A DNA stretch of 53,141 nucleotides from Spirochaetales bacterium. GTDB lineage: Bacteria > Spirochaetota > Spirochaetia > Sphaerochaetales > Sphaerochaetaceae. Positions 1 to 53,141 of this stretch are shown here, one piece after another. Numbering within the stretch: the first letter of the stretch is position 1; each line of letters starts with the position of its first letter. A program made the position numbers and the translations under genes. Location: positions 1 through 53,141 of the forward strand of contig JALEVV010000025.1 of assembly GCA_022788185.1 (NCBI GenBank), in the 5' to 3' direction. The notes beneath the pieces are model-generated. The model was not told where the DNA came from, made no database searches, and was given only the letters and a program-made list of their open reading frames with translations.

Positions 1-111
1 ATGTATATCCTTCACCATAAGACTAATAAGAGTTATTTCACCGTAGGAGTTCCATTGATGATAGTTATGCAGATCCTTCTGCTCTTCTATCTTTCAAATA
101 TGGCTTTCTAA
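1..111 (+). other. Open reading frame fragment at the window edge
   Basis: Frame 1 is open from the window edge to a TAA at 109-111. It would give 36 residues with a hydrophobic stretch near the C-terminus (LMIVMQILLLFYL). It could be the tail of a gene lying to the left or chance. No Shine-Dalgarno precedes the ATG because it is the first base of the window. I do not recognise the product. Confidence 0.2.
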
Positions 112-267
112 TTCTTTAGCGATAATAAACGAAAAACAGTAAGGACTTAGACAATATGAAGTGACCTCCCATAGGAAAATTGCAGATTCGTGAATTCTGC
201 GAGATACTTGGGAAAGAAAAAAACACCAAGCATGAAGCATTAGCACATGCAATCAAGGAGATCACTC
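112..267 (+). mobile_element. Presumed left end of the IS110-family element (possible bridge-RNA region)
   Basis: This is non-coding sequence upstream of an IS110-family transposase. In the IS110 group the non-coding left end is known to encode the bridge RNA that chooses target and donor DNA. Here GCAGATTC (181-188) and GAATTCTGC (191-199) can pair with one bulge, so a stem-loop is visible. I cannot define the element boundary, because IS110 elements usually lack terminal inverted repeats. The role is inferred from family knowledge. Confidence 0.35.
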
Positions 268-1365
268 ATGAAAGACAGTGTAATTTATGTCGGGATAGAT
301 GTCCATAAGGACACCAACAGCGTATGCATGTATGACAGGCAGGACAATGCATTTTTTGCAGAGGCGAAGCTGGATGCCGGAACGGATATTATGGTCAGGT
401 ACCTGGAAAAGGCAGTGAAGGACTATGGATTGTCGGGCGAGTTTCTTATTGGCTGTGAAGCCGGACCTACAGGCTATGGACTTTGCAGGGGATTGAAGAA
501 ACATGGCGCCAACTACAATAAGGAAGGCTTCAGGGGACAAGGTGAAGACGGACAGGAAGGACGCCAGACTGCTTTCAGTAACGCTTGCCAGCGACGGATT
601 CAGGAAAGGATATCTTCCGGCCCCCTCCGATGAAAGCACAAAGGAGTTCACTCGGACAAGGAACACCCTCAAGGGCCATCTGAAGAAGGCGAAGCAGAAC
701 CTGCTGTCATTTCTGCTGCGTGTAGGGATGCCATACCCTGAGAGCGGCAACTACTGGACTGACAAACATAGGAATTGGCTGGATACGTTAAGCTTCAATA
801 ACAGGATGCTACAGCTGTCATTCGACACTTTGTGGCATGAGGTGAAGGATCTGGAGGCAAAGATAGCGAACCTTGACGCTGCAATAGAGGAAATAGCCAA
901 CGAGGATAGGTATAAGGAAAGGTAGATAAACTTGTCTGCTTCTCCGGTATACAGACGTATACCGCACTTTCGATAGTATGTGAAATCGGAGACTTCAGGA
1001 GGTTTGCCACCACTGAGCAGTTCTCCAGCTACCTCGGTCTCTGCCGGGGCCAGGACTCAAGCGGAAAGACACAAAGATACGGCAGCATCACGAAGTGTGG
1101 GAACAGCAGACTGAGGCTGTTGCTCACGGAAGCTACCAAAGGGATAAAGAGAAGCAATCCGTATACGAAGTCGAAGAGACTTCTTCTGAGACAGCAGGGA
1201 CAGAGCCCTTCGGTAATAGCCTATGCCGACAGGGGCTCGAAGAGAATAAAACAGAAGATTGCAAAGCTGGAGAGGAATGGAAAGTCGGCAAATGTAGCCA
1301 CCATGGCAGGAGCAAGAGAGCTTTCATGCTTCATCTGGGGCATGATGACCGGGAACATTGCATAG
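268..1365 (+). pseudogene. IS110-family transposase, broken by two frameshifts
   Basis: The DEDD-type N-terminal domain starts with YVGIDVHKDTNS, and the second half is a Transposase_20 (IS116/IS110/IS902) domain with FSSYLGLCRGQDSSGK. The start at 268 is chosen because AAGGAG at 255-260 lies 7 bases ahead of it. Reading is in frame 1 to about 500, in frame 2 from about 503 to 919 (containing GDKVKTDRKDA), then in frame 1 again from about 919 to the TAG at 1363-1365. The protein is complete in extent, about 365 residues, but cannot be made without two shifts. Indels in the assembly are the alternative. A 52-residue frame follows at 1378-1536 and may be an extended C-terminus or unrelated. Confidence 0.85.
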
Positions 1366-1377
1366 GAGAAGGCATAA

Positions 1378-1536
1378 ATGAACAGGAAGGAATATTCATT
1401 GGTCTCAAGGAGATCCACAGATTTCGGCGTTGAAGTCTCCAGCATAATAGACAGCTTCAGCAGATTCGTAGACGGAGTGAAGGAAATGAATGGCAGCCTG
1501 GACTCCATAATGGCAGCAATGGGAACTACAGCCTGA
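1378..1536 (+). CDS. Small hypothetical ORF after the IS110 transposase
   Basis: This is a 52-codon frame starting with ATG 12 bases after the transposase stop, in the same frame as the third transposase segment. The sequence has balanced composition and a helical, coiled-coil-like second half (IIDSFSRFVDGVKEMNGSLD). No clear Shine-Dalgarno is present; the nearest purines are GGAGAAGG at 1366-1373. It may be a passenger peptide of the IS, the original transposase tail cut off by a stop, or non-coding. Confidence 0.25.
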   Translation: MNRKEYSLVSRRSTDFGVEVSSIIDSFSRFVDGVKEMNGSLDSIMAAMGTTA

Positions 1537-1643
1537 TGGCTGATGAAATAGAGCTATGGGAAGAACAGAAGGCAGGTAAGTGCATGATTCAGCCATCTTC
1601 GATATAGCTATGGGACTGAAATAAATTCCCGCACTTAGACTGA

Positions 1644-1847
1644 AAGGGCTTTTGGCGAACAATTGACCTGTTGGTAACCAATCCACGAATAACAGAATGG
1701 TCAAGTGCCGAACAACTGACAGCCTATGTTCTTCCCAAACTCAATCAAGATATTGAAAACTTGCTATTGACAAGAGGTCATATCATAACAGCTATGGTAT
1801 TAATGTATGAATATACAGTTAGTGATGCTCTTAAGACAAATACTTAG
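1644..1847 (+). pseudogene. Coding-like remnant without a start codon
   Basis: Sixty-seven sense codons run open between a TGA at 1641-1643 and a TAG at 1845-1847. The translation looks protein-like (TEWSSAEQLTAYVLPKLNQD; later GHIITAMVLMYEYTVSDALK) but has no ATG before residue 50 and no ribosome binding site. I read it as the 3' remnant of a gene interrupted by the IS110 insertion or by deletion. I do not recognise the family. The stop codon lies inside the inverted repeat that precedes the ATPase gene. Confidence 0.3.
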
Positions 1848-1889
1848 TTTATACTTGCTTAGTTTAAACTAAGTATTATAATTAGTTTA
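1839..1889 (+). promoter_or_regulatory. Promoter with nested palindromes in front of the ATPase gene
   Basis: A promoter TTGCTT (1855-1860), 16-base spacer, TATAAT (1877-1882) sits 6 bases ahead of the ATG at 1889, so the transcript should be leaderless. The spacer is filled by a perfect 16-base palindrome, CTTAGTTTAAACTAAG (1858-1873). An outer perfect 13-base inverted repeat pairs AATACTTAGTTTA (1839-1851) with TAAACTAAGTATT (1865-1877). A further TTAGTTTA half-site (1882-1889) overlaps the start codon. The geometry is that of an operator that would block RNA polymerase. The binding protein is unknown. Confidence 0.65.
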
Positions 1890-3295
1890 TGAACAGATTA
1901 TTTCTGAATAGAGAGAGCGAGCTGAAACGCTTAAGAAAATGCTATGATTCCAATCATTTTGAGATGGCTGTAATATGGGGAAGGCGCAGAATCGGGAAGA
2001 CCCAGTTGATTATAGAATCCATCAAAGGATATAGGAGTATTACCTGTACAGGACTAAAAACGTCGCTGGAGAATAATCTCAGAAACATGACTGATGCTTT
2101 TCTGTCTGTCCTGATGCCCGGTGTTGCTCATCCTGTATTCGGTTCATACAAAGATCTGTTTGATTATCTTAATCATAGTCAAGATTTCCTGTCCGGAGAC
2201 TATGTCATAGTATTTGATGAATATCCATTTCTGTCAGGTTCTGAAGATGAGCTTTCTTCCATCATTCAGTATGCAATCGATCACTATTGGTCTAAGACCA
2301 AGCTTAAGCTTGTACTCTGTGGTTCGTCTCTTGGATTTATGAGAGAAAAGGTGCTCTCTGGTGACAGTCCTTTATATGCAAGAACTACATTATCAATGGA
2401 AGTTAAGAAGTTCATGCTGTGGGAAATGAAAGCATATGGATGGGAGTTCAGTGAAGAAGATACTACTTTACTTTATAGTGCGCTTGGAGGAATTCCCAGA
2501 TATCTTAATATGGTTAACCCTTCATTAAGTGTGAAAGAAAATCTTTACGAATTATTCTTTGCAACTGGTGCATTGCTTTCAGGTGAAGTTGATACACTGC
2601 TTAATGAAGAGTTTAAGGAAACATCCAGGTACAGCGATGTTTTAAGCGCCATTGCATCTGGGAAAAGCAGTCTTAATGATATTGCTGAAGCTGTAAGAAT
2701 GCAGACCGGAGTTGTAACCTTCTACCTTAATGGACTGATAAGAGTTGGAATTATCAAGAAGGAAGTTCCATATGGTAGCAAGAACAATAAGAAAAGCATC
2801 TATACAATAATCGATGGTTTGTTCAGGTTCCATTACCAGTTTGTGAGACCTAATATGAATATGATCAACTTTGGGAAGGGTGATGCGGTGCTTAACATGA
2901 TTGTCATGCCTTCAATTCCAAGATATATGGGCCTTGAGTGGGAACAGATATGTATCAACTATATGTATGCATCATTCAATCCTGAACGTGATCCATTTAT
3001 CTATAGTGATCTTCAGCGATGGTGGGGTGGAAATAAGAAAACTAAAACACAGTGTGAAATAGACATGATGTCTGCAAATTGTGAACAGGCTTTGTTCGGT
3101 GAGTGTAAATGGACTGAAGATGAAGTGGGTATTCCTGTACTGGACACATTAATTGAAAAATGCGACCAATTTGATTATCCCAATAAATATTGGTACCTGT
3201 TCTCAAAATCAGGTTTCAGCGACAAGCTTATCCAGAATGCCGCATTGGAATCAAATATACACCTGATTGATCTATCTGAGATATATAGTCTATAA
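1889..3295 (+). CDS. AAA ATPase of the archaeal ATPase / DUF234 family
   Basis: A 468-residue protein with a Walker A motif GRRRIGKT at residues 31-38 and a Walker B run VIVFDE near residue 107. A helical lid follows, then a winged-helix-like segment (SLNDIAEAVRMQTGVVTFYLNGLIRVG) and a C-terminal DUF234-type region with a nuclease-like E-C-K patch (LFGECKW). The family is common near mobile DNA in archaea and bacteria and its cellular job is not established. The gene is AT-rich against the later part of the window, sits between an IS110 remnant and a broken recombinase, and is probably horizontally acquired. Its mRNA appears leaderless (promoter entry). It converges on the exported protein gene at 3352-4686. 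Confidence 0.85.
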   Translation: MNRLFLNRESELKRLRKCYDSNHFEMAVIWGRRRIGKTQLIIESIKGYRSITCTGLKTSLENNLRNMTDAFLSVLMPGVAHPVFGSYKDLFDYLNHSQDFLSGDYVIVFDEYPFLSGSEDELSSIIQYAIDHYWSKTKLKLVLCGSSLGFMREKVLSGDSPLYARTTLSMEVKKFMLWEMKAYGWEFSEEDTTLLYSALGGIPRYLNMVNPSLSVKENLYELFFATGALLSGEVDTLLNEEFKETSRYSDVLSAIASGKSSLNDIAEAVRMQTGVVTFYLNGLIRVGIIKKEVPYGSKNNKKSIYTIIDGLFRFHYQFVRPNMNMINFGKGDAVLNMIVMPSIPRYMGLEWEQICINYMYASFNPERDPFIYSDLQRWWGGNKKTKTQCEIDMMSANCEQALFGECKWTEDEVGIPVLDTLIEKCDQFDYPNKYWYLFSKSGFSDKLIQNAALESNIHLIDLSEIYSL

Positions 3296-3300
3296 GAAAT

Positions 3301-3325
3301 GGTCCCACAGGAAATCCTGGGGACC
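3301..3325. terminator. Hairpin between convergent genes
   Basis: GGTCCC (3301-3306) pairs with GGGACC (3320-3325) and CAGGA (3308-3312) with TCCTG (3315-3319), leaving a two-base loop and one bulge. It begins 5 bases after the ATPase stop and about 27 bases beyond the stop of the minus-strand gene. The U-tract is poor on both strands, so termination on either strand is inferred from position. Confidence 0.55.
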
Positions 3326-3351
3326 AGTCATGGTTTAAGGTTTCTGTTTTA

Positions 3352-4686
3352 TCAGAACTTGATTGAAGCGGAAGCAACAACCTTACCAAAATTCTGAGCT
3401 TTTGCCTGATCAGCAAGGAAGTTCTGATCTTTAGCTGCAGCACCATAAGCAAGCTTGAGTGTTGCGCCAGGTACGAGAACATCAGATTCAACAGAAGCGG
3501 AAGCTGTAAGCTGAGCCTTACCATCTGTGCCAACAATCCAGTTGTAACCAACAGCTGCCTTAGCTGTGAAAGCAGAAGCTTTATACTCTGCACTAGCACC
3601 GAGGGAGATCTTCTTGTCAGCAATAACATAACCACCGTTTGCCTTTACTGTAAGACCTTCAGAAACAGCTACTTCAACAGCACCAGAGAGGTTCTGCTTG
3701 TTAATGAGATCCTTTCCTGTGACTGTCAGCTTAACAGGAACATCGAAACCGTTGAGATCGGTAACAGCCTTTGCAGAAAGAAGATTCTTGGTTGTGGTTC
3801 CATCTGCAGCTGTTTTGGGATTTGTACCATAGTAAGCATCAACTGTGACGAAGTCATATTTGAACTTTGCAGCAACATCTGCATCAACTTTTGTTTCGTC
3901 AGCAACTGCAAATCCAACATCAGTAGCTACGCTTGCAGAAAGCACGTCTGTTGCATAGGAAGCCTTAGCGGAAGCACCAAAGTTCTTTGTTGAACTACTT
4001 GCTGCCTTTGAAGCAACTACAGCACCCTGTACTGTAACAGCATCAAATGCAAGTTCAGGAGTCTTTACATATGCTGTAGCTGAAGTTCCTGCGGGATCAA
4101 CAACAAGATCATGTCCGTCGATTGTTTCGATTGTAGCGTCCTTATTAAATCTGTATCCTAAGCCTACGACGAAATCCTTATAAGATGCTTCAATACCAGG
4201 AGCTTTTGTATAACCAGGCTTATAAGAAGCTGCTACATCAACTTTATCTCCTGCAACATAGTCCCAATCCCAGTCGATGTTGAAATCTTTATATGAATCA
4301 ATTGCAGACTTTGCAAAATCAGGATAACTACTCATAAGCCCCGTGATGCTAACATACCAGTTAGAACCATTAATCTTAGCTTCCTTGAGGAAAGCTTTTG
4401 CCTTGAGATCAACATAACCGAAATCAGATCCATCAAATGTGTTATTGATTGCCTTCACTGCGAAAGTTGCCTTGATTGATGCATAAACTTCACCTTCAGC
4501 GGCTTTATCTGCACTCTGAGTGTCGAGATCGATATCAACCTTAACGTTATTACCGTTACTAAAGAAACCATAATCACCTGTTTCGAAGTTGTAGCCTGCG
4601 GAAACACTTGCAGAACCACTGAAACCTGCGAATACGGAACCTGCTGCCAGAACTGCTACTAAAAGAATAGCAATTGTCTTTTTCAT
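3352..4686 (-). CDS. Exported protein, probable outer-membrane beta-barrel
   Basis: The 444-residue product has a clear Sec signal peptide (MKKTIAILLVAVLAAGSVFA, cleavage after AFA-like FAG). The mature sequence is of alternating Ala/Ser/Thr/Val/Lys/Tyr composition typical of beta strands, and ends in Phe (VVASASIKF), as BAM-inserted barrels do. No cysteines or recognisable enzyme motif are present. AGAGGA lies upstream of the ATG on the minus strand. Such alanine- and serine-rich proteins are abundant in Sphaerochaeta-like spirochaetes as porin-like surface proteins. The assignment to that group is by style, not a named family. It is divergent from the broken integrase. Confidence 0.7.
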   Translation of the reverse strand: MKKTIAILLVAVLAAGSVFAGFSGSASVSAGYNFETGDYGFFSNGNNVKVDIDLDTQSADKAAEGEVYASIKATFAVKAINNTFDGSDFGYVDLKAKAFLKEAKINGSNWYVSITGLMSSYPDFAKSAIDSYKDFNIDWDWDYVAGDKVDVAASYKPGYTKAPGIEASYKDFVVGLGYRFNKDATIETIDGHDLVVDPAGTSATAYVKTPELAFDAVTVQGAVVASKAASSSTKNFGASAKASYATDVLSASVATDVGFAVADETKVDADVAAKFKYDFVTVDAYYGTNPKTAADGTTTKNLLSAKAVTDLNGFDVPVKLTVTGKDLINKQNLSGAVEVAVSEGLTVKANGGYVIADKKISLGASAEYKASAFTAKAAVGYNWIVGTDGKAQLTASASVESDVLVPGATLKLAYGAAAKDQNFLADQAKAQNFGKVVASASIKF

Positions 4687-4767
4687 AATTCCTCTATAGG
4701 GGATTGTGGTGTGAGATTGGATTATTATGCATGTTTGATGCTTTATTTAGGTCAGGAGGTTATTGTT

Positions 4768-5955
4768 ATGGCAAAGAGAAGAAAGTTTTATCTCTATCAG
4801 AGGCAGAAGAGGAGAGGAAAATACTGGTATGTCTGCTTTCTTGATCCGCAGACTGGGAGACAGGGAACGGCAAAGAGTATAGATGTCCTGAAGGAGCGGC
4901 TCGGACTCGGTGATAATGAAGCAACCACCAATCGGGATGATGCGGCGATTATAGCGAATAAGGCGCTGGAAGCAGGCATCGTGTTTTCAGGAGGGGCGGA
5001 AGAACTCTTCAGTTCATACTGTCTCAGGTTCTAAGATTTTGACAACAGTGAGTATATCCGGCTTCGTAATCAGGTGTCACCCAATTCAATAGGTCGGGAG
5101 TATTCGATGAACATGCTATGCAATCTGAAAAAGCATGTACTGCCGGAAATGCCTTCCTCATTAAAGCTTTCAGCCGTGTCAACAAGGCACCTGGATAAGG
5201 TTGTCTCAAGTGCCTTTTCCAAGGGACTTGCAAACGGAACGATTCAGATGATAGTACTGTCATTTCAGATTCCTTTGAAGGAAGCATTTCGTCAACGGTC
5301 CATCGTGGTGAATCCCTGTGACAGCCTCATGAAGATACCCCGGAATGAGAAGCTCAGGGGAGTGTTCACGGATGAGGAGATCGTGAAGATTCTTGATTAT
5401 GTTTCCTCCGGTGGCATTGCCGCACCGATTGCAAATGCGATCACGCTGGCAGTGCTTACCGGGATGAGGAACGGGGAAATACGGGCACTGAGATGTGATG
5501 ACATAGAGCAGGGGTATCGGTCAGGATATGACAGGATAACGATCTCCCGATCGCTTGCTCCCTACACGGGTGTTAAATCAACTAAGGGAAAGTACGACAG
5601 GACCGTTCTTATCCCCCACGACTTCGGTGACAGGCTCATCAGGGACAGCAGGAACGGGATCGTGATCTCACAGGACGGAGAGTATATGTCGTCGCTTACT
5701 CTCCGCCTTTCATTTTACAACGTGCTTTTTGCACTTGGGATAAGTGAGGAGTTAAGGTGTGAGAGAAGACTGACGTTTCACTCCCTGAGACATTACTTCT
5801 CGACTTACACCTGCCAGGAGAATATCAGTCAGGAGGACAGGATGGTCGTACTGGGACACAGAAGTGAAAAGGTTAATGACCGGTATACTCACATAAGTGA
5901 TGCAAGGCTTGAGAAAGTGGCCGAAGTGATGGGAAAACTCTATATGGCAAAATGA
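4768..5955 (+). pseudogene. Tyrosine recombinase (phage integrase) interrupted by an in-frame TAA
   Basis: The start at 4768 is supported by CAGGAGGT at 4753-4760. The N-terminal part (MAKRRKFYLYQRQKRRGKYW) is a typical integrase beta-hairpin. The reading frame meets TAA at 5032-5034 and then continues unshifted as a core-binding domain and a catalytic domain. Catalytic residues are all visible: R in LTGMRNGEIRAL, K in VKSTKGKYDR, HxxR in HSLRHYF, H in LGHRSEK, and the Tyr nucleophile in NDRYTHI. A downstream GTG at 5074 could restart translation of the 293-residue C-terminal part without the arm domain. An intact version would be about 395 residues. tRNA-Arg lies 0.9 kb away. Confidence 0.8.
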
Positions 5956-5988
5956 ATGGATATACACCTGAAAATGTATATCCATTCA
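5953..5988. terminator. Long perfect hairpin at the integrase stop codon
   Basis: GAATGGATATACA (5954-5966) and TGTATATCCATTC (5975-5987) form a perfect 13-pair stem, extendable to 14 by T5953-A5988, with an 8-base loop. It begins inside the TGA stop. It is followed by CTGTTTTATG, a short U-run, so it can act as a terminator. Its length and AT content would also fit a recombination-site arm. Confidence 0.5.
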
Positions 5989-6025
5989 CTGTTTTATGAC
6001 AGGGTGCAGTAAAAAGTGCAGAGCC

Positions 6026-6778
6026 TCAGTTGGTCCTTCTGTCACCATATACGAGACATGATGAGAGCCTGTCCAGGTAGAGGGAGCATGATGCGGCATT
6101 CCTGAGAACTGAAGATGGTGTAAGCGGGGAAATATCCTCAAAGAGACATGCAGCCACGGCCTTTGCCTTTCTCTGGTCAGGGCAGGAAACTATTATGTGC
6201 TTAGATGTAAGAATCTGGGAGATGCTCATTGTGATCGCCTTTACGGGCACCTCATCGAGATTACTGAACCAGCCTTCGCTTACCTGCTGTTTGCGGCTTC
6301 TTTTTTCCAGTTCAACGAGGATGTAGGGATCCTTTGTGTCGAAGTCTGCAGGAGGATCATTGAAGGCCAGGTGTCCGTTTTCACCGATGCAGATGAAAGC
6401 CACATCCAGTGGGTGTTCCCTCATGGTATCATTAAGAGCCTTGATTGTTTCTTCCACCTTAGCCTCATCGGAGTCGATGGGAGTGTAGGACTTTACTTTT
6501 CCTATCTTAGAGAGGAAGTATTCGTTAAGGAAGCTGTATGATGAGGCAAGGGAGTCCTTCGGGATTGATACGAACTCATCCAGGTGGAAGACGTTTACCT
6601 TGTCCCAGCTGATGTCCTCAAGGGTCAGATAGAACAGGGTCATGACCTGGCTTTTGCCGGTGACGAAGACCACATTCGCTTCTCCGTTGTTCTTTATTGC
6701 CTCCTTGATCCAGTAGGCACCTTCGCTGGCGGCTTCCCGTCCCAGCTGTCTTCTTTCATCGCAGATTGTGACTTTCAT
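6026..6778 (-). CDS. nagB: Glucosamine-6-phosphate deaminase/isomerase family protein
   Basis: A 250-residue NagB/RpiA/PGL-fold protein. Family motifs are present: HLDEFV (residues 65-70) and IGENGHLAFNDP (131-142). NagB converts glucosamine-6-phosphate to fructose-6-phosphate plus ammonia, feeding amino-sugar carbon into glycolysis. The start is the second of two close ATGs: GAGGA stands 7 bases before it but only 1 base before the first. A longer open frame to 7048 runs through the tRNA and is spurious. Sequence is divergent from canonical NagB, so a related sugar-phosphate isomerase is possible. There is no nagA beside it; the neighbour is the tRNA on the other strand. Confidence 0.78.
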   Translation of the reverse strand: MKVTICDERRQLGREAASEGAYWIKEAIKNNGEANVVFVTGKSQVMTLFYLTLEDISWDKVNVFHLDEFVSIPKDSLASSYSFLNEYFLSKIGKVKSYTPIDSDEAKVEETIKALNDTMREHPLDVAFICIGENGHLAFNDPPADFDTKDPYILVELEKRSRKQQVSEGWFSNLDEVPVKAITMSISQILTSKHIIVSCPDQRKAKAVAACLFEDISPLTPSSVLRNAASCSLYLDRLSSCLVYGDRRTN

Positions 6779-6834
6779 GGGCATATCCTCACTTTGTGAT
6801 ATTGTGCCTTCATAAGATAATTTTTTCAATTCAA

Positions 6835-6863
6835 TTGAACAATGTTTTTGTTTGTGATAGTAT
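6835..6863 (+). promoter_or_regulatory. Promoter of tRNA-Arg and probably of the NusG paralogue
   Basis: TTGAAC (6835-6840), a 17-base spacer and TAGTAT (6858-6863) place the transcription start around 6870, about 5 bases before the mature tRNA. No separate promoter can fit between the tRNA and the following gene, so this promoter should serve both. Confidence 0.7.
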
Positions 6864-6874
6864 TTTAATCCAGC

Positions 6875-6948
6875 GGTCCCGTAGCTCAGCTGGATAGAGC
6901 ACTTCCCTCCTAAGGAAGGGGTCATGAGTTCGAATCTCGTCGGGGCCA
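6875..6948 (+). tRNA. tRNA-Arg, anticodon CCT
   Basis: Seventy-four bases fold as a cloverleaf. The acceptor is GGTCCCG/CGGGGCC with discriminator A. The D arm is GCTC/GAGC. The anticodon stem is CTTCC/GGAAG with loop CTCCTAA, giving anticodon CCT. The T arm is ATGAG/CTCGT around TTCGAAT, and the variable loop has five bases. CCA is not encoded. It reads AGG codons. The next gene starts one base after the discriminator base. Confidence 0.95.
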
Positions 6949-6949
6949 T

Positions 6950-7513
6950 ATGTACTACTACTTCCTTGGATGCATGGTAGGAACAGAAAACCGAAACATG
7001 AGAATGGCACGGGTTACCGTGTTCAACAATATCTCCAGGGATGTGCATGTAAGGGTTTTTTCTCCGGACAGGGCTGTAATTGAATACTGTAAGAAACAGA
7101 GACGACTGGTCAATCAGCCCCTTATACCGGGCTATCTTCTCATTGAAACCGAAGCCGACCTTTTACCTATAAAACACCTGTTTGCGGGAATGACACCGTC
7201 AAGCTATGGTCTTGTCCACTATGCGGACAGGTCAATTTACCTTCGCGGGAGTGACAGGGCCTTTGCCGAGTGGATCGCAGAGAACAAGGGCCACATCACA
7301 TCATCCAAGATAAAGGTCAAAAAGACTCTCAATGAAGGCATGCAGATAACCGTACTCTCTGGTCCGCTCCGTGATCTTAAGGGTAAAATCATAAGAATTT
7401 ACAAGGACACAAAGGTCGTTGTGGAGATCCCGTTCCTCGACCAGGTGAAGAGGGTTAATCTTCCCGTTGAGATAGTAAAGGAAGATACTGACTCTTCACA
7501 GGAAAAACACTGA
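6950..7513 (+). CDS. NusG-family transcription elongation factor paralogue (LoaP/RfaH-like)
   Basis: A 187-residue protein with a NusG N-terminal (NGN) domain (YYFLGCMVGTENRN, IPGYLLIET) and a C-terminal KOW domain (GMQITVLSGPLRDLKGKII). NusG paralogues bind RNA polymerase and suppress pausing or termination, often over one operon. It lies away from the usual secE-rplK context, which favours a specialised paralogue. The start at 6950 is needed to keep the first beta strand of the NGN domain; it is one base after the tRNA and lacks a Shine-Dalgarno. Processing of the tRNA 3' end would leave a nearly leaderless message. The ABC exporter genes 75 bases downstream are candidate targets. Confidence 0.82.
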   Translation: MYYYFLGCMVGTENRNMRMARVTVFNNISRDVHVRVFSPDRAVIEYCKKQRRLVNQPLIPGYLLIETEADLLPIKHLFAGMTPSSYGLVHYADRSIYLRGSDRAFAEWIAENKGHITSSKIKVKKTLNEGMQITVLSGPLRDLKGKIIRIYKDTKVVVEIPFLDQVKRVNLPVEIVKEDTDSSQEKH

Positions 7514-7588
7514 GATTTTGTTGACTTATATCATGTGGGTCTGTATTTTTGTTAGGTAAATTTTCAGTATGAAACAGGGGGTTCTTTC

Positions 7589-9304
7589 TTGTTCAGACGA
7601 CTTGCCAGGAGCATCCGGGAATACCGGACCAGCGCCCTCCTTACTCCTCTTTACATGATAGGTGAAGTTGCCATGGAAGTGCTTATTCCCACTCTCATGG
7701 CACTTATCATTGACAGAGGCGTATACATGAATGATACCGCATACATCGTTAAAATGTCGGTGCTCATCGTATTGGCAGCGATGCTGTCAATGATGTTCGG
7801 CATTTTGGGAGCTTCGAGCGGATCAAAGGCATCATGCGGGTTTGCCAAAAACCTCAGACATGATCTGTTTCACCACATCCAGGATTTTTCTTTTTCCAAC
7901 ATCGATTCCTTTTCAACATCATCGCTCATCACAAGGCTGACAACAGATGTTCAGAATGTCCAGCAGGCATTCCAGATGATAATCAGGATATGCTTCCGCG
8001 CACCAATCATGTTCATCTTCGCGATCATCATGGTAATCCGCAACGGCGGAACACTGGTTGCCATCTTTGCAGTGGCAATTCCGGTGCTCGCAATTGCCTG
8101 TGTCTGGTTCATTAAGAGGGTGTTCCCCATCTTCAACAGGATCTTCCGTCACTACGATAAGCTTAACAGGGTAGTCAATGAGAACCTGACCGGCATAAGG
8201 ACCGTCAAGGCATATGTCAGGGAGGAGCAGGAGGAGGAAAAGTTCTTCGAGGCCTCCGGGAATATCAGGAATGACTTTGTGCTTGCCCAGAAGATGATGG
8301 TCATGATCAACCCGCTGGTGCAGGCAGTGGCATACGCCTGTCTTCTGGCAATCTGTTACTTCGGTGCCCGCCTCATCTCCGGCGGTGCGATGGGAACAGG
8401 TGAGCTGATGAGTGTATTCACATACACGATGCAGATTCTTATGTCCCTCATCATGATCGCAATGATAGTGGTACAGCTCTCGATGTCCAGGGCAGCAGCC
8501 CAGAGAATCATCGAGGTTCTCGATACGAAGCCTGAGATGGATCTTAATGAAAACGGAAAGAAAGACGTCCAGGATGGAAGTGTATCCTTTTCACATGTTG
8601 ACTTCTCCTACTCCCCATCGGGAAATCCACTGGTACTGCATGACATTAACCTGGAGATAAAGTCAGGTGAGACCGTCGGCATTCTTGGTTCAACGGGTTC
8701 AGGAAAGTCATCCCTCATCTCCCTGATTGCAAGGCTTTATGATGTTACCTCAGGAGCTGTTGCTGTAGGTGGACGCAATGTCAGGGACTACGATATAGTC
8801 AGTCTCCGAGACGCGGTCTCGGTGGTTCTTCAGAAGAACACGCTCTTTTCCGGAACGGTCAGAAGCAACCTGCTCTGGGGTAATGAGAATGCCACGGACG
8901 ATGAGCTCTGGTGGGCGCTTAATAGCGCCAATGCTGATTTCATCAAGGATCTTGATGCCCATGTGGAGCAGGGCGGAAACAACTTCTCAGGCGGACAGAA
9001 GCAGAGGCTCTGCATCGCCCGTGCCCTGGTCAAGAAGCCTAAGGTACTTATCTTCGATGACTCCACGAGCGCCGTCGATACCAGGACCGATCATGAGATA
9101 AGGACAGCCCTCAGGAATGATGTGAAGGACTGCACGAAGATCATCATCGCACAGAGAGTAAACTCTGTCATGGATGCCGACAAGATAGTCATCATGAAGA
9201 ACGGGCGCATTGAGGATGTGGGACGTCATGAGGAGCTTCTTGAACGGAACACGATTTACCAGGATCTTGTGCGCGTACAGCTGGGAGGTAAGGAAAATGG
9301 CTAA
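7589..9304 (+). CDS. ABC exporter subunit A (half transporter, degenerate ATP site)
   Basis: A 571-residue half transporter: six-helix type-IV exporter membrane domain (residues 1-310), then an ATPase domain. Walker A is GSTGSGKSS, the signature NFSGGQ, and Walker B VLIFDDSTSAVD. The catalytic Glu after Walker B is Asp and the switch His is Gln (IIIAQRV). This is the pattern of the non-hydrolysing site in heterodimeric exporters such as TM287/288. The start is TTG with GGGGG 5-9 bases ahead. The partner gene overlaps it by 8 bases. The substrate (drug, lipid or peptide) cannot be told from sequence. Confidence 0.88.
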   Translation: MFRRLARSIREYRTSALLTPLYMIGEVAMEVLIPTLMALIIDRGVYMNDTAYIVKMSVLIVLAAMLSMMFGILGASSGSKASCGFAKNLRHDLFHHIQDFSFSNIDSFSTSSLITRLTTDVQNVQQAFQMIIRICFRAPIMFIFAIIMVIRNGGTLVAIFAVAIPVLAIACVWFIKRVFPIFNRIFRHYDKLNRVVNENLTGIRTVKAYVREEQEEEKFFEASGNIRNDFVLAQKMMVMINPLVQAVAYACLLAICYFGARLISGGAMGTGELMSVFTYTMQILMSLIMIAMIVVQLSMSRAAAQRIIEVLDTKPEMDLNENGKKDVQDGSVSFSHVDFSYSPSGNPLVLHDINLEIKSGETVGILGSTGSGKSSLISLIARLYDVTSGAVAVGGRNVRDYDIVSLRDAVSVVLQKNTLFSGTVRSNLLWGNENATDDELWWALNSANADFIKDLDAHVEQGGNNFSGGQKQRLCIARALVKKPKVLIFDDSTSAVDTRTDHEIRTALRNDVKDCTKIIIAQRVNSVMDADKIVIMKNGRIEDVGRHEELLERNTIYQDLVRVQLGGKENG

Positions 9305-11189
9305 GATGAAGAGACTTCCGCCTCAGAAGGCAAAGGATCCCAAAAAGACATTCCGCCGCCTCTTCAAGGAGGTATTTGACGGAAAAAAGGCTCAGTTTGC
9401 GCTCGTGTTGTTCTGTATCGTGGTCTCTGCAGTCTGTACCGTCTATGTTTCCACACTCCTTCAGAGCCTCATCGATGACTTCCTCACCCCGATGCTGGCA
9501 TCAGGACACTTCGATTCTGCAGTGCTCCTCAGGACAATGGCAGGATGGGCAGTCGTAATGGCAGCTGGTGTGGCAGCTAGCTATGTGCAGGCCCGCATCA
9601 TGGTGACAATCGCACAGGATGCGTTGCTCTCGATCAGAAACAAGATGTTCACGAAGCTTGAGAAGCTTCCGATTTCCTACTTTGACCGTAACCAGCATGG
9701 CCAGATCATGTCGCGCTTCACGAACGATGCGGACACACTCCAGCAGATGATCTCCCAGTCACTTGTCAGTGTTATTTCCTCAGGCCTTACGCTCATCTTC
9801 GTCTTTGCCGCGATGCTGATGAACAACTGGATCATGACCGTGATCATAGTCCTCACGATGTTTGTGCTTCTGCAGGTCACGAAGATAATCGGATCAAAGA
9901 GCAGTAAGAACTTTGAAGCCCAGCAGAAGAACCTTGCGAAGGTAAACGGCTACATCGAGGAGATGATGACCGGAAGCAAGGTCGTCAAGGTCTTCAACCA
10001 TGAAGGAAAGAGCAAGGCCGAGTTTGATGCCCTCAACGGAGAGCTGTGTCAGACAATGACCAGGGCAAACACCTATTCCAACGTAATGGGACCCATAGTC
10101 AACAACATCGGAAACCTTCAGTACGTCATCCTGGTCTTCTGCGGCTCTCTGCTTTCTATCATGACAGGAGGTGCCTATTCAGTAGGACAGCTGGCTGCAT
10201 TCCTCCAGTTATCCAAGTCTTTTTCCAACCCGATGGGCCAGATCGCCCAGCAGGTGAACTTCTTCCTCATGGCCCTCGCCGGTGCGGAGCGTATCTTCGA
10301 GCTTCTCGATGAGAGCGAGGAGGTGGATAACGGCTATGTAACGCTTGTCAATGCAAAGGAAGTGGACGGTGTTCTTACCGAGTGCAGTGAGCGCACGGGA
10401 CTCTGGGCCTGGAAGCATCCCCATACCGATGGATCAGGCATCACGTACACACCCCTTAAGGGTGATATCGTGATGGACAGCGTGGACTTCTCATATGTGG
10501 AAGGAAAGCAGGTGCTTACCGACGTGTCGCTCTATGCCCACCCTGGTGAGAAGATTGCCTTTGTCGGTGCAACGGGTGCCGGAAAGACCACGATCACGAA
10601 CCTTCTCAACCGCTTTTATGACATACAGGATGGTAAGATCAGGTTTGACGGAATCAATATCAATAAGATCAAGAAGAGTGATTTGAGACACTCCCTTGGT
10701 ATTATTCTTCAGGATACCCATCTCTTCACCGGAACGATCAGGGATAATATCAGGTTCGGTAAGCTTGATGCCAGTGAGGATGAGATCATAAAGGCTGCAA
10801 AGCTTGCAGGTGCCCACGACTTCATCATGATGATGAAGGATGGTTATGACACGATGGTGGAGAATGATGGTGAAGGGCTTTCCCAGGGACAGAGACAGCT
10901 TCTTGCCATCGCCAGGGCCGCAGTTGCCGATCCTCCGGTGCTTGTCATGGATGAGGCAACCAGCTCGATCGATACCCATACGGAAAGCCTGGTTCAGGCA
11001 GGTATGGACCGCCTGATGGAAGGCAGGACGGTATTCGTCATCGCCCACCGTCTCTCCACGGTACGCAACAGCAATGCGATCATGGTACTTGACCACGGAA
11101 AGATTATTGAACGCGGTACCCATGAACAGCTCCTGGAGCAGAAGGGTGTTTACTACCGTCTCTACACCGGAGCATTTGAGCTCAGCTGA
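9297..11189 (+). CDS. ABC exporter subunit B (half transporter, active ATP site)
   Basis: A 630-residue partner of the preceding subunit. It has a basic N-terminus, a six-helix membrane domain, then Walker A GATGAGKTT, signature LSQGQ, Walker B VLVMDEATSSID with the catalytic Glu, and switch His in IAHRLST. The non-canonical LSQGQ faces the degenerate Walker site of subunit A, and FSGGQ of subunit A completes the active site here. This is exactly the division seen in TM287/288. The start at 9297 is preceded by GGGAGG; an upstream extension to 9210 lies inside subunit A. An insertion of about 40 residues between the membrane and ATPase domains (around residue 360) is longer than usual. Confidence 0.9.
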   Translation: MAKMKRLPPQKAKDPKKTFRRLFKEVFDGKKAQFALVLFCIVVSAVCTVYVSTLLQSLIDDFLTPMLASGHFDSAVLLRTMAGWAVVMAAGVAASYVQARIMVTIAQDALLSIRNKMFTKLEKLPISYFDRNQHGQIMSRFTNDADTLQQMISQSLVSVISSGLTLIFVFAAMLMNNWIMTVIIVLTMFVLLQVTKIIGSKSSKNFEAQQKNLAKVNGYIEEMMTGSKVVKVFNHEGKSKAEFDALNGELCQTMTRANTYSNVMGPIVNNIGNLQYVILVFCGSLLSIMTGGAYSVGQLAAFLQLSKSFSNPMGQIAQQVNFFLMALAGAERIFELLDESEEVDNGYVTLVNAKEVDGVLTECSERTGLWAWKHPHTDGSGITYTPLKGDIVMDSVDFSYVEGKQVLTDVSLYAHPGEKIAFVGATGAGKTTITNLLNRFYDIQDGKIRFDGININKIKKSDLRHSLGIILQDTHLFTGTIRDNIRFGKLDASEDEIIKAAKLAGAHDFIMMMKDGYDTMVENDGEGLSQGQRQLLAIARAAVADPPVLVMDEATSSIDTHTESLVQAGMDRLMEGRTVFVIAHRLSTVRNSNAIMVLDHGKIIERGTHEQLLEQKGVYYRLYTGAFELS

Positions 11190-11194
11190 TATAG

Positions 11195-11225
11195 CTGCCA
11201 TCTCCACCGGGGGATGGCAGTTTTT
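11195..11225 (+). terminator. Rho-independent terminator of the ABC exporter operon
   Basis: CTGCCATC pairs with GATGGCAG (8 bp, extended by T-G, C-G and C-G pairs) around the loop ACCG, followed directly by TTTTT at 11221-11225. It starts 6 bases after the stop of subunit B. Confidence 0.85.
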
Positions 11226-11454
11226 CAATATTGAACATAAAGTATGGTTTCAAGGCTGCAAATATAAAAGTGCGGATATCCTCAGGGGAGCATGATGTGT
11301 TTGAACATGTATGTGGTATTCCACAAATGGTGATGTACTTCCATGTTCAGAGCCTGTGGTACCGGAACCTCTGTTTCTCAGTAATTCATGATTACATTCA
11401 GCTTTTGAAATAATTATTTAATGCTGGGATCTTGATTTGATCAATGTGATACAT
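11226..11454. other. Intergenic stretch with no supported gene
   Basis: Between the exporter terminator and the antitoxin promoter no frame has a ribosome binding site or family resemblance. A 60-codon frame at 11231-11413 has no Shine-Dalgarno and follows the terminator directly. AT content rises toward the right. Nothing else is visible. Confidence 0.5.
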
Positions 11455-11484
11455 TTGATTTTGATTAGAATACGATGGTATCAT
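11455..11484 (+). promoter_or_regulatory. Promoter of the RelB/DinJ-type antitoxin
   Basis: TTGATT (11455-11460), 18-base spacer, TATCAT (11479-11484). GATAC (11449-11453) and GTATC (11478-11482) flank the spacer as an inverted pair that might bind an autoregulator. The Shine-Dalgarno AAGGAG follows at 11508-11513. Confidence 0.5.
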
Positions 11485-11527
11485 ATTATAAGCAGAAAGA
11501 ATATATAAAGGAGATCTAAGTATATCA

Positions 11528-11782
11528 TTGTCTACTTTAACCGCACGTGTTGACTCTCAGGATAAGATCGATTTCGATTCATTCTGCTCCAGTGCTGGTC
11601 TTAATACATCGGTTGCCATCAACCTGTTTGTGAAAGCTGTACTCAGGGAAAATCGTATTCCTTTTGAAATCGCACAATCTTCAGATCCTTTTTATCTTAA
11701 ATCCAATATTGATTATGTAAAGAAATCTGTTGACGAACTGAGAGCCGGAAGAGGGACAGAGCACGAGCTTATAGAGGATTAA
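11528..11782 (+). CDS. RelB/DinJ-family antitoxin, no toxin beside it
   Basis: An 84-residue protein with the ribbon-helix-helix N-terminus of RelB/DinJ antitoxins (LTARVDSQDKIDFDSFCSSAGLNTSVAINLFVKAV) and a C-terminal toxin-neutralising tail. The family binds its own operator as a dimer and blocks a RelE/YafQ-type mRNA interferase. The proposed TTG start lies 14 bases after AAGGAG, a long spacing, so a non-canonical start a few codons upstream is possible. No RelE/YafQ-like frame follows: the next 276 bases lead to another toxin-antitoxin module. This is an orphan antitoxin or one whose toxin was lost. Confidence 0.8.
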   Translation: MSTLTARVDSQDKIDFDSFCSSAGLNTSVAINLFVKAVLRENRIPFEIAQSSDPFYLKSNIDYVKKSVDELRAGRGTEHELIED

Positions 11783-11940
11783 TCACCCACGGGGCAGAGC
11801 CAGCGGGGTTTCCACCGACCTGATAAGGAGTATTTCGCTGAAAAATCTCAGCTTTCTCAGTAAGAATTGCTAGGTAACGAATATGGCTTTTTTGATTATG
11901 ATTAATCTTGTCCGAGTTAATATTTTTGCGTATAATTATC
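11783..11940. other. Intergenic sequence where a toxin gene would be expected
   Basis: No RelE, YafQ or other toxin-like frame is present. GCTGA (11838-11842) and TCAGC (11849-11853) can form a short hairpin followed by TTTC, a weak terminator candidate for the antitoxin transcript. From 11880 the sequence becomes very AT-rich, leading into the operators of the next module. Confidence 0.4.
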
Positions 11941-11950
11941 TTGAAATATG

Positions 11951-11998
11951 CGCAATTATTGCGTATTTGAAAATGATATATTACGTAATAATTGCGTA
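11951..11998 (+). promoter_or_regulatory. Two palindromic operators upstream of the HTH-MntA antitoxin gene
   Basis: CGCAATTATTGCG (11951-11963) is a perfect palindrome about a central T. TACGTAAT-A-ATTGCGTA (11982-11998) is the same palindrome with one mismatch and longer arms. The centres are 33 bases apart, about three helical turns, so two dimers would sit on the same face. A third half-site TTGCGTATAATT lies at 11926-11937. They precede a gene whose N-terminus is a helix-turn-helix, which suggests autoregulation. Confidence 0.65.
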
Positions 11999-12058
11999 TT
12001 AATAATATTCTTTAAACGCGAAAGTTGCGGTTTTTGATAAGATGATTTGAGGATTGAT

Positions 12059-12529
12059 ATGACACTGAAGGAACTTCGTAAGCAAAAGAACATAACACAG
12101 AAAGCATGTGCATCATATCTTGGTGTCCCTCTGCGGACTTATCAGATGTATGAGGCTGATGATTCCAGATCATCCACGATAAAATATGATTACATGATGC
12201 AGAAACTTGCCGAATATGGTTTCATCGACGAAAGCCATGGAATATTAAATATTCAGCAGATAATAAAAACATGTGAAGAAGTATTAAGGGATTACGATGT
12301 TGATTATTGTTATCTGTTCGGTTCTTATGCAAAAGGTAATGCCACGGAAAGCAGTGATGTTGATCTTCTTATCTCCTCTCATGTAACAGGTATTGATTTC
12401 TATGAGATGGTTGAATTACTTCGCGATGCTCTGAAAAAAAATGTGGATGTTTTGAATTCAGAACAACTGGCAGGAAACCCTGAATTGTTAAATGAAGTAT
12501 TAAAGACCGGGATAAAGATATATGGATAA
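12059..12529 (+). CDS. mntA: HTH-MntA fusion: antitoxin nucleotidyltransferase with DNA-binding domain
   Basis: A 156-residue protein. Residues 1-55 are an XRE-like helix-turn-helix (TLKELRKQKNITQKACASYL). Residues 60-156 are a minimal nucleotidyltransferase with the GSX10DXD signature of MntA: G88-S89, then D100 and D102. MntA antitoxins inactivate HepT by AMPylating its active-site tyrosine. Typical MntA lacks a DNA-binding domain, so here transcription control and toxin modification sit in one chain. The ATG at 12059 is preferred over TTG at 12047 because TGAGGA lies 5 bases ahead of it. The gene overlaps hepT by 8 bases and is far more AT-rich than the surrounding chromosome. Confidence 0.88.
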   Translation: MTLKELRKQKNITQKACASYLGVPLRTYQMYEADDSRSSTIKYDYMMQKLAEYGFIDESHGILNIQQIIKTCEEVLRDYDVDYCYLFGSYAKGNATESSDVDLLISSHVTGIDFYEMVELLRDALKKNVDVLNSEQLAGNPELLNEVLKTGIKIYG

Positions 12530-12872
12530 CACAAAAGGCAATATATATTATATCAGGAAAATGATTGCTGATCTGGAATTCTTAATTAAACATACAAGAG
12601 AGATCTCATGTAAAGAGTTATCAGAAAACGAAATACTTATTGATTCTATAATGTTTAGATTAATTCAGATATCAGAAAATTCTGCAAAACTTTCAGATGA
12701 CTTCAAAGCAAGGTGCAATCAGATTCCCTGGAGGGCAATCAAAGGACTTAGAAACAGGATCGTGCATGAATATGGCAAAGTTGATCTGACAGTCGTTTAT
12801 GATACTGTCAAGAACGATATTCCCAAGCTTTTTGATCTACTCATTGATGTGGTAAATACTGATCGTGCATAA
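12522..12872 (+). CDS. hepT: HepT-like HEPN ribonuclease toxin (DUF86)
   Basis: A 116-residue all-helical HEPN protein with the RX4HXY motif R77-NRIV-H82-E-Y84. Arg and His are the RNase residues and Tyr is the residue AMPylated by MntA in studied HepT/MntA pairs. The start overlaps the antitoxin stop by 8 bases, giving translational coupling with antitoxin first. The length is normal for the family. With the upstream gene it forms a complete, apparently intact type VII toxin-antitoxin module. Confidence 0.9.
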   Translation: MDNTKGNIYYIRKMIADLEFLIKHTREISCKELSENEILIDSIMFRLIQISENSAKLSDDFKARCNQIPWRAIKGLRNRIVHEYGKVDLTVVYDTVKNDIPKLFDLLIDVVNTDRA

Positions 12873-12936
12873 GGCCATTGACCATGAAACTGAGTAATGC
12901 AGATCCAAACCTGGTTTGAAATGTCTGATGATTGAG

Positions 12937-12974
12937 GAAAAGAACACCTCAGGCCCCACCTGCCTGAGGTGTTC
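12937..12974 (-). terminator. Terminator of the pseudophosphatase lipoprotein gene
   Basis: GAACACCTCAGG (12942-12953) and CCTGAGGTGTTC (12963-12974) form a perfect 12-pair stem with a 9-base loop. On the minus strand it follows the stop at 12980 and is followed by CTTTTCC. Confidence 0.85.
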
Positions 12975-12979
12975 ACGTA

Positions 12980-14017
12980 TTATCTCAGTGCGAGGCGGAG
13001 ACTTGATATGTCGTTCGTAGTAAGAGAAAGGTTGTTTTTCAGGTAGCTTACTGACAGATGCAGTAATGCCTTATCCTCCAGTGCGCTCGCGCCTGTGATT
13101 TTTTTCAGCTCCCGTTCGAACCATGAAACAATTATCTCATGGCGTCTGTCAGAGACGGAAAGGGAGTATTTTGATTCGAAGTAATGCATGAAGCACTCTT
13201 CGATCGTCTCAAGCCTGGAACCTGCCAGGGCTTCAAGCAGGGCCATTACAAGGGATGTATTGGTATCAGGCTTGGAAATGATGAGGTATGGGCCTTCCGT
13301 GTCGATGAGGGTCAGCACCAGCTGTCTCGGGTCAGACACCCGATAGACATCGCATGATCCGACCTGAAAGTCCTTTTCAGAGTAGTTTATGACTGTCCTG
13401 ATTCCATATTTTTCAGCAAGTGATGTTATGATGGAAAGCCTTGCATCCGTTGTCGGGTAAGATGCAGTATAGAGTTTATTCTCACCTATGATTCCAGTCT
13501 TATGGTTGAAGAACTGCACATACTCCTCATCACTTACATAAAGTGCCCTGTTCTCAGAGGACTTAAGGGTGGAGAAGATGTAGTCCATATATCCTTCCAT
13601 GTCATCTGAGTAGACAGAAACCGATACGCTGTCATTGATGCTTACGCCAGTTATCGGTTTTTTCGATTCAATCGTGATGAAGCCTTCATCGTCCCTTACA
13701 GTGAATGAGGCCTGAAGAAGGGCTTCATCTTCCTTTACTGAAGCAATGTACTGCCTGTTGGCAATATTTACGAGATAGAGATCTGCCGTGGATGAAAGGA
13801 CGTCGGATGAGGGGATGTTTGTCTCTATGATGTTGTCTGAAAGAGACCTGATGTCCCTCTGTGGTTCTTCCTCTTTGATGAGGTTTTTCTCGGTGAGCTG
13901 AATTTTCATGCTCTCCATGTCGTAGGAAATGCCATCCTCTTCAGGCTGTGCATTCTGGGTGGAAGTACATGAAATTAATAGGAAAAATGATAATAAAATG
14001 ACGGCAAACTGTTTCAT
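12980..14017 (-). CDS. Lipoprotein with an inactive tyrosine-phosphatase-like domain
   Basis: A 345-residue protein with a lipobox (LLISC, Cys17), so membrane-anchored outside the cytoplasm. The region ENKLYTASYPTTDARLS followed by YGIRTVINYSE matches bacterial exported tyrosine phosphatases (LYRSSHP, GIKTVINL). The segment PYLIISKPDTNTSLVMALLEAL sits where those enzymes have HCxxGKDRTG. The catalytic Cys is Ser and the Arg is missing, so it should not hydrolyse phosphate. It may still bind a phosphorylated or anionic ligand. AAAGGA precedes the ATG. It is downstream of thrC on the same strand, with its own strong terminator. The family match is from memory of motifs and needs a profile search. 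Confidence 0.65.
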   Translation of the reverse strand: MKQFAVILLSFFLLISCTSTQNAQPEEDGISYDMESMKIQLTEKNLIKEEEPQRDIRSLSDNIIETNIPSSDVLSSTADLYLVNIANRQYIASVKEDEALLQASFTVRDDEGFITIESKKPITGVSINDSVSVSVYSDDMEGYMDYIFSTLKSSENRALYVSDEEYVQFFNHKTGIIGENKLYTASYPTTDARLSIITSLAEKYGIRTVINYSEKDFQVGSCDVYRVSDPRQLVLTLIDTEGPYLIISKPDTNTSLVMALLEALAGSRLETIEECFMHYFESKYSLSVSDRRHEIIVSWFERELKKITGASALEDKALLHLSVSYLKNNLSLTTNDISSLRLALR

Positions 14018-14065
14018 GTGTATCCTTTACTAATACAAAAACAGTCTGCCGCCCTTCTGGTTACA

Positions 14066-15286
14066 TCAGAAGGTGAGTTTTCTCACTTCTTCAACACTGT
14101 TCTCAATGGCCTTGGGGAGGGCTACCCTTCCGTCAAAGACCGCCATGTCCTTGAAACCCGTTCCGGTGAGAAGGACTGTTACGGTCGCATCCTCTCCGAG
14201 CTTCGCCTTTACGTTCTCCGCATCCTTTCTGAAGGCTGCAAACGCACAAGCCGCTGCGGGCTCCACGAAGACGCCTGCATCTCTGGTAAGCTCCAGCTGA
14301 GCTGAGAGTATTTCCTCCTCGCTCACTTCAACTGACCAGCCCTCGGAATGCTTAATGCCATGGACAGCCATTCTGCCGTTGGCAGGGTTATTGACTGAGA
14401 TACTGTCTGCCCGGGTGGTTGCGGAGACTTCCAGGTACTTTCCGGTCCTGAAGGCCTGGCTTATCGCATTGGACTTCTCTGCCTGTGCGCAGATAAGGTG
14501 GGGCATCTTATCGATGAGACCTGCCTGGAGAAGGTCGTAAAAGCCCTTCCAGACGCCGCCGAAGATGCAGCCGTCACCGGTGGGAACGTACACCGCATCG
14601 GGAGCCTTTCTTCCGAGGTCGTTGAAGAGCTCGATGGAGATGCTCTTTTTTCCTTCAATCGTCATGGGGTTGTAGGCTGTGTTCCTGTTAATTCCCCCAT
14701 GAAGGCGTGTGTACTCGATCGAGAGGGCGAATGCATCATCATAGGTTCCCTTAACGGGCACCACATGGGCACCATAGAGGACGCTCTGCATCAGCTTGTT
14801 GACGGGAGCGGTTGCCGGTACGAAGAGAACGATGTCAAGACCGTAGGCAGCCCCTGCGCAGCTCATTGCCGCTCCCGCATTTCCGGTGGATGCCAGCGCG
14901 ATCTTATTGACGCCATGGGCCATGGCCTGGGCTGTGATGAGCTGACTTGCCCTGTCCTTGAAGGAGCCAGAGGGAAGCTGGCTGTCCAGCTTGAGATTAA
15001 GACCCTTCATTCCATAGCGCTCACTGAGCCTGATGGGCCTGACCAGCGGTGTGCCTCCAACGGGATATGCATCCTTATTCTTTATTTCATAGGGGAAGAA
15101 GTCGTAAAAGGAAACACTCTCCTTATCCTTAAGGCTCTTAAGTTCCTCCTCATCGTAAATGACTGAGAGAACGCCGCGTCTGAACTCGCCCGGCTTTTCA
15201 CTGCCGCCGCACTTCGGACAGAGGTACATGATGTCATCGGTTACGAACTCTGCACCGCAGTCGAGGCATACGTATCTGAATTTCAT
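14066..15286 (-). CDS. thrC: Threonine synthase (or close fold-type-II PLP enzyme)
   Basis: A 406-residue protein. A zinc ribbon occupies the N-terminus (C7, C10, C23, C26). The PLP lysine is K110 in PSGSFKDRAS, and the phosphate-binding loop is STGNAGAA. Threonine synthase converts O-phosphohomoserine to threonine. The zinc ribbon is seen in archaeal-type threonine synthases and in related cysteate synthases, so the exact substrate is not proven. AAGGAG precedes the ATG. It lies 60 bases after another PLP enzyme gene and is separated from it by a terminator hairpin. Confidence 0.85.
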   Translation of the reverse strand: MKFRYVCLDCGAEFVTDDIMYLCPKCGGSEKPGEFRRGVLSVIYDEEELKSLKDKESVSFYDFFPYEIKNKDAYPVGGTPLVRPIRLSERYGMKGLNLKLDSQLPSGSFKDRASQLITAQAMAHGVNKIALASTGNAGAAMSCAGAAYGLDIVLFVPATAPVNKLMQSVLYGAHVVPVKGTYDDAFALSIEYTRLHGGINRNTAYNPMTIEGKKSISIELFNDLGRKAPDAVYVPTGDGCIFGGVWKGFYDLLQAGLIDKMPHLICAQAEKSNAISQAFRTGKYLEVSATTRADSISVNNPANGRMAVHGIKHSEGWSVEVSEEEILSAQLELTRDAGVFVEPAAACAFAAFRKDAENVKAKLGEDATVTVLLTGTGFKDMAVFDGRVALPKAIENSVEEVRKLTF

Positions 15287-15296
15287 TGGTTACTCC

Positions 15297-15328
15297 TTAA
15301 AAAGAATGCCGGACCAGGCCCGGCATTC
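15297..15328 (-). terminator. Terminator or attenuator between two PLP-enzyme genes
   Basis: GAATGCCGG (15304-15312) and CCGGCATTC (15320-15328) form a perfect 9-pair GC-rich stem followed on the minus strand by TTTTT. The T-run runs directly into AAGGAG, the Shine-Dalgarno of thrC. Either thrC depends on read-through, or it has a promoter hidden in the 3' end of the preceding gene. Confidence 0.85.
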
Positions 15329-15345
15329 GTGATCGTGGTTTTTGC

Positions 15346-16809
15346 TTATTTCCTGATCTGATCGTTGAACTCTTTGATGAGTGCATCGATGACGGGAACG
15401 AGCTTGGGAATGTCCTTCCAGTAGTTCCTGTCATACCACTGCCTGTTGAGTTCCTCGTAGGTCTTGCCCTGCTGTTCAACCCAGGTGTAGTACTTGAGGT
15501 TGTGGATTCTGAGCCTGTCGTAGTAGCCGAGCTCGAGGGCATTGTCGATTCCCTGGTGGAGGAGGGCACCTGAGTGAACACGTGCTGCTTCCATGAGGGA
15601 GAAGGGACCCTGCTGTTCGGTAAGCTCTGCAAGGCGGCTGGTGTACATGACTGAGCTGTCGGTGAGGATCGTGAAGACCACATCATCCTCTTCCATCTCG
15701 TAGTACTTGGCCATCTTGATTGCGGAGAGCATGTTGCCGATACCGGAAATACCGAAGAGTGCGAGGTTGGCGATATCGCTTTCCTTAACGCCGATGCTTC
15801 TGAGGTATTCCTTTCCTTCGGGCTCGTTGAAGAGGCGGTAGATGTCCATGCAGTCCTGATCATCGATGGAAAGAACCATGTCGGTGTTCTTTACGTTGTG
15901 AATCCATGGCACGTGCTTGTCGCCGATACCTTCGATTCTGTGGCCGCCGAAACCGTTTCTCAGGAGGGTCGGGCACTGGAGTGCTTCACCTGCACCGATC
16001 TTGATGTTGGGGTATACATCCTTGAGGTGATCGCCTGCGGCAAGTGTTCCGCCGGAACCTGTGCTGGATGCATAACCTCTGACGTTCTCAGCCTTGATGC
16101 CGAGCTTCTCGAGGACTTCAAGTATGGCTGTACCGGTCACTTCATAGTGCCAGAGATAGTTTTCGAACTGCTCGAACTGGTTGAAGATGACGATGTGCGC
16201 ACCGCGCTCCGCATCGAGTTCGTGACACTTGTCGAAGATTTCCTTTACGTTTGACTCACATCCCGGAGTTGCGATGATTTCACCTGCAACCGTCTTCAGC
16301 CAGTTGAATCTTTCCTGGCTCATGTTCTCGGGAAGGATTGCGATTGATTTACAGCCGAGGAGAGCGGAGTTATATGCACCGCCGCGGCAGTAGTTACCCG
16401 TGCTGGGCCATACGGCCTGCTGCTCGAGGGCATCGAAGTTACCTGTTACGAGTGCGGGGGCAAGACATGAATAGGTTGCACCTACCTTGTGAACACCGCA
16501 GGGGAACCACTTGCCTGCAAGTGCAAGAATCCTTGCCTTTGTGCCTGTGATCTCGCGGGGGATCTCGATGAAGTTGACATCTTTGAAGGAACCGCCCTTC
16601 TCGACGGGCTCATTGTGCCATGTGATCCTGTAGAGGTTCACGGGGTCGACATCCCAGAGACCTGTCTCTTTCAGCTTGGCCTTGATGTCATCACTGATTT
16701 TCTCAGGATGCTTCATCTCTTCAAATGTCGGAAGGGTAATGCCCTTTTCCTTACATCTTGCAACGTTCTTCTTGATGATATCGGGGTGTTTTTCCAGGTT
16801 AATTAACAC
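15346..16809 (-). CDS. Fold-type-II PLP-dependent enzyme of unknown substrate
   Basis: A 487-residue protein related to the cysteine synthase/threonine synthase/TrpB superfamily. The likely PLP lysine is K108 in GVHKVGATY and the phosphate loop is STGNYCRGG. It is often annotated as PLP-dependent beta-subunit-like protein in anaerobes; I cannot name the reaction. The start is set at GTG 16809: GGAGG stands 8 bases before it, while the TTG of a longer reading lies inside that Shine-Dalgarno. Its neighbour thrC is a distant relative, so both may work in one amino-acid pathway. An OrtB-type thiolase subunit is possible but not shown, as no small OrtA-like gene is adjacent. Confidence 0.75.
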   Translation of the reverse strand: MLINLEKHPDIIKKNVARCKEKGITLPTFEEMKHPEKISDDIKAKLKETGLWDVDPVNLYRITWHNEPVEKGGSFKDVNFIEIPREITGTKARILALAGKWFPCGVHKVGATYSCLAPALVTGNFDALEQQAVWPSTGNYCRGGAYNSALLGCKSIAILPENMSQERFNWLKTVAGEIIATPGCESNVKEIFDKCHELDAERGAHIVIFNQFEQFENYLWHYEVTGTAILEVLEKLGIKAENVRGYASSTGSGGTLAAGDHLKDVYPNIKIGAGEALQCPTLLRNGFGGHRIEGIGDKHVPWIHNVKNTDMVLSIDDQDCMDIYRLFNEPEGKEYLRSIGVKESDIANLALFGISGIGNMLSAIKMAKYYEMEEDDVVFTILTDSSVMYTSRLAELTEQQGPFSLMEAARVHSGALLHQGIDNALELGYYDRLRIHNLKYYTWVEQQGKTYEELNRQWYDRNYWKDIPKLVPVIDALIKEFNDQIRK

Positions 16810-16897
16810 TTTATGATCCTCCAAAGATTAGGTTATGTCTGAAGAATACAACGTGATACCCAATATTGTAAAGAAAAAATTGAGTTTTATCTAAATT

Positions 16898-17449
16898 TCA
16901 GAGAAAAAATTTGTGGTTTCCGCTTTCTTTTATTCTTTCCTCGCTTAGGGCAAGCCTGAGTGCGGCATCGAAGAGTGCCGATATCGCGGCTCCCTTCCTC
17001 TCGTATAGAAGGGCTTTGGTGAATGCTGAAAGCAGCTGGCTCCTGTACATCATCCTCTTTTCGTTTTCAAGAATCCATATGATGGCACACTCAGCCTCAC
17101 AGGCCGGGATCTGGTAGCTGTAGCGGTCGCTTTCCGGTGCAGTCCTGAAAAAGGAATAACCGCCGTAAGGCTCTCTGTGGTACACAGTCTCATCCTCTTC
17201 AGTGGTATTAAGATTCATGGATGAAATCAGGGAGGAAAGATATTCATCGAGCCTTGAGCCGCAGCGCTTCAGGGAAAGTGAGGAAAGAAGCCGCTTCTTC
17301 AGAAGCGTGTCCTTGATTGGAGCTTCCGCACTGATGATGGATCTGATCCTGCTTTCAAGCTCTGCATCCAGAGTGTGGGACATGACCTCCTCCGGAGAGA
17401 GTGAAAGGGGCGTGAAACTCCATGCTTCGTAGGTTTTTCTTTCCGTCAT
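16898..17449 (-). CDS. DUF3320-like small protein
   Basis: A 183-residue protein. Residues 30-75 (EAPIKDTLLKKRLLSSLSLKRCGSRLDEYL) resemble DUF3320, normally found at the end of very large DUF4011 helicase-like proteins. Here the domain stands alone, repeated loosely in the C-terminal half (AECAIIWILENEKRMMYRSQLLSAFTKAL). Function is unknown. The start at 17449 is preceded by TATAAT with 7 bases between and no Shine-Dalgarno, indicating a leaderless transcript. A longer frame to 17593 would overlap the divergent bcp gene and is rejected. It is divergent from the peroxide-defence operon. Confidence 0.65.
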   Translation of the reverse strand: MTERKTYEAWSFTPLSLSPEEVMSHTLDAELESRIRSIISAEAPIKDTLLKKRLLSSLSLKRCGSRLDEYLSSLISSMNLNTTEEDETVYHREPYGGYSFFRTAPESDRYSYQIPACEAECAIIWILENEKRMMYRSQLLSAFTKALLYERKGAAISALFDAALRLALSEERIKESGNHKFFL

Positions 17450-17453
17450 ATCA

Positions 17454-17467
17454 CGGATTATAATCCG
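17454..17467. promoter_or_regulatory. Palindromic -10 region shared by divergent genes
   Basis: CGGATTATAATCCG is a perfect 14-base palindrome containing TATAAT on both strands. On the minus strand it is the -10 of the DUF3320-like gene, 7 bases before its ATG. On the plus strand it could be a -10 for bcp, about 60 bases upstream. The ATTATAAT core resembles one half of a PerR/Fur box, which would suit bcp-yaaA. The binding factor is inferred only. Confidence 0.5.
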
Positions 17468-17526
17468 ATTTTGACAGACAACGCCACCTCTTTTGTGTAG
17501 AATAGGTGGACAGGAGGAACATAACC

Positions 17527-17982
17527 ATGCTTGAACCAGGCACAAAGGCTCCGTTTTTCGAAGCACCCGATCAGAACGGCGTGATGCACTCACTCTCCGA
17601 GTACCTCGGCCGCAAGTTCATACTTTATTTCTACCCCAAGGACAACACTCCCGGATGCACAAAGCAGGCATGCGGATATTCAAGGAACTATCCCCAGTTT
17701 CTTGAAAAGGGCGTGGAGGTAATCGGCGTCAGCCGTGACAGCGTTGCCTCACACAAGAAGTTTGAGACAAACCAGGATCTGAAGTTCACGATCCTCTCCG
17801 ACCCGGAGCGTAAGATCATCGAGGCTTATGACTGCTGGAAGGAGAAAAAGAACTATGGCAAGGTCACGCTCGGTGTCGTGAGGACGACCTATCTCATCGA
17901 TGAGAACGGCGTCATCATCCGTGCAAATGACAAGGTCAAGGCCGCAGAGGATCCCGACAGAATGCTGGAGAGCCTTTCTTGA
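17527..17982 (+). CDS. bcp: Peroxiredoxin of the BCP/PrxQ type
   Basis: A 151-residue thiol peroxidase. The PKDNTPGCTKQAC motif gives peroxidatic C44 and resolving C49, as in BCP enzymes with an intramolecular disulfide. It reduces hydrogen peroxide and organic hydroperoxides using thioredoxin, in the cytoplasm. The ATG at 17527 has CAGGAGGAA ahead of it. Its TGA overlaps the TTG start of yaaA (TTGA), so the two are translationally coupled. Confidence 0.95.
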   Translation: MLEPGTKAPFFEAPDQNGVMHSLSEYLGRKFILYFYPKDNTPGCTKQACGYSRNYPQFLEKGVEVIGVSRDSVASHKKFETNQDLKFTILSDPERKIIEAYDCWKEKKNYGKVTLGVVRTTYLIDENGVIIRANDKVKAAEDPDRMLESLS

Positions 17983-18722
17983 GGATCATACTCTCACCTG
18001 CCAAAAAGATGAGAAGGGACAGTGATGCTCCCTTCTCCCTTACACTCCCGCGTTTTTCCGATGATGCGGCTTACCTTACAAAAAACCTGAAGTCCATGTC
18101 TCCGGGAGAGCTTAAAAAGCTCTGGGGCGCCGGGGATAAGGTAACCCGGGAGGCTATGGCATATCTTGATGCCTTTGATCCTGACCTTCCACAGACTGCG
18201 GCAATGCTTGCATATGACGGGATCGCATTCCGTTACATGGCGCCCAATGTGTTTGAGGACAGGATGGTGGATTACGTCCAGGAGCATCTGAGGATAATCT
18301 CAGGGCTCTACGGAGTGCTCCGTCCGCTGGACGGGGTATCGTCCTACAGACTGGAGATGCAGGCCCCTCTTAAGACGGAGGGCCATGATGATCTTTACTC
18401 CTACTGGGGCAGCAGGATCCATGATGCGGTCTTTGAGGATGATGACCTTATCATCAACCTGGCCTCGAAGGAGTATTCCCGCTGCGTTCAGGACTATCTC
18501 AAGGAAGGTGAGAATTTCATAGACGTCAGTTTTGCCGAGCTGAAGGACTCAAAGCCCGTGATAAGGGCAACCTATGCCAAGATGGCAAGGGGTGAGATGG
18601 TCAGGTTCCTCTCTGACCGGGGAGCTGAAAGTGCCGAAGTCATGAAGGAGTTCACGGGTCTTGGCTTTCACTATGATGAAACTCTTTCATCTGATCATGA
18701 CTACTGGTTCCTGAGGAAATAA
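17979..18722 (+). CDS. yaaA: Peroxide stress resistance protein YaaA
   Basis: A 247-residue UPF0246 protein beginning MRIILSPAKKM, with the family segments LAYDGIAFR, GLYGVLRPLD and NLASKEYS. YaaA lowers free iron and limits Fenton damage during peroxide stress in E. coli. The start is TTG, overlapping the bcp stop by four bases, and the Shine-Dalgarno would lie in the bcp coding end. Position next to bcp supports a peroxide-defence operon. Confidence 0.93.
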   Translation: MRIILSPAKKMRRDSDAPFSLTLPRFSDDAAYLTKNLKSMSPGELKKLWGAGDKVTREAMAYLDAFDPDLPQTAAMLAYDGIAFRYMAPNVFEDRMVDYVQEHLRIISGLYGVLRPLDGVSSYRLEMQAPLKTEGHDDLYSYWGSRIHDAVFEDDDLIINLASKEYSRCVQDYLKEGENFIDVSFAELKDSKPVIRATYAKMARGEMVRFLSDRGAESAEVMKEFTGLGFHYDETLSSDHDYWFLRK

Positions 18723-18723
18723 A

Positions 18724-19131
18724 ATGATTACATATACTGAAGAGAAGATATTCACGAAAAAGCAGGTTGAGGAGCTTTTCCTCTCGGTGGACTGGCTTTC
18801 CGGCCGCTATCCGGACAGACTCTTCAAGGCACTTCTTGCCTCCGAGACGGTCATCACCGCCTGGGACGGCGATGAGCTCGTGGGGCTTTGCCGTGTCCTG
18901 GATGACACATCCATGATGGCATACATCAACTATGTGCTGGTGCGCCCCTCCCATCAGGGAAGCAAGATCGCATCACGCATGCTGTCCATCGTGAAGGACA
19001 AGTATAAGGACTATCTGTACATCGAGGTGATGCTCGAGGACAGGACAAAGGTTCCCTTCTATGAGAAGAATGGCTTTAAGGTCATGGAAGACGGGAAGGG
19101 CATGCTGATCAGGAACCTTGAGATAAAGTGA
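18724..19131 (+). CDS. GNAT-family N-acetyltransferase
   Basis: A 135-residue GNAT protein with the acetyl-CoA pyrophosphate loop VRPSHQGSKIASRML and the late strand-helix FYEKNGFKVM. The substrate is unknown. GAGGA lies 7 bases before the ATG, just inside the end of yaaA. The next gene begins with GTG overlapping its TGA (GTGA). Cotranscribed with bcp and yaaA. Confidence 0.88.
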   Translation: MITYTEEKIFTKKQVEELFLSVDWLSGRYPDRLFKALLASETVITAWDGDELVGLCRVLDDTSMMAYINYVLVRPSHQGSKIASRMLSIVKDKYKDYLYIEVMLEDRTKVPFYEKNGFKVMEDGKGMLIRNLEIK

Positions 19132-19382
19132 ACGAAGACAGGAAGCCTGACACAATAGAGATTGATTCAACGCTTATCAGAAAGATAAGTCCTTCATGCA
19201 GTGCGCTCTCAGAGAAGATAACTTTCGTCTCCGGAGGCAGTGCAGTCGTCGTGACCGAGTGTCTGACAACCCATGAGGAGGTGCGGCGTGAGACCGCCCT
19301 TCCTCCGGGACTCTTTGACATGATGCTATCCCTCATCGGTACCCTCTCATCCATGGACGGCGACTTTTCGGGAGGAACCTGA
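19128..19382 (+). pseudogene. N-terminal part of a stop-interrupted gene (first 84 residues)
   Basis: The GTG start overlaps the GNAT stop. The frame ends in TGA at 19380-19382 but continues open, in the same frame, through IITVKCGKEIINTLRGP into the 485-residue frame from 19434. The undisturbed product would be about 587 residues. TGA most simply replaces a Trp codon (TGG). I see no SECIS-like hairpin immediately after the TGA, so selenocysteine is unlikely. The sequence itself (KITFVSGGSAVVVTECLTTHEEV) belongs to no family I recognise. Confidence 0.6.
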
Positions 19383-19433
19383 ATCATAACCGTAAAGTGC
19401 GGCAAAGAGATAATCAACACACTCAGGGGGCCG

Positions 19434-20891
19434 GTGGAACCCGGTAACGGGCTTGCAGCCTTCTCCCGTACCTTCAGGGGACTGCTTGGACTTAAGAGTC
19501 TCATTGCCCTGGACGGGGAGTTTTCCCAGAGCGAGCTTGCCTCCTTTACGATTAACTATGAGGATGATGACAGTAATACCGAGAAGGCAATCTTCGAAGC
19601 CCGGAACCGGGATCTCAGACTGTATCAGAAGAGCGGTGAGGGCAGGGAGAGTTATGTTCAGCTTACCCTTTCCCCCTGGCAGGTTTTCCTGATAAAGGAC
19701 AGCGTGGAAGCAGATCTCTTTCTCCGGCAGCCCACCCCGAAGGATTACAAAGGCTTTTCAAGGATTTCCTTTACCCTGAACTTTGAAGACGGCAGTGCGA
19801 TAACACTGCATTCGGACATGATGATCGGAGTACTGCCCCAGGGATATCTGCGCTTCCTGGACTCAATTGCGACTTCGGTAAGCGACACATCGTTCATGCT
19901 GATGTTCTCCCGGGCCGTGTACCTGAGAAGCAGTGATGATTACCTCTTCGTGAAGGCAGTATTCAGTGACGGCAATCCCCGGGAGTATACATATATGATA
20001 AGGGATGCAAGGGTCTGGGATGATTCCACCCTTCTGGTCCCGGCCCGGGATGAGGCTGAAATAGTGCGGGTTACCGAGGTGCTCGCAGCACCGCTTTTCG
20101 ATCCTCCCTATCCGATACCGAGGATCAGGGTGTCATACGGACTTACAGGCAATGTCTCCATGAGGTCTGCCCGGCCGTTTTCGTCGGAAGCAGCCCTGAG
20201 GCACCTTATCAACCTCTCCTCGATGAGGGCTGAGACACCGTTCATCCCTGATGTGTGGACCAAGGCGATAAGCCATCTGATGGCAACCGACCTCATGGTC
20301 TACGTCCCGACGGAGCCCGGTATCACCGAGTCCAACTACTATCTTTTATGCGGAGAGGGCCTTGAGATCCTTCCCTGTTTTCTCTCTGAGGAGGATGACA
20401 GGATGGATGTCATTGCAGGTCACGTCATCATGAGCTTTTATGATTTCTGCCGGACGATCAGGGACCACCGGGAGTTTACCGGAGGTGCCATCGATCCCTT
20501 CGGCTGCCCCGTGATGATGAACCGTCTCCTCGTGGAAGATGCCTTTTCCACCGTGGCAACCTCGTCGTTCTATCATATCAGGGGCGAACTCAACACGGAC
20601 CTCTATATGATGATAAAAGGAAAGAAGGTCGTCAGGGAGTGTGAGATGCGTCTTGGCGTTCCACTTTCAGAAGGCTTCAGCGAGGTTGGCGGAAGGCTGT
20701 TTCTTGTCTTGTCCGAGAGCGATGCCGCAAATGCGGGAAGGGTCTTTTCTGCTATGAAGGAGGCCGTAAGCCGTGGAGTCATCTCAGTTATGATATTCAA
20801 AAAGGACTCAGGCAGTGTCCTTGCAGGAACGCTCTCCGCCTTCACCTCATATTACAATGAAGTGTTCATTGATGTGTTCATCAGGGACTAG
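19434..20891 (+). CDS. Hypothetical protein with an SseB-like C-terminal region
   Basis: The C-terminal 485 residues of the interrupted gene. A GTG at 19434 has AGGGGG only 3 bases ahead, a poor spacing, so independent translation is uncertain. The first 220 residues are beta-rich and unrecognised. About 275-485 (LMVYVPTEPGITESNYYLL, ILPCFLSEEDDRMDVIAGHVI, GAIDPFGCPVMM) resemble the SseB N-terminal fold followed by an SseB-C-like segment. This is a weak match by eye. No signal peptide or membrane helix. It ends the bcp-yaaA-GNAT run. Confidence 0.6.
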   Translation: MEPGNGLAAFSRTFRGLLGLKSLIALDGEFSQSELASFTINYEDDDSNTEKAIFEARNRDLRLYQKSGEGRESYVQLTLSPWQVFLIKDSVEADLFLRQPTPKDYKGFSRISFTLNFEDGSAITLHSDMMIGVLPQGYLRFLDSIATSVSDTSFMLMFSRAVYLRSSDDYLFVKAVFSDGNPREYTYMIRDARVWDDSTLLVPARDEAEIVRVTEVLAAPLFDPPYPIPRIRVSYGLTGNVSMRSARPFSSEAALRHLINLSSMRAETPFIPDVWTKAISHLMATDLMVYVPTEPGITESNYYLLCGEGLEILPCFLSEEDDRMDVIAGHVIMSFYDFCRTIRDHREFTGGAIDPFGCPVMMNRLLVEDAFSTVATSSFYHIRGELNTDLYMMIKGKKVVRECEMRLGVPLSEGFSEVGGRLFLVLSESDAANAGRVFSAMKEAVSRGVISVMIFKKDSGSVLAGTLSAFTSYYNEVFIDVFIRD

Positions 20892-20925
20892 GGGTACTTT
20901 GTCTTTCAGGATCATCGAAAAAATT

Positions 20926-20954
20926 TTGTCACCCCGACTTTCCTGTAGTATCAT
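20926..20954 (+). promoter_or_regulatory. Promoter of the amidohydrolase gene (leaderless)
   Basis: TTGTCA (20926-20931), 17-base spacer, TATCAT (20949-20954). Only six bases separate the -10 from the ATG at 20961 and there is no Shine-Dalgarno, so transcription should begin at or next to the start codon. Confidence 0.7.
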
Positions 20955-20960
20955 TAAGAC

Positions 20961-22331
20961 ATGAGCAGTATTTTGATTCAGAACGGTCTCTTGATAGACA
21001 CAGAATGGAAAAGAAGGGCTGATATCCTGATCAGCGGATCCAAGATCGTCAGGATAGCACCGCACATCAATCCCGAAAGCATAGGTGACAGGGTGAATCT
21101 GGTTCATGCCGACGGCATGCTGGTTCTTCCCGGTCTCATCGATGCACATACACATTATCACCTCATCTCAAGGGGAACGGTCACCGCTGATTCCTTTAAG
21201 GAGGGTAGCAGGCTCGCAGCCTTCGGAGGTGTCACCACCGTGGTTGACTTTGCCGATGATGACAAAAAGAACCTTGCCGCCTGTTCCAGGGCACGCATCC
21301 AGGCAATGGGCCGTGAGATGAGCATTGACTTTTCACTTCATCAGGGTGTTTACGGCTATCGGGACTCCCTTAAGGAAGAGCTTCACGAGCTCAAGGCCCT
21401 CGGAGTCGGAACGATCAAGCTTTTCACCACATATAAAAACGTGGGATACCTGGTAGAGAACAGGGACGAGCTTAAGAAGATCTTTGAGTTCTGCCGCGAT
21501 GAAGGCCTTATGATAAGCGTTCACTGCGAGGATGACAGAACGATTGAGGAGCTCTCCGAAGCCTGGAAGGGCACCTTCCTTCCCAAGGATCATCCCGATC
21601 TCCGTCCGGCAGTTGCCGAGGCCCGTGCCATCGATTATGTCGGTTCCATCGCCCTCGAGGTCGGAGTTCCTCTCTATGTGGTCCACCTTTCCAGCAGGGC
21701 AGGCCTTGAAGTCGTGCGTGAGCTGAGGGACAAGGGCCTTGAAGTAATTGTCGAGACCACTCCGCACTATCTCTTCCTTGACAGGTCAAAGCTGGAAGGG
21801 GAAAACGCATCGCTTTACGTCATGACTCCTCCCCTCAGGGAGAAGGAAGACAACGAAGCCCTTCAGGAAGCCCTTTGCAACGGCGAGATTCAGGTTGTCG
21901 CTTCCGACCACTGCGCCTTTACCTATCAGCAGAAGCTGGAAAGCAGTGATACGAGAACGATCTATCCGGGAATCCCGGGGACTGAGGAAATTCTTCCGCT
22001 CGTCTACTCACTGGTGGCTCAGGGAGAGAGACTCACCGTCAACGAGATGGTCAACCTGCTTTCCACAGGGCCTGCAAAGTACTTCGGCCTCTACCCTGAG
22101 AAGGGTGTGCTGAGGGAAGGAAGCGATGCGGATATCGTCATTTTCAATCCTGATGCACTCTGGACGCTCTCAAAGGAAACTACCCACTCCAAGAGCGGTT
22201 ACACCCCCTATGAGGGCATTAACGTGCAGGGCAAGGCCGTGATGACGTACCTTCGCGGAAGGCTCATCATGGGTGATGACATGTTCCTGGGCATTCCCGG
22301 GGACGGCAGATTTGTTAAGGCAAGACGCTGA
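20961..22331 (+). CDS. Dihydropyrimidinase/hydantoinase-type amidohydrolase
   Basis: A 456-residue TIM-barrel amidohydrolase. Metal ligands are visible: HTHYH (first strand), the lysine of GTIKLFTTY that would be carbamylated, HCED, VVHLSS, and Asp in ASDHCAF. The C-terminus carries the small beta domain (GSDADIVIFNPD). The family opens cyclic amides such as dihydropyrimidines, hydantoins or allantoin. Substrate residues cannot be resolved by eye, so allantoinase or dihydroorotase-like activity is also possible. A cytidine deaminase domain lies in the next gene, which fits a pyrimidine salvage or breakdown theme. Confidence 0.88.
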   Translation: MSSILIQNGLLIDTEWKRRADILISGSKIVRIAPHINPESIGDRVNLVHADGMLVLPGLIDAHTHYHLISRGTVTADSFKEGSRLAAFGGVTTVVDFADDDKKNLAACSRARIQAMGREMSIDFSLHQGVYGYRDSLKEELHELKALGVGTIKLFTTYKNVGYLVENRDELKKIFEFCRDEGLMISVHCEDDRTIEELSEAWKGTFLPKDHPDLRPAVAEARAIDYVGSIALEVGVPLYVVHLSSRAGLEVVRELRDKGLEVIVETTPHYLFLDRSKLEGENASLYVMTPPLREKEDNEALQEALCNGEIQVVASDHCAFTYQQKLESSDTRTIYPGIPGTEEILPLVYSLVAQGERLTVNEMVNLLSTGPAKYFGLYPEKGVLREGSDADIVIFNPDALWTLSKETTHSKSGYTPYEGINVQGKAVMTYLRGRLIMGDDMFLGIPGDGRFVKARR

Positions 22332-22360
22332 AGCCGTATTTCAGTATTATCTGAGTGTAA

Positions 22361-22384
22361 AGAGCTATGCTTCGGCATAGCTCT
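22361..22384 (+). terminator. Hairpin with UUCG tetraloop after the amidohydrolase gene
   Basis: AGAGCTATGC (22361-22370), TTCG, GCATAGCTCT (22375-22384): a perfect 10-pair stem with a UUCG loop, 29 bases after the stop. No U-tract follows, so it may be a processing or stability element as much as a terminator. The next gene's Shine-Dalgarno begins 7 bases later. Confidence 0.6.
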
Positions 22385-22404
22385 GATTTACAGAAGGGAT
22401 GAAT

Positions 22405-23559
22405 ATGATCAAAGCAGTACTATTTGACATGGATGGGGTCCTTATCAGGAGTGAGGAGCTCTCAATAAGGATTGGAATCGATTACTTTGCCTCAAAGGGC
22501 ATTAAGGTAAGTGAAAAGGATTTCGCACCCCACCTCGGGGGAGGTGAGGCCCGCTTCTTCCAGGGCCCCGCCCGGGACAGGGGGTATGATATAGACCTGA
22601 AGGATGCATCAGCGTACTTCAGAAGTCATTATGAGAAGCTGTTCGGGCAAACCGACACAAAGCTTCCGGGCACCGATATCGTGAAAAGACTTCATAGGGC
22701 CGGGATCATGACTGCAGTGGTTTCCTCCGCGCCTGAGTGGAAGGTCAATGCGAATCTTCTGGCCACAGGCATCGACAGGGCTGACCTTGACCTTGTAGTA
22801 TGCGAAAATGCCGTGAAAAGAAACAAGCCTTATCCGGACATCTATCTTTCAGCCGCCATCTCGCTTGGAGCCGATCCGGCAGAGTGTCTCGTTGCCGAAG
22901 ACAGCGTCTCAGGCATCATGTCAGGAAAGAGTGCCGGAATGAGGGTCCTTTCCCTCATGACCACCATCAGCGCATCGGAGGCTGCGGCAGCCGGTGCCGA
23001 TCTGATCTGGTCTGATCTCGGAGCATGTCCCGTCTTCACCACGGCAGAGGAGTTTGAGAGGATAATCGATGGTGATTCAGGCGTCTCGTCAGAGGGCGTG
23101 CTCTATGGTGCCCACCGGGTTAAGCCCCTTGAACGCAGGCTGCCTGACGGTGAGACAGAGAAGATGATGACGGAAAAGGCGTGGATGGCCTGGGAGAACG
23201 CCTATGCTCCCTATTCCCATTTCCGGGTTGGAGCCGCTGTCCTTTCCGCCGCAACGGGCCGGATTTACTCAGGTTGCAATGTGGAGAATTCCTCCTACGG
23301 TGCCACTATCTGCGCGGAGCGCAACGCCATACTCCAGGCAGTTGCAAAGGAAGGAATCATCGGAATCGACAAACTTGTCGTGGTCAGCGACGATGATCCT
23401 CCCGCACCTCCCTGTGCCCAGTGTCTCCAGGTATTGGCAGAGTTTTCCAAATCTGATACACATGTAGTGCTTATAAGCAGAAAGGGAGAACGCCGGGAGT
23501 ATCTCTTTTCCGAGCTCCTTCCGAATCCATTCATTTTCCCGGACTTAAGAGAATCATGA
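22405..23559 (+). CDS. HAD-like phosphatase fused to cytidine deaminase
   Basis: A 384-residue fusion. Residues 1-220 are a HAD hydrolase of the beta-phosphoglucomutase-like type (DMDGVL with D8 and D10; VVSSAP; KPYPDIYL; VAEDSVSG). Residues 245-384 are cytidine deaminase with zinc ligands C303 and C337/C340 and catalytic E305 (GATICAERNA; PPCAQC; CNVENSSYG). A nucleotide phosphatase and a nucleoside deaminase in one chain would turn CMP-like substrates to uridine. That link is inferred; the HAD could instead act on a sugar phosphate. The second ATG (22405) is preferred, because AGAAGGG lies 7 bases before it but abuts the first ATG. Its stop overlaps the next start (ATGA). Confidence 0.88.
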   Translation: MIKAVLFDMDGVLIRSEELSIRIGIDYFASKGIKVSEKDFAPHLGGGEARFFQGPARDRGYDIDLKDASAYFRSHYEKLFGQTDTKLPGTDIVKRLHRAGIMTAVVSSAPEWKVNANLLATGIDRADLDLVVCENAVKRNKPYPDIYLSAAISLGADPAECLVAEDSVSGIMSGKSAGMRVLSLMTTISASEAAAAGADLIWSDLGACPVFTTAEEFERIIDGDSGVSSEGVLYGAHRVKPLERRLPDGETEKMMTEKAWMAWENAYAPYSHFRVGAAVLSAATGRIYSGCNVENSSYGATICAERNAILQAVAKEGIIGIDKLVVVSDDDPPAPPCAQCLQVLAEFSKSDTHVVLISRKGERREYLFSELLPNPFIFPDLRES

Positions 23560-24836
23560 AAAAGATACTTTTACCGCTTTTGCTCACACTGGTGTTCTTC
23601 ACATCGTGTGTGTCCAGTACAAAACCCTATGTGGAGCCACCCTTTGCGGATCCATCCGTTCCAGCAGAAGAGAAGCTGCTTGCGGGCGGGGCCACGCACA
23701 TGGCGCTTCCTGAGCCCGAATGCTACTTCGACGCAAAGGAGTTCCTTGCCCGCTACACGGAAATAATAAGCGAGGCTGAGGACTACATCCTTATTTCCAC
23801 ATTCCTGGGAAGCGGATGTGAAGGCCTTGAGGAGTTCTATGACACCCTTGCCAGAAAGGCTGAGGAGGGGGTGGATGTCTATCTCATCCTGGATGCGATC
23901 TCATCCCTGGACATGACTGAGAGCAAAAAGTATATGTATCCGCTCTACTTCCTGAAAGAGAGCGGAGTGCACCTCATAGAGTACTCCCCAATGAGCATTC
24001 TGAGGATAATCGCACCTCAGAACCTCATCATCCGTGACCACAGGAAGCTTGTGGTCGTTGACGGTAAGACTGCGGTGCTCGGCGGCATGAACATGAACTA
24101 CATATCACTGGGAAGTGATGATGTCATCGATCTGCAGAAGGACAGTATGTATGTCTTCGAATCAGCCAACCTGGCAGCATGCCTGACCGATGAGTTCGTC
24201 ACGATCTGGAATACGATCAGCGTGACCGATCCGCTGGATAGAAGCTCGCTGGCATCCTATGAGGATGAGGGCAATCTCCCGCTTTCCGGATATCTTTTCA
24301 ATCAGGGACCCGGAACGGAGGCTTCCATGTCGGCAATGTATGCATCCCTCATAAGCAGTGCAGAGTCCGAAATCATCATGCTTCCCTATATGGCCCTTCT
24401 TGATGACAACATGTTCGAGAGTCTGAAGAGTGCCGTCGCACGGGGAGTGAAGGTTAAGATGTACCTTCCAATCGACAGCAGGGATTACGTCCAGAAGGCA
24501 CTCTACTGGGATTACTGGCGCCTTGTGGATGCGGGCTTCGAGGTTTGGTTCGAGTACTCGGGAAGGGCTGCGGGCAATGCGCTTCTCCATCAGAAACTCA
24601 TGATAGTTGACGGCAGGTGGACCGTTATCGGGTCCTCGAACTTCAACTACCGTTCGATGAAATCATCATTCGAGATAGCCCTCGCTATCGAAAGCGAGGC
24701 GTTTGCCGAAAAGTCCCTCACTCAGGTTGAGGAAATCAGCAGGGACATGTTCCTGCTGACACCCGAAGAGGCAAAGCGGCTGAAGAAGGAGAAGGGTAAC
24801 TTCTTCAACTATCTCTTCTCATATTACGGAGGCTGA
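23556..24836 (+). CDS. Phospholipase D-family lipoprotein (cardiolipin synthase-like)
   Basis: A 426-residue protein with a lipobox (FFTSC, Cys18). Two HKD motifs are complete: RDHRKLVVVDGKTAVLGG and LLHQKLMIVDGRWTVIGSSN. The two-motif layout is that of cardiolipin synthases and related phosphatidyl transferases, but these usually have membrane helices. An exported lipid-anchored form could act on lipids at the outer face of the inner membrane or in the periplasm. It overlaps the HAD-deaminase stop by 4 bases and is followed two bases later by another exported protein. Confidence 0.88.
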   Translation: MKKILLPLLLTLVFFTSCVSSTKPYVEPPFADPSVPAEEKLLAGGATHMALPEPECYFDAKEFLARYTEIISEAEDYILISTFLGSGCEGLEEFYDTLARKAEEGVDVYLILDAISSLDMTESKKYMYPLYFLKESGVHLIEYSPMSILRIIAPQNLIIRDHRKLVVVDGKTAVLGGMNMNYISLGSDDVIDLQKDSMYVFESANLAACLTDEFVTIWNTISVTDPLDRSSLASYEDEGNLPLSGYLFNQGPGTEASMSAMYASLISSAESEIIMLPYMALLDDNMFESLKSAVARGVKVKMYLPIDSRDYVQKALYWDYWRLVDAGFEVWFEYSGRAAGNALLHQKLMIVDGRWTVIGSSNFNYRSMKSSFEIALAIESEAFAEKSLTQVEEISRDMFLLTPEEAKRLKKEKGNFFNYLFSYYGG

Positions 24837-24838
24837 AA

Positions 24839-25333
24839 ATGAGAAAAGCAATACTTACCTTAATTCTTATTCTTTCCCTTTCTTCCCTTCATGCCTTTTC
24901 CCTTGGTTATGGTATCGGAACAAGCGGAACATCGGGCGAGGTCAGGAGCGCAAGCTTTGACGTAACACTGAAGGCCGATCTCACAGCTTCCAGAAAAGTG
25001 CTCGTCGATGGTGACTTCGGCTTCGGATACAACGAAAGCGGAGCCTTCGGTCTCAATACGGCTTCCTTTTCCCTCTCGGTCCATCCCTTCATGTTTGCCC
25101 GTCACCCGTTCACGTTCATGTTCATAAACGAACTTGCATATGCTCCCGGTCTCTCTGTGGGAGTCATGCTCACCAGGAATGCAGACCTTTACTGGAAGGC
25201 CGCCCTTGATCTCGTGCATCTCTACGACTCCCAGTATGTCTATGATTTCCTCACTCCGTTCGTGTATTTTGACAGGAACCTTGGCTATGCGGGGTGGGGT
25301 GTTGAGCTCTTTCACATGAGCGTGCTGTTGTAG
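24839..25333 (+). CDS. Exported hypothetical protein, beta-rich
   Basis: A 164-residue protein with a signal peptide (MRKAILTLILILSLSSLHAF). The mature part has alternating aromatic and small residues (GFGYNESGAFGLNTASFSLSV, FVYFDRNLGYAGWGVELF), suggesting a small outer-membrane beta-barrel or periplasmic beta-sandwich. No named family recognised. The start lies two bases after the phospholipase stop with GGAGG inside that gene's last codons, so it is co-translated. Confidence 0.65.
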   Translation: MRKAILTLILILSLSSLHAFSLGYGIGTSGTSGEVRSASFDVTLKADLTASRKVLVDGDFGFGYNESGAFGLNTASFSLSVHPFMFARHPFTFMFINELAYAPGLSVGVMLTRNADLYWKAALDLVHLYDSQYVYDFLTPFVYFDRNLGYAGWGVELFHMSVLL

Positions 25334-25344
25334 GGAGGTGAAGG

Positions 25345-25872
25345 ATGAAAAAGATAATCGTAATATTACTGCTTGCAGTCATGACGGTGCCTCTCTTTGC
25401 AGGGGATACCTTTGATATCTCCCTGGGATTCGGACATTACACCGACTTCAGGAAGGCAAATACCCTGAGCCTATGCTACGGTTCAACCATTGGGCTGACA
25501 AAGCGCCTGGAGCTCACCGTTGCCGGAGTCAGTGAGGTCACTCCCGATCCCTTCAGCGTGAACAAACTCCAGATCGGAATGAGCTTTGCCCTCATGGGTG
25601 AAAGATCCACGGGAAGCAGGGTTGCGGGAAGCAGCATAAACACCCTCGTCAATGCAGGTGTCATCGTTTCTTCCGAAAATGGCGGTTTCCTTCCCTCAGG
25701 AGCGTTCCTTACTGTCACGCCGGTGACGATCGGAACTCCCATCCACGGGAGGAGGGAGCGTGCCTTTGAGATGGGTGCAGCCTATAACTGGTATGATAAC
25801 TCCTTCTCATTCATCTTCTCCTTCCTCAAGCTTGATTACTACATCAGGGGAAGCTGGCACGATTACACTTGA
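25345..25872 (+). CDS. Exported hypothetical protein, beta-rich
   Basis: A 175-residue protein with a signal peptide (MKKIIVILLLAVMTVPLFAG) and a strand-rich mature region (FDISLGFGHYTDF, LEMTV-like repeats, FSFIFSFLKLDYYIRGSW). GGGAGGTGAAGG precedes the ATG. It resembles the preceding protein in style and size, so the two may be a duplicated small barrel pair. Function is unknown. It is the last gene of the HAD-deaminase/phospholipase operon. Confidence 0.65.
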   Translation: MKKIIVILLLAVMTVPLFAGDTFDISLGFGHYTDFRKANTLSLCYGSTIGLTKRLELTVAGVSEVTPDPFSVNKLQIGMSFALMGERSTGSRVAGSSINTLVNAGVIVSSENGGFLPSGAFLTVTPVTIGTPIHGRRERAFEMGAAYNWYDNSFSFIFSFLKLDYYIRGSWHDYT

Positions 25873-25907
25873 AAAAAACTTGGCCCGGTTCCTTTGATCC
25901 GGGCCAA
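25871..25907 (-). terminator. Terminator of rpiB
   Basis: TTGGCCCGG (25880-25888) and CCGGGCCAA (25899-25907) form a perfect 9-pair stem. On the minus strand it is followed by a run of seven T. On the plus strand no U-tract follows directly, so it mainly serves rpiB and perhaps weakly the convergent operon. Confidence 0.8.
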
Positions 25908-25914
25908 AAATATC

Positions 25915-26373
25915 TTAATTGTTCTCTGGAATGAAATCTTCCAGGGCCATCATCTTTTCTATTCTTCTTTCATGCCTGCCGCCTTCGAATGTGGCATCAA
26001 TGAATGCATCAAGCATCTTCACGGGATTATCTTTGTAATCGACACGGCCGCCGAAGGCGATGAAGTTCGGGTTGTTGTGTCTCTTAGTAAGCTCAGCTGA
26101 ATAACAGTCCGCAAGCAGTGAGCATCTTATGCCCCTGATTTTATTGGCTGAAATCGAAATACCGATACCGGTACCGCAGAGAAGGATTCCGAATTCATAT
26201 CCTCCCTTTAGGTATTCAATACATGCTTCCTTAGCCTTATCCGGGTAATCGACGCTCTCATTCCTGTCCGTACCGAGATAGTTTACCTCATAACCCCTTT
26301 CCTTAAGATGGGCAATGAGCTTGGCCGCAAGCTCCACTGCTCCATGGTCATTTGCCACCACGACCTTTGCCAT
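25915..26373 (-). CDS. rpiB: Ribose-5-phosphate isomerase B
   Basis: A 152-residue RpiB/LacAB protein with the active-site segment LLCGTGIGISISANK (catalytic Cys) and the N-terminal ANDHGA. It interconverts ribose-5-phosphate and ribulose-5-phosphate in the pentose phosphate pathway, supplying the PRPP synthetase encoded later in the window. AAGGAGG on the minus strand precedes the ATG. Related family members isomerise allose-6-phosphate or galactose-6-phosphate. It is divergent from the pyrophosphatase gene. Confidence 0.92.
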   Translation of the reverse strand: MAKVVVANDHGAVELAAKLIAHLKERGYEVNYLGTDRNESVDYPDKAKEACIEYLKGGYEFGILLCGTGIGISISANKIRGIRCSLLADCYSAELTKRHNNPNFIAFGGRVDYKDNPVKMLDAFIDATFEGGRHERRIEKMMALEDFIPENN

Positions 26374-26398
26374 GTCCAGCCTCCTTGTCTATATTCTG

Positions 26399-26420
26399 CC
26401 GGTATAGTATCATTTACCGG
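26399..26420. promoter_or_regulatory. Inverted repeat between divergent rpiB and pyrophosphatase genes
   Basis: CCGGTA (26399-26404) and TACCGG (26415-26420) flank TATAGTATCAT, a -10-like sequence for the rightward gene. The short divergent gap means one bound protein could affect both genes. No regulator is identified. Confidence 0.35.
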
Positions 26421-26433
26421 AAAAGAGGTGAAG

Positions 26434-28065
26434 ATGGCCAAGATCTACATCACGGGGCACAGAAATCCCGATATGGATTCAGTTGCCGCGGCATATTCAT
26501 ATGCCGTGCTCAAGAACAGTACAGACAGCGAAAACGAATATATACCATGCACGCTTGGGGGAATGAACAGACTCAGCAGGGGATTGTTTGAGAGACTTGG
26601 ACTTAAACCCCTCTATCTCCTGAAGGATACGTTCACAAAGGTAAGTGACGTGGCTAAGCGTCCCTCACTGATCCTTGAACCGGAAGATCCCATCTACGAG
26701 CTCGTCAACATGTATAACCAGACCAATCCCTCGGTAGTTCCCATCATGAAGGACGGCTCCTACTGCGGACTGCTCTCCGTTGATGATATCAATAAGTATT
26801 TTTTAAGGGAGAACTGCGATACCAGGCCGGTTTATTCACTGGATCTCAATAACATCAGAAGAGTTCTGAAGGGTTTCCTCATCAAGAGGGGCGAGAGCGA
26901 TACCTTCACCGCACCCCTGATGGTCGGTGCCATGAGATTTTCAGTCTTCAGGAAGAGACTGAAGGATTGTAAGGAAAAACCTCTCCTTGTCGTAGGATGC
27001 AGGAATGACCACATCGCCGAAGCGATCAGGGAGCAGCTTCCGGGCCTCATCCTCACCGGTGTTGAGGAGGACAGCCTCGGTGATATCGATTTCTCAGGTT
27101 TCAAAGGCTTTGTCTATGCTTCCCATGAGGACACTGCCGAAACCATCAGGCTCCTCAGGCTCTCAGTCAAGGTTGAGACACTGCTGCGTGAGACTGGGGG
27201 CACACCCATAACCGAGGACATGCTCTTCGATACTGCAAAGGGTATTCTTGCCGACAGCGACAAGCGCGGTCTTCCGGTCTTCGGAAAGGATGACGGCCAG
27301 TTCAGGGGCTTCATAACCAGAAGGTGCTTCCTTGAGCGTCCCAGGACCAAGATCATTCTTGTCGACCACAATGAGGCTTCCCAGTCCGTGCTTGGAATCG
27401 AGGATGCCGATATCATGGAGATCATCGACCATCACAGGCTCGATGCACCCAAAACCCGTAACCCGATCGCGATCACGGCAATGCCTGTGGGATCCACATG
27501 CACGATTGTCTTTGAGCAGTTCGGACGCTTCCGCACCGAGATAGATCCCGTTACGGCCAAGGTCCTCCTTGCCGGTATCGCATCCGATACCGTCATGCTA
27601 AAGAGTCCCACGACCACTTCACTGGACAGGAATGCCGTTACACAGCTTGCGGCAATTGCAGGAGTCGACTTCGATGAATTCGGAAAGGAACTCTTCAGCA
27701 AAGGTTCCTCCCTCTCCTCGGCGGAGCCGGAGAAGGCAGTCTCGGCAGACTTCAAGATTTACACTGAAAACGGCGTTAAGTTCGGAATCGGACAGATGGA
27801 GGTGACGACTCTTGACGATGCTTCCGAGATGAGTGCCACATATCTCAATACCCTCCATGAGAAGCAGAATAAGGAAGGTCTTGAGTGGGCCATGCTGCTG
27901 GTTACCGATGTGCTTACCAGCAACAGCATACTCTTTGCCACGGAATACAAAAACAGCTACCGCTTCGCATATGAGGAAATCGCTGACGGCATCTTCAGCC
28001 TGCCCGGGGTGCTTTCGAGAAAGAAGCAGCTCCTTCCTGAGGTGATAAGGGTTCTGGAAAACTGA
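26434..28065 (+). CDS. Mn-dependent inorganic pyrophosphatase with regulatory CBS/DRTGG insert
   Basis: A 543-residue family II pyrophosphatase. DHH-type metal motifs are GHRNPDMDS at the N-terminus, VDHNE and DHHRLDA; the DHHA2 half follows (GSTCTIVFE). Between residues 65 and 300 lies an insert with CBS motifs (LILEPEDPIYELVNMYNQTNPSVVPIM; LPVFGKDDGQFRGFIT) around a DRTGG-like region. CBS-PPases are known to be controlled by adenine nucleotides: AMP/ADP inhibit and diadenosine polyphosphates activate. The enzyme clears PPi from biosynthesis. The ATG at 26434 has AAGAGGTGA ahead; a longer frame to 26308 is antisense to rpiB. Confidence 0.9.
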   Translation: MAKIYITGHRNPDMDSVAAAYSYAVLKNSTDSENEYIPCTLGGMNRLSRGLFERLGLKPLYLLKDTFTKVSDVAKRPSLILEPEDPIYELVNMYNQTNPSVVPIMKDGSYCGLLSVDDINKYFLRENCDTRPVYSLDLNNIRRVLKGFLIKRGESDTFTAPLMVGAMRFSVFRKRLKDCKEKPLLVVGCRNDHIAEAIREQLPGLILTGVEEDSLGDIDFSGFKGFVYASHEDTAETIRLLRLSVKVETLLRETGGTPITEDMLFDTAKGILADSDKRGLPVFGKDDGQFRGFITRRCFLERPRTKIILVDHNEASQSVLGIEDADIMEIIDHHRLDAPKTRNPIAITAMPVGSTCTIVFEQFGRFRTEIDPVTAKVLLAGIASDTVMLKSPTTTSLDRNAVTQLAAIAGVDFDEFGKELFSKGSSLSSAEPEKAVSADFKIYTENGVKFGIGQMEVTTLDDASEMSATYLNTLHEKQNKEGLEWAMLLVTDVLTSNSILFATEYKNSYRFAYEEIADGIFSLPGVLSRKKQLLPEVIRVLEN

Positions 28066-28152
28066 ATCGATAATCGTCAGGACAGTGGTATTCCCGGCGC
28101 TCATACATGCAATGCCCTGCTGCACCTGTTTCGGGCATAATAACAACCATTC

Positions 28153-28183
28153 GGCTAAAACAGGATCTTATCCTGTGTTAGCC
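28153..28183. terminator. Hairpin between convergent pyrophosphatase and rel genes
   Basis: GGCTAA (28153-28158) pairs with TTAGCC (28178-28183), and ACAGGAT (28160-28166) with ATCCTGT (28170-28176) around a CTT loop, with a single mismatch between the two helices. It lies 88 bases past the pyrophosphatase stop and 35 bases past the rel stop. No strong U-tract, so termination is inferred from position. Confidence 0.55.
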
Positions 28184-28217
28184 TACTAATCGATTGGGTA
28201 ATACAGTTTCCTGCTTA

Positions 28218-30215
28218 TCAGAATCCCTGGATCCTGACAATTGAGGGAAGGGCCCTGATGGATGATACCATCTTCTTCAGTGCATCCTCGCTGCCCGCAC
28301 TTATCGTGAAGGTTCCCACAAGACCCTCGGGTGTGACGTCGAGGGCACCGGAAATGAGACGGCCATCATGCTTCTTGACGGCTCCGTCGATCTCACCGAA
28401 CAGCTCTGCGTTCATCTTTGCAGTTACCCTGAAGCGGCGGACCAGTTCGTTGGAATCCCACTCAACGGGAACAAGGCGCATCTCGGCTTCGGGCATATTC
28501 TTGAGGTTCCTGCAATCCTTCTTGTGGATGACATAGCCTCTTCCCCTGGTGATGTAGGCAACGATGCTGTCCCCGTGAACCGGGTTGCAGCACTTTGCGA
28601 AGTCGAATAGGATGTTGCTCTCATTGCTTATGATGACCGATGAGGCACTGCGCTCTGTGGGTATGAACCTGATTCCCTGCATCAGCGGGATTAGGGGCTT
28701 AACCTCAGGCTTTTTCTCATCATCCTTCTTCTTCTCAACTACCTGTGGAGTATTATCCGCCTGATTCTTGTTGAGCCAGGCCATGATCTTCTTCTTGGCA
28801 GAGGGAGTCTTGGCATATTCCAGCCAGGAGTGGTGGGGATGGGCCGAGGGGCTGGTCAGGATCTCCACGACCTGAGTGTTCTCAAGGGGCTTGTTGAGGG
28901 GTATGATGGAGCTGTCGGCCTTTGCACCCGTGCAGTGGGTTCCTACCTCCGTGTGGATCTTGAAGGCAAAGTCCAGGGCGGTGGCTCCCACCGGAAGCTC
29001 GATGACCCTGCCCTGGGGAGTGAAGACCACGATCGAGTCCTTAAGGAGCTCGTTCTTGATCTCGTCCATGTAATCCTCATTCTGCTCGATTTCCTTGGAC
29101 CAGTTCTTGATCTTCGTGATGATTTTGTTGTAGTTGACGCTGTCGTAGTTCTTCCAGGCTCCAACCTCACTGCCGGAGGATGCCTTGTACGACCAGTGGG
29201 CGGCAACTCCCTCCTCGGCGGTCTTGTCCATCTCCTGGGTTCTGATCTGGATCTCCAGATGCTTGCCGTCAGGTCCGAGGACGGTGGTGTGGAGGGACTG
29301 GTAGTTGTTGGTCTTCGGCATGGCGATGTAATCCTTAAACCTGCCCTCGATCGGGTGCCAGGTCTGATGGATGATGCCGAGGATGGTGTAGCACTCCGTG
29401 ATGCTCTGACAGATTACCCTCACTCCGAGGATGTCAAAGATCTCGTCGATCTCCTTCTTCCTGCGCTTTATCTTAAGGTAAACGGAGTAGACGTGCTTGA
29501 CCCTGCCTTTTACCTGAATGCCTGTGATGCCAACCTTGGCACAGGCCTTTGTAAGGTCGTTCTGAACCTTCTTGAGATATGCGTTGTATTCACCCTTTTT
29601 GGAAAGCAGGAAGTCGTTTATGTACTGGTATGTGTCAGGCTTCAGCGTCTTTAATGAGAGGTCCTCCAGCTCGGTCTTGAGCCAGGAGATACCGAGGTTT
29701 CCTGCAAGGGGCGCGAAGATGTCGAGACAGTCCTGTGCGATCTCCTTCTGCCTCTGAGGGGCCAGGGCTCCCAGCGTCCTCATGTTGTGAAGCTTGTCGG
29801 AGAGCTTTATGATTATGACTCTCATGTCCTTGCCCATGGCAAAGAACATCTTCCTGATCGTCTCCGCTTCCTGAAGGCTTTTGGACTCGGACTTCAGCTT
29901 TGAGATCTTCGTGACACCGTCGACCATTACCGCAACCTCATGGCCGAAATCGCGTTCCAGATCCTCAAGGGTGCATGGAGTATCTTCCACGACATCGTGA
30001 AGCAGGCCCGCACAGATTGTATCCGCATCCATTCCCAGCTGTATCAGGATGGAGCCGACTGCCAGGGGGTGGATTATGTAGGGCTCACCGCTCTTTCTCT
30101 TCTGATCCCCGTGAAGCCTGTCCGCATACGTTGCCGCGGCACAGATCTTCTTCTGATCCTCAATGCTGTACTGGAATGTCTTCTGTGTGAATACTCTCAA
30201 TAAATCGTCATGCAT
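28218..30215 (-). CDS. relA: Bifunctional (p)ppGpp synthetase/hydrolase, RelA/SpoT family
   Basis: A 665-residue long Rel. The HD hydrolase domain is intact (IIHPLAV, LLHDVVEDT). The synthetase carries GRFKDYIAMPKTNNYQSLHTTV. Then come TGS (VVFTPQGRVIELPVGATALDFA), the helical linker, a CC/zinc-finger-like segment (AKCCNPVHGDSI) and a C-terminal ACT domain. It makes and degrades (p)ppGpp on ribosomes during starvation. Residues 1-14 of a longer frame are rejected: the ATG at 30215 overlaps the prmC stop by 8 bases and starts the usual HD-domain lead. No second Rel is in the window. Confidence 0.95.
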   Translation of the reverse strand: MHDDLLRVFTQKTFQYSIEDQKKICAAATYADRLHGDQKRKSGEPYIIHPLAVGSILIQLGMDADTICAGLLHDVVEDTPCTLEDLERDFGHEVAVMVDGVTKISKLKSESKSLQEAETIRKMFFAMGKDMRVIIIKLSDKLHNMRTLGALAPQRQKEIAQDCLDIFAPLAGNLGISWLKTELEDLSLKTLKPDTYQYINDFLLSKKGEYNAYLKKVQNDLTKACAKVGITGIQVKGRVKHVYSVYLKIKRRKKEIDEIFDILGVRVICQSITECYTILGIIHQTWHPIEGRFKDYIAMPKTNNYQSLHTTVLGPDGKHLEIQIRTQEMDKTAEEGVAAHWSYKASSGSEVGAWKNYDSVNYNKIITKIKNWSKEIEQNEDYMDEIKNELLKDSIVVFTPQGRVIELPVGATALDFAFKIHTEVGTHCTGAKADSSIIPLNKPLENTQVVEILTSPSAHPHHSWLEYAKTPSAKKKIMAWLNKNQADNTPQVVEKKKDDEKKPEVKPLIPLMQGIRFIPTERSASSVIISNESNILFDFAKCCNPVHGDSIVAYITRGRGYVIHKKDCRNLKNMPEAEMRLVPVEWDSNELVRRFRVTAKMNAELFGEIDGAVKKHDGRLISGALDVTPEGLVGTFTISAGSEDALKKMVSSIRALPSIVRIQGF

Positions 30216-31044
30216 GGTACGTCCCCCTGACGACTCTCTCCCTGCCGGAGAGGTCACTTATTATCCGGATGTCCTCAAAACCCGTGTTTTTCAAGATAAT
30301 AACACAATCATGGGTCTGACGGTAGTCGCATTCGATCATGAGAATGCCGCCGGGTGTAAGATGGGACGGAGACTGTCCTATTATTTCCCTTATTATTCCG
30401 AGTCCGTCCTCATCCCTGTCCAGAAGTGCCAGAAGAGGCTCCTTCCTCACTTCATCCGTCACGCTTTCCACCCACTCTGAAGTGAGATAGGGCGGGTTGG
30501 TGAGAATCATGTCGAATATGCCGTCTATGGCTGAGAAAAGATCTGAAAGGATGAGGCGGCATGTGCCGTTAACAAGCCGTCTGCTGTTCTCTCCTGCCGT
30601 TCTTAAGGCCTCAGGGGAAATGTCTGAGAGCGTCACTTCAGCCTCAGAGGAAGCCTTCACGCTGATTCCGATGGCACCGCTTCCAGTGCACATGTCCAGT
30701 ACCCGGTAACCTGGCCTGATCTCCTTAAGGGCCTCCTCGACGAGCGTTTCCGTGTCGGGGCGGGGGATGAGGACATTTTCATTCACGAGGAAATCAAGGC
30801 CCCAGAACTCCTTATGACCCGTGATGTAGGCCATAGGTATGTGGTTTGCCCTCTGAGCCGCCTTTTCAAGTATGAGTGCACTGTCATCCTCATTTATTTC
30901 ATCATCGGGTCTCATGAGCTGCCGTACGCGGGTGATGCCAAGAAAGGCCTCCAGAAGCAGGGCGGCCTCACCTGAGGGTGACTCCACGTCCGTGTTGCGT
31001 GAGAGGATGGCGGCGGTCTCACGCTTCAGCTCACTTAATCTCAT
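30208..31044 (-). CDS. prmC: Release factor glutamine methyltransferase
   Basis: A 278-residue HemK/PrmC protein with SAM motif [12 protein letters not shown] and catalytic NPPY in [11 protein letters not shown]. It methylates the Gln of the GGQ motif of peptide release factors, and prfA is immediately upstream. The start overlaps the prfA stop by four bases (ATGA), and its own stop overlaps the rel start. The PrmC N-terminal helical domain is present. Confidence 0.95.
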
Positions 31045-32105
31045 GCGTCCTTCAGCGCCTCTTCACCCGATGCGATCTTCAGTGCTTCAATCACTTCCTC
31101 CAGATCGCCGTTCATGACCTGCTCCAGCTTGTAGAGGGTCAGGTTTATCCTGTGGTCGGTAAGACGGTTCTGCGGGAAGTTGTAGGTCCTGATACGCTCA
31201 GAGCGGTCACCGGAACCGACCTGACTCTTTCTTGCCTCAGCCCTTTCCTTCTGTTTCTTGGCCTCTTCCATGTCATAAAGACGGGCCCTGAGAACCCTGA
31301 GGGCTTTTGCCTTGTTCTTTATCTGGGACTTCTCATCCTGCTGGATGACGACGATGCCTGTCGGGATATGGGTTATCCTGACTGCTGAGTCGGTGGTGTT
31401 GACGCACTGACCGCCGGGACCGCCTGCCCTCATGACATCGATCTTGAGATCCTCCTGACGGATCTCGATGTCGGTTTCCTCCGCTTCGGGAAGCACAGCT
31501 ACGGTTACGGCACTGGTGTGGATCCTTCCGCCCGATTCGGTTTCCGGAACTCGCTGGACGCGGTGGACACCGCTTTCATAGCGAAGTGAACCGTAGACAT
31601 CCTTTCCCGAGATGGAGACCACGATTTCCTTGATGCCGCCGAGTCCCGTCTCATTGGAGCTCATTACCTCCAGCTTCCACCTCTTGGTTTCAGCATAGTG
31701 GGTGTACATCCTGAAGAGATCTGCGGCAAAGAGAGCTGCCTCGTCTCCGCCCGTACCGGCCCTGATCTCCATGATGATGTTCTTTCCGTCCAGGGGATCT
31801 GGCGGAATGAGGAGCATCTTGCACTGCTTTTCGGCTTCCTCCCGTTCCTTTTCCAGCTCCGAGAGCTCCTCCTTTGCCATCTCGATAAGATCGGCATCGG
31901 TTTCACCCTTAAGCAGTTCACGGGCATCCTTTATTTCCTGATCTATCCTCTGCATGCGGTGCATGGTGTCGATGATGGGTGCAAGGTGACTGCGCTCCAT
32001 CGTGAGTGCAGTGTACGCCTTCATGTCCTTCATGAATTCACCGTCTGAAAGTTTTTTATCCATTTCCGAGAGCTGTCTCTCATATTCTGCAAGCTTACTG
32101 AGCAT
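31041..32105 (-). CDS. prfA: Peptide chain release factor 1
   Basis: A 354-residue RF1. Stop-codon recognition motif is PET in [15 protein letters not shown] (PxT class, reading UAA/UAG), and the catalytic GGQ is in [11 protein letters not shown]. It hydrolyses peptidyl-tRNA on the ribosome. AGGAGAAAAG precedes the ATG. First gene of the prfA-prmC-rel run, in which all three genes overlap. Confidence 0.96.
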
Positions 32106-32145
32106 CTTTTCTCCTGAAATACAAAATATACCAGCTAACCGTTAT

Positions 32146-33543
32146 TTATGTAAATGCATAGTTATAGACCGATTCCCCGTAGGCCCTGAGGGCGAGCAGG
32201 ATGAGTTTTTCCTTTCCCGTCACCGAGCGGCTTTCCAGCTTCTCGTCTATGTTCCTCATGTAGGTGTAGTAGTCGATCCCGGTACCCAGAGGCTGGAGGA
32301 TCCTGGTGGCACAGTAGTTCTTCCAGAGGCCCTTCTGCTCATCGGTCAGGAACTGGGGCCAGTTCCTTCCGACCTGCCTGAACAGCAGCTCATGGTATTT
32401 GTTCTGGTCGAAGATGAGGTTCTTGAAGAGCTTATCCGCAGGCTTTGTGTTCTGGAGGATTGAAAGATTCAGTGTGTCCCGTTTGGATGTGAAGGTCTCA
32501 TCATATAATAGTAGCTCGGGATCGGCCTGAGTTGCCCTGTACTCACCGGCACCCTCGGCAAATCTCCTGATGAGGGATTCATCCCGTCTGATGATATCGA
32601 GATTGCGCTCCGTCGTTGAAGATGAGATACCGAGCCTTTCAGATCTTCCGGGTTTTTTCAGGACCTGCATCGGGGCCAGGAAGGGAGCCTTGTTCAGGGC
32701 AAAGCGAACCATGCCGTCAATGCGGAAGAGTTCCTCCCCGGAGGCATCCCTCAGAGGAGATGCATCCTTCGTGAGATCGAAGGCGTAGACTGTGTTGTCC
32801 CTGATGAACACAGGGGCAACGGGCCTCGTGCACCCGTTTCTCGATGTAAAGCCCACTGAGGTCAGCAGCAGGGGAGTGTGGTTCTGTATGTCCACGAGTT
32901 TCCTGACCTCATTTTTGGTGTGGATCCTGAAGTACCAGGCATAGAGGTCGGGGTGCTTTTCCTTTATCAGCTTTGTGACGTTTATGGTGGCATAAACGTC
33001 GACCATGGCATCGTGGGCCCCGACCTGTTCGATTCCGTTGTCCTCGGTAAGGTGCACAAGCTTGAATGATGTGTTCCCGCTTTCGGTTTTATGGCTGAAG
33101 TTTATCCCCTCAGGGGAAAGATCGTGGCATGCCCTGACCAGGTTGATGACATCCCACCTGGAACAGCCATTGGCATACTCCCTTCTGTAAGGGTCGAAGA
33201 GGTTTTTGTAAAGATCGTTTCTGATGAACTCATCATCGAAGGCCATGCTGTTGAAGCCAGTGACTGTGGTATCGGGGACCATGAACTCCTTCATTACTGC
33301 ATTCAGGAACTCCACCTCATCCACACCCTTTTCCATTGCGGTCTGGGGCGTGATGCCCGTAAGCAGGCATGCGTCTATCGAGGGAAGGTAGTCGGGAGTC
33401 GGACGCTGATAGAGCACAAGCGGCTCACCGATTATGTTGAGGTCCTGATCCGTGCGTATTCCCGCCATCTGGGCTATTCTGTCCACCTGCGGGTTGGTGC
33501 CGAACGTCTCAAGGTCATACCAGAAAATCGAAGGTTTCTTCAT
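32146..33543 (-). CDS. sbcB: Exodeoxyribonuclease I
   Basis: A 465-residue DEDDh exonuclease: FWYDLETFGTNP (first Asp-Glu), FNSMAFDDEF, and GAHDAMVDVYAT (His and last Asp). The SH3-like and helical C-terminal domains follow, matching ExoI length (about 475). It digests single-stranded DNA 3' to 5' in recombination and mismatch repair and is stimulated by SSB in E. coli. ExoI is mostly known from gammaproteobacteria, so its presence here is of interest. TACTAT sits 6 bases before the ATG with no Shine-Dalgarno, implying a leaderless transcript. Confidence 0.92.
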   Translation of the reverse strand: MKKPSIFWYDLETFGTNPQVDRIAQMAGIRTDQDLNIIGEPLVLYQRPTPDYLPSIDACLLTGITPQTAMEKGVDEVEFLNAVMKEFMVPDTTVTGFNSMAFDDEFIRNDLYKNLFDPYRREYANGCSRWDVINLVRACHDLSPEGINFSHKTESGNTSFKLVHLTEDNGIEQVGAHDAMVDVYATINVTKLIKEKHPDLYAWYFRIHTKNEVRKLVDIQNHTPLLLTSVGFTSRNGCTRPVAPVFIRDNTVYAFDLTKDASPLRDASGEELFRIDGMVRFALNKAPFLAPMQVLKKPGRSERLGISSSTTERNLDIIRRDESLIRRFAEGAGEYRATQADPELLLYDETFTSKRDTLNLSILQNTKPADKLFKNLIFDQNKYHELLFRQVGRNWPQFLTDEQKGLWKNYCATRILQPLGTGIDYYTYMRNIDEKLESRSVTGKEKLILLALRAYGESVYNYAFT

Positions 33544-33736
33544 GCATCCATAGTAACAGATGAAGGGCTTTTTTTAAATGAAGAGTTGAATGGGGAGTGC
33601 GCCTTTATGTACTTTTTGCCCATTGGCAGGCAATAGGTAAGGGTAGTCGGGGGTATAAACATGAAAAAAGGTGATGAATTTTAAAGTAAAAACAGGTGTT
33701 TAACCGGTTTTTGCTTTTCAAATATGGGAAGGGGTG

Positions 33737-33745
33737 TGTTACAAT
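33737..33745 (+). promoter_or_regulatory. Extended -10 promoter of the UMF1 transporter operon
   Basis: TGTTACAAT is an extended -10 (TGn plus TACAAT), with only a poor -35 upstream (TTTTCA at 19-base spacing). AGAGGTG follows as the Shine-Dalgarno and ATG at 33764. The 33544-33736 stretch to the left holds no supported gene. Confidence 0.5.
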
Positions 33746-33763
33746 ATCTCTTCAGAGGTGTTT

Positions 33764-35053
33764 ATGCAGGATTCTCGCAAGGAAATAATCTCATGGTCCA
33801 TGTATGACTGGGCCAACAGTGCATTTGCCACCACTGTGATGGCTGCCTTTTTCCCTATTTTCTTTTCCGCATACTGGTCGGCAGGTCAGGATGCATCGGT
33901 CTCCACATTCTTTCTGGGTATCGCGAACTCAACCGCATCGCTGGTCGTGGCCCTGCTTGCTCCATTTCTGGGTGCCATAGCAGACAGCGGGTGCTACAGG
34001 AAGAAGTTCCTGGTTTTCTTTGCCTTCCTCGGCATGCTGATGACCAGCTGTCTCTGGCTGCTGTCTGCCGGACAGTGGGGGCTCGCGATTCTCTTCTACG
34101 TGGCTTCATGCATCGGATTCTCAGGAGGCAATACCTTCTATGATTCACTGCTGCCATGCGTGGCTTCAGATAAGAAGGTTGATTTCGTATCGGCCCTGGG
34201 ATTCAGCCTCGGTTATATCGGCGGAGGACTTCTCTTCCTTATTAACGTGTTAATGTATTTAAAGCCGGAGCTCTTCGGCATTCCCGATTCCGTTGAGGCC
34301 GTCAAGATATCGTTTTTAACGGTCGGTATCTGGTGGTTCGTATTCTCCCTTCCCATCTTCCTCTTCGTTAAGGAGGATGAGAGTGCATGTAAGAAGACCA
34401 GAATCAGTGAGAGCTGCAGGCAGGGACTTCGTAACATCATCTCAACCTTCAGGTGCCTGAAATACCTGAAGACCACGGCGCTCTTCCTGGTGGCATACTG
34501 GTGTTACATAGACGGTGTCGATACCATCGTCCGTATGGCAACCGACTACGGTTCATCCCTCGGGTTTTCCTCCTCATCCCTCATCGTTGCCCTGCTGATA
34601 ACCCAGTTCGTCGCCTTCCCTGCGGCACTGCTTTACAACGTTTTCGGTAAGAAGATCGGAACGAGGAATGCGATCCTCGTGGCCATAGCCGCCTACGGAG
34701 TCATCGTCATCCTCGGCATCTTCATGACAAAGGAAATCCATTTCTATCTGCTTGCCTGTCTGATCGGGCTCTTCCAGGGCGGTATTCAGGCACTCAGCAG
34801 ATCCTACTATACAAGGCTTATCCCGAAAAACAACAGTGCCCAGTTCTTCGGATTCTTCAACATGCTGGGTAAGTTTGCGGCCATCGTCGGTCCCTTCCTG
34901 GTAGGCTTCGTGACACTTGTGACGAGATCGAACAGACTCGGTTTACTCTCACTTATCATTCTCTTTGCTGTCGGTGGGGTCCTCCTTTCAAAGGTGGATG
35001 AGAGCAGGGCAGGTAAGGAAGTGGCTGAGTTTGAAAAGAGCATGAATAGATGA
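33764..35053 (+). CDS. MFS transporter of the UMF1 (Atg22-like) family
   Basis: A 429-residue membrane protein with about 12 hydrophobic helices and the family hallmarks WSMYDWANSAFATTVMA at the start and LLAPFLGAIADSG after helix 2; FQGGIQALSRSYYTRLIP near helix 10 is also typical. UMF1 carriers are distant relatives of the yeast vacuolar amino-acid effluxer Atg22; the bacterial substrates are poorly known. It lies in an operon with hexokinase, so sugar or phosphate-linked transport is possible. Its stop overlaps the next start by four bases. Confidence 0.88.
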   Translation: MQDSRKEIISWSMYDWANSAFATTVMAAFFPIFFSAYWSAGQDASVSTFFLGIANSTASLVVALLAPFLGAIADSGCYRKKFLVFFAFLGMLMTSCLWLLSAGQWGLAILFYVASCIGFSGGNTFYDSLLPCVASDKKVDFVSALGFSLGYIGGGLLFLINVLMYLKPELFGIPDSVEAVKISFLTVGIWWFVFSLPIFLFVKEDESACKKTRISESCRQGLRNIISTFRCLKYLKTTALFLVAYWCYIDGVDTIVRMATDYGSSLGFSSSSLIVALLITQFVAFPAALLYNVFGKKIGTRNAILVAIAAYGVIVILGIFMTKEIHFYLLACLIGLFQGGIQALSRSYYTRLIPKNNSAQFFGFFNMLGKFAAIVGPFLVGFVTLVTRSNRLGLLSLIILFAVGGVLLSKVDESRAGKEVAEFEKSMNR

Positions 35054-35700
35054 GAAAGCGCATGCTTAGCTTCGTGACGGTCCTGACGGCTGCTCTGTGC
35101 TGTCTGTCCGCCCTGGAGCTTGAAGATGTCAACTACTCATTTCAGGCCCTTTACAACGGGACCTTTTCCGCAGTTGCGGCCAATGCCTCGGTGCAGCGTA
35201 TAGAGCTGCCCGGTGTCAGTATTGAGACAATCAGCAGTGACAGCCTGTCCTACAGGCTTTCATTCAACCGCTCTGATTTAAGCATGTTCATTCCCTGTCT
35301 CACCAACGAGGGGGACGGGAGCTGGTACTCCAGACTGCTGAGGAGCGCGAAGAACACCCTCTCACCCCTGGCAGGGGTGGCGGCCGCCCAGCTTGAAAGT
35401 GCCGGATACGGCGAGGGTGATGTCATCCTGGACGGAACGATGGAGATCGTTTTCGGTTCGAAATCATCGCTTTCCAGCTGGATCGACCTGATGATACTGC
35501 AGGACTGGTCATCGGTATCCTTCATCCTGAAGGTATCGATGCTGGTTTCCGGAAGCCAGGTCAGTGAGCCGATGGCCTTTGAAGGGGAGCTTGAGGGAAA
35601 GGGTATCTCCGGCGAGCGGTGCGTGGAGCTTTCCGTACGGGAAATGCTCTGCAACGGGGTAAGGATAACGATGTCCCCGATTCAATTCAGACTTAAATAA
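35050..35700 (+). CDS. Exported hypothetical protein
   Basis: A 216-residue protein with a signal peptide (MRKRMLSFVTVLTAALCCLSAL). The Cys pair in the signal region is not a good lipobox. The mature part is beta-rich with alternating strands (IELPGVSIETISSDSLSYRLSF, VSFILKVSMLVSGSQV), perhaps a periplasmic lipid-binding-like or outer-membrane accessory protein. No family recognised. It is sandwiched between a transporter and hexokinase in one operon, with a four-base overlap upstream and 14 bases to hexokinase. Confidence 0.65.
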   Translation: MRKRMLSFVTVLTAALCCLSALELEDVNYSFQALYNGTFSAVAANASVQRIELPGVSIETISSDSLSYRLSFNRSDLSMFIPCLTNEGDGSWYSRLLRSAKNTLSPLAGVAAAQLESAGYGEGDVILDGTMEIVFGSKSSLSSWIDLMILQDWSSVSFILKVSMLVSGSQVSEPMAFEGELEGKGISGERCVELSVREMLCNGVRITMSPIQFRLK

Positions 35701-35714
35701 AGGAGAAATAAAGT

Positions 35715-37007
35715 ATGAGCAAAGTAGATGAATTCCTGAGGAAATATTCAATTGCCCCGGAATGTGTGGATATGGAGGCACTGACCTCCGGCTTCCTGAA
35801 GGAGATGGAAGCAGGTCTTGCTGGTAAGGGCTCCCTTGAGATGATCCCGACATTCACCCGAGAGGACGTTAAGGTCCGCCCCGGTGAGAGCGTCATCGTC
35901 CTCGATGCGGGCGGTACAAACTTCAGAACGTGTCTTGTCACCTTCGACGAGAATCTCTCTCCCGTCATTTCCGACTTCAGGAAGGTCGGAATGCCCGGCG
36001 TTAAGGCAGAAGTATCCGCCAAGGAGTTCTTCGGTATCCTGGCTGACAATGTGGAACGCCTTATCGACAAGTCCGACAGAATCGGATTCTGTTTCAGCTA
36101 TGCGGCAACAATCCAGCCCGACCATGACGGAGTACCGATTGTCTTCTCAAAGGAGATCAAGGCACCGGAAGTTGTCGGAATGCCCGTGGCAGCCTCCCTG
36201 CTTAAGGAGCTCGCAGCAAGGGGATATGATGTATCCAAAAAGAAGTACAGCGTTGTAAACGACACGGTCGCAACTCTGCTTGCAACCCGCGCCGGTGTGA
36301 AGGAAGAGGCTGATGGTTACGTCGGTTTCATCCTCGGAACAGGTACGAACACGGCATATACCGAAGACAATTCCAGGATTGTGAAGCTCTCTGGTCAGCC
36401 TGAGGGCCGCCAGATCATCAACGTTGAGTCCGGCAACTACGATCTCAGCTGCGGTGACATCGATAAGGAGTTCTTTGCTTCCACGAAGAATCCCGATGGC
36501 TATCACTTCGAGAAGATGATAAGCGGTGCATACCTCGGTGCCTTTGCCACATTCGTGCTCAACAGGGCAATTGACGAGGGTATCTTCAGCCCGGCTTTCG
36601 CAGAGCGCTTTAGGGCAATTGAGGGCGGTCTTACCACAACCACCATGTCCTTCTACCTTGAAAAGTGCCATAACCAGGATTATGACCTTGTCAGGTGCGT
36701 GGAAGGCAATGAGGAGGATGCACTCAATCTCTGGCTCATTCTCCGTGCCATCATCGAGAGGGCTGCAAAGCTTACGGCCGTCAATCTCTCATCGGCAGTG
36801 CTGAAGACAGATGCGGGCAAAAATCCCCGCTATCCCGTCATCATCAACGCAGACGGAACCACCTTCTACAAGACTGAGTTCCTGAAGCAGTACACCGAGT
36901 TCTATCTCCATGAGTTCCTGGAGAAGAAGCACGGAAGATTCGTGAAGCTCGTCAGGATCGATGACAGCCCGGTACTGGGTGCCGCGATCGCGGGACTCTC
37001 AGTCTGA
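35715..37007 (+). CDS. Hexokinase, eukaryotic-type family
   Basis: A 430-residue protein of the hexokinase_1/hexokinase_2 type, not the smaller bacterial glucokinase. Motifs: VIVLDAGGTNFRTCLV (phosphate 1), IGFCFSYAA (sugar-binding lead), VVNDTVATLLA (catalytic Asp), GFILGTGTNTAY (phosphate 2), SPVLGAAIAG at the end. It phosphorylates glucose or related hexoses with ATP. AAAGGAGAAA precedes the ATG. Such hexokinases are known from a few bacteria, including spirochaetes. The convergent phosphohexomutase gene is next in the pathway. Confidence 0.93.
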   Translation: MSKVDEFLRKYSIAPECVDMEALTSGFLKEMEAGLAGKGSLEMIPTFTREDVKVRPGESVIVLDAGGTNFRTCLVTFDENLSPVISDFRKVGMPGVKAEVSAKEFFGILADNVERLIDKSDRIGFCFSYAATIQPDHDGVPIVFSKEIKAPEVVGMPVAASLLKELAARGYDVSKKKYSVVNDTVATLLATRAGVKEEADGYVGFILGTGTNTAYTEDNSRIVKLSGQPEGRQIINVESGNYDLSCGDIDKEFFASTKNPDGYHFEKMISGAYLGAFATFVLNRAIDEGIFSPAFAERFRAIEGGLTTTTMSFYLEKCHNQDYDLVRCVEGNEEDALNLWLILRAIIERAAKLTAVNLSSAVLKTDAGKNPRYPVIINADGTTFYKTEFLKQYTEFYLHEFLEKKHGRFVKLVRIDDSPVLGAAIAGLSV

Positions 37008-37015
37008 TAAACAAA

Positions 37016-37049
37016 ACGGCATGGTTCAAACCATGCCGTCACTTTTTTG
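37016..37049. terminator. Bidirectional terminator between hexokinase and phosphohexomutase
   Basis: ACGGCATGGT (37016-37025) and ACCATGCCGT (37030-37039) form a perfect 10-pair stem with TCAA loop. CACTTTTTTG follows on the plus strand, with an A-rich run (ACAAAA) at 37011-37016 giving T's on the minus strand. It serves both convergent genes. Confidence 0.85.
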
Positions 37050-37051
37050 AA

Positions 37052-38785
37052 TCAGTTGGCTCTCTCGATCAGGGATCGCTGATAGGAAAGTATCCTGTCA
37101 TGGAGCTCCTGATTGTCCCCCTTAAGGTCCACGAGAACCCTGAGGACGGGTTCGGTGCCACTCGGACGCATCCACATGTATCCTAAGGAATTTCCGCTGC
37201 CGTCCAGGAATCTTACCTTGAGACCGCCCTTTGCCTCGGCGCTTCTGAACTTTTCTCCGATGCCTTCCCGATCGATTATGCCTTCTGTCTGGAATACGGT
37301 GTATGAAGCACAGCCCGGGATGAAGGGTTTAAGCTCTGAGTCGAAGGTTTTTACGAGAAGATCCTCATAGCGAGTCTTGAGACCTGCCCAGTCGCGGCTC
37401 TTCACTCCCATCTTGGCAAGGGCTGAGAACGCTCCTGTTGTCGTGTAGACGGGAAGGGCCTCCAGCAGGGAGTCAATCGAAATGTCCTCTGGCTCTGCAC
37501 CAAGGGTTTTCATGATGTAGCTGAAGAGTTTTTTATCCGAGAGGAACTTCAGGAAGGTGAATGCCGTATTCAGGGGATCCCTTACAGATGCGGGCTTCGT
37601 GATGTTTCCTCCGTTACTGCCTTCCCCGAGCACCTTAACGGTGTAACCGTCCGAGATCAGCTTTTCTCCCAGGTTCACGACATTAGCTTCTCCGACCTCT
37701 GCGCGGAATACCTTTGCCCCGAAGGCCTGTGCTATCATGTCGATCCTCTCACTGGTAGGGCCGTTCACGCTGACTGCGATGTTCTTTCTGCCTGCCAGGG
37801 AGAGGGCTGCCACCTCGATGGTGACGACCAGGGCAAAGACTTCCTGAGCCTGAAGGATGTGTCCCTTTCCGTCTCTTCCGATGTAGACGAAGTTGCCCCT
37901 GTCCCCGTCATTGTCAGGGGTGTAGCCGAGAAGGTATGCCGGGTTGTCGGCATGGAGCTTTTCAAGAAACTCCCTGACCGGAACGAGATTCTCCCCTTCG
38001 GGAACTATGGCGTGGGCAACAGCGCCCACCGTGTCGTTGATGGCTGAGAACTTCACGCCGAGTTCGGTAAGCAGGCTTCTGTCGATTGAAGCTGCCCTGG
38101 CTGAACCGTTGAAGTCGACCGCAATTCCAACGTCGCTTCTGAAGCCCTTGGGAAGAGCGGCAGTATTCAGGACGAAGCTCCTGTAAAACTCAAGTGCATC
38201 GGCCTTTTCCTTTTCCATCCTGAAAAGGCACTCATTGCGCTTTGCCTGGGGGCATGCGTCAATGAGCTTTTTTGCCATCTCAACCACATCATCGGAGGCG
38301 ATCATCTCCCTGAGGATTGAAATGAGCTTTTCCGCATCCTGCTTTGAGAACACTCCGCCCTTTTCACCGAACTTGAAGCCGTTGTGGCCGATGGGGTTGT
38401 GGGAGGCTGAGATGTAGTAGAAGTAATCTGCATTGTGGCTTTGTGCCATGATCTCGGGAGCTGCCGAGATGTAGAGGTACCTGACATCGTGGCCCAGAGA
38501 GATAAGTGTCTTTATTGAAAGAAGTGCCAGGGAGTACCCTGTGGGCCTCGCATCCTGACCCAATAGCACTGAGGCACCCTGTCTGTTTACGAAGGCTGAA
38601 AAGGCACGGGCGATGGTGACGACGATTACCTTGTCCTCGTCACTGATCATCCTGGTGTCATCTTCCTCATTGCCCGTTGAGGCAAAGACAGCCCTGAGTC
38701 CTGATGCGGAGAGGATATAACCGTCAAGCCTCTGACGTACTCTGTCACTGGTTGTGTTAATCTGTGAAATTGATCTGTGCTGCAT
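37052..38785 (-). CDS. Alpha-D-phosphohexomutase (phosphoglucomutase/phosphomannomutase)
   Basis: A 577-residue enzyme with all four domain signatures: catalytic serine loop ISASHNPIGHNG, metal loop TPDNDGDRG, sugar loop GEGSNGGN and phosphate loop RPSGTEP. It moves phosphate between C1 and C6 of glucose or mannose. The length fits the larger PGM group. On the minus strand TATAAT (38793-38798) lies 7 bases before the ATG with no Shine-Dalgarno, so the mRNA appears leaderless. Divergent from the pyridoxal kinase gene, convergent with hexokinase. Confidence 0.93.
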   Translation of the reverse strand: MQHRSISQINTTSDRVRQRLDGYILSASGLRAVFASTGNEEDDTRMISDEDKVIVVTIARAFSAFVNRQGASVLLGQDARPTGYSLALLSIKTLISLGHDVRYLYISAAPEIMAQSHNADYFYYISASHNPIGHNGFKFGEKGGVFSKQDAEKLISILREMIASDDVVEMAKKLIDACPQAKRNECLFRMEKEKADALEFYRSFVLNTAALPKGFRSDVGIAVDFNGSARAASIDRSLLTELGVKFSAINDTVGAVAHAIVPEGENLVPVREFLEKLHADNPAYLLGYTPDNDGDRGNFVYIGRDGKGHILQAQEVFALVVTIEVAALSLAGRKNIAVSVNGPTSERIDMIAQAFGAKVFRAEVGEANVVNLGEKLISDGYTVKVLGEGSNGGNITKPASVRDPLNTAFTFLKFLSDKKLFSYIMKTLGAEPEDISIDSLLEALPVYTTTGAFSALAKMGVKSRDWAGLKTRYEDLLVKTFDSELKPFIPGCASYTVFQTEGIIDREGIGEKFRSAEAKGGLKVRFLDGSGNSLGYMWMRPSGTEPVLRVLVDLKGDNQELHDRILSYQRSLIERAN

Positions 38786-38804
38786 ACCATCGATTATAAC
38801 ATGA

Positions 38805-38833
38805 TTGATTTATTGGTTGTTAGCTAATATCAT
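38805..38833 (+). promoter_or_regulatory. Promoter of the pyridoxal kinase gene (near-leaderless)
   Basis: TTGATT (38805-38810), 17-base spacer, TATCAT (38828-38833), with nine bases to the ATG at 38843. The opposite-strand -10 for the phosphohexomutase lies at 38793-38798, so two divergent leaderless promoters are packed within about 60 bases. Confidence 0.65.
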
Positions 38834-38842
38834 CAATAGGTC

Positions 38843-39634
38843 ATGAAAAAGAGCATCATCATCCTTCAGGACCTTTCCTGTTTCACCAAGGCAAGCATTA
38901 ACATCTCCCTTCCGGTATTGGAAGCGATGGGCGCCGACTCGGCGGTCCTGCCCCTGACTCTCCTGTCCACGCAGTCGGACGGCTTTGACAACATCTATGT
39001 CAGGGACCTGGCAGGCTGCTGCATGGAAGTTCTTGATAAGTTTTCCCAGAACGGGTTTGCCTTCGATGCATTTCTTTCGGGTTACCTTTCAACTCCTGAC
39101 CAGTATGAAGTGGCTTACTCGGCAATGAAGCTCCTGAGGGAAGGAGCTATCAGGATAATCGATCCGGTTCTCGGTGATGACGGCAATCTCTATCCCGGCT
39201 TCACCACGTCCCATGTGGATATGATGAGGAAGTACATCAGAAATGCATCCGTCATAACACCGAACTATACGGAGGCATGCATGCTGACGGGAAAAACCAG
39301 GGTGGATGACATTCTCTCAGAATTCTCACATCTCACTCCTGCCTCCGTTGTCATCACGTCGCTCCCCACTGAGGACGGGAAGGTTGCCACTCTTGTCAGC
39401 TCTGATGGTGTGGTAAGAATTGAGGCCCAGCGTGATCTCGGGGCCTCCGTGCCCGGATCCGGAGATCTCTTCTCTGCCGTGCTTTCCGGCAGGCTGCTTC
39501 ATGGCTCTGATGTCTTTTCAGCCGCCTTTGACGCTGCCCGCATCACCACCGATGCCATAAGGCACACGCTTTCAACCGGAAGAATCCGGAGGGCCGGGAT
39601 TGACATCGTAACTGCAATAAGGGGTGTTGTATGA
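38843..39634 (+). CDS. Pyridoxal/pyridoxamine kinase (PdxK/PdxY type)
   Basis: A 263-residue ribokinase-fold protein. LQDLSCFTKASINISLPVLEAMG and PLTLLSTQSDGFDN match pyridoxal kinases; DPVLGDDGNLY and ITPNYTEACMLTG are substrate and nucleotide loops; GASVPGSGDLFSAVL holds the catalytic Asp. It makes PLP from pyridoxal, needed by the PLP enzymes in this window. Its last codon overlaps the next ATG (GTATGA). Other PfkB-family substrates cannot be fully excluded. Confidence 0.87.
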   Translation: MKKSIIILQDLSCFTKASINISLPVLEAMGADSAVLPLTLLSTQSDGFDNIYVRDLAGCCMEVLDKFSQNGFAFDAFLSGYLSTPDQYEVAYSAMKLLREGAIRIIDPVLGDDGNLYPGFTTSHVDMMRKYIRNASVITPNYTEACMLTGKTRVDDILSEFSHLTPASVVITSLPTEDGKVATLVSSDGVVRIEAQRDLGASVPGSGDLFSAVLSGRLLHGSDVFSAAFDAARITTDAIRHTLSTGRIRRAGIDIVTAIRGVV

Positions 39635-40209
39635 AGGTGCTGGTGCTGTGCTCGGACAGGGCTGAGGGAGCCCTCTTCACGGAGGAGGAGTTCATCCTCC
39701 GCGTTACGGGTGTCGGGAAGGAAAACGCACTTCTGAACACGGTTCTTGCCATAAAGGAGTGTGACCCCGATCTTATTATCAATGTGGGAACGTGCGGTGC
39801 CAAAAAGGGCGAAGCCTCGATCGGGGACATATGCACCGTAAGGCGGGTAATAAACCGGGATGCGGACCTCACGATGTACCGGCTTCCGAAATACACGACG
39901 CTCTCAGCCGACCGCTCGACTGAAGGCCCGCTGGACATTGCTGAAGAGGGTTTCGTGCTTGCTTCCTCCGATACCCTTGCCGTCACCGCGATTGAGGAAG
40001 CAGGCTTATATGACATGGAAGCCTTCGGGATTGCGAAGGCGTCTAAGGCCCTGGGAAAGCCTCTTGTGATCATAAAGGGCGTGAGCGACATCGTAGGTGA
40101 GCATGTGGCACTGAAGGATTACAGGAAGGTGCTGAAAAAGCTGGCTTCAGACCTCCATGAGGAAGCTTTACGTCTCTGCAGGGAGCGCCGGGAGTTCGGG
40201 TCTCTGTAG
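39631..40209 (+). CDS. Nucleosidase/phosphorylase-superfamily protein
   Basis: A 192-residue PNP/UDP-superfamily protein: VGTCGAKKGEASIGDIC (phosphate or purine side), YDMEAFGIAKAS (Glu for ribose), IKGVSDIVGEH (catalytic Asp). These are MTA/SAH nucleosidase-like signatures, though the protein is shorter than MtnN (about 230). It likely cleaves purine nucleosides or S-adenosylhomocysteine-type substrates. Its start overlaps the pyridoxal kinase stop by four bases, and its 3' end overlaps the convergent patatin gene by 42 bases. Confidence 0.8.
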   Translation: MKVLVLCSDRAEGALFTEEEFILRVTGVGKENALLNTVLAIKECDPDLIINVGTCGAKKGEASIGDICTVRRVINRDADLTMYRLPKYTTLSADRSTEGPLDIAEEGFVLASSDTLAVTAIEEAGLYDMEAFGIAKASKALGKPLVIIKGVSDIVGEHVALKDYRKVLKKLASDLHEEALRLCRERREFGSL

Positions 40210-41289
40210 TCTCACATGGGAGTAATCGGTCCTGGCCTTCAGCCTCTCAGCCAGATCTGAAAGCTCGATATCGAAACGGTCAGCCATGGCGTTTCCTCCG
40301 CTTAAGAGCAGTGCCAGTGTCTCGGGCCTCGTATCATCTAGCTTTATCTTTTCCTTCGTCAGCTCTGAGAAGATCCTGATGTACTCGCAGTCACTGATTC
40401 CCTTCATCGTGTCATCGATAAGCTCCATCTGGGCATTTGGATATATCTTCATCACAGGCTCAGCCCAGGAGGAGTATCCTCCCGAGATTCCGGAGGGATC
40501 GAAGGTATATCTGGTTCTTGAGGTGGAAAGGGAAAGGATTGTTATCTTATCCGCCTCTGGATAGAGTTTCTTTGCTTCAAGGTATGCAAAGAGAGCTGGA
40601 TTGTTGGCAATGAGTCCGCCGTCGAGCAATGCCATGGTCTCCCCGCCGGGGCCTTCCATCATCTTGGGGCGGAAGTATATCGGGGCTGCGCTGGTTGCCC
40701 GGGCGGCATCGATGAGTTTGATGTGCTTCAGATCGTTGTAGCTTGAGAGAATCCTCTCACGCCCCAGGATGGAGTCATAGGAGACGACCATGGTCGGAAC
40801 CAGAGCGTCCTCAAGCTTTCCGTCATGAAATAGGGTGCGGAGGAAGAACTCATACTGGGTAACGTCATACTTGTCCGAAAAGACGCTTCCCAGCAGCCTG
40901 GTCTTGGCGGAGAAGATTTCCCTGGCATGGTCCAGGTAAATGTCAGAAAATTTTTCCGGATCGGCTGCCGGTGTGATTACCCCGTGGAAGGTCTCTTCCG
41001 GCTTCCTGAAAATCTTCTTTTCGGTTGTGATCCAGCTGTATGCTTCCCTGTTTTCCTTTTCCACGGTTGCAGACGGGGCTGAGAGACCCATTGCGATGAG
41101 ACCTCCCGTGCTCGTTCCCGCGATCAGGTCGAAATGGGCATAGAAGGGAATTCCGTCATCGGTTTTCGCGGCAAGCCTGGCAAGCACCCGGGCAGGGATT
41201 ATTCCCCTTATTCCTCCGCCGTCAATGGACAGGACAAACCTTTCCTCTGCTTGTCTTTCTTTTTTAAAGATGTTATTCCATATACCCAT
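40168..41289 (-). CDS. Patatin-like phospholipase
   Basis: A 373-residue patatin. Oxyanion loop DGGGIRG, nucleophile serine in GTSTGG, and catalytic Asp in LLDGGL are all present, as in CapV/CBASS effectors and bacterial FabD-like lipases. No signal peptide, so it acts in the cytoplasm or on the membrane inner face. No cyclase or E1/E2 genes surround it, so it is not obviously a CBASS effector. The start at 41289 (MGIWNNIF) is chosen by homology to short leads; upstream ATGs at 41313 and 41325 have no Shine-Dalgarno. TTGACC with a weak -10 lies just upstream. Confidence 0.87.
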   Translation of the reverse strand: MGIWNNIFKKERQAEERFVLSIDGGGIRGIIPARVLARLAAKTDDGIPFYAHFDLIAGTSTGGLIAMGLSAPSATVEKENREAYSWITTEKKIFRKPEETFHGVITPAADPEKFSDIYLDHAREIFSAKTRLLGSVFSDKYDVTQYEFFLRTLFHDGKLEDALVPTMVVSYDSILGRERILSSYNDLKHIKLIDAARATSAAPIYFRPKMMEGPGGETMALLDGGLIANNPALFAYLEAKKLYPEADKITILSLSTSRTRYTFDPSGISGGYSSWAEPVMKIYPNAQMELIDDTMKGISDCEYIRIFSELTKEKIKLDDTRPETLALLLSGGNAMADRFDIELSDLAERLKARTDYSHVRLQRPELPALPAET

Positions 41290-41330
41290 GGAATGAAGAT
41301 TGCTACATTCCATGACCGGGGTCAATAGCT

Positions 41331-42266
41331 ATGTATGAAAATTGTCGTCTTTGTCCGAACCTGTGTGGTGTGGACAGAAGGGTCCGTACGGGAATCTGCG
41401 GCCAGAGGGACAGCGCGAGAATCGCCTGGGCAGGTCTTCACCGGGGTGAAGAGCCTCCTGTGACGGGAGCTCACGGCTCCGGCATGATCTTCTTCACCGG
41501 ATGTCCGCTGCACTGCCGATACTGCCAGAACCATCAGATATCGGGAGCCCATGGGAGCAATATGGGATTCACCGTATCCGATGAGGAGCTTGCAGAGCTC
41601 ATGCTTTCCCTGGAGCGGCAGCATGCGGCAAGCCTCAATCTCGTTACCGGAACCCACTTCATTCCATCGATAATAAACGCCCTTGAAATTGCGAAGAAGA
41701 AGGGCTTTTCCCTTCCGGTGGTATGGAACACATCAGGTTATGAAAGCATTGAGGGGCTTAAGCTGATAGATCCCTATGTGGATCTCTATCTTACAGACCT
41801 GAAGAGTCTTGATGAAAAGGTTTCCGAAGTATTCTGCGGAAGAAGCCGCTACAAGGATGCGATCATCCCGGTGATGGATTTCATAGTGAAGCACCATCCC
41901 GTCACCGACCTTGATCGTCTGAATGGCACGATAGTGAGACATCTGGTATTTCCGGGAACACTCGGTGCCACACTGGATGTGCTGAAGTACTACCGGGATC
42001 ACTATATGAAGCACTGCTTCCTTTCACTGATGGTTCAGTTCGTCCCGCCAAGGGAGAATGATGAGAAGTTTGCGCCCATGAGCGACATGGAATATGACAT
42101 TCTGATAAACGCCCTTGAGGAGCTGGGCATTGAGGACGGCTTCATTCAGGAACGGGGAGACGAAATCCTGTGGATTCCCGATTTCAGGAAGGACTGTCCG
42201 TTCCCCCGATCCTTTGCCGATGTGAATGAATACTTTCTTTCCCTTAAGCGGGAAAGAGGACTTTAA
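41331..42266 (+). CDS. Radical SAM protein of the PflA-like (PflX) type
   Basis: A 311-residue radical SAM enzyme. The N-terminus has a cysteine cluster (CRLCPNLCGVDRR, GICG), then the SAM iron-sulfur motif CPLHCRYCQN and NLVTGTHFIPSI. This order is that of PflX/YjjW-like proteins, relatives of pyruvate formate-lyase activase whose partner is often unknown. No glycyl-radical enzyme is in the window. GGGG stands 9 bases before the ATG. Its TAA shares bases with the stop of the convergent UMP kinase gene (TTAA). Confidence 0.88.
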   Translation: MYENCRLCPNLCGVDRRVRTGICGQRDSARIAWAGLHRGEEPPVTGAHGSGMIFFTGCPLHCRYCQNHQISGAHGSNMGFTVSDEELAELMLSLERQHAASLNLVTGTHFIPSIINALEIAKKKGFSLPVVWNTSGYESIEGLKLIDPYVDLYLTDLKSLDEKVSEVFCGRSRYKDAIIPVMDFIVKHHPVTDLDRLNGTIVRHLVFPGTLGATLDVLKYYRDHYMKHCFLSLMVQFVPPRENDEKFAPMSDMEYDILINALEELGIEDGFIQERGDEILWIPDFRKDCPFPRSFADVNEYFLSLKRERGL

Positions 42267-42946
42267 CCGATCGTCGTTCCGGTGTAGGCTTCGCCCTTAA
42301 GAATGCGGATCGTGTTTTCGGTGTTCCTGCCGTCGGCACAGACGACACGGATTCCTGCTTCCCTCGCCAGCCCCGATGCGATCGGGTCAAATGGGGTGTT
42401 CTTTCCCGGTACCCACTCGGTTCCGACCATTTTGATGAAATCATCCCAGGAGATGTCATCCAGCGGCTTTGCCTCAGGATTCTTCCTCGGGTCATCTGTG
42501 TATACCTTTGCGATGTTGGAAAGGTTGACTATGAGCTTTCCTCCGAATCTCTTTGCAAGATAGACGGCATCGGTGTCGGTGGAAAAACCGGGCTTCCACC
42601 CCGCGGCAACCAGGATCCTCCCGCTGAAAGCGATGTCTCCGGTTGGGTCTGTTACAAGATCATCGGGACAGACATCCGAAAAGACAGCCCTTACAAGAGC
42701 ACCGTTGAGATGGGTTGCCCTGATGCCGAGCATGTCCTGAGTATATGCATCCGCATCGCTCCTGATCTCCCTGAGCGCACCCTGATAAATCCTTGCAGGA
42801 GCACCGCCTCCGCAAACCAGGATGAGTTTTCTCTCTTCATCCTCACCAAGATATTCCATTACAGCCTTTCTGAAGTCGGAAAGGAACGCCGTATCAACTT
42901 TGTCGGGTGCGATGATTGAGCCCCCGAGGGACAGTACTGACAACAT
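42263..42946 (-). CDS. pyrH: UMP kinase, archaeal-type PyrH
   Basis: A 227-residue amino-acid-kinase-fold protein: SLGGSII, VCGGGAPAR, ATHLNGALVRA, WKPGFSTDTDAVYLA, NIAKVYTDDP, and a GTTIG end. The pattern follows archaeal UMP kinases (for example HPGHTTDAVA and GTTI ends in Pyrococcus) more than bacterial PyrH. It makes UDP from UMP. GGAGGA precedes the ATG. It is not in the usual tsf-pyrH-frr cluster, which fits a non-standard or second UMP kinase. A related aspartokinase-like kinase is less likely given the length. Confidence 0.82.
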   Translation of the reverse strand: MLSVLSLGGSIIAPDKVDTAFLSDFRKAVMEYLGEDEERKLILVCGGGAPARIYQGALREIRSDADAYTQDMLGIRATHLNGALVRAVFSDVCPDDLVTDPTGDIAFSGRILVAAGWKPGFSTDTDAVYLAKRFGGKLIVNLSNIAKVYTDDPRKNPEAKPLDDISWDDFIKMVGTEWVPGKNTPFDPIASGLAREAGIRVVCADGRNTENTIRILKGEAYTGTTIG

Positions 42947-43001
42947 ATGAATCCTCCGGCATTGATTTTATCATCATAGAGGGCACTTAATAAACCCTCA
43001 G

Positions 43002-43029
43002 TTTAACCTATTTCTTAAACCCTTATAAT
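43002..43029 (+). promoter_or_regulatory. Promoter upstream of ssb
   Basis: TTTAAC (43002-43007), 16-base spacer, TATAAT (43024-43029). This leaves a leader of about 60 bases to the ATG at 43096, which is preceded by CAGGAGG at 43083-43089. Confidence 0.55.
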
Positions 43030-43095
43030 ACAAAGGTTTGGGAGAAAACGACATTTTCCGTTTATTATTAATAGATGATAAACAGGAGGTAAATC

Positions 43096-43521
43096 ATGAA
43101 TCATTTCAACTGTGTCCTTATGGAAGGCAACGTCTGCACAGAGCCCAAGGCAGTTCTTACAAGTCAGAAGACGGGAGCGGAGCTCGTAAGCTTCCGTCTG
43201 GCATCCAACCGGTACTACACATCCCGGGACGGACAGAAGGTACAGGAGGCCCTCTTCATCGGCGTCGAGGCGTGGGGTGAGCTGGGACGGCGTGTTACCG
43301 ACTGCGTCCTGAAGGGAATGCCCGTCAGGGTAGTTGGAAGACTCAGGATGAGCGAGTGGACCGATAAGGAGGGAGTCTCCAGGGACCGTCTCCAGATCGT
43401 AGCCGAGCACATCGAATTCAGAAGACCCGCAAAGAAAGGAGGCGGTGCTGATGAGGAAGTGACACTCAACATCGAAAAGGATGAGAGTGTCGGCGAAAGC
43501 TGTGTCATCTACGAATACTGA
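43096..43521 (+). CDS. ssb: Single-stranded DNA-binding protein
   Basis: A 141-residue OB-fold SSB: NCVLMEGNVCTEPKAV, FRLASNRYY, FIGVEAWGELGRRV, RVVGRLRMSEW. The C-terminus is acidic (EEVTLNIEKDESVGE) but ends SCVIYEY rather than the usual DDDIPF tail that recruits partners. It may therefore be a second, specialised SSB. CAGGAGG lies 6 bases before the ATG. Confidence 0.9.
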   Translation: MNHFNCVLMEGNVCTEPKAVLTSQKTGAELVSFRLASNRYYTSRDGQKVQEALFIGVEAWGELGRRVTDCVLKGMPVRVVGRLRMSEWTDKEGVSRDRLQIVAEHIEFRRPAKKGGGADEEVTLNIEKDESVGESCVIYEY

Positions 43522-43541
43522 CGCGCATTCCTGGAAAAAGT

Positions 43542-43573
43542 GACCTGCTTTGTCCGTTATGGGAAGGCAGGTC
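43542..43573 (+). terminator. Hairpin downstream of ssb
   Basis: GACCTGC (43542-43548) and GCAGGTC (43567-43573), with partial inner pairing, lie 20 bases past the ssb stop. TATTACA follows, a weak U-tract. Confidence 0.45.
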
Positions 43574-43633
43574 TATTACATCAATTGGGAATAGTGGAAA
43601 TAAGGAAATGATGATACCGAAAACGGAATGGAG

Positions 43634-44593
43634 CTATGGAGTATAGATTACTTCAGTGTTGCTCTCCCCGAAGGAAATGCCCCTGGTGGCGCACACGTAG
43701 AAATCTTCCGCCCGGTTGGTGTCATCACTACCGTTGAACCTGTTCACGGTGCGCGTGCTTGTCGTCATTTTTGAATTCACTGCGCCTCCGAGCCAGTCGA
43801 AGGAGGCTGTGAGTGTTTTGTACGATTTTTCCACTGAGGAAGATCCGAAGCCGGAGTACGTTGTCGATTCACCGTCCGTGTAAACGACCGCATCGATCAC
43901 TTCCCCGTCACCTGCCTTCGTGTCATAGAGAACAAGAGCACCGTTGTTTGTACCAAGTCCCTTGGAGGCGCCGGCCGCCACGTTATACACCGTTCTTCCG
44001 CTTCTGTTGGTATATGAGGGTTTATCTGGTGTGGTGTTCCACCAGATTACTATGTAATCACCTCGGTTAAGCTCCAGATGAGGGAGGATGAAGCCGTGGT
44101 TCTCATTTCCCTTTGTTCCGTCAGAAAAGTAAACACCCTCCGTGCTTCCGTCCGAGTAAGCCTGTATCTCAATTCTGTCCGGCTGGGTATCAGTGCCCTT
44201 GGATGAGAACTCTGTTATCTTCAGCACGGGAATCCTGGTGTTCTTTCCTGAGATGTCAAGGAGAAGGGATGTGGTGTTCCCGGCCAGATCTGAGACGACG
44301 AGGTAAAGCTCCCTTGCACTTCCGACCGGAAGTGAGGAGGTGAAGGTCAGCTTCACCAAATCAGGCATCGTCATCGTTACTGATGGTGCTTCACCTTCCG
44401 ATATTGCCTTTCTTACCCTGATTTCCTCTGAAAAGAGGAGGGTGACTGTATGAAGGTCGGTGCACTTCATGGTGACAAGGTAGGGGAGTGTCCTGTCCCT
44501 GGATGAAAAAAGGTTGAAAACATTCAGGGGCTCTTCACTTTGGCAGGCAATAAGTGATAAAAACGTAACGACGGAAAGTAATAATTTCTTCAT
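43634..44593 (-). CDS. Lipoprotein with lamin-tail-like domain
   Basis: A 319-residue protein with lipobox LSLIAC (Cys17). Residues 20-125 are Ig/CBM-like beta strands (VTLLFSEEIRV, ELYLVVSDLAGNTTSLLLD). About 130-315 resemble a lamin tail domain (LKITEFSSKGTDTQPDRIEIQA, GFILPHLELNRGDYIVIW, GALVLYDTKAG). In bacteria such domains occur in exported nucleases and surface proteins. No catalytic domain is seen here. The upstream sequence is AT-rich (TTTATTATTAAT) with no clear Shine-Dalgarno. Confidence 0.7.
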   Translation of the reverse strand: MKKLLLSVVTFLSLIACQSEEPLNVFNLFSSRDRTLPYLVTMKCTDLHTVTLLFSEEIRVRKAISEGEAPSVTMTMPDLVKLTFTSSLPVGSARELYLVVSDLAGNTTSLLLDISGKNTRIPVLKITEFSSKGTDTQPDRIEIQAYSDGSTEGVYFSDGTKGNENHGFILPHLELNRGDYIVIWWNTTPDKPSYTNRSGRTVYNVAAGASKGLGTNNGALVLYDTKAGDGEVIDAVVYTDGESTTYSGFGSSSVEKSYKTLTASFDWLGGAVNSKMTTSTRTVNRFNGSDDTNRAEDFYVCATRGISFGESNTEVIYTP

Positions 44594-44635
44594 ATTAATA
44601 ATAAACTCAAATCGTTCTTTTTCACTGGAGATGAT

Positions 44636-46009
44636 ATGGCTAAGCTTTGGCAGAAAAACTATTCAATAGACCTTCTCATGCAGCACTTCACCGTGCGCAA
44701 TGACTATATCCTTGATCAGGAGCTGCTGCTCTCTGACTGCACCGCCTCGATCGCGCATGCCCGCATGCTCGAGTCCATCGGCGTGCTCACTTCAGATGAG
44801 CTTCAGAAGCTCACTGAGGGCCTCAGAAAGATAATTGAGGCAAAGCTCACCACCGGATTTGAGATCAGGGAGGAGGATGAGGACTGCCATACCGCCATCG
44901 AGGGTTATCTCAGCAGTGTTTACGGTCAGACCGGAAAAAGAATTCACACCGGAAGGAGCAGGAATGACCAGGTTCAGACCGCGCTGAGACTGTATATGAG
45001 GGAAGCATCCGTCAGGATCGCCATGGAAACGCTTTCCTTTGCCAGGGAGCTTCTGGCCTTCAGCGGTAAGTACAGAAACGTACCCATGCCGGGAAGGACC
45101 CACATGCAGCTGGCCATGCCTTCCTCAGTAGGTCTCTGGGCCGCATCGTTTGCCGAGGAACTCATAGATGAGGTTAAGGACCTCATCGGAGTAAGCACTC
45201 TGCTTGACCAGTGTCCGCTCGGAAGTGCCGCTTCCTACGGAACACCGCTTCCCCTGAACAGGGAGATGACGGCTTCCCTGATGGGCTTTGAGAAGGTCCA
45301 GAACAACGTGCTCTATGCCAACAATTCCAGGGGTAAGTTCGAGGCAATGCTGCTGGACAGCCTTTCCTACATTGCCCTGACGATAACGAAGCTCAGTCAG
45401 GACCTCATCCTCTTCACGCTTCCCGAGTTCGGTTACTTCTCCCTTCCGAAGGAGCTTACCACCGGAAGCTCCATCATGCCGCAGAAGAAGAATCCTGACG
45501 GTCTGGAGCTGGCACGCAGCCGCTCAGCGCTCATCACTTCTGCATCCGAACGGGTGAAGGATACGATCAGGAGCCTTCCCAGCGGATACAACAGGGACTT
45601 TCAGGATACCAAGGAGCCAATGCTTGATGGTGTCAGGGCGGCCTTTGACCTCGTGGCCATCATGGCCCGCATGGTGGGCGGTCTTGAAGTCCATGAGGAT
45701 GCACTTCTTGCCGCATGCAGAAGCGAGCTCTATGCCACTGACAAGGTATTTGCCATGGTTAAGGAGGGCAAGAGCTTCCGTGACAGCTACAGGGAGGTAG
45801 GACTTGACCTGGAGAGCGTAAGCAGGATCGATCCCTATGAGGCGCTTTTATCCCGCACAAGCACCGGATGCAGCAATAATCTCGGACTTGAGAAGGCAGA
45901 AAAGGAAGCAGACAGCCTTGCAGCTGCCTGCTCTGAAAAGATGGAACGCTTCCAGGGGGCCTATGAGGACCTGACCGGAAGGGAGGGCTTCAGCGTCCTC
46001 ACGTGGTAG
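44636..46009 (+). CDS. argH: Argininosuccinate lyase
   Basis: A 457-residue fumarase/aspartase-superfamily enzyme with the signature SSIMPQKKNPD, the HTGRSRNDQVQT loop and DCHTAIEGYL. It splits argininosuccinate to arginine and fumarate, the last step of arginine synthesis. GGAGATGAT precedes the ATG. No other arg genes are adjacent. Its 3' end overlaps the convergent Na/Pi symporter gene by 11 bases. Confidence 0.96.
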   Translation: MAKLWQKNYSIDLLMQHFTVRNDYILDQELLLSDCTASIAHARMLESIGVLTSDELQKLTEGLRKIIEAKLTTGFEIREEDEDCHTAIEGYLSSVYGQTGKRIHTGRSRNDQVQTALRLYMREASVRIAMETLSFARELLAFSGKYRNVPMPGRTHMQLAMPSSVGLWAASFAEELIDEVKDLIGVSTLLDQCPLGSAASYGTPLPLNREMTASLMGFEKVQNNVLYANNSRGKFEAMLLDSLSYIALTITKLSQDLILFTLPEFGYFSLPKELTTGSSIMPQKKNPDGLELARSRSALITSASERVKDTIRSLPSGYNRDFQDTKEPMLDGVRAAFDLVAIMARMVGGLEVHEDALLAACRSELYATDKVFAMVKEGKSFRDSYREVGLDLESVSRIDPYEALLSRTSTGCSNNLGLEKAEKEADSLAAACSEKMERFQGAYEDLTGREGFSVLTW

Positions 46010-47729
46010 TTGGGGCAACTCTTTCCAGGACGGGAGTGTGACGCTTATCGTTCTGGAATGCTTCGGCAATGTTGATGAGATAGTCACCGATGTGCTCGAG
46101 GTTTCGTTCGACTTCGAGCATGATGAGTTCGGTCTGAATGTCCGAGCTTCCTTCACCGAGTCTCTTATGCACTCTTTCCGAGAGCACCCTATGCTGCTGG
46201 TTGATGCTGCGTTCGTAGGCATTTGCCTTTTCCAGATCATCCCTGGTAAGGCCTCTGTCGGTCCTTGCCGAGATGAATGACAGGAACTGTCCGACCATGT
46301 CGACGAGACTCTTCATCTCAAGCTCCTCATCGGGAGTATAGGTAAGATGCTGTTCTATTCTCTGTTCAGTGAGCTTTATCAGGTTGAAGATGCTGTCCGT
46401 AACCGATTCAAGTTCATCTATGACACGCAGGAATGTTGAAACCTGGGAGGCATTGGAGGCGTTTGGACTTTCCTTCTGGATCTTCACGCACACTTCCATG
46501 AGCTGTTCCTGCATCTGGTCCGCATAATCCTCACTCTTTTTCATTTCACTTACAATCTGCTTGATGTCGATGTTGTTCCTGGCAAAGGCATTGGTGTAAG
46601 ACCCATACATCTCCTCTGCAAGGGATGCCATCTTTGTGATCTCACCCTTGACGGTAACAAGGTAGAGCTCGGGAGTTTCCATGATGGGACCTGAGATGTA
46701 GGAGAAGTGGTAGTCGTCCTTGTTGTAGACCTTTTTGTCCCTGACAAGCTTCGTGATGAGATGGGCATACTTTCCGATGAACGGAAAGAAGATGAGCGTG
46801 TTCACTGAATTGAAGAGGGTATGGAACATTGCCAGGAAGGCGGGGAGGGTTTCCCTGAGTGCTTCTCCGCTCATGGTGAAGATGTCACCCGGCGTGATCG
46901 CATTGACAACTACTATCATCGGCTTGAAGAGGATCATGGCAATTACTGAGCCGATACAGTTGAAGAGGATGTGGGCGAGTGCGGCCCTTCTTGCACTGGT
47001 CGATGCACCGACTGAGGCCAGATAGGCGGTTACTGTGGTACCGATGTTCTGTCCGAGACAGAGGGCGCATGCCGTGTAGAGTCCGATCCAGCCCTGATAT
47101 GCCATTGTTATCGTTATGGCCATGGTGGCTGATGAGGACTGGACGATTATCGTCAGGATAGTGCCTATCAGGACGCAGAGCAGCATAGAGAGTACCGAAC
47201 CGTCCTCGAAGCGGGAAAGGAAACTCAGGATTTCCGGGTTCTTGGAGATATCCGGCATCGAGTCCTGCAGAAATTCAAGTCCAAGGAAGAGAATACCGAA
47301 GCCCAGGAATATTTCCGATACCTCGATAAGACGCGACTTGTCGGAGAACATCAGCGGAAGGGCAACTGCCACGGCAACGAGCGACAGGACGGTGATGTCC
47401 ATTTTGAAGCCGAGCAGGGCAACGATCCAGCCTGTAACGGTAGTTCCTATGTTGGCACCGAGGATCACCCCGATGGCCTGCGTCAGGTTCATCAGCGAGG
47501 CGTTGACGAACGAGACGACCATGACGGTCGCCGCCGAGGATGACTGGATTATCATCGTCACGATTATGCCTGTAAGCACAGCCATAAGCCTGTTGCCGGT
47601 CATGAGATGGAGGATACTCTTCATCTTTGATCCGGCACATTTCTGCAGACCGTCGGACAGGAGCTTCATTCCGTAGAGGAAGAGACCCAGTGAGCCTGCT
47701 ATTTTCAAGATCATGAGGATTAGGTCCAT
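45999..47729 (-). CDS. Na+/phosphate symporter with PhoU-like domain
   Basis: A 576-residue NptA/PNaS-family protein. Two inverted repeats carry the QSSSA motifs (MIIQSSSAATVMV and IIVQSSSATMAI), with GANIGTTVT and GQNIGTTVT. About nine helices fill residues 1-330, then a cytoplasmic helical PhoU-type domain (residues 350-570). It imports phosphate with sodium; the PhoU domain probably regulates it. The ATG lacks a strong Shine-Dalgarno (AGG 4 bases ahead). Confidence 0.92.
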   Translation of the reverse strand: MDLILMILKIAGSLGLFLYGMKLLSDGLQKCAGSKMKSILHLMTGNRLMAVLTGIIVTMIIQSSSAATVMVVSFVNASLMNLTQAIGVILGANIGTTVTGWIVALLGFKMDITVLSLVAVAVALPLMFSDKSRLIEVSEIFLGFGILFLGLEFLQDSMPDISKNPEILSFLSRFEDGSVLSMLLCVLIGTILTIIVQSSSATMAITITMAYQGWIGLYTACALCLGQNIGTTVTAYLASVGASTSARRAALAHILFNCIGSVIAMILFKPMIVVVNAITPGDIFTMSGEALRETLPAFLAMFHTLFNSVNTLIFFPFIGKYAHLITKLVRDKKVYNKDDYHFSYISGPIMETPELYLVTVKGEITKMASLAEEMYGSYTNAFARNNIDIKQIVSEMKKSEDYADQMQEQLMEVCVKIQKESPNASNASQVSTFLRVIDELESVTDSIFNLIKLTEQRIEQHLTYTPDEELEMKSLVDMVGQFLSFISARTDRGLTRDDLEKANAYERSINQQHRVLSERVHKRLGEGSSDIQTELIMLEVERNLEHIGDYLINIAEAFQNDKRHTPVLERVAPTTT

Positions 47730-47843
47730 AACCTAAAACCTATCAGATAATCGGATGAGGTTGTAACGGTGAATTGTAAAATCTGTGTAAAACATGCTTG
47801 AGACCGGCTTGAATCTTTGTAACCGACAAGGGGGTAAATCCGA

Positions 47844-47872
47844 TTGAACTTTTATTTCTCTTTAATTACAGT
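47844..47872 (+). promoter_or_regulatory. Promoter of the PRPP synthetase gene (leaderless)
   Basis: TTGAAC (47844-47849), 17-base spacer, TACAGT (47867-47872), then seven bases to the ATG at 47880 and no Shine-Dalgarno. This predicts transcription start at or beside the start codon. Confidence 0.7.
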
Positions 47873-47879
47873 ATAGGCC

Positions 47880-49166
47880 ATGAGTATCATTAAGCCACAC
47901 AAACTTGGAGTAATTGCGGGTCCCGGCACGGAGTATTTTGCGGGCAAGGTGGTGAAACACCTCAGAAGACTTTACATAGACCGTTACGAGAAGGTATCAA
48001 AGGCTCTCAGCAAGCGTCATGACATAAGTGAGGAACAGCTTCTTAAGACTGTCACGCTCATGGATGACCTTGACAGCAAGAAGATTCCCACGGGAAAGCT
48101 TCCTTCCTCGTTCTACTGTCCTGATTTCACGATAAACGTGAAGTATACCAGGTTCGCCAACGGGGAGGAGAAGGCGGAGCTTATCGACCCGGTAAGGGGA
48201 CTGAACGTCTACATCATCTATGATGTGTCCAATCCCGCTCCGATCAGGGTGGCCGGTCTTGAGGATCCCCAGCCGCTGAGCGTGAATGACCACCTGATGT
48301 TCCTCTTCACGACAGTCGATGCCGTACGTCTGGCAGGCGCCGCTTCAATCACGCTGGTGCTCCCCACATATCCCTATGCAAGACAGCACAAGAAGGCAGG
48401 CCGTGAGGCACTCACCGCATCGCTCTTCGCCCGCTTCTGCGAGCAGCTCGGTGTTTCCAGGATAATCACCCTCGACATCCACTCCCGTGAGATCGAGAAT
48501 GCCTTCAGGACATGCCACCTGGAAAACCTCCATGGCTCATACCAGACACTCATAGCCCTGAGAAAGGTCATCGACCTTGCCGATCCCGACCTCGTCGTGG
48601 TTTCCCCCGACACCGGTGCGGTCTCAAGAAACAAGTTCTATGCACAGGGCCTTCACAGACCTCTTGCCATGCTCTACAAGGAGCGTGACTACTCAATCGT
48701 CAGCAAGGACGCAAAGAATACGAACATCAAGAGCATCAACCTCCTCGGTGATGTCAGGGGTAAGACAGTGCTTATGGCAGATGATATGATTGCCACAGGC
48801 GGTACCATGATCATCGCGATGAGGGAGCTGATGAAGCTCGGTGCCAAGAAGATAATCTGTATGGTCTCACTCCCGTTCTTCAACGGAAATGCCATCGAGA
48901 ACTTCGATGCCGCATACCGCGAGGGTGTGTTCTACAGGATAATCGGAACCAATGCGGTCTACCAGGGAAAGGACCTTCTGGAGAAAGAGTGGTTCGTCCA
49001 GGCCGACGTGACTGAGCTCTTCGCCCGCGTAATTTCACGCCTCCACCACGGAAGAGCCATTTCACCGCTGCTCGATAACAGACGCTTCATCCAGAAGCTT
49101 ATTGATCAGTCCCAGGCCACACCGGGCATCAAGGGTGACGACGATGTCGTCGGCCTTCCCGACTGA
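47880..49166 (+). CDS. prs: Ribose-phosphate pyrophosphokinase with a long N-terminal insertion
   Basis: A 428-residue PRPP synthetase; the usual length is about 315. The ATP flexible loop region is PTYPYARQHKK and the PRPP loop VLMADDMIATGGTM; TLDIHSREIENAF is the family helix. About 55 extra residues (roughly 28-85) lie between the first helix and the strand TRFANGEEKAEL, and the C-terminus is extended by about 30. It makes PRPP from ribose-5-phosphate for nucleotide and amino-acid synthesis. The gene looks leaderless. The aminotransferase gene follows after 22 bases. Confidence 0.9.
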   Translation: MSIIKPHKLGVIAGPGTEYFAGKVVKHLRRLYIDRYEKVSKALSKRHDISEEQLLKTVTLMDDLDSKKIPTGKLPSSFYCPDFTINVKYTRFANGEEKAELIDPVRGLNVYIIYDVSNPAPIRVAGLEDPQPLSVNDHLMFLFTTVDAVRLAGAASITLVLPTYPYARQHKKAGREALTASLFARFCEQLGVSRIITLDIHSREIENAFRTCHLENLHGSYQTLIALRKVIDLADPDLVVVSPDTGAVSRNKFYAQGLHRPLAMLYKERDYSIVSKDAKNTNIKSINLLGDVRGKTVLMADDMIATGGTMIIAMRELMKLGAKKIICMVSLPFFNGNAIENFDAAYREGVFYRIIGTNAVYQGKDLLEKEWFVQADVTELFARVISRLHHGRAISPLLDNRRFIQKLIDQSQATPGIKGDDDVVGLPD

Positions 49167-49188
49167 GACACATAAGGAATAAAGACTC

Positions 49189-50394
49189 ATGCAGATGTCA
49201 AAGCGTATCTCATCCTTCCAGTGCTCTCCGATCAGGAGACTGGTACCTTACTCCAGGGAGGCTGAGAAAAAAGGAATACATGTAATCCATCTCAATATCG
49301 GTCAGCCCGATATCAAGACTCCGAGGGAAGCACTCGATGCGATCAACTCCTACAGTGAGGACGTCATCGCATACGGTGTTTCCGAGGGTGAGTATGAGCT
49401 CAGGCAGGCTCTCTGCACCTACTATGAGAAGTACGGTGTCAGCGTTACTCCTGACAACATCATGATCACGACGGGAGGCTCCGAAGCGCTGCAGTTTGCC
49501 TTCATGACCCTCTGTGATCCCTATGATGAGATCATCATTCCCGAGCCCTTCTATACCAACGTCTCGACCTTTGCAAACATCGCCATGGTCAACCTCGTTC
49601 CGGTTACGAGCCAGGTCGATGATGCCTTCGTGCTTCCCTCAATAGATGAGTTTGAGGCCAAGATCAGCAAGAAGACCATGGCCATCCTGCTCTGTTCACC
49701 AAACAACCCGACGGGTCACGTCTATACCAGGAATGAACTTACACATCTGCTGGAGCTTTGCAGGAAGCATGACATCTTCCTCATCGTCGATGAGGTTTAC
49801 AGGGAATTCTGTTACGATGGTGAATCTTTCACCAGTATCCTTACCTTCCCCGAGTACAGGGACAGGATCATATGCATCGACTCCTTCTCAAAGCGGTTCT
49901 CGATGTGCGGAAGCCGCATCGGTGCCATCGTATGCTACAACAAGGATGTGCTTGACAGTGCGATGAAGCTGGCTCAGGCCCGCCTCTGTCCCCCTGCAGT
50001 GGAGCAGGTAGCCGCAGCTGCGGCACTTACCGCTCCCCAGAGCTACATCGATGATGTGGTGAAGGAGTATGAGAGGAGAAGAAACACTCTGGTCAGTGCG
50101 ATCCAGGAGATTCCTGGATGCAAGCTCTCCCGCCCGAGGGGAGCCTTCTACTTCGTCGTTGACTTCCCTGTAGATGATGCCGAGCGCTTTGCGATCTTCA
50201 TGCTCAGGGACTTCAGCTGGAACGGCAACACAGTCATGTTCGCCCCTGCGGAGGACTTCTACGTTTCCAAGAACCTCGGAAAGACACAGGCAAGAATTGC
50301 CTATGTGCTCAATGAGGATGAACTGAAACTGGCAGGAAAGTGTCTTGCCGAAGGTCTCAGGGCATACAGAAAACAGGTAATGGGACTCAGATAA
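49189..50394 (+). CDS. Class I/II aminotransferase (AspB-like)
   Basis: A 401-residue fold-type-I PLP enzyme: GGSEALQFAF (PLP ring), SPNNPTGHVY (Asn), DEVYREFCYDG, and the PLP lysine in SFSKRFSMCGSRIG. Subgroup I-gamma enzymes include aspartate and LL-diaminopimelate aminotransferases. The substrate is not resolved. AAGGA precedes the first ATG by 11 bases and the second (49195) by 17, so 49189 is kept. It is followed 10 bases later by the acidic repeat protein gene. Confidence 0.9.
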   Translation: MQMSKRISSFQCSPIRRLVPYSREAEKKGIHVIHLNIGQPDIKTPREALDAINSYSEDVIAYGVSEGEYELRQALCTYYEKYGVSVTPDNIMITTGGSEALQFAFMTLCDPYDEIIIPEPFYTNVSTFANIAMVNLVPVTSQVDDAFVLPSIDEFEAKISKKTMAILLCSPNNPTGHVYTRNELTHLLELCRKHDIFLIVDEVYREFCYDGESFTSILTFPEYRDRIICIDSFSKRFSMCGSRIGAIVCYNKDVLDSAMKLAQARLCPPAVEQVAAAAALTAPQSYIDDVVKEYERRRNTLVSAIQEIPGCKLSRPRGAFYFVVDFPVDDAERFAIFMLRDFSWNGNTVMFAPAEDFYVSKNLGKTQARIAYVLNEDELKLAGKCLAEGLRAYRKQVMGLR

Positions 50395-50404
50395 GGGGTA
50401 TATG

Positions 50405-53141
50405 ATGATCTTTGGAGATGACAGTCTCGCAGCATCCATCCGCCCGGATAAGGCGAAAAGGAACATTCAGGAAGCAAAGCAGTATTTCAGGAACGATGTT
50501 TCCTCCATCGCAAAGATCATCTCGGCGTACTATCCGCTTGAGATACTTAAGATGGCTGCCTGGGAGGAGCGGAGGATACACCTTTCAGCAAAGAATGAGC
50601 TTAGCGTCTTTGAGGCATCCTTCCTTCCGCTCATCCTCCAGTCCGTCGTCCAGTCCTCTGAGTTTTTCACCGACAGGGGCTTTTCTGCCAACAGGGATGT
50701 GAAGAAGAAGGACTGGGACAGACTCAAAAGCCTTTCAAAGGATGCTGCCAAGCGCCTTCTGTGGTTCATTGAGAACACTGCCGTCGATGCAGTCCATGAG
50801 GGCAGGATCAAAGGCGAACACTATGCTCAGTACAGGGACACCATACTTGGACAGTTCTTCTTCCCCTGCCTGGATGATGAAAAGCTTCAGAGCAATGAGG
50901 CCTATTCTCAGGTAATATTCTCCGGTGACGAGGACCGACTTAAGGAACTTACCGGAAGTGATGCTTCCTTCGTCGTCGGTGAACTGAAGAAAATATGTGA
51001 CAACGGAAGAACCGGCATTTCCCGTCTGTCAGAAGACAGCCGCCTGATCCATGAGGAAATCGATGCAAAGATAAAGGCTCTCAGGGAGAAGGAACCCGAG
51101 CGCAGTGAAAAGGAGCTCATGGGACGTGTCATCAGGGAAGGGGGATATTCATACCGCCTTGATGACCTGAAGCACAAGCGTGATGATATGGACCTCTTTG
51201 AGGTGGAAAGGGTCTCGCTCTTAAGTACATCCGTCCTTAAGTTATTCTCCGCTTCCATTTCATCCTACCACGGTGACTTCCTTGAGGAGGGATATCTTCC
51301 TGCCACGGTAAAGCCGTTCCTGCGTTTTGCCGACCGGTTCTACTGCTTCACGGGAAGAACGCTCTTCTCATCCCTTCCGGTTGCATTCATTAAGGAAGGC
51401 ATCATAAGTCAGGACAAGCTGCAGAAGTTCTTCACGGCATATGTGCTCCGTCTCTTCAATGAAACGGACAGCGTCGATGTCTATCAGTGGAGGGGAAACA
51501 GGTTCGACATCTCTCTCCTGCCTTCCTTAAGCTGGTGTGACGTCCTTGATAGGCCGGAGGTCTTTGAGAGCAAGATGCAGAGCATAGAGGAAGAGCTTGC
51601 AAGAAAGCCGCAGAAGGGACACACCAGACTGGTTGTCTTCCCTGACGGAGCTGAAAAGCTTCAGAAGCGCGGCGATGCTTCTTTCTCAATCTCCCTTGCA
51701 GAGATAATCAGGACTGCCGGAGATGAGAAGCTTACCAAGGAATTCTACAGGACGCTGCTCGGTCCCTTCAGCCTGGAAGCAGGTGACATGGAAGAGTTTG
51801 CCGACGTCATCGATGATGATTTCGTCAATGAGGAACAGTCTCAGGAGGAAATCGAACCCCTTTCCGTGGAAGTTGAGTATGAATATGACAGCGAGGATGA
51901 TGACCAAAAGGCAGCCGAGCTGGACGAGAAGTACTCCCATGAAACTGAAAATCCTGCCGAATCCGATTACACTCCGAAAAGCAGTGAGGAGCTGAAGGCC
52001 CTTGCGGACAGATATGCCCTCCCTGAGGAGATGAAGAACGGGGATGTGGTCGAGGAATTCGATGAGCTTGAAACCGATGAGTTTGAGGATGAAAAGGAAG
52101 AGGATGCGGAAGGGGAACTTCCGTCCCTTTCCAATGATCAGCTGTCTGACATTGATGATGATGATTATTACACCGAAAGCGATGAGGAGAAGGATGAGGC
52201 CATCACCCCTGACATCGACCCGGCTTCCGCATTCCTCGATGATGATGACTATGATGATCAGCTGACACTCTTCGATCCCAAGAGCCCCACTGAGCCAAAC
52301 TGGGATACGGTTTACGTTCCCCTTCCCGATCATGCAGAAGAGGAAGATCTTGCTGAGATCGAGGATGACACCGAACTTCTGCATGAGGAAGACGGTGCAG
52401 GGGAGGAAGAGACCCTCGATGAGGTATCAGAGGAGCCAGAGGAAACCCAGATCGGTCTTCAGCCCTCAGAGGTGATGGAAGAACGCTGTGAGGAAGAAAC
52501 CCTCATTGAGGAAGCTGAGGACACTCAGCTTCTTGAAAAGGAAGATGGAGTTACTCCTTCACAAACAACTGATGAAGTCCCCATAAGCGATGAAACATCA
52601 GAAAATACTACTTTAAGTGAATCTGAGGCCATTGTAAGCACAGCAGACGAAGCAGAAGCAACCGAAGAATCTGAAGTATCTGAGGAACCTGAAGTAGCTG
52701 CAGAGCCTGAAGTATCAGAAGTATCAGAAGAATCTGAAGTATCTGAAGAACCTGAAGTAGCTGAGGAACCTGAAGTATCAGAGGAACCTGAAGTAGCTGA
52801 GGAGCCTGAAGCATCAGAGGAGCCTGAAGTATTAGAGGAACCTGAAGTATCAGAGGAACCTGAAGTATCAGAGGAACCTGAAGTAGCTGAGGAACCTGAA
52901 GTATCAGAAGAACCTGAAGTATCAGAAGAACCTGAAGTATCAGTGGAACCTGAAGTTTCGGAGGAACCTGAAGTATCAGAAGAACCTGAAGTCTCAGCAG
53001 AACCTGAAGTCTCAGAAGAACCTGAAGTATCAGAAGAACCTGAAGTATCAGAGGAACCTGAAGTATCAGAGGAACCTGAAGTATCAGAGGAACCTGAAGT
53101 ATCAGAAGAACCTGAAGTATCAGAAGAACCTGAAGTATCAG
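50405..53141 (+). CDS. Acidic low-complexity protein with EPEVSE repeats, runs off the window
   Basis: An open frame of at least 912 codons with no stop before the window edge. AAGGGG stands 6 bases before the ATG at 50405 (an ATG at 50402 is too close). Residues 1-440 are a soluble mixed helical region (AKQYFRNDVSSIAKIISAYYPLEIL; LRFADRFYCFTGRTLFSSLP) that I do not recognise. Residues 440-750 are highly acidic and probably disordered. From about residue 760 on, hexapeptides of the EPEV(S/A)E type repeat to the edge. No signal peptide at the N-terminus. A cytoplasmic scaffold, spacer or surface-unrelated structural role is possible, and none is shown. Confidence 0.8.
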   Translation, partial: MIFGDDSLAASIRPDKAKRNIQEAKQYFRNDVSSIAKIISAYYPLEILKMAAWEERRIHLSAKNELSVFEASFLPLILQSVVQSSEFFTDRGFSANRDVKKKDWDRLKSLSKDAAKRLLWFIENTAVDAVHEGRIKGEHYAQYRDTILGQFFFPCLDDEKLQSNEAYSQVIFSGDEDRLKELTGSDASFVVGELKKICDNGRTGISRLSEDSRLIHEEIDAKIKALREKEPERSEKELMGRVIREGGYSYRLDDLKHKRDDMDLFEVERVSLLSTSVLKLFSASISSYHGDFLEEGYLPATVKPFLRFADRFYCFTGRTLFSSLPVAFIKEGIISQDKLQKFFTAYVLRLFNETDSVDVYQWRGNRFDISLLPSLSWCDVLDRPEVFESKMQSIEEELARKPQKGHTRLVVFPDGAEKLQKRGDASFSISLAEIIRTAGDEKLTKEFYRTLLGPFSLEAGDMEEFADVIDDDFVNEEQSQEEIEPLSVEVEYEYDSEDDDQKAAELDEKYSHETENPAESDYTPKSSEELKALADRYALPEEMKNGDVVEEFDELETDEFEDEKEEDAEGELPSLSNDQLSDIDDDDYYTESDEEKDEAITPDIDPASAFLDDDDYDDQLTLFDPKSPTEPNWDTVYVPLPDHAEEEDLAEIEDDTELLHEEDGAGEEETLDEVSEEPEETQIGLQPSEVMEERCEEETLIEEAEDTQLLEKEDGVTPSQTTDEVPISDETSENTTLSESEAIVSTADEAEATEESEVSEEPEVAAEPEVSEVSEESEVSEEPEVAEEPEVSEEPEVAEEPEASEEPEVLEEPEVSEEPEVSEEPEVAEEPEVSEEPEVSEEPEVSVEPEVSEEPEVSEEPEVSAEPEVSEEPEVSEEPEVSEEPEVSEEPEVSEEPEVSEEPEVSEEPEVS
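52684..53141 (+). repeat. 18-base tandem repeat encoding EPEV(S/A)E
   Basis: About 24 copies of an 18-base unit, consensus GAACCTGAAGTATCAGAG. Differences are mostly in the last six bases (TCAGAG/TCAGAA/GCTGAG) and scattered single bases. The array is in frame within the acidic protein gene and continues past the window edge. The near-identical run at the right end (about 53020-53141) suggests recent expansion. Confidence 0.9.

Follow-up and report, generated by a model that had tools for sequence, protein, structure and literature searches.

We analysed a window of 53,141 nucleotides from a bacterium of the Spirochaetales, which is contig 45 of 90 in a 2.27-Mb draft genome (G000). The results showed a tRNA-Arg gene with anticodon CCT at positions 6875-6948 of the forward strand, identified by ARAGORN and covered over an identical span by Rfam RF00005 (64.3 bits); its 3' CCA is not encoded. 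An open reading frame (ORF) for a 187-aa NusG paralogue follows on the same strand at 6950-7513, and the single base T6949 separates its ATG from the discriminator base A6948 of the tRNA, so that ARAGORN, RF00005 and the ORF list agree with the coordinates given in a preliminary description of this DNA. A sigma70-like promoter, TTGAAC-17-TAGTAT (6835-6863, forward strand, 8 of 12 consensus bases), lies 11 nt ahead of the tRNA. Behind the NusG-like gene, the promoter-like sequence TTGACT-17-TATTTT (7521-7549, forward strand, 9 of 12 consensus bases; the kilobase holds 4 sites of this kind against 1.5 expected) possibly serves two ABC exporter genes at 7589-11189 on the same strand. Further upstream, a tyrosine recombinase gene at 4711-5955 is split into two ORFs (107 and 293 aa), with counterparts of one ORF (398-434 aa) near the tRNA in the genus relatives G005, G004 and G015, and ORFs that resemble a transposase (of IS110 type by eye) occupy two frames at 247-925 and have probably decayed. 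Among the 42 tRNA genes of the G000 draft, tRNA-Arg(CCU) was the only one with a same-strand ORF of at least 90 codons beginning within 19 nt of its end; by eye, a hairpin with a T run came next after 26 of the 42 and another tRNA after 7, together 33.

The protein encoded at 6950-7513 was compared with family models and structures. Its best NCBIfam model was LoaP (NF033641, E 3.2e-16), at 59.9 bits against a curated cut-off of 125, and we therefore call it LoaP-like. The LoaP model matched all 12 aligned proteins, with a best E value of 2.9e-28 versus 2.2e-18 for the NusG model, both being the best values over the alignment rather than a ranking of models for each member. The Pfam KOW and NusG matches to the window protein fell slightly under their cut-offs. 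An AlphaFold model (mean pLDDT 82) predicted the NGN plus KOW fold of a NusG paralogue, and its nearest structure was 8f5g, a NusG-RNA complex that we take to be LoaP (Z 13.5, rmsd 3.9 over 167 residues). LoaP binds UNCG hairpins and promotes read-through. The window protein resembles LoaP in its best NCBIfam model and in having the fold closest to 8f5g, but it differs in scoring below the curated cut-off and in having a tRNA, rather than a target operon, as its constant neighbour. LoaP has been recorded in Spirochaetota (PMC12691694).

The start codon at 6950 was supported by the same alignment and model. All 12 sequences shared M1, Y3, Y4 and C8, and in the AlphaFold model the NGN fold opened with a strand made of residues 2-8. 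Since the conserved N-terminal residues make up strand 1, 6950 is the start, and the alternative ATG at 6974 was ruled out by the conserved strand-1 residues ahead of it. The housekeeping nusG gene is separate, at G000:C17. It is likewise linked to tRNA genes, yet with SD-like sites: at G000:C17:11730-12681 (loci L085, L107 and L144) we observed, in order, tRNA-Thr, a short ORF whose product starts with MANA (rpmG-like by eye), tRNA-Trp, a secE-like start and nusG.

To determine whether the tRNA/NusG-like junction is kept in related genomes, a check that the preliminary description had proposed, we compared 16 genomes of the window's genus. In 11 of them tRNA-Arg(CCU) was followed on the same strand, 1-27 nt away, by the orthologous loaP-like gene, and the record of Bullifex porci, the named member that was found of this genus of gut spirochaetes, shows the junction too, with a 1-nt spacer. 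On this comparison, the junction is not a chance arrangement. The spacers to the conserved ATG measured 1, 1, 7, 10, 10, 10, 13, 24, 26, 26 and 27 nt, with a further in-frame ATG 6 nt upstream of the conserved one in G015. The gap of one base, exact in the window, was thus restricted to two of the 11 genomes (G000 and G005), and at the sequence level the conserved feature is a short spacer poor in Shine-Dalgarno (SD) motifs rather than the one-base gap itself.

A loaP-like match was present in 13 of the 16 genomes, with tRNA-Arg(CCU) directly upstream in the 11 named above. In G003 the contig starts inside the loaP-like gene, so the upstream region cannot be judged; in G006 no tRNA was detected in the 383 bases between the gene and the contig end. 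A pattern search for tRNA-Arg(CCU) gave no match in the five genus genomes lacking the junction, and four weaker matches from G003, G006 and G010 proved on inspection to be tRNA-Thr, tRNA-Val (two) and tRNA-Arg(UCU). These five genomes are 62-97% complete, so some of the absences may be gaps.

In the protein tree, the 11 junction proteins formed one group (support 100/95), with the G006 and G003 proteins adjacent (81/87). The tree program warned that long branches meet where G000 and G005 join the other nine, which makes a single origin of the junction likely but not secure. Identity to the window protein was 68% for G005 and 33-40% for nine of the ten others. The loaP-like gene is under purifying selection: dS could be computed for three of four pairs of relatives, and dN/dS in these was about 0.08, 0.14 and 0.20. 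A scan of genome contigs for close relatives added only Bullifex porci and two archaeal matches to residues 125-179. The genes flanking the junction varied among the 11 genomes, those outside the Pfam scans being named by eye. Upstream, a glucosamine-6-phosphate-isomerase-like gene was found in seven of 11 (Pfam being run on the window copy). Downstream, there were ABC exporters in two genomes (the window's and, alone among the others, G005), a DHH-like gene on the opposite strand in two, a histidine-phosphatase-like gene in three, polysaccharide export genes with Wzz in two (G001 by Pfam, G012 by similarity), an opposite-strand gene in G014 and the contig end in G009.

We next considered how the pair is transcribed. 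TTGAAC-17-TAGTAT was the top weight-matrix promoter in the 90 bases before the tRNA (score 7.8, with weights that are approximate E. coli values) and lay below the threshold of the built-in scan. On the same strand that scan listed TTGTGA-16-GATAAT (6794-6821) and the site after the gene. The proposal that TTGAAC-17-TAGTAT is the only promoter therefore did not stand as worded, since a second site is listed ahead of the tRNA, while its essential part did: neither the scan nor the weight matrix detected a promoter-like site within the 3' portion of the tRNA or in the gap before the gene. All 11 junction genomes carried a sigma70-like promoter within 90 bases upstream of the tRNA (scores 6.1-10.6, -10 box 10-44 nt away), and the best site in any of them with a -10 box 4-50 nt before the ATG scored 1.9. 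A promoter between tRNA and gene was accordingly dropped as a candidate.

Terminators were then compared. In five other genera, a terminator-like hairpin followed the same tRNA in 18 of 19 loci (one, L037, weak), these being the loci delivered by the family search, 15 of them from genus g3; in genus g16 such a hairpin followed tRNA-Arg(CCU) in 10 of 14 loci. The 11 junction loci yielded just two weak hairpin matches, both overlapping the spacer and the coding start, and no convincing terminator. Genus-wide linkage and the absent terminator support co-transcription, and it is well supported and very probable that tRNA-Arg(CCU) and the loaP-like gene form one transcript. Some spacers are T-rich directly after the tRNA (G009, TTTTTTT; G004, TTGCTTTTTT; G001, CTTTTTGTAT; G012, TTTCTTTTTGTCT), which may lower read-through. 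RNA folding of 6868-7010 gave no excess stability (z 1.2), and the minimum-energy fold was not a cloverleaf.

The tRNA 3' end offers a possible source of the 5' end of the message. CCA was encoded in none of the 42 tRNAs of G000, which has an RNase Z gene at G000:C46:6765-7661. According to PMC8549757, RNase Z cleaves CCA-less precursors right after the discriminator, and in Streptococcus the tRNA-Ala trailer released by RNase Z started with U. By this rule, the predicted cut in the window falls between A6948 and U6949 of the forward strand, and the base at 6949 would be the whole leader of the released mRNA. A U lay directly 3' of the discriminator in nine of 11 junctions versus 16 of the 42 G000 tRNAs, a figure based on automatic placement, which misses by one base in some tRNAs. 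RNase Z was above cut-off in 13 of the 16 genus genomes, the window's included, the exceptions being G003, G013 and G015; G015 has the junction, and its lack of an above-cut-off match counts against a role of RNase Z. We consider release of the loaP-like mRNA by RNase Z to be moderately supported.

We then assessed how such a message could be translated. The claim that no SD is present at 6950 was borne out: there is no room for one outside the tRNA, and the sole complementarity is the acceptor-stem GGGG (duplex -5.0 kcal/mol). G005 likewise has no room outside the tRNA, and the other nine spacers gave duplexes of -3.5 or weaker, except for a modest -5.6 in G015. In the control set of 42 window ORFs, 74% had a start with an SD duplex of -6 or better within the first 30 codons (first start, 48%; all ATGs, 27%), and about half of 146 genus ORFs had one at the first ATG. 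Assuming a cut after the discriminator, the leader would be at most 10 nt in six of the 11 genomes (1 nt in the window) and 13-27 nt in the other five; spacers of 13-27 nt are not leaderless and count against a near-leaderless message.

Leaderless genes appear to be common in the window's genus. A promoter score of at least 6 was obtained for 46 of the 146 genus ORFs, and a gap of 5-9 nt separated the -10 box from the first ATG downstream in 17 of the 46, a count that includes three orthologue pairs and takes first ATGs as unverified starts. Of 58 loaP-like homologues with no tRNA in front, 41 had their -10 box 5-10 nt upstream of the start, compared with 56 of 286 control ORFs and 141 of 1160 shuffles; with promoter scores of at least 6, the proportions were 36 of 46 homologues versus 35 of 111 controls. 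By genus, this leaderless-type promoter was found in 17 of 17 (g3), 8 of 9 (g16), 4 of 4 (g19) and 2 of 9 (g8) homologues, and it was absent from the five homologues of g17 (three), g15 (one) and g2 (one); the counts are not independent, since the 17 g3 sequences are close relatives. The position of the -10 box suggests that most homologues lacking the tRNA have leaderless messages. G006, a genus relative without the tRNA, has TATAAT 8 nt before its ATG. Together, these features make a leaderless 5' end the likely ancestral state of the loaP-like family, for which the tRNA end was probably substituted. Leptospira has many leaderless mRNAs (PMC5243855); the predicted loaP-like message resembles them in that it would begin at or close to the start codon and lack an SD, but in Leptospira that 5' end is a transcription start, whereas here it would come from RNA processing.

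These observations are best explained, with a probability of about 0.6 in our estimate, by release of a near-leaderless loaP-like mRNA by RNase Z in place of a promoter-made 5' end. In this model, the tRNA promoter would drive tRNA-Arg(CCU) and the loaP-like gene as one unit, and the terminator usual after this tRNA in sister genera is absent. RNase P would trim the 5' end of the tRNA, and a single RNase Z cut after the discriminator would give the tRNA its CCA-addition site and the loaP-like mRNA its 5' end. The released mRNA would have a leader of 1 nt (here U-AUG) to 27 nt, with hardly any SD signal or none, and would then be translated by leaderless-type initiation. Leaderless translation and a coupling of the LoaP-like protein to tRNA supply are more weakly supported than RNase Z release. 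The earlier suggestion that tRNA cleavage makes the NusG-like message and so sets its expression is compatible with this model, and we infer it from the arrangement of the sequence. Of the three outcomes named as speaking against that suggestion, two were checked and did not come about (a conserved start at 6974 and a junction that relatives do not share), and the promoter scans, an indirect check of the third, gave no sign of a start in the 3' portion of the tRNA or behind it.

Other explanations share part of this evidence. The loaP-like gene may simply have lost its own promoter and been kept behind the tRNA as a plain read-through operon, processing having no regulatory meaning; such a history is compatible with release by RNase Z except on the role of processing, and fits both the single tree group of the 11 junction proteins and the other tRNA-mRNA units that G000 seems to contain (tRNA-Thr and tRNA-Trp with the rpmG-like, secE-like and nusG genes, by eye). 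Those units, however, have SD-like sites by eye and starts 34 and 27 nt after the tRNA, whereas the junction spacers are mostly shorter and SD-poor, and we regard a mere operon as rather unlikely. It is unlikely, too, that the gene is translated from the uncleaved precursor, with the tRNA as a structured 5' leader and cleavage ending expression. The acceptor-stem GGGG ends 4 nt before the ATG at 6950, with weak anti-SD pairing (-6.2 in G005), and a free mRNA with a 5' monophosphate might be unstable and decay fast. The GGGG is nevertheless part of the acceptor stem, and it lies 10-30 nt from the ATG in the other nine junction genomes, so it cannot be a common SD.

Delivery of the gene by an integrative element, with the tRNA 3' end as attachment site, was also weighed, because of a tyrosine recombinase gene some 1 kb upstream, with homologues near the tRNA in four of the ten other junction genomes. 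The tRNA 3' end did not recur in the window, with up to 3 mismatches allowed, and no exact tRNA repeat of at least 14 bases was found in the other ten stretches of 10-19.5 kb; the recombinase lies on the 5' side of the tRNA, and the protein tree groups the 11. Integration is thus highly improbable, and it was dropped because the tRNA 3' end is not repeated.

Codon use was examined as a reason for the pairing. tRNA-Arg(CCU) reads the commonest arginine codon of the window, AGG (43% of arginine codons), and the loaP-like gene showed no excess of it (6 of 14), so AGG enrichment was rejected as a reason. In stretches read from other genus genomes, which are small samples of 12-218 arginine codons, the AGG share was 12-23% (G003, G006, G007 and G010) and 40% (G013) where tRNA-Arg(CCU) was not found, and 18% in G005, which keeps it. 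In genus g16 the order is reversed: seven of 13 loaP-like loci (L154-L158, L161 and L162) have tRNA-Arg(CCU) behind the gene, either 35-66 nt away or with an overlap of about 7 nt at the stop. This reversed pairing, weighed as a functional link, may be coincidence, since by eye a separate promoter seems to serve the tRNA there, and since G030 and G108 have the tRNA near the same CBS-like gene without loaP.

In mitochondrial tRNA punctuation, a gene follows directly after a tRNA with no promoter or terminator between them and with a short leader or none. The junction is alike in that the gene abuts the tRNA, neither a promoter nor a terminator was found between them, and the leader would be short; it differs in that just one bacterial tRNA-gene pair is concerned, served by a promoter of its own, and cleavage is predicted. 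Bacterial tRNA-mRNA operons, such as tRNA-tufB of E. coli and the G000 unit with tRNA-Trp before the secE-like gene and nusG, similarly place a tRNA and a protein gene in one unit, but the G000 units have SD-like sites, whereas here 1-27 nt separate the tRNA from the start codon and the SD signal is slight or absent. Four elements of this picture are already known separately: tRNA-mRNA operons, leaderless mRNAs, LoaP-type NusG paralogues and mitochondrial tRNA punctuation. Our literature search found neither their combination in one conserved bacterial unit nor a bacterial leaderless mRNA arising from tRNA 3' processing; most subscription papers were outside its scope, and the absence is unproven.

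We tentatively propose, at somewhat less than even odds, a bacterial form of tRNA punctuation in which tRNA maturation by RNase Z would create the translatable end of an antiterminator mRNA, replace an ancestral leaderless end and tie LoaP-like output to tRNA-Arg(CCU). If true, the genus would offer a natural system, genus-wide and with a cultured member, in which a single cut yields both a tRNA and a near-leaderless mRNA, and this would allow a direct test of how tRNA maturation, leaderless translation and antitermination are linked. It would also suggest a path by which a leaderless gene moves from its own promoter to a 5' end made by a tRNA.

Follow-up and report, generated by a model that had tools for sequence, protein, structure and literature searches.

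The locus analysed here raises the question of whether an antitoxin that enzymatically modifies its toxin can also act as the repressor of its own operon. In HepT/MntA modules, the minimal nucleotidyltransferase (MNT) moves AMP onto the tyrosine of the RX4HXY motif of HepT, thereby blocking RNase activity (PMC7641770). The transcriptional control of these modules has been little studied; we found one report, in which Shewanella SO_3165 (MntA) bound its own promoter and repressed it ~1.6-fold, with no DNA-binding domain recognised in the protein (PMC4621449). An earlier note on the window, that is, the whole 53,141-nucleotide stretch of DNA under study, had described an MntA antitoxin with its own helix-turn-helix (HTH) and proposed that this one protein would sense the toxin, modify it and control its transcription. 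This interpretation is plausible from sequence and is strengthened by our comparison with relatives. We consider it likely that the locus encodes a type VII HepT/MntA module, in which the XRE-HTH-fused antitoxin represses its own operon via a helically phased operator array.

The module consists of two genes, mntA first and hepT second, which overlap by 8 bp (12522–12529):

12059–12529, plus strand: HTH-MntA antitoxin gene, ATG at 12059, 156 aa
HTH-MntA residues ~1–55 and ~60–156: XRE HTH and minimal nucleotidyltransferase domains, respectively, from Pfam profiles and an AlphaFold2 model
12522–12872, plus strand: HepT (HEPN) toxin gene, 116 aa, HepT-like (PF01934)

Within the single open reading frame at 12059–12529, Pfam matched HTH_3 to residues 3–37 (29.4 bits, cut-off 23) and Polbeta/NTP_transf_2 to residues 71–155 (Polbeta, PF18765, 55.9 bits, cut-off 26.9), which bears out the claim that the antitoxin carries its own HTH. 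Both HTH_3 and Polbeta were matched in the full-length proteins of all 20 aligned members (20/20). The GSX10DXD motif is intact, as had also been claimed (G88-S89-X10-D100-V-D102), and is invariant across 20 aligned HTH-MntA members. The AlphaFold2 model (mean pLDDT 88.8, pTM 0.63) shows five N-terminal helices, with helix 3 spanning residues 25–33, followed by a mixed alpha/beta domain. The modelled HTH domain resembles XRE/lambda-repressor-like folds with middling Z-scores (28tn, 7.0; Aca1 on palindromic DNA, 6.8; HipB, 6.6), and HigA2 is also among its fold matches. The modelled MNT domain matches solved MNT antitoxins (8xeh_E, Z 12.8 over 96 residues; 7bxo_E, Z 10.9).

HepT matches PF01934 with 73.4 bits (cut-off 23.5, E 1.7e-20). 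Its RX4HXY motif reads R77-NRIV-H82-E-Y84 and is invariant across 10 aligned HepTs, in agreement with the earlier assignment of Tyr84. An AlphaFold model, made from an input alignment without one locus from the phage collection, is a helical bundle (mean pLDDT 87.5), and its top 16 Foldseek rows are all HepT/HEPN toxins (probability 0.85–1.00), with weak E-values (best 0.065). Searched against the PDB by sequence, HepT gave weak matches only, with chance-like viral NS1 matches on top.

Taken together, a GSX10DXD MNT, an RX4HXY HEPN protein, an antitoxin-first overlapping gene pair and an MNT fold are features of type VII HepT/MntA systems, while the XRE HTH on the antitoxin and the palindromic operators at the promoter are those of autoregulated type II modules with Xre antitoxins. 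The best NCBIfam equivalogs, NF047752 and NF047751, are narrow models rather than a biochemical definition; MntA scored 50.7 bits and HepT 36.0 bits against them, below the curated cut-off of 60, and we therefore do not file the module under either.

The region upstream of mntA contains the following elements:

11908–11936, plus strand: candidate sigma-70-type promoter TTGTCC-N17-TATAAT with the half-site in its spacer, 10 of 12 matches (promoter-like matches in the upstream region do not outnumber those in shuffles)
11918–11930, plus strand: in-phase operator half-site TAATATTTTTGCG, right half TTGCG, 33 bp before site 1
11951–11963, no strand assigned: operator site 1, perfect 13-bp palindrome CGCAATTATTGCG
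11984–11996, no strand assigned: operator site 2, CGTAATAATTGCG, 5/6 pairs
12017–12029, no strand assigned: operator site 3, CGCGAAAGTTGCG, 4/6 pairs

The palindromes at 11951, 11984 and 12017 are spaced exactly 33 bp start to start. The earlier note had counted two palindromes 33 bases apart; the spacing holds, but the count becomes three sites plus a half-site, and we rejected an arrangement of two operators only once site 3 and the in-phase half-site were found. The 13-mer of site 1 also occurs upstream in relatives L002 and L065. Allowing up to one mismatch, CGCAANNNTTGCG occurs three times in the 53-kb window, each time at one of the three operator positions. This count alone is not significant (3 against 1.05 expected, with 11/100 shuffles reaching 3); when the 160 bp upstream in the window were dinucleotide-shuffled 500 times, two sites 31–34 bp apart never appeared (0/500). 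In the whole genome, there is one other exact CGCAANNNTTGCG among the matches listed, so the operator sites appear dedicated to the mntA–hepT operon and its local control. With up to one mismatch, CGCAANNNTTGCG is found at at least 72 places in the genome, compared with at least 33 for a reversed control pattern, and a wider regulon of the sites is possible.

The half-site TTTTTGCG ends at 11930, directly before the TATAAT box. The stretch between the −35 and −10 boxes is the classic location of a repressor site. Inspection by eye placed the promoter-proximal site or half-site between TTGACA-like and TATAAT-like boxes in six relatives as well (L005, L018, L022 and L045–L047). The best promoter of the window precedes the three palindromes; in relatives, the −10 box follows the palindromes. 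An alternative, weak −10-like TAAGAT was noted by eye at 12038–12043.

We then surveyed genome contigs, IMG/VR, GenBank phages and whole genomes of the same family, class and phylum, obtaining 27 non-redundant full-fusion loci, the window and 26 further ones (L063 and L064 duplicate L062 in the fusion region). Identity is 46–68% in the 19 aligned relatives. Named hosts are Bacillota, Mycoplasmatota and Actinomycetota metagenome-assembled genomes, and the fusion also occurs in related genomes and on phage contigs. Single-protein scans of viral contigs gave no further HTH-MntA relatives, and among plasmids the sole match to the fusion was distant (33% identity).

The array accompanies the fusion. 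At least two palindromes, 31–34 bp apart and within 160 bp of the start, precede it in 21/27 loci, whereas 500 dinucleotide shuffles give an expectation of 0.05 loci. The observation of the earlier note is confirmed and extended. All 26 adjacent spacings fall between 31 and 34 bp (31 bp, 5; 32 bp, 9; 33 bp, 10; 34 bp, 2). Five of the six remaining loci have one site, with or without a half-site (L006, L035, L041, L045 and L047), and L003 has no operator site upstream of the fusion. On the phage contig L065, five copies form 33-bp direct repeats beside the terminase gene. Sites scoring 11–12 occur at 6.5 per kb upstream compared with 0.05 per kb in the rest of these loci (~130-fold denser), but we give more weight to the spacing and the shuffles, because the score was built from these same sequences. 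By contrast, none of 24 control loci whose MNT protein lacks this HTH has a phased pair 31–34 bp apart (0/24).

Half-sites fall into the classes ACGCA, GCGCA, GTGCA, ATGCA, GTGCC and ATGCC, and their bases vary together with two residues, 29 and 30, located in helix 3 of the HTH-MntA model. Q29 goes with C at −6 in 26/26 cases and R30 with C at −3 in 25/26, the sole exception being L035; K29 with GT and I/L/V29 with AT at −7/−6 each hold in 23/26. In a tree of the MNT domain only, Q29, C(−6), R30 and C(−3) each change twice and K29 changes four times, and pairs differing in both traits always do so in the same direction, never the opposite. There are about two independent changes per trait, with which a sign test cannot reach 0.05. 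Mutual information computed over every protein column was not accepted as proof that residues and bases touch, because shared ancestry makes other columns score just as high; we report the tree pattern alone. The residue–base association is suggestive, but not conclusive, support for this HTH reading these sites.

The module sits in a short variable segment of the genome:

11190–12979, no strand assigned: accessory island with an orphan RelB/DinJ antitoxin gene, the operator array and mntA–hepT, absent from sister genomes G001 and G006

In both sister genomes, where the ABC transporter is 83% identical, the lipoprotein gene comes directly after the transporter gene, and RelB, MntA and HepT are all missing from the junction; owing to this adjacency of the flanking genes, we interpret 11190–12979 as an accessory insertion. 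The RelB/DinJ gene (11528–11782, plus strand; TIGR02384, 54 bits; TTG start as listed) has no toxin gene beside it and is separated from mntA by 276 bp. A strong terminator-like hairpin of 13 pairs (12942–12974, minus strand) at the right edge of the island is oriented for the lipoprotein gene, and an inverted repeat resembling it separates the two flanking genes in the sister loci. Elsewhere in one sister genome, a broken HTH-MntA copy (L023, G001:C28) is accompanied by two palindromes 34 bp apart. On the IMG/VR phage contigs L062 and L065, both among the nearest relatives of the window's gene pair, the HTH-MntA/HepT cassette and its array lie between the genes for the terminase large subunit and the portal.

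In about 10 of the 27 loci, HTH-MntA is kept while HepT is lost, truncated or frame-shifted, in some cases perhaps through assembly errors; these HTH-MntA proteins are possibly solitary antitoxins or parts of decaying modules. HepT is missing or damaged in L018, L020, L047, L003, L035, L016, L012 and L019, most of which have operator sites. The array is retained in L018, L020, L012 and L016, which points to an HTH protein able to work in the absence of HepT. In L002 (3464-), an HTH-MntA with 66% identity and an array is followed by a helicase-like ORF in place of HepT, with the same 8-bp overlap, possibly reflecting recombination or a new partner.

These results fit a scheme in which HTH-MntA would bind each palindrome, [CT]GC[AC]A-N3-T[TG]GC[AG], as a dimer, either by itself or with HepT as a bridge. 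A distance of 31–34 bp corresponds to about three helical turns and places the sites on one face of the DNA, and tandem sites so arranged could permit cooperative binding across the promoter, with repression rather than activation as the presumed outcome. The MNT domain would add AMP to Tyr84 of HepT and thereby silence the predicted RNase activity, and hence the presumed toxicity, of the HEPN protein. Feedback of HepT level or AMPylation on DNA binding is speculative. A more far-reaching version is tentative: the adenylyltransferase antitoxin would be a cooperative, helically phased repressor whose occupancy changes on HepT binding or AMPylation, such that covalent toxin inactivation is read out as transcription, phages and chromosomes would carry the module as a self-contained cassette, and the code at residues 29 and 30 would diversify its specificity.

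Other readings of the locus account for parts of the data. The array could be the operator of another, trans-acting regulator, with the HTH of MntA serving dimerisation or targeting, as HTH domains may be put to other uses and a host factor might in principle use the sites. We regard this as very unlikely: the array accompanies the fusion in three or more bacterial phyla and on phage contigs, the control MNT loci lack it, operator bases shift jointly with recognition-helix residues 29 and 30, and even the decayed copy in the sister genome keeps two sites. The 33-bp repeats might instead be iteron- or centromere-like DNA for replication, partition or packaging and no operator at all. The position of near relatives in phage packaging blocks (in L062 and L065 the module is flanked by terminase and portal genes) and the five terminase-adjacent repeats of L065 would suit such a role, to which we nevertheless give hardly any credence, as arrays precede the fusion in chromosomal contigs too, go with the gene and not with the replicon, and coincide in part with promoter-like boxes.

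Two further explanations concern the proteins. MntA might bind HepT and repress the operon as in a plain type II-like sequestration pair, its nucleotidyltransferase activity being lost or irrelevant. According to an initial report, MntA of Shewanella also neutralised HepT Y104A (PMC4621449), and the scores below the NCBIfam equivalog cut-offs point the same way, but the GSX10DXD motif and the acceptor tyrosine are invariant in the aligned sets and, according to a later study, both matter for neutralisation in Shewanella (PMC7641770); we judge this explanation unlikely. The module could also be in decay, with HepT no longer toxic and HTH-MntA kept as a solitary regulator, in line with the HepT losses among the relatives and the decayed copy in G001. 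This seems quite unlikely for the window, where both genes are intact and all invariant residues are present. Our preferred reading remains a predicted AMPylating antitoxin that is probably the repressor of its own operon.

Among the closest known systems is Shewanella oneidensis SO_3166/SO_3165, with which the module shares the MNT gene upstream of the HEPN gene, the gene overlap, the GSX10DXD and RX4HXY motifs and the MNT fold. It differs in the fused N-terminal XRE HTH, in its shorter HepT (116 versus 133 aa) and in its regular array of like sites, where the Shewanella promoter has two dissimilar palindromes (PMC4621449). The earlier statement that classical MntA lacks a DNA-binding domain is correct for the domains, but for SO_3165, promoter binding with mild self-repression has been reported without any HTH, so autoregulation is not a new function for MntA (PMC4621449). 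The nearest solved MNT by both sequence and fold is that of the Legionella pneumophila HEPN-MNT system (PDB 8xeh, 8xeo), a 108-aa protein without the HTH of the present fusion; we found no promoter-binding or transcription study in the corresponding paper (PMC11586414). In Streptococcus suis Xress-MNTss, an Xre protein and an MNT share one self-repressing operon with promoter palindromes (PMC8406773), but these are separate genes, the MNT is reported as the toxin and there is no HEPN partner, whereas here one fused chain is found. The HTH and ribbon-helix-helix (RHH) fusions described by Makarova in 2009 involve HicB and HEPN (paREP1), not MNT, and we found no paper on an HTH-MntA fusion among the open-access papers searched.

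The present chain also differs from the antitoxins HigA, HipB and RES-Xre, which are not enzymes, in adding a predicted adenylyltransferase. Type II modules of this kind combine an antitoxin bearing an XRE HTH with upstream operators that are palindromic. In AbiE, the nucleotidyltransferase acts as the toxin, and DNA binding belongs to a separate antitoxin protein. Going by the discussion of AbiE in PMC4621449, AbiEi/AbiEii resembles the present module in combining a self-repressing DNA-binding antitoxin with a nucleotidyltransferase. We rejected an assignment to AbiE type IV because the HTH and nucleotidyltransferase share one chain and the partner is HepT-like.

This family has an explicit DNA-binding domain, explicit operators and natural variants in specificity, and so makes it possible to test how toxin level, AMPylation and transcription are linked. 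Because relatives in other bacteria and in phages have the same layout, self-control by a type VII antitoxin can be tested directly. The phage copies between terminase and portal genes hint at why independent control could be useful.

Nucleotidyltransferase fusions of other kinds occur in same-family genomes. Four loci (L025, L027, L038 and L040) encode MNT fusions of a second type, whose RHH-like N-terminus Pfam does not recognise and which have a conserved GATAGGTATATACTTATC just before the start; in L040, HepT lies downstream. Pfam further identified nucleotidyltransferase fusions with winged-HTH-like domains and with another XRE type. Given these several types, the joining of a DNA-binding domain to a nucleotidyltransferase seems to be recurrent.
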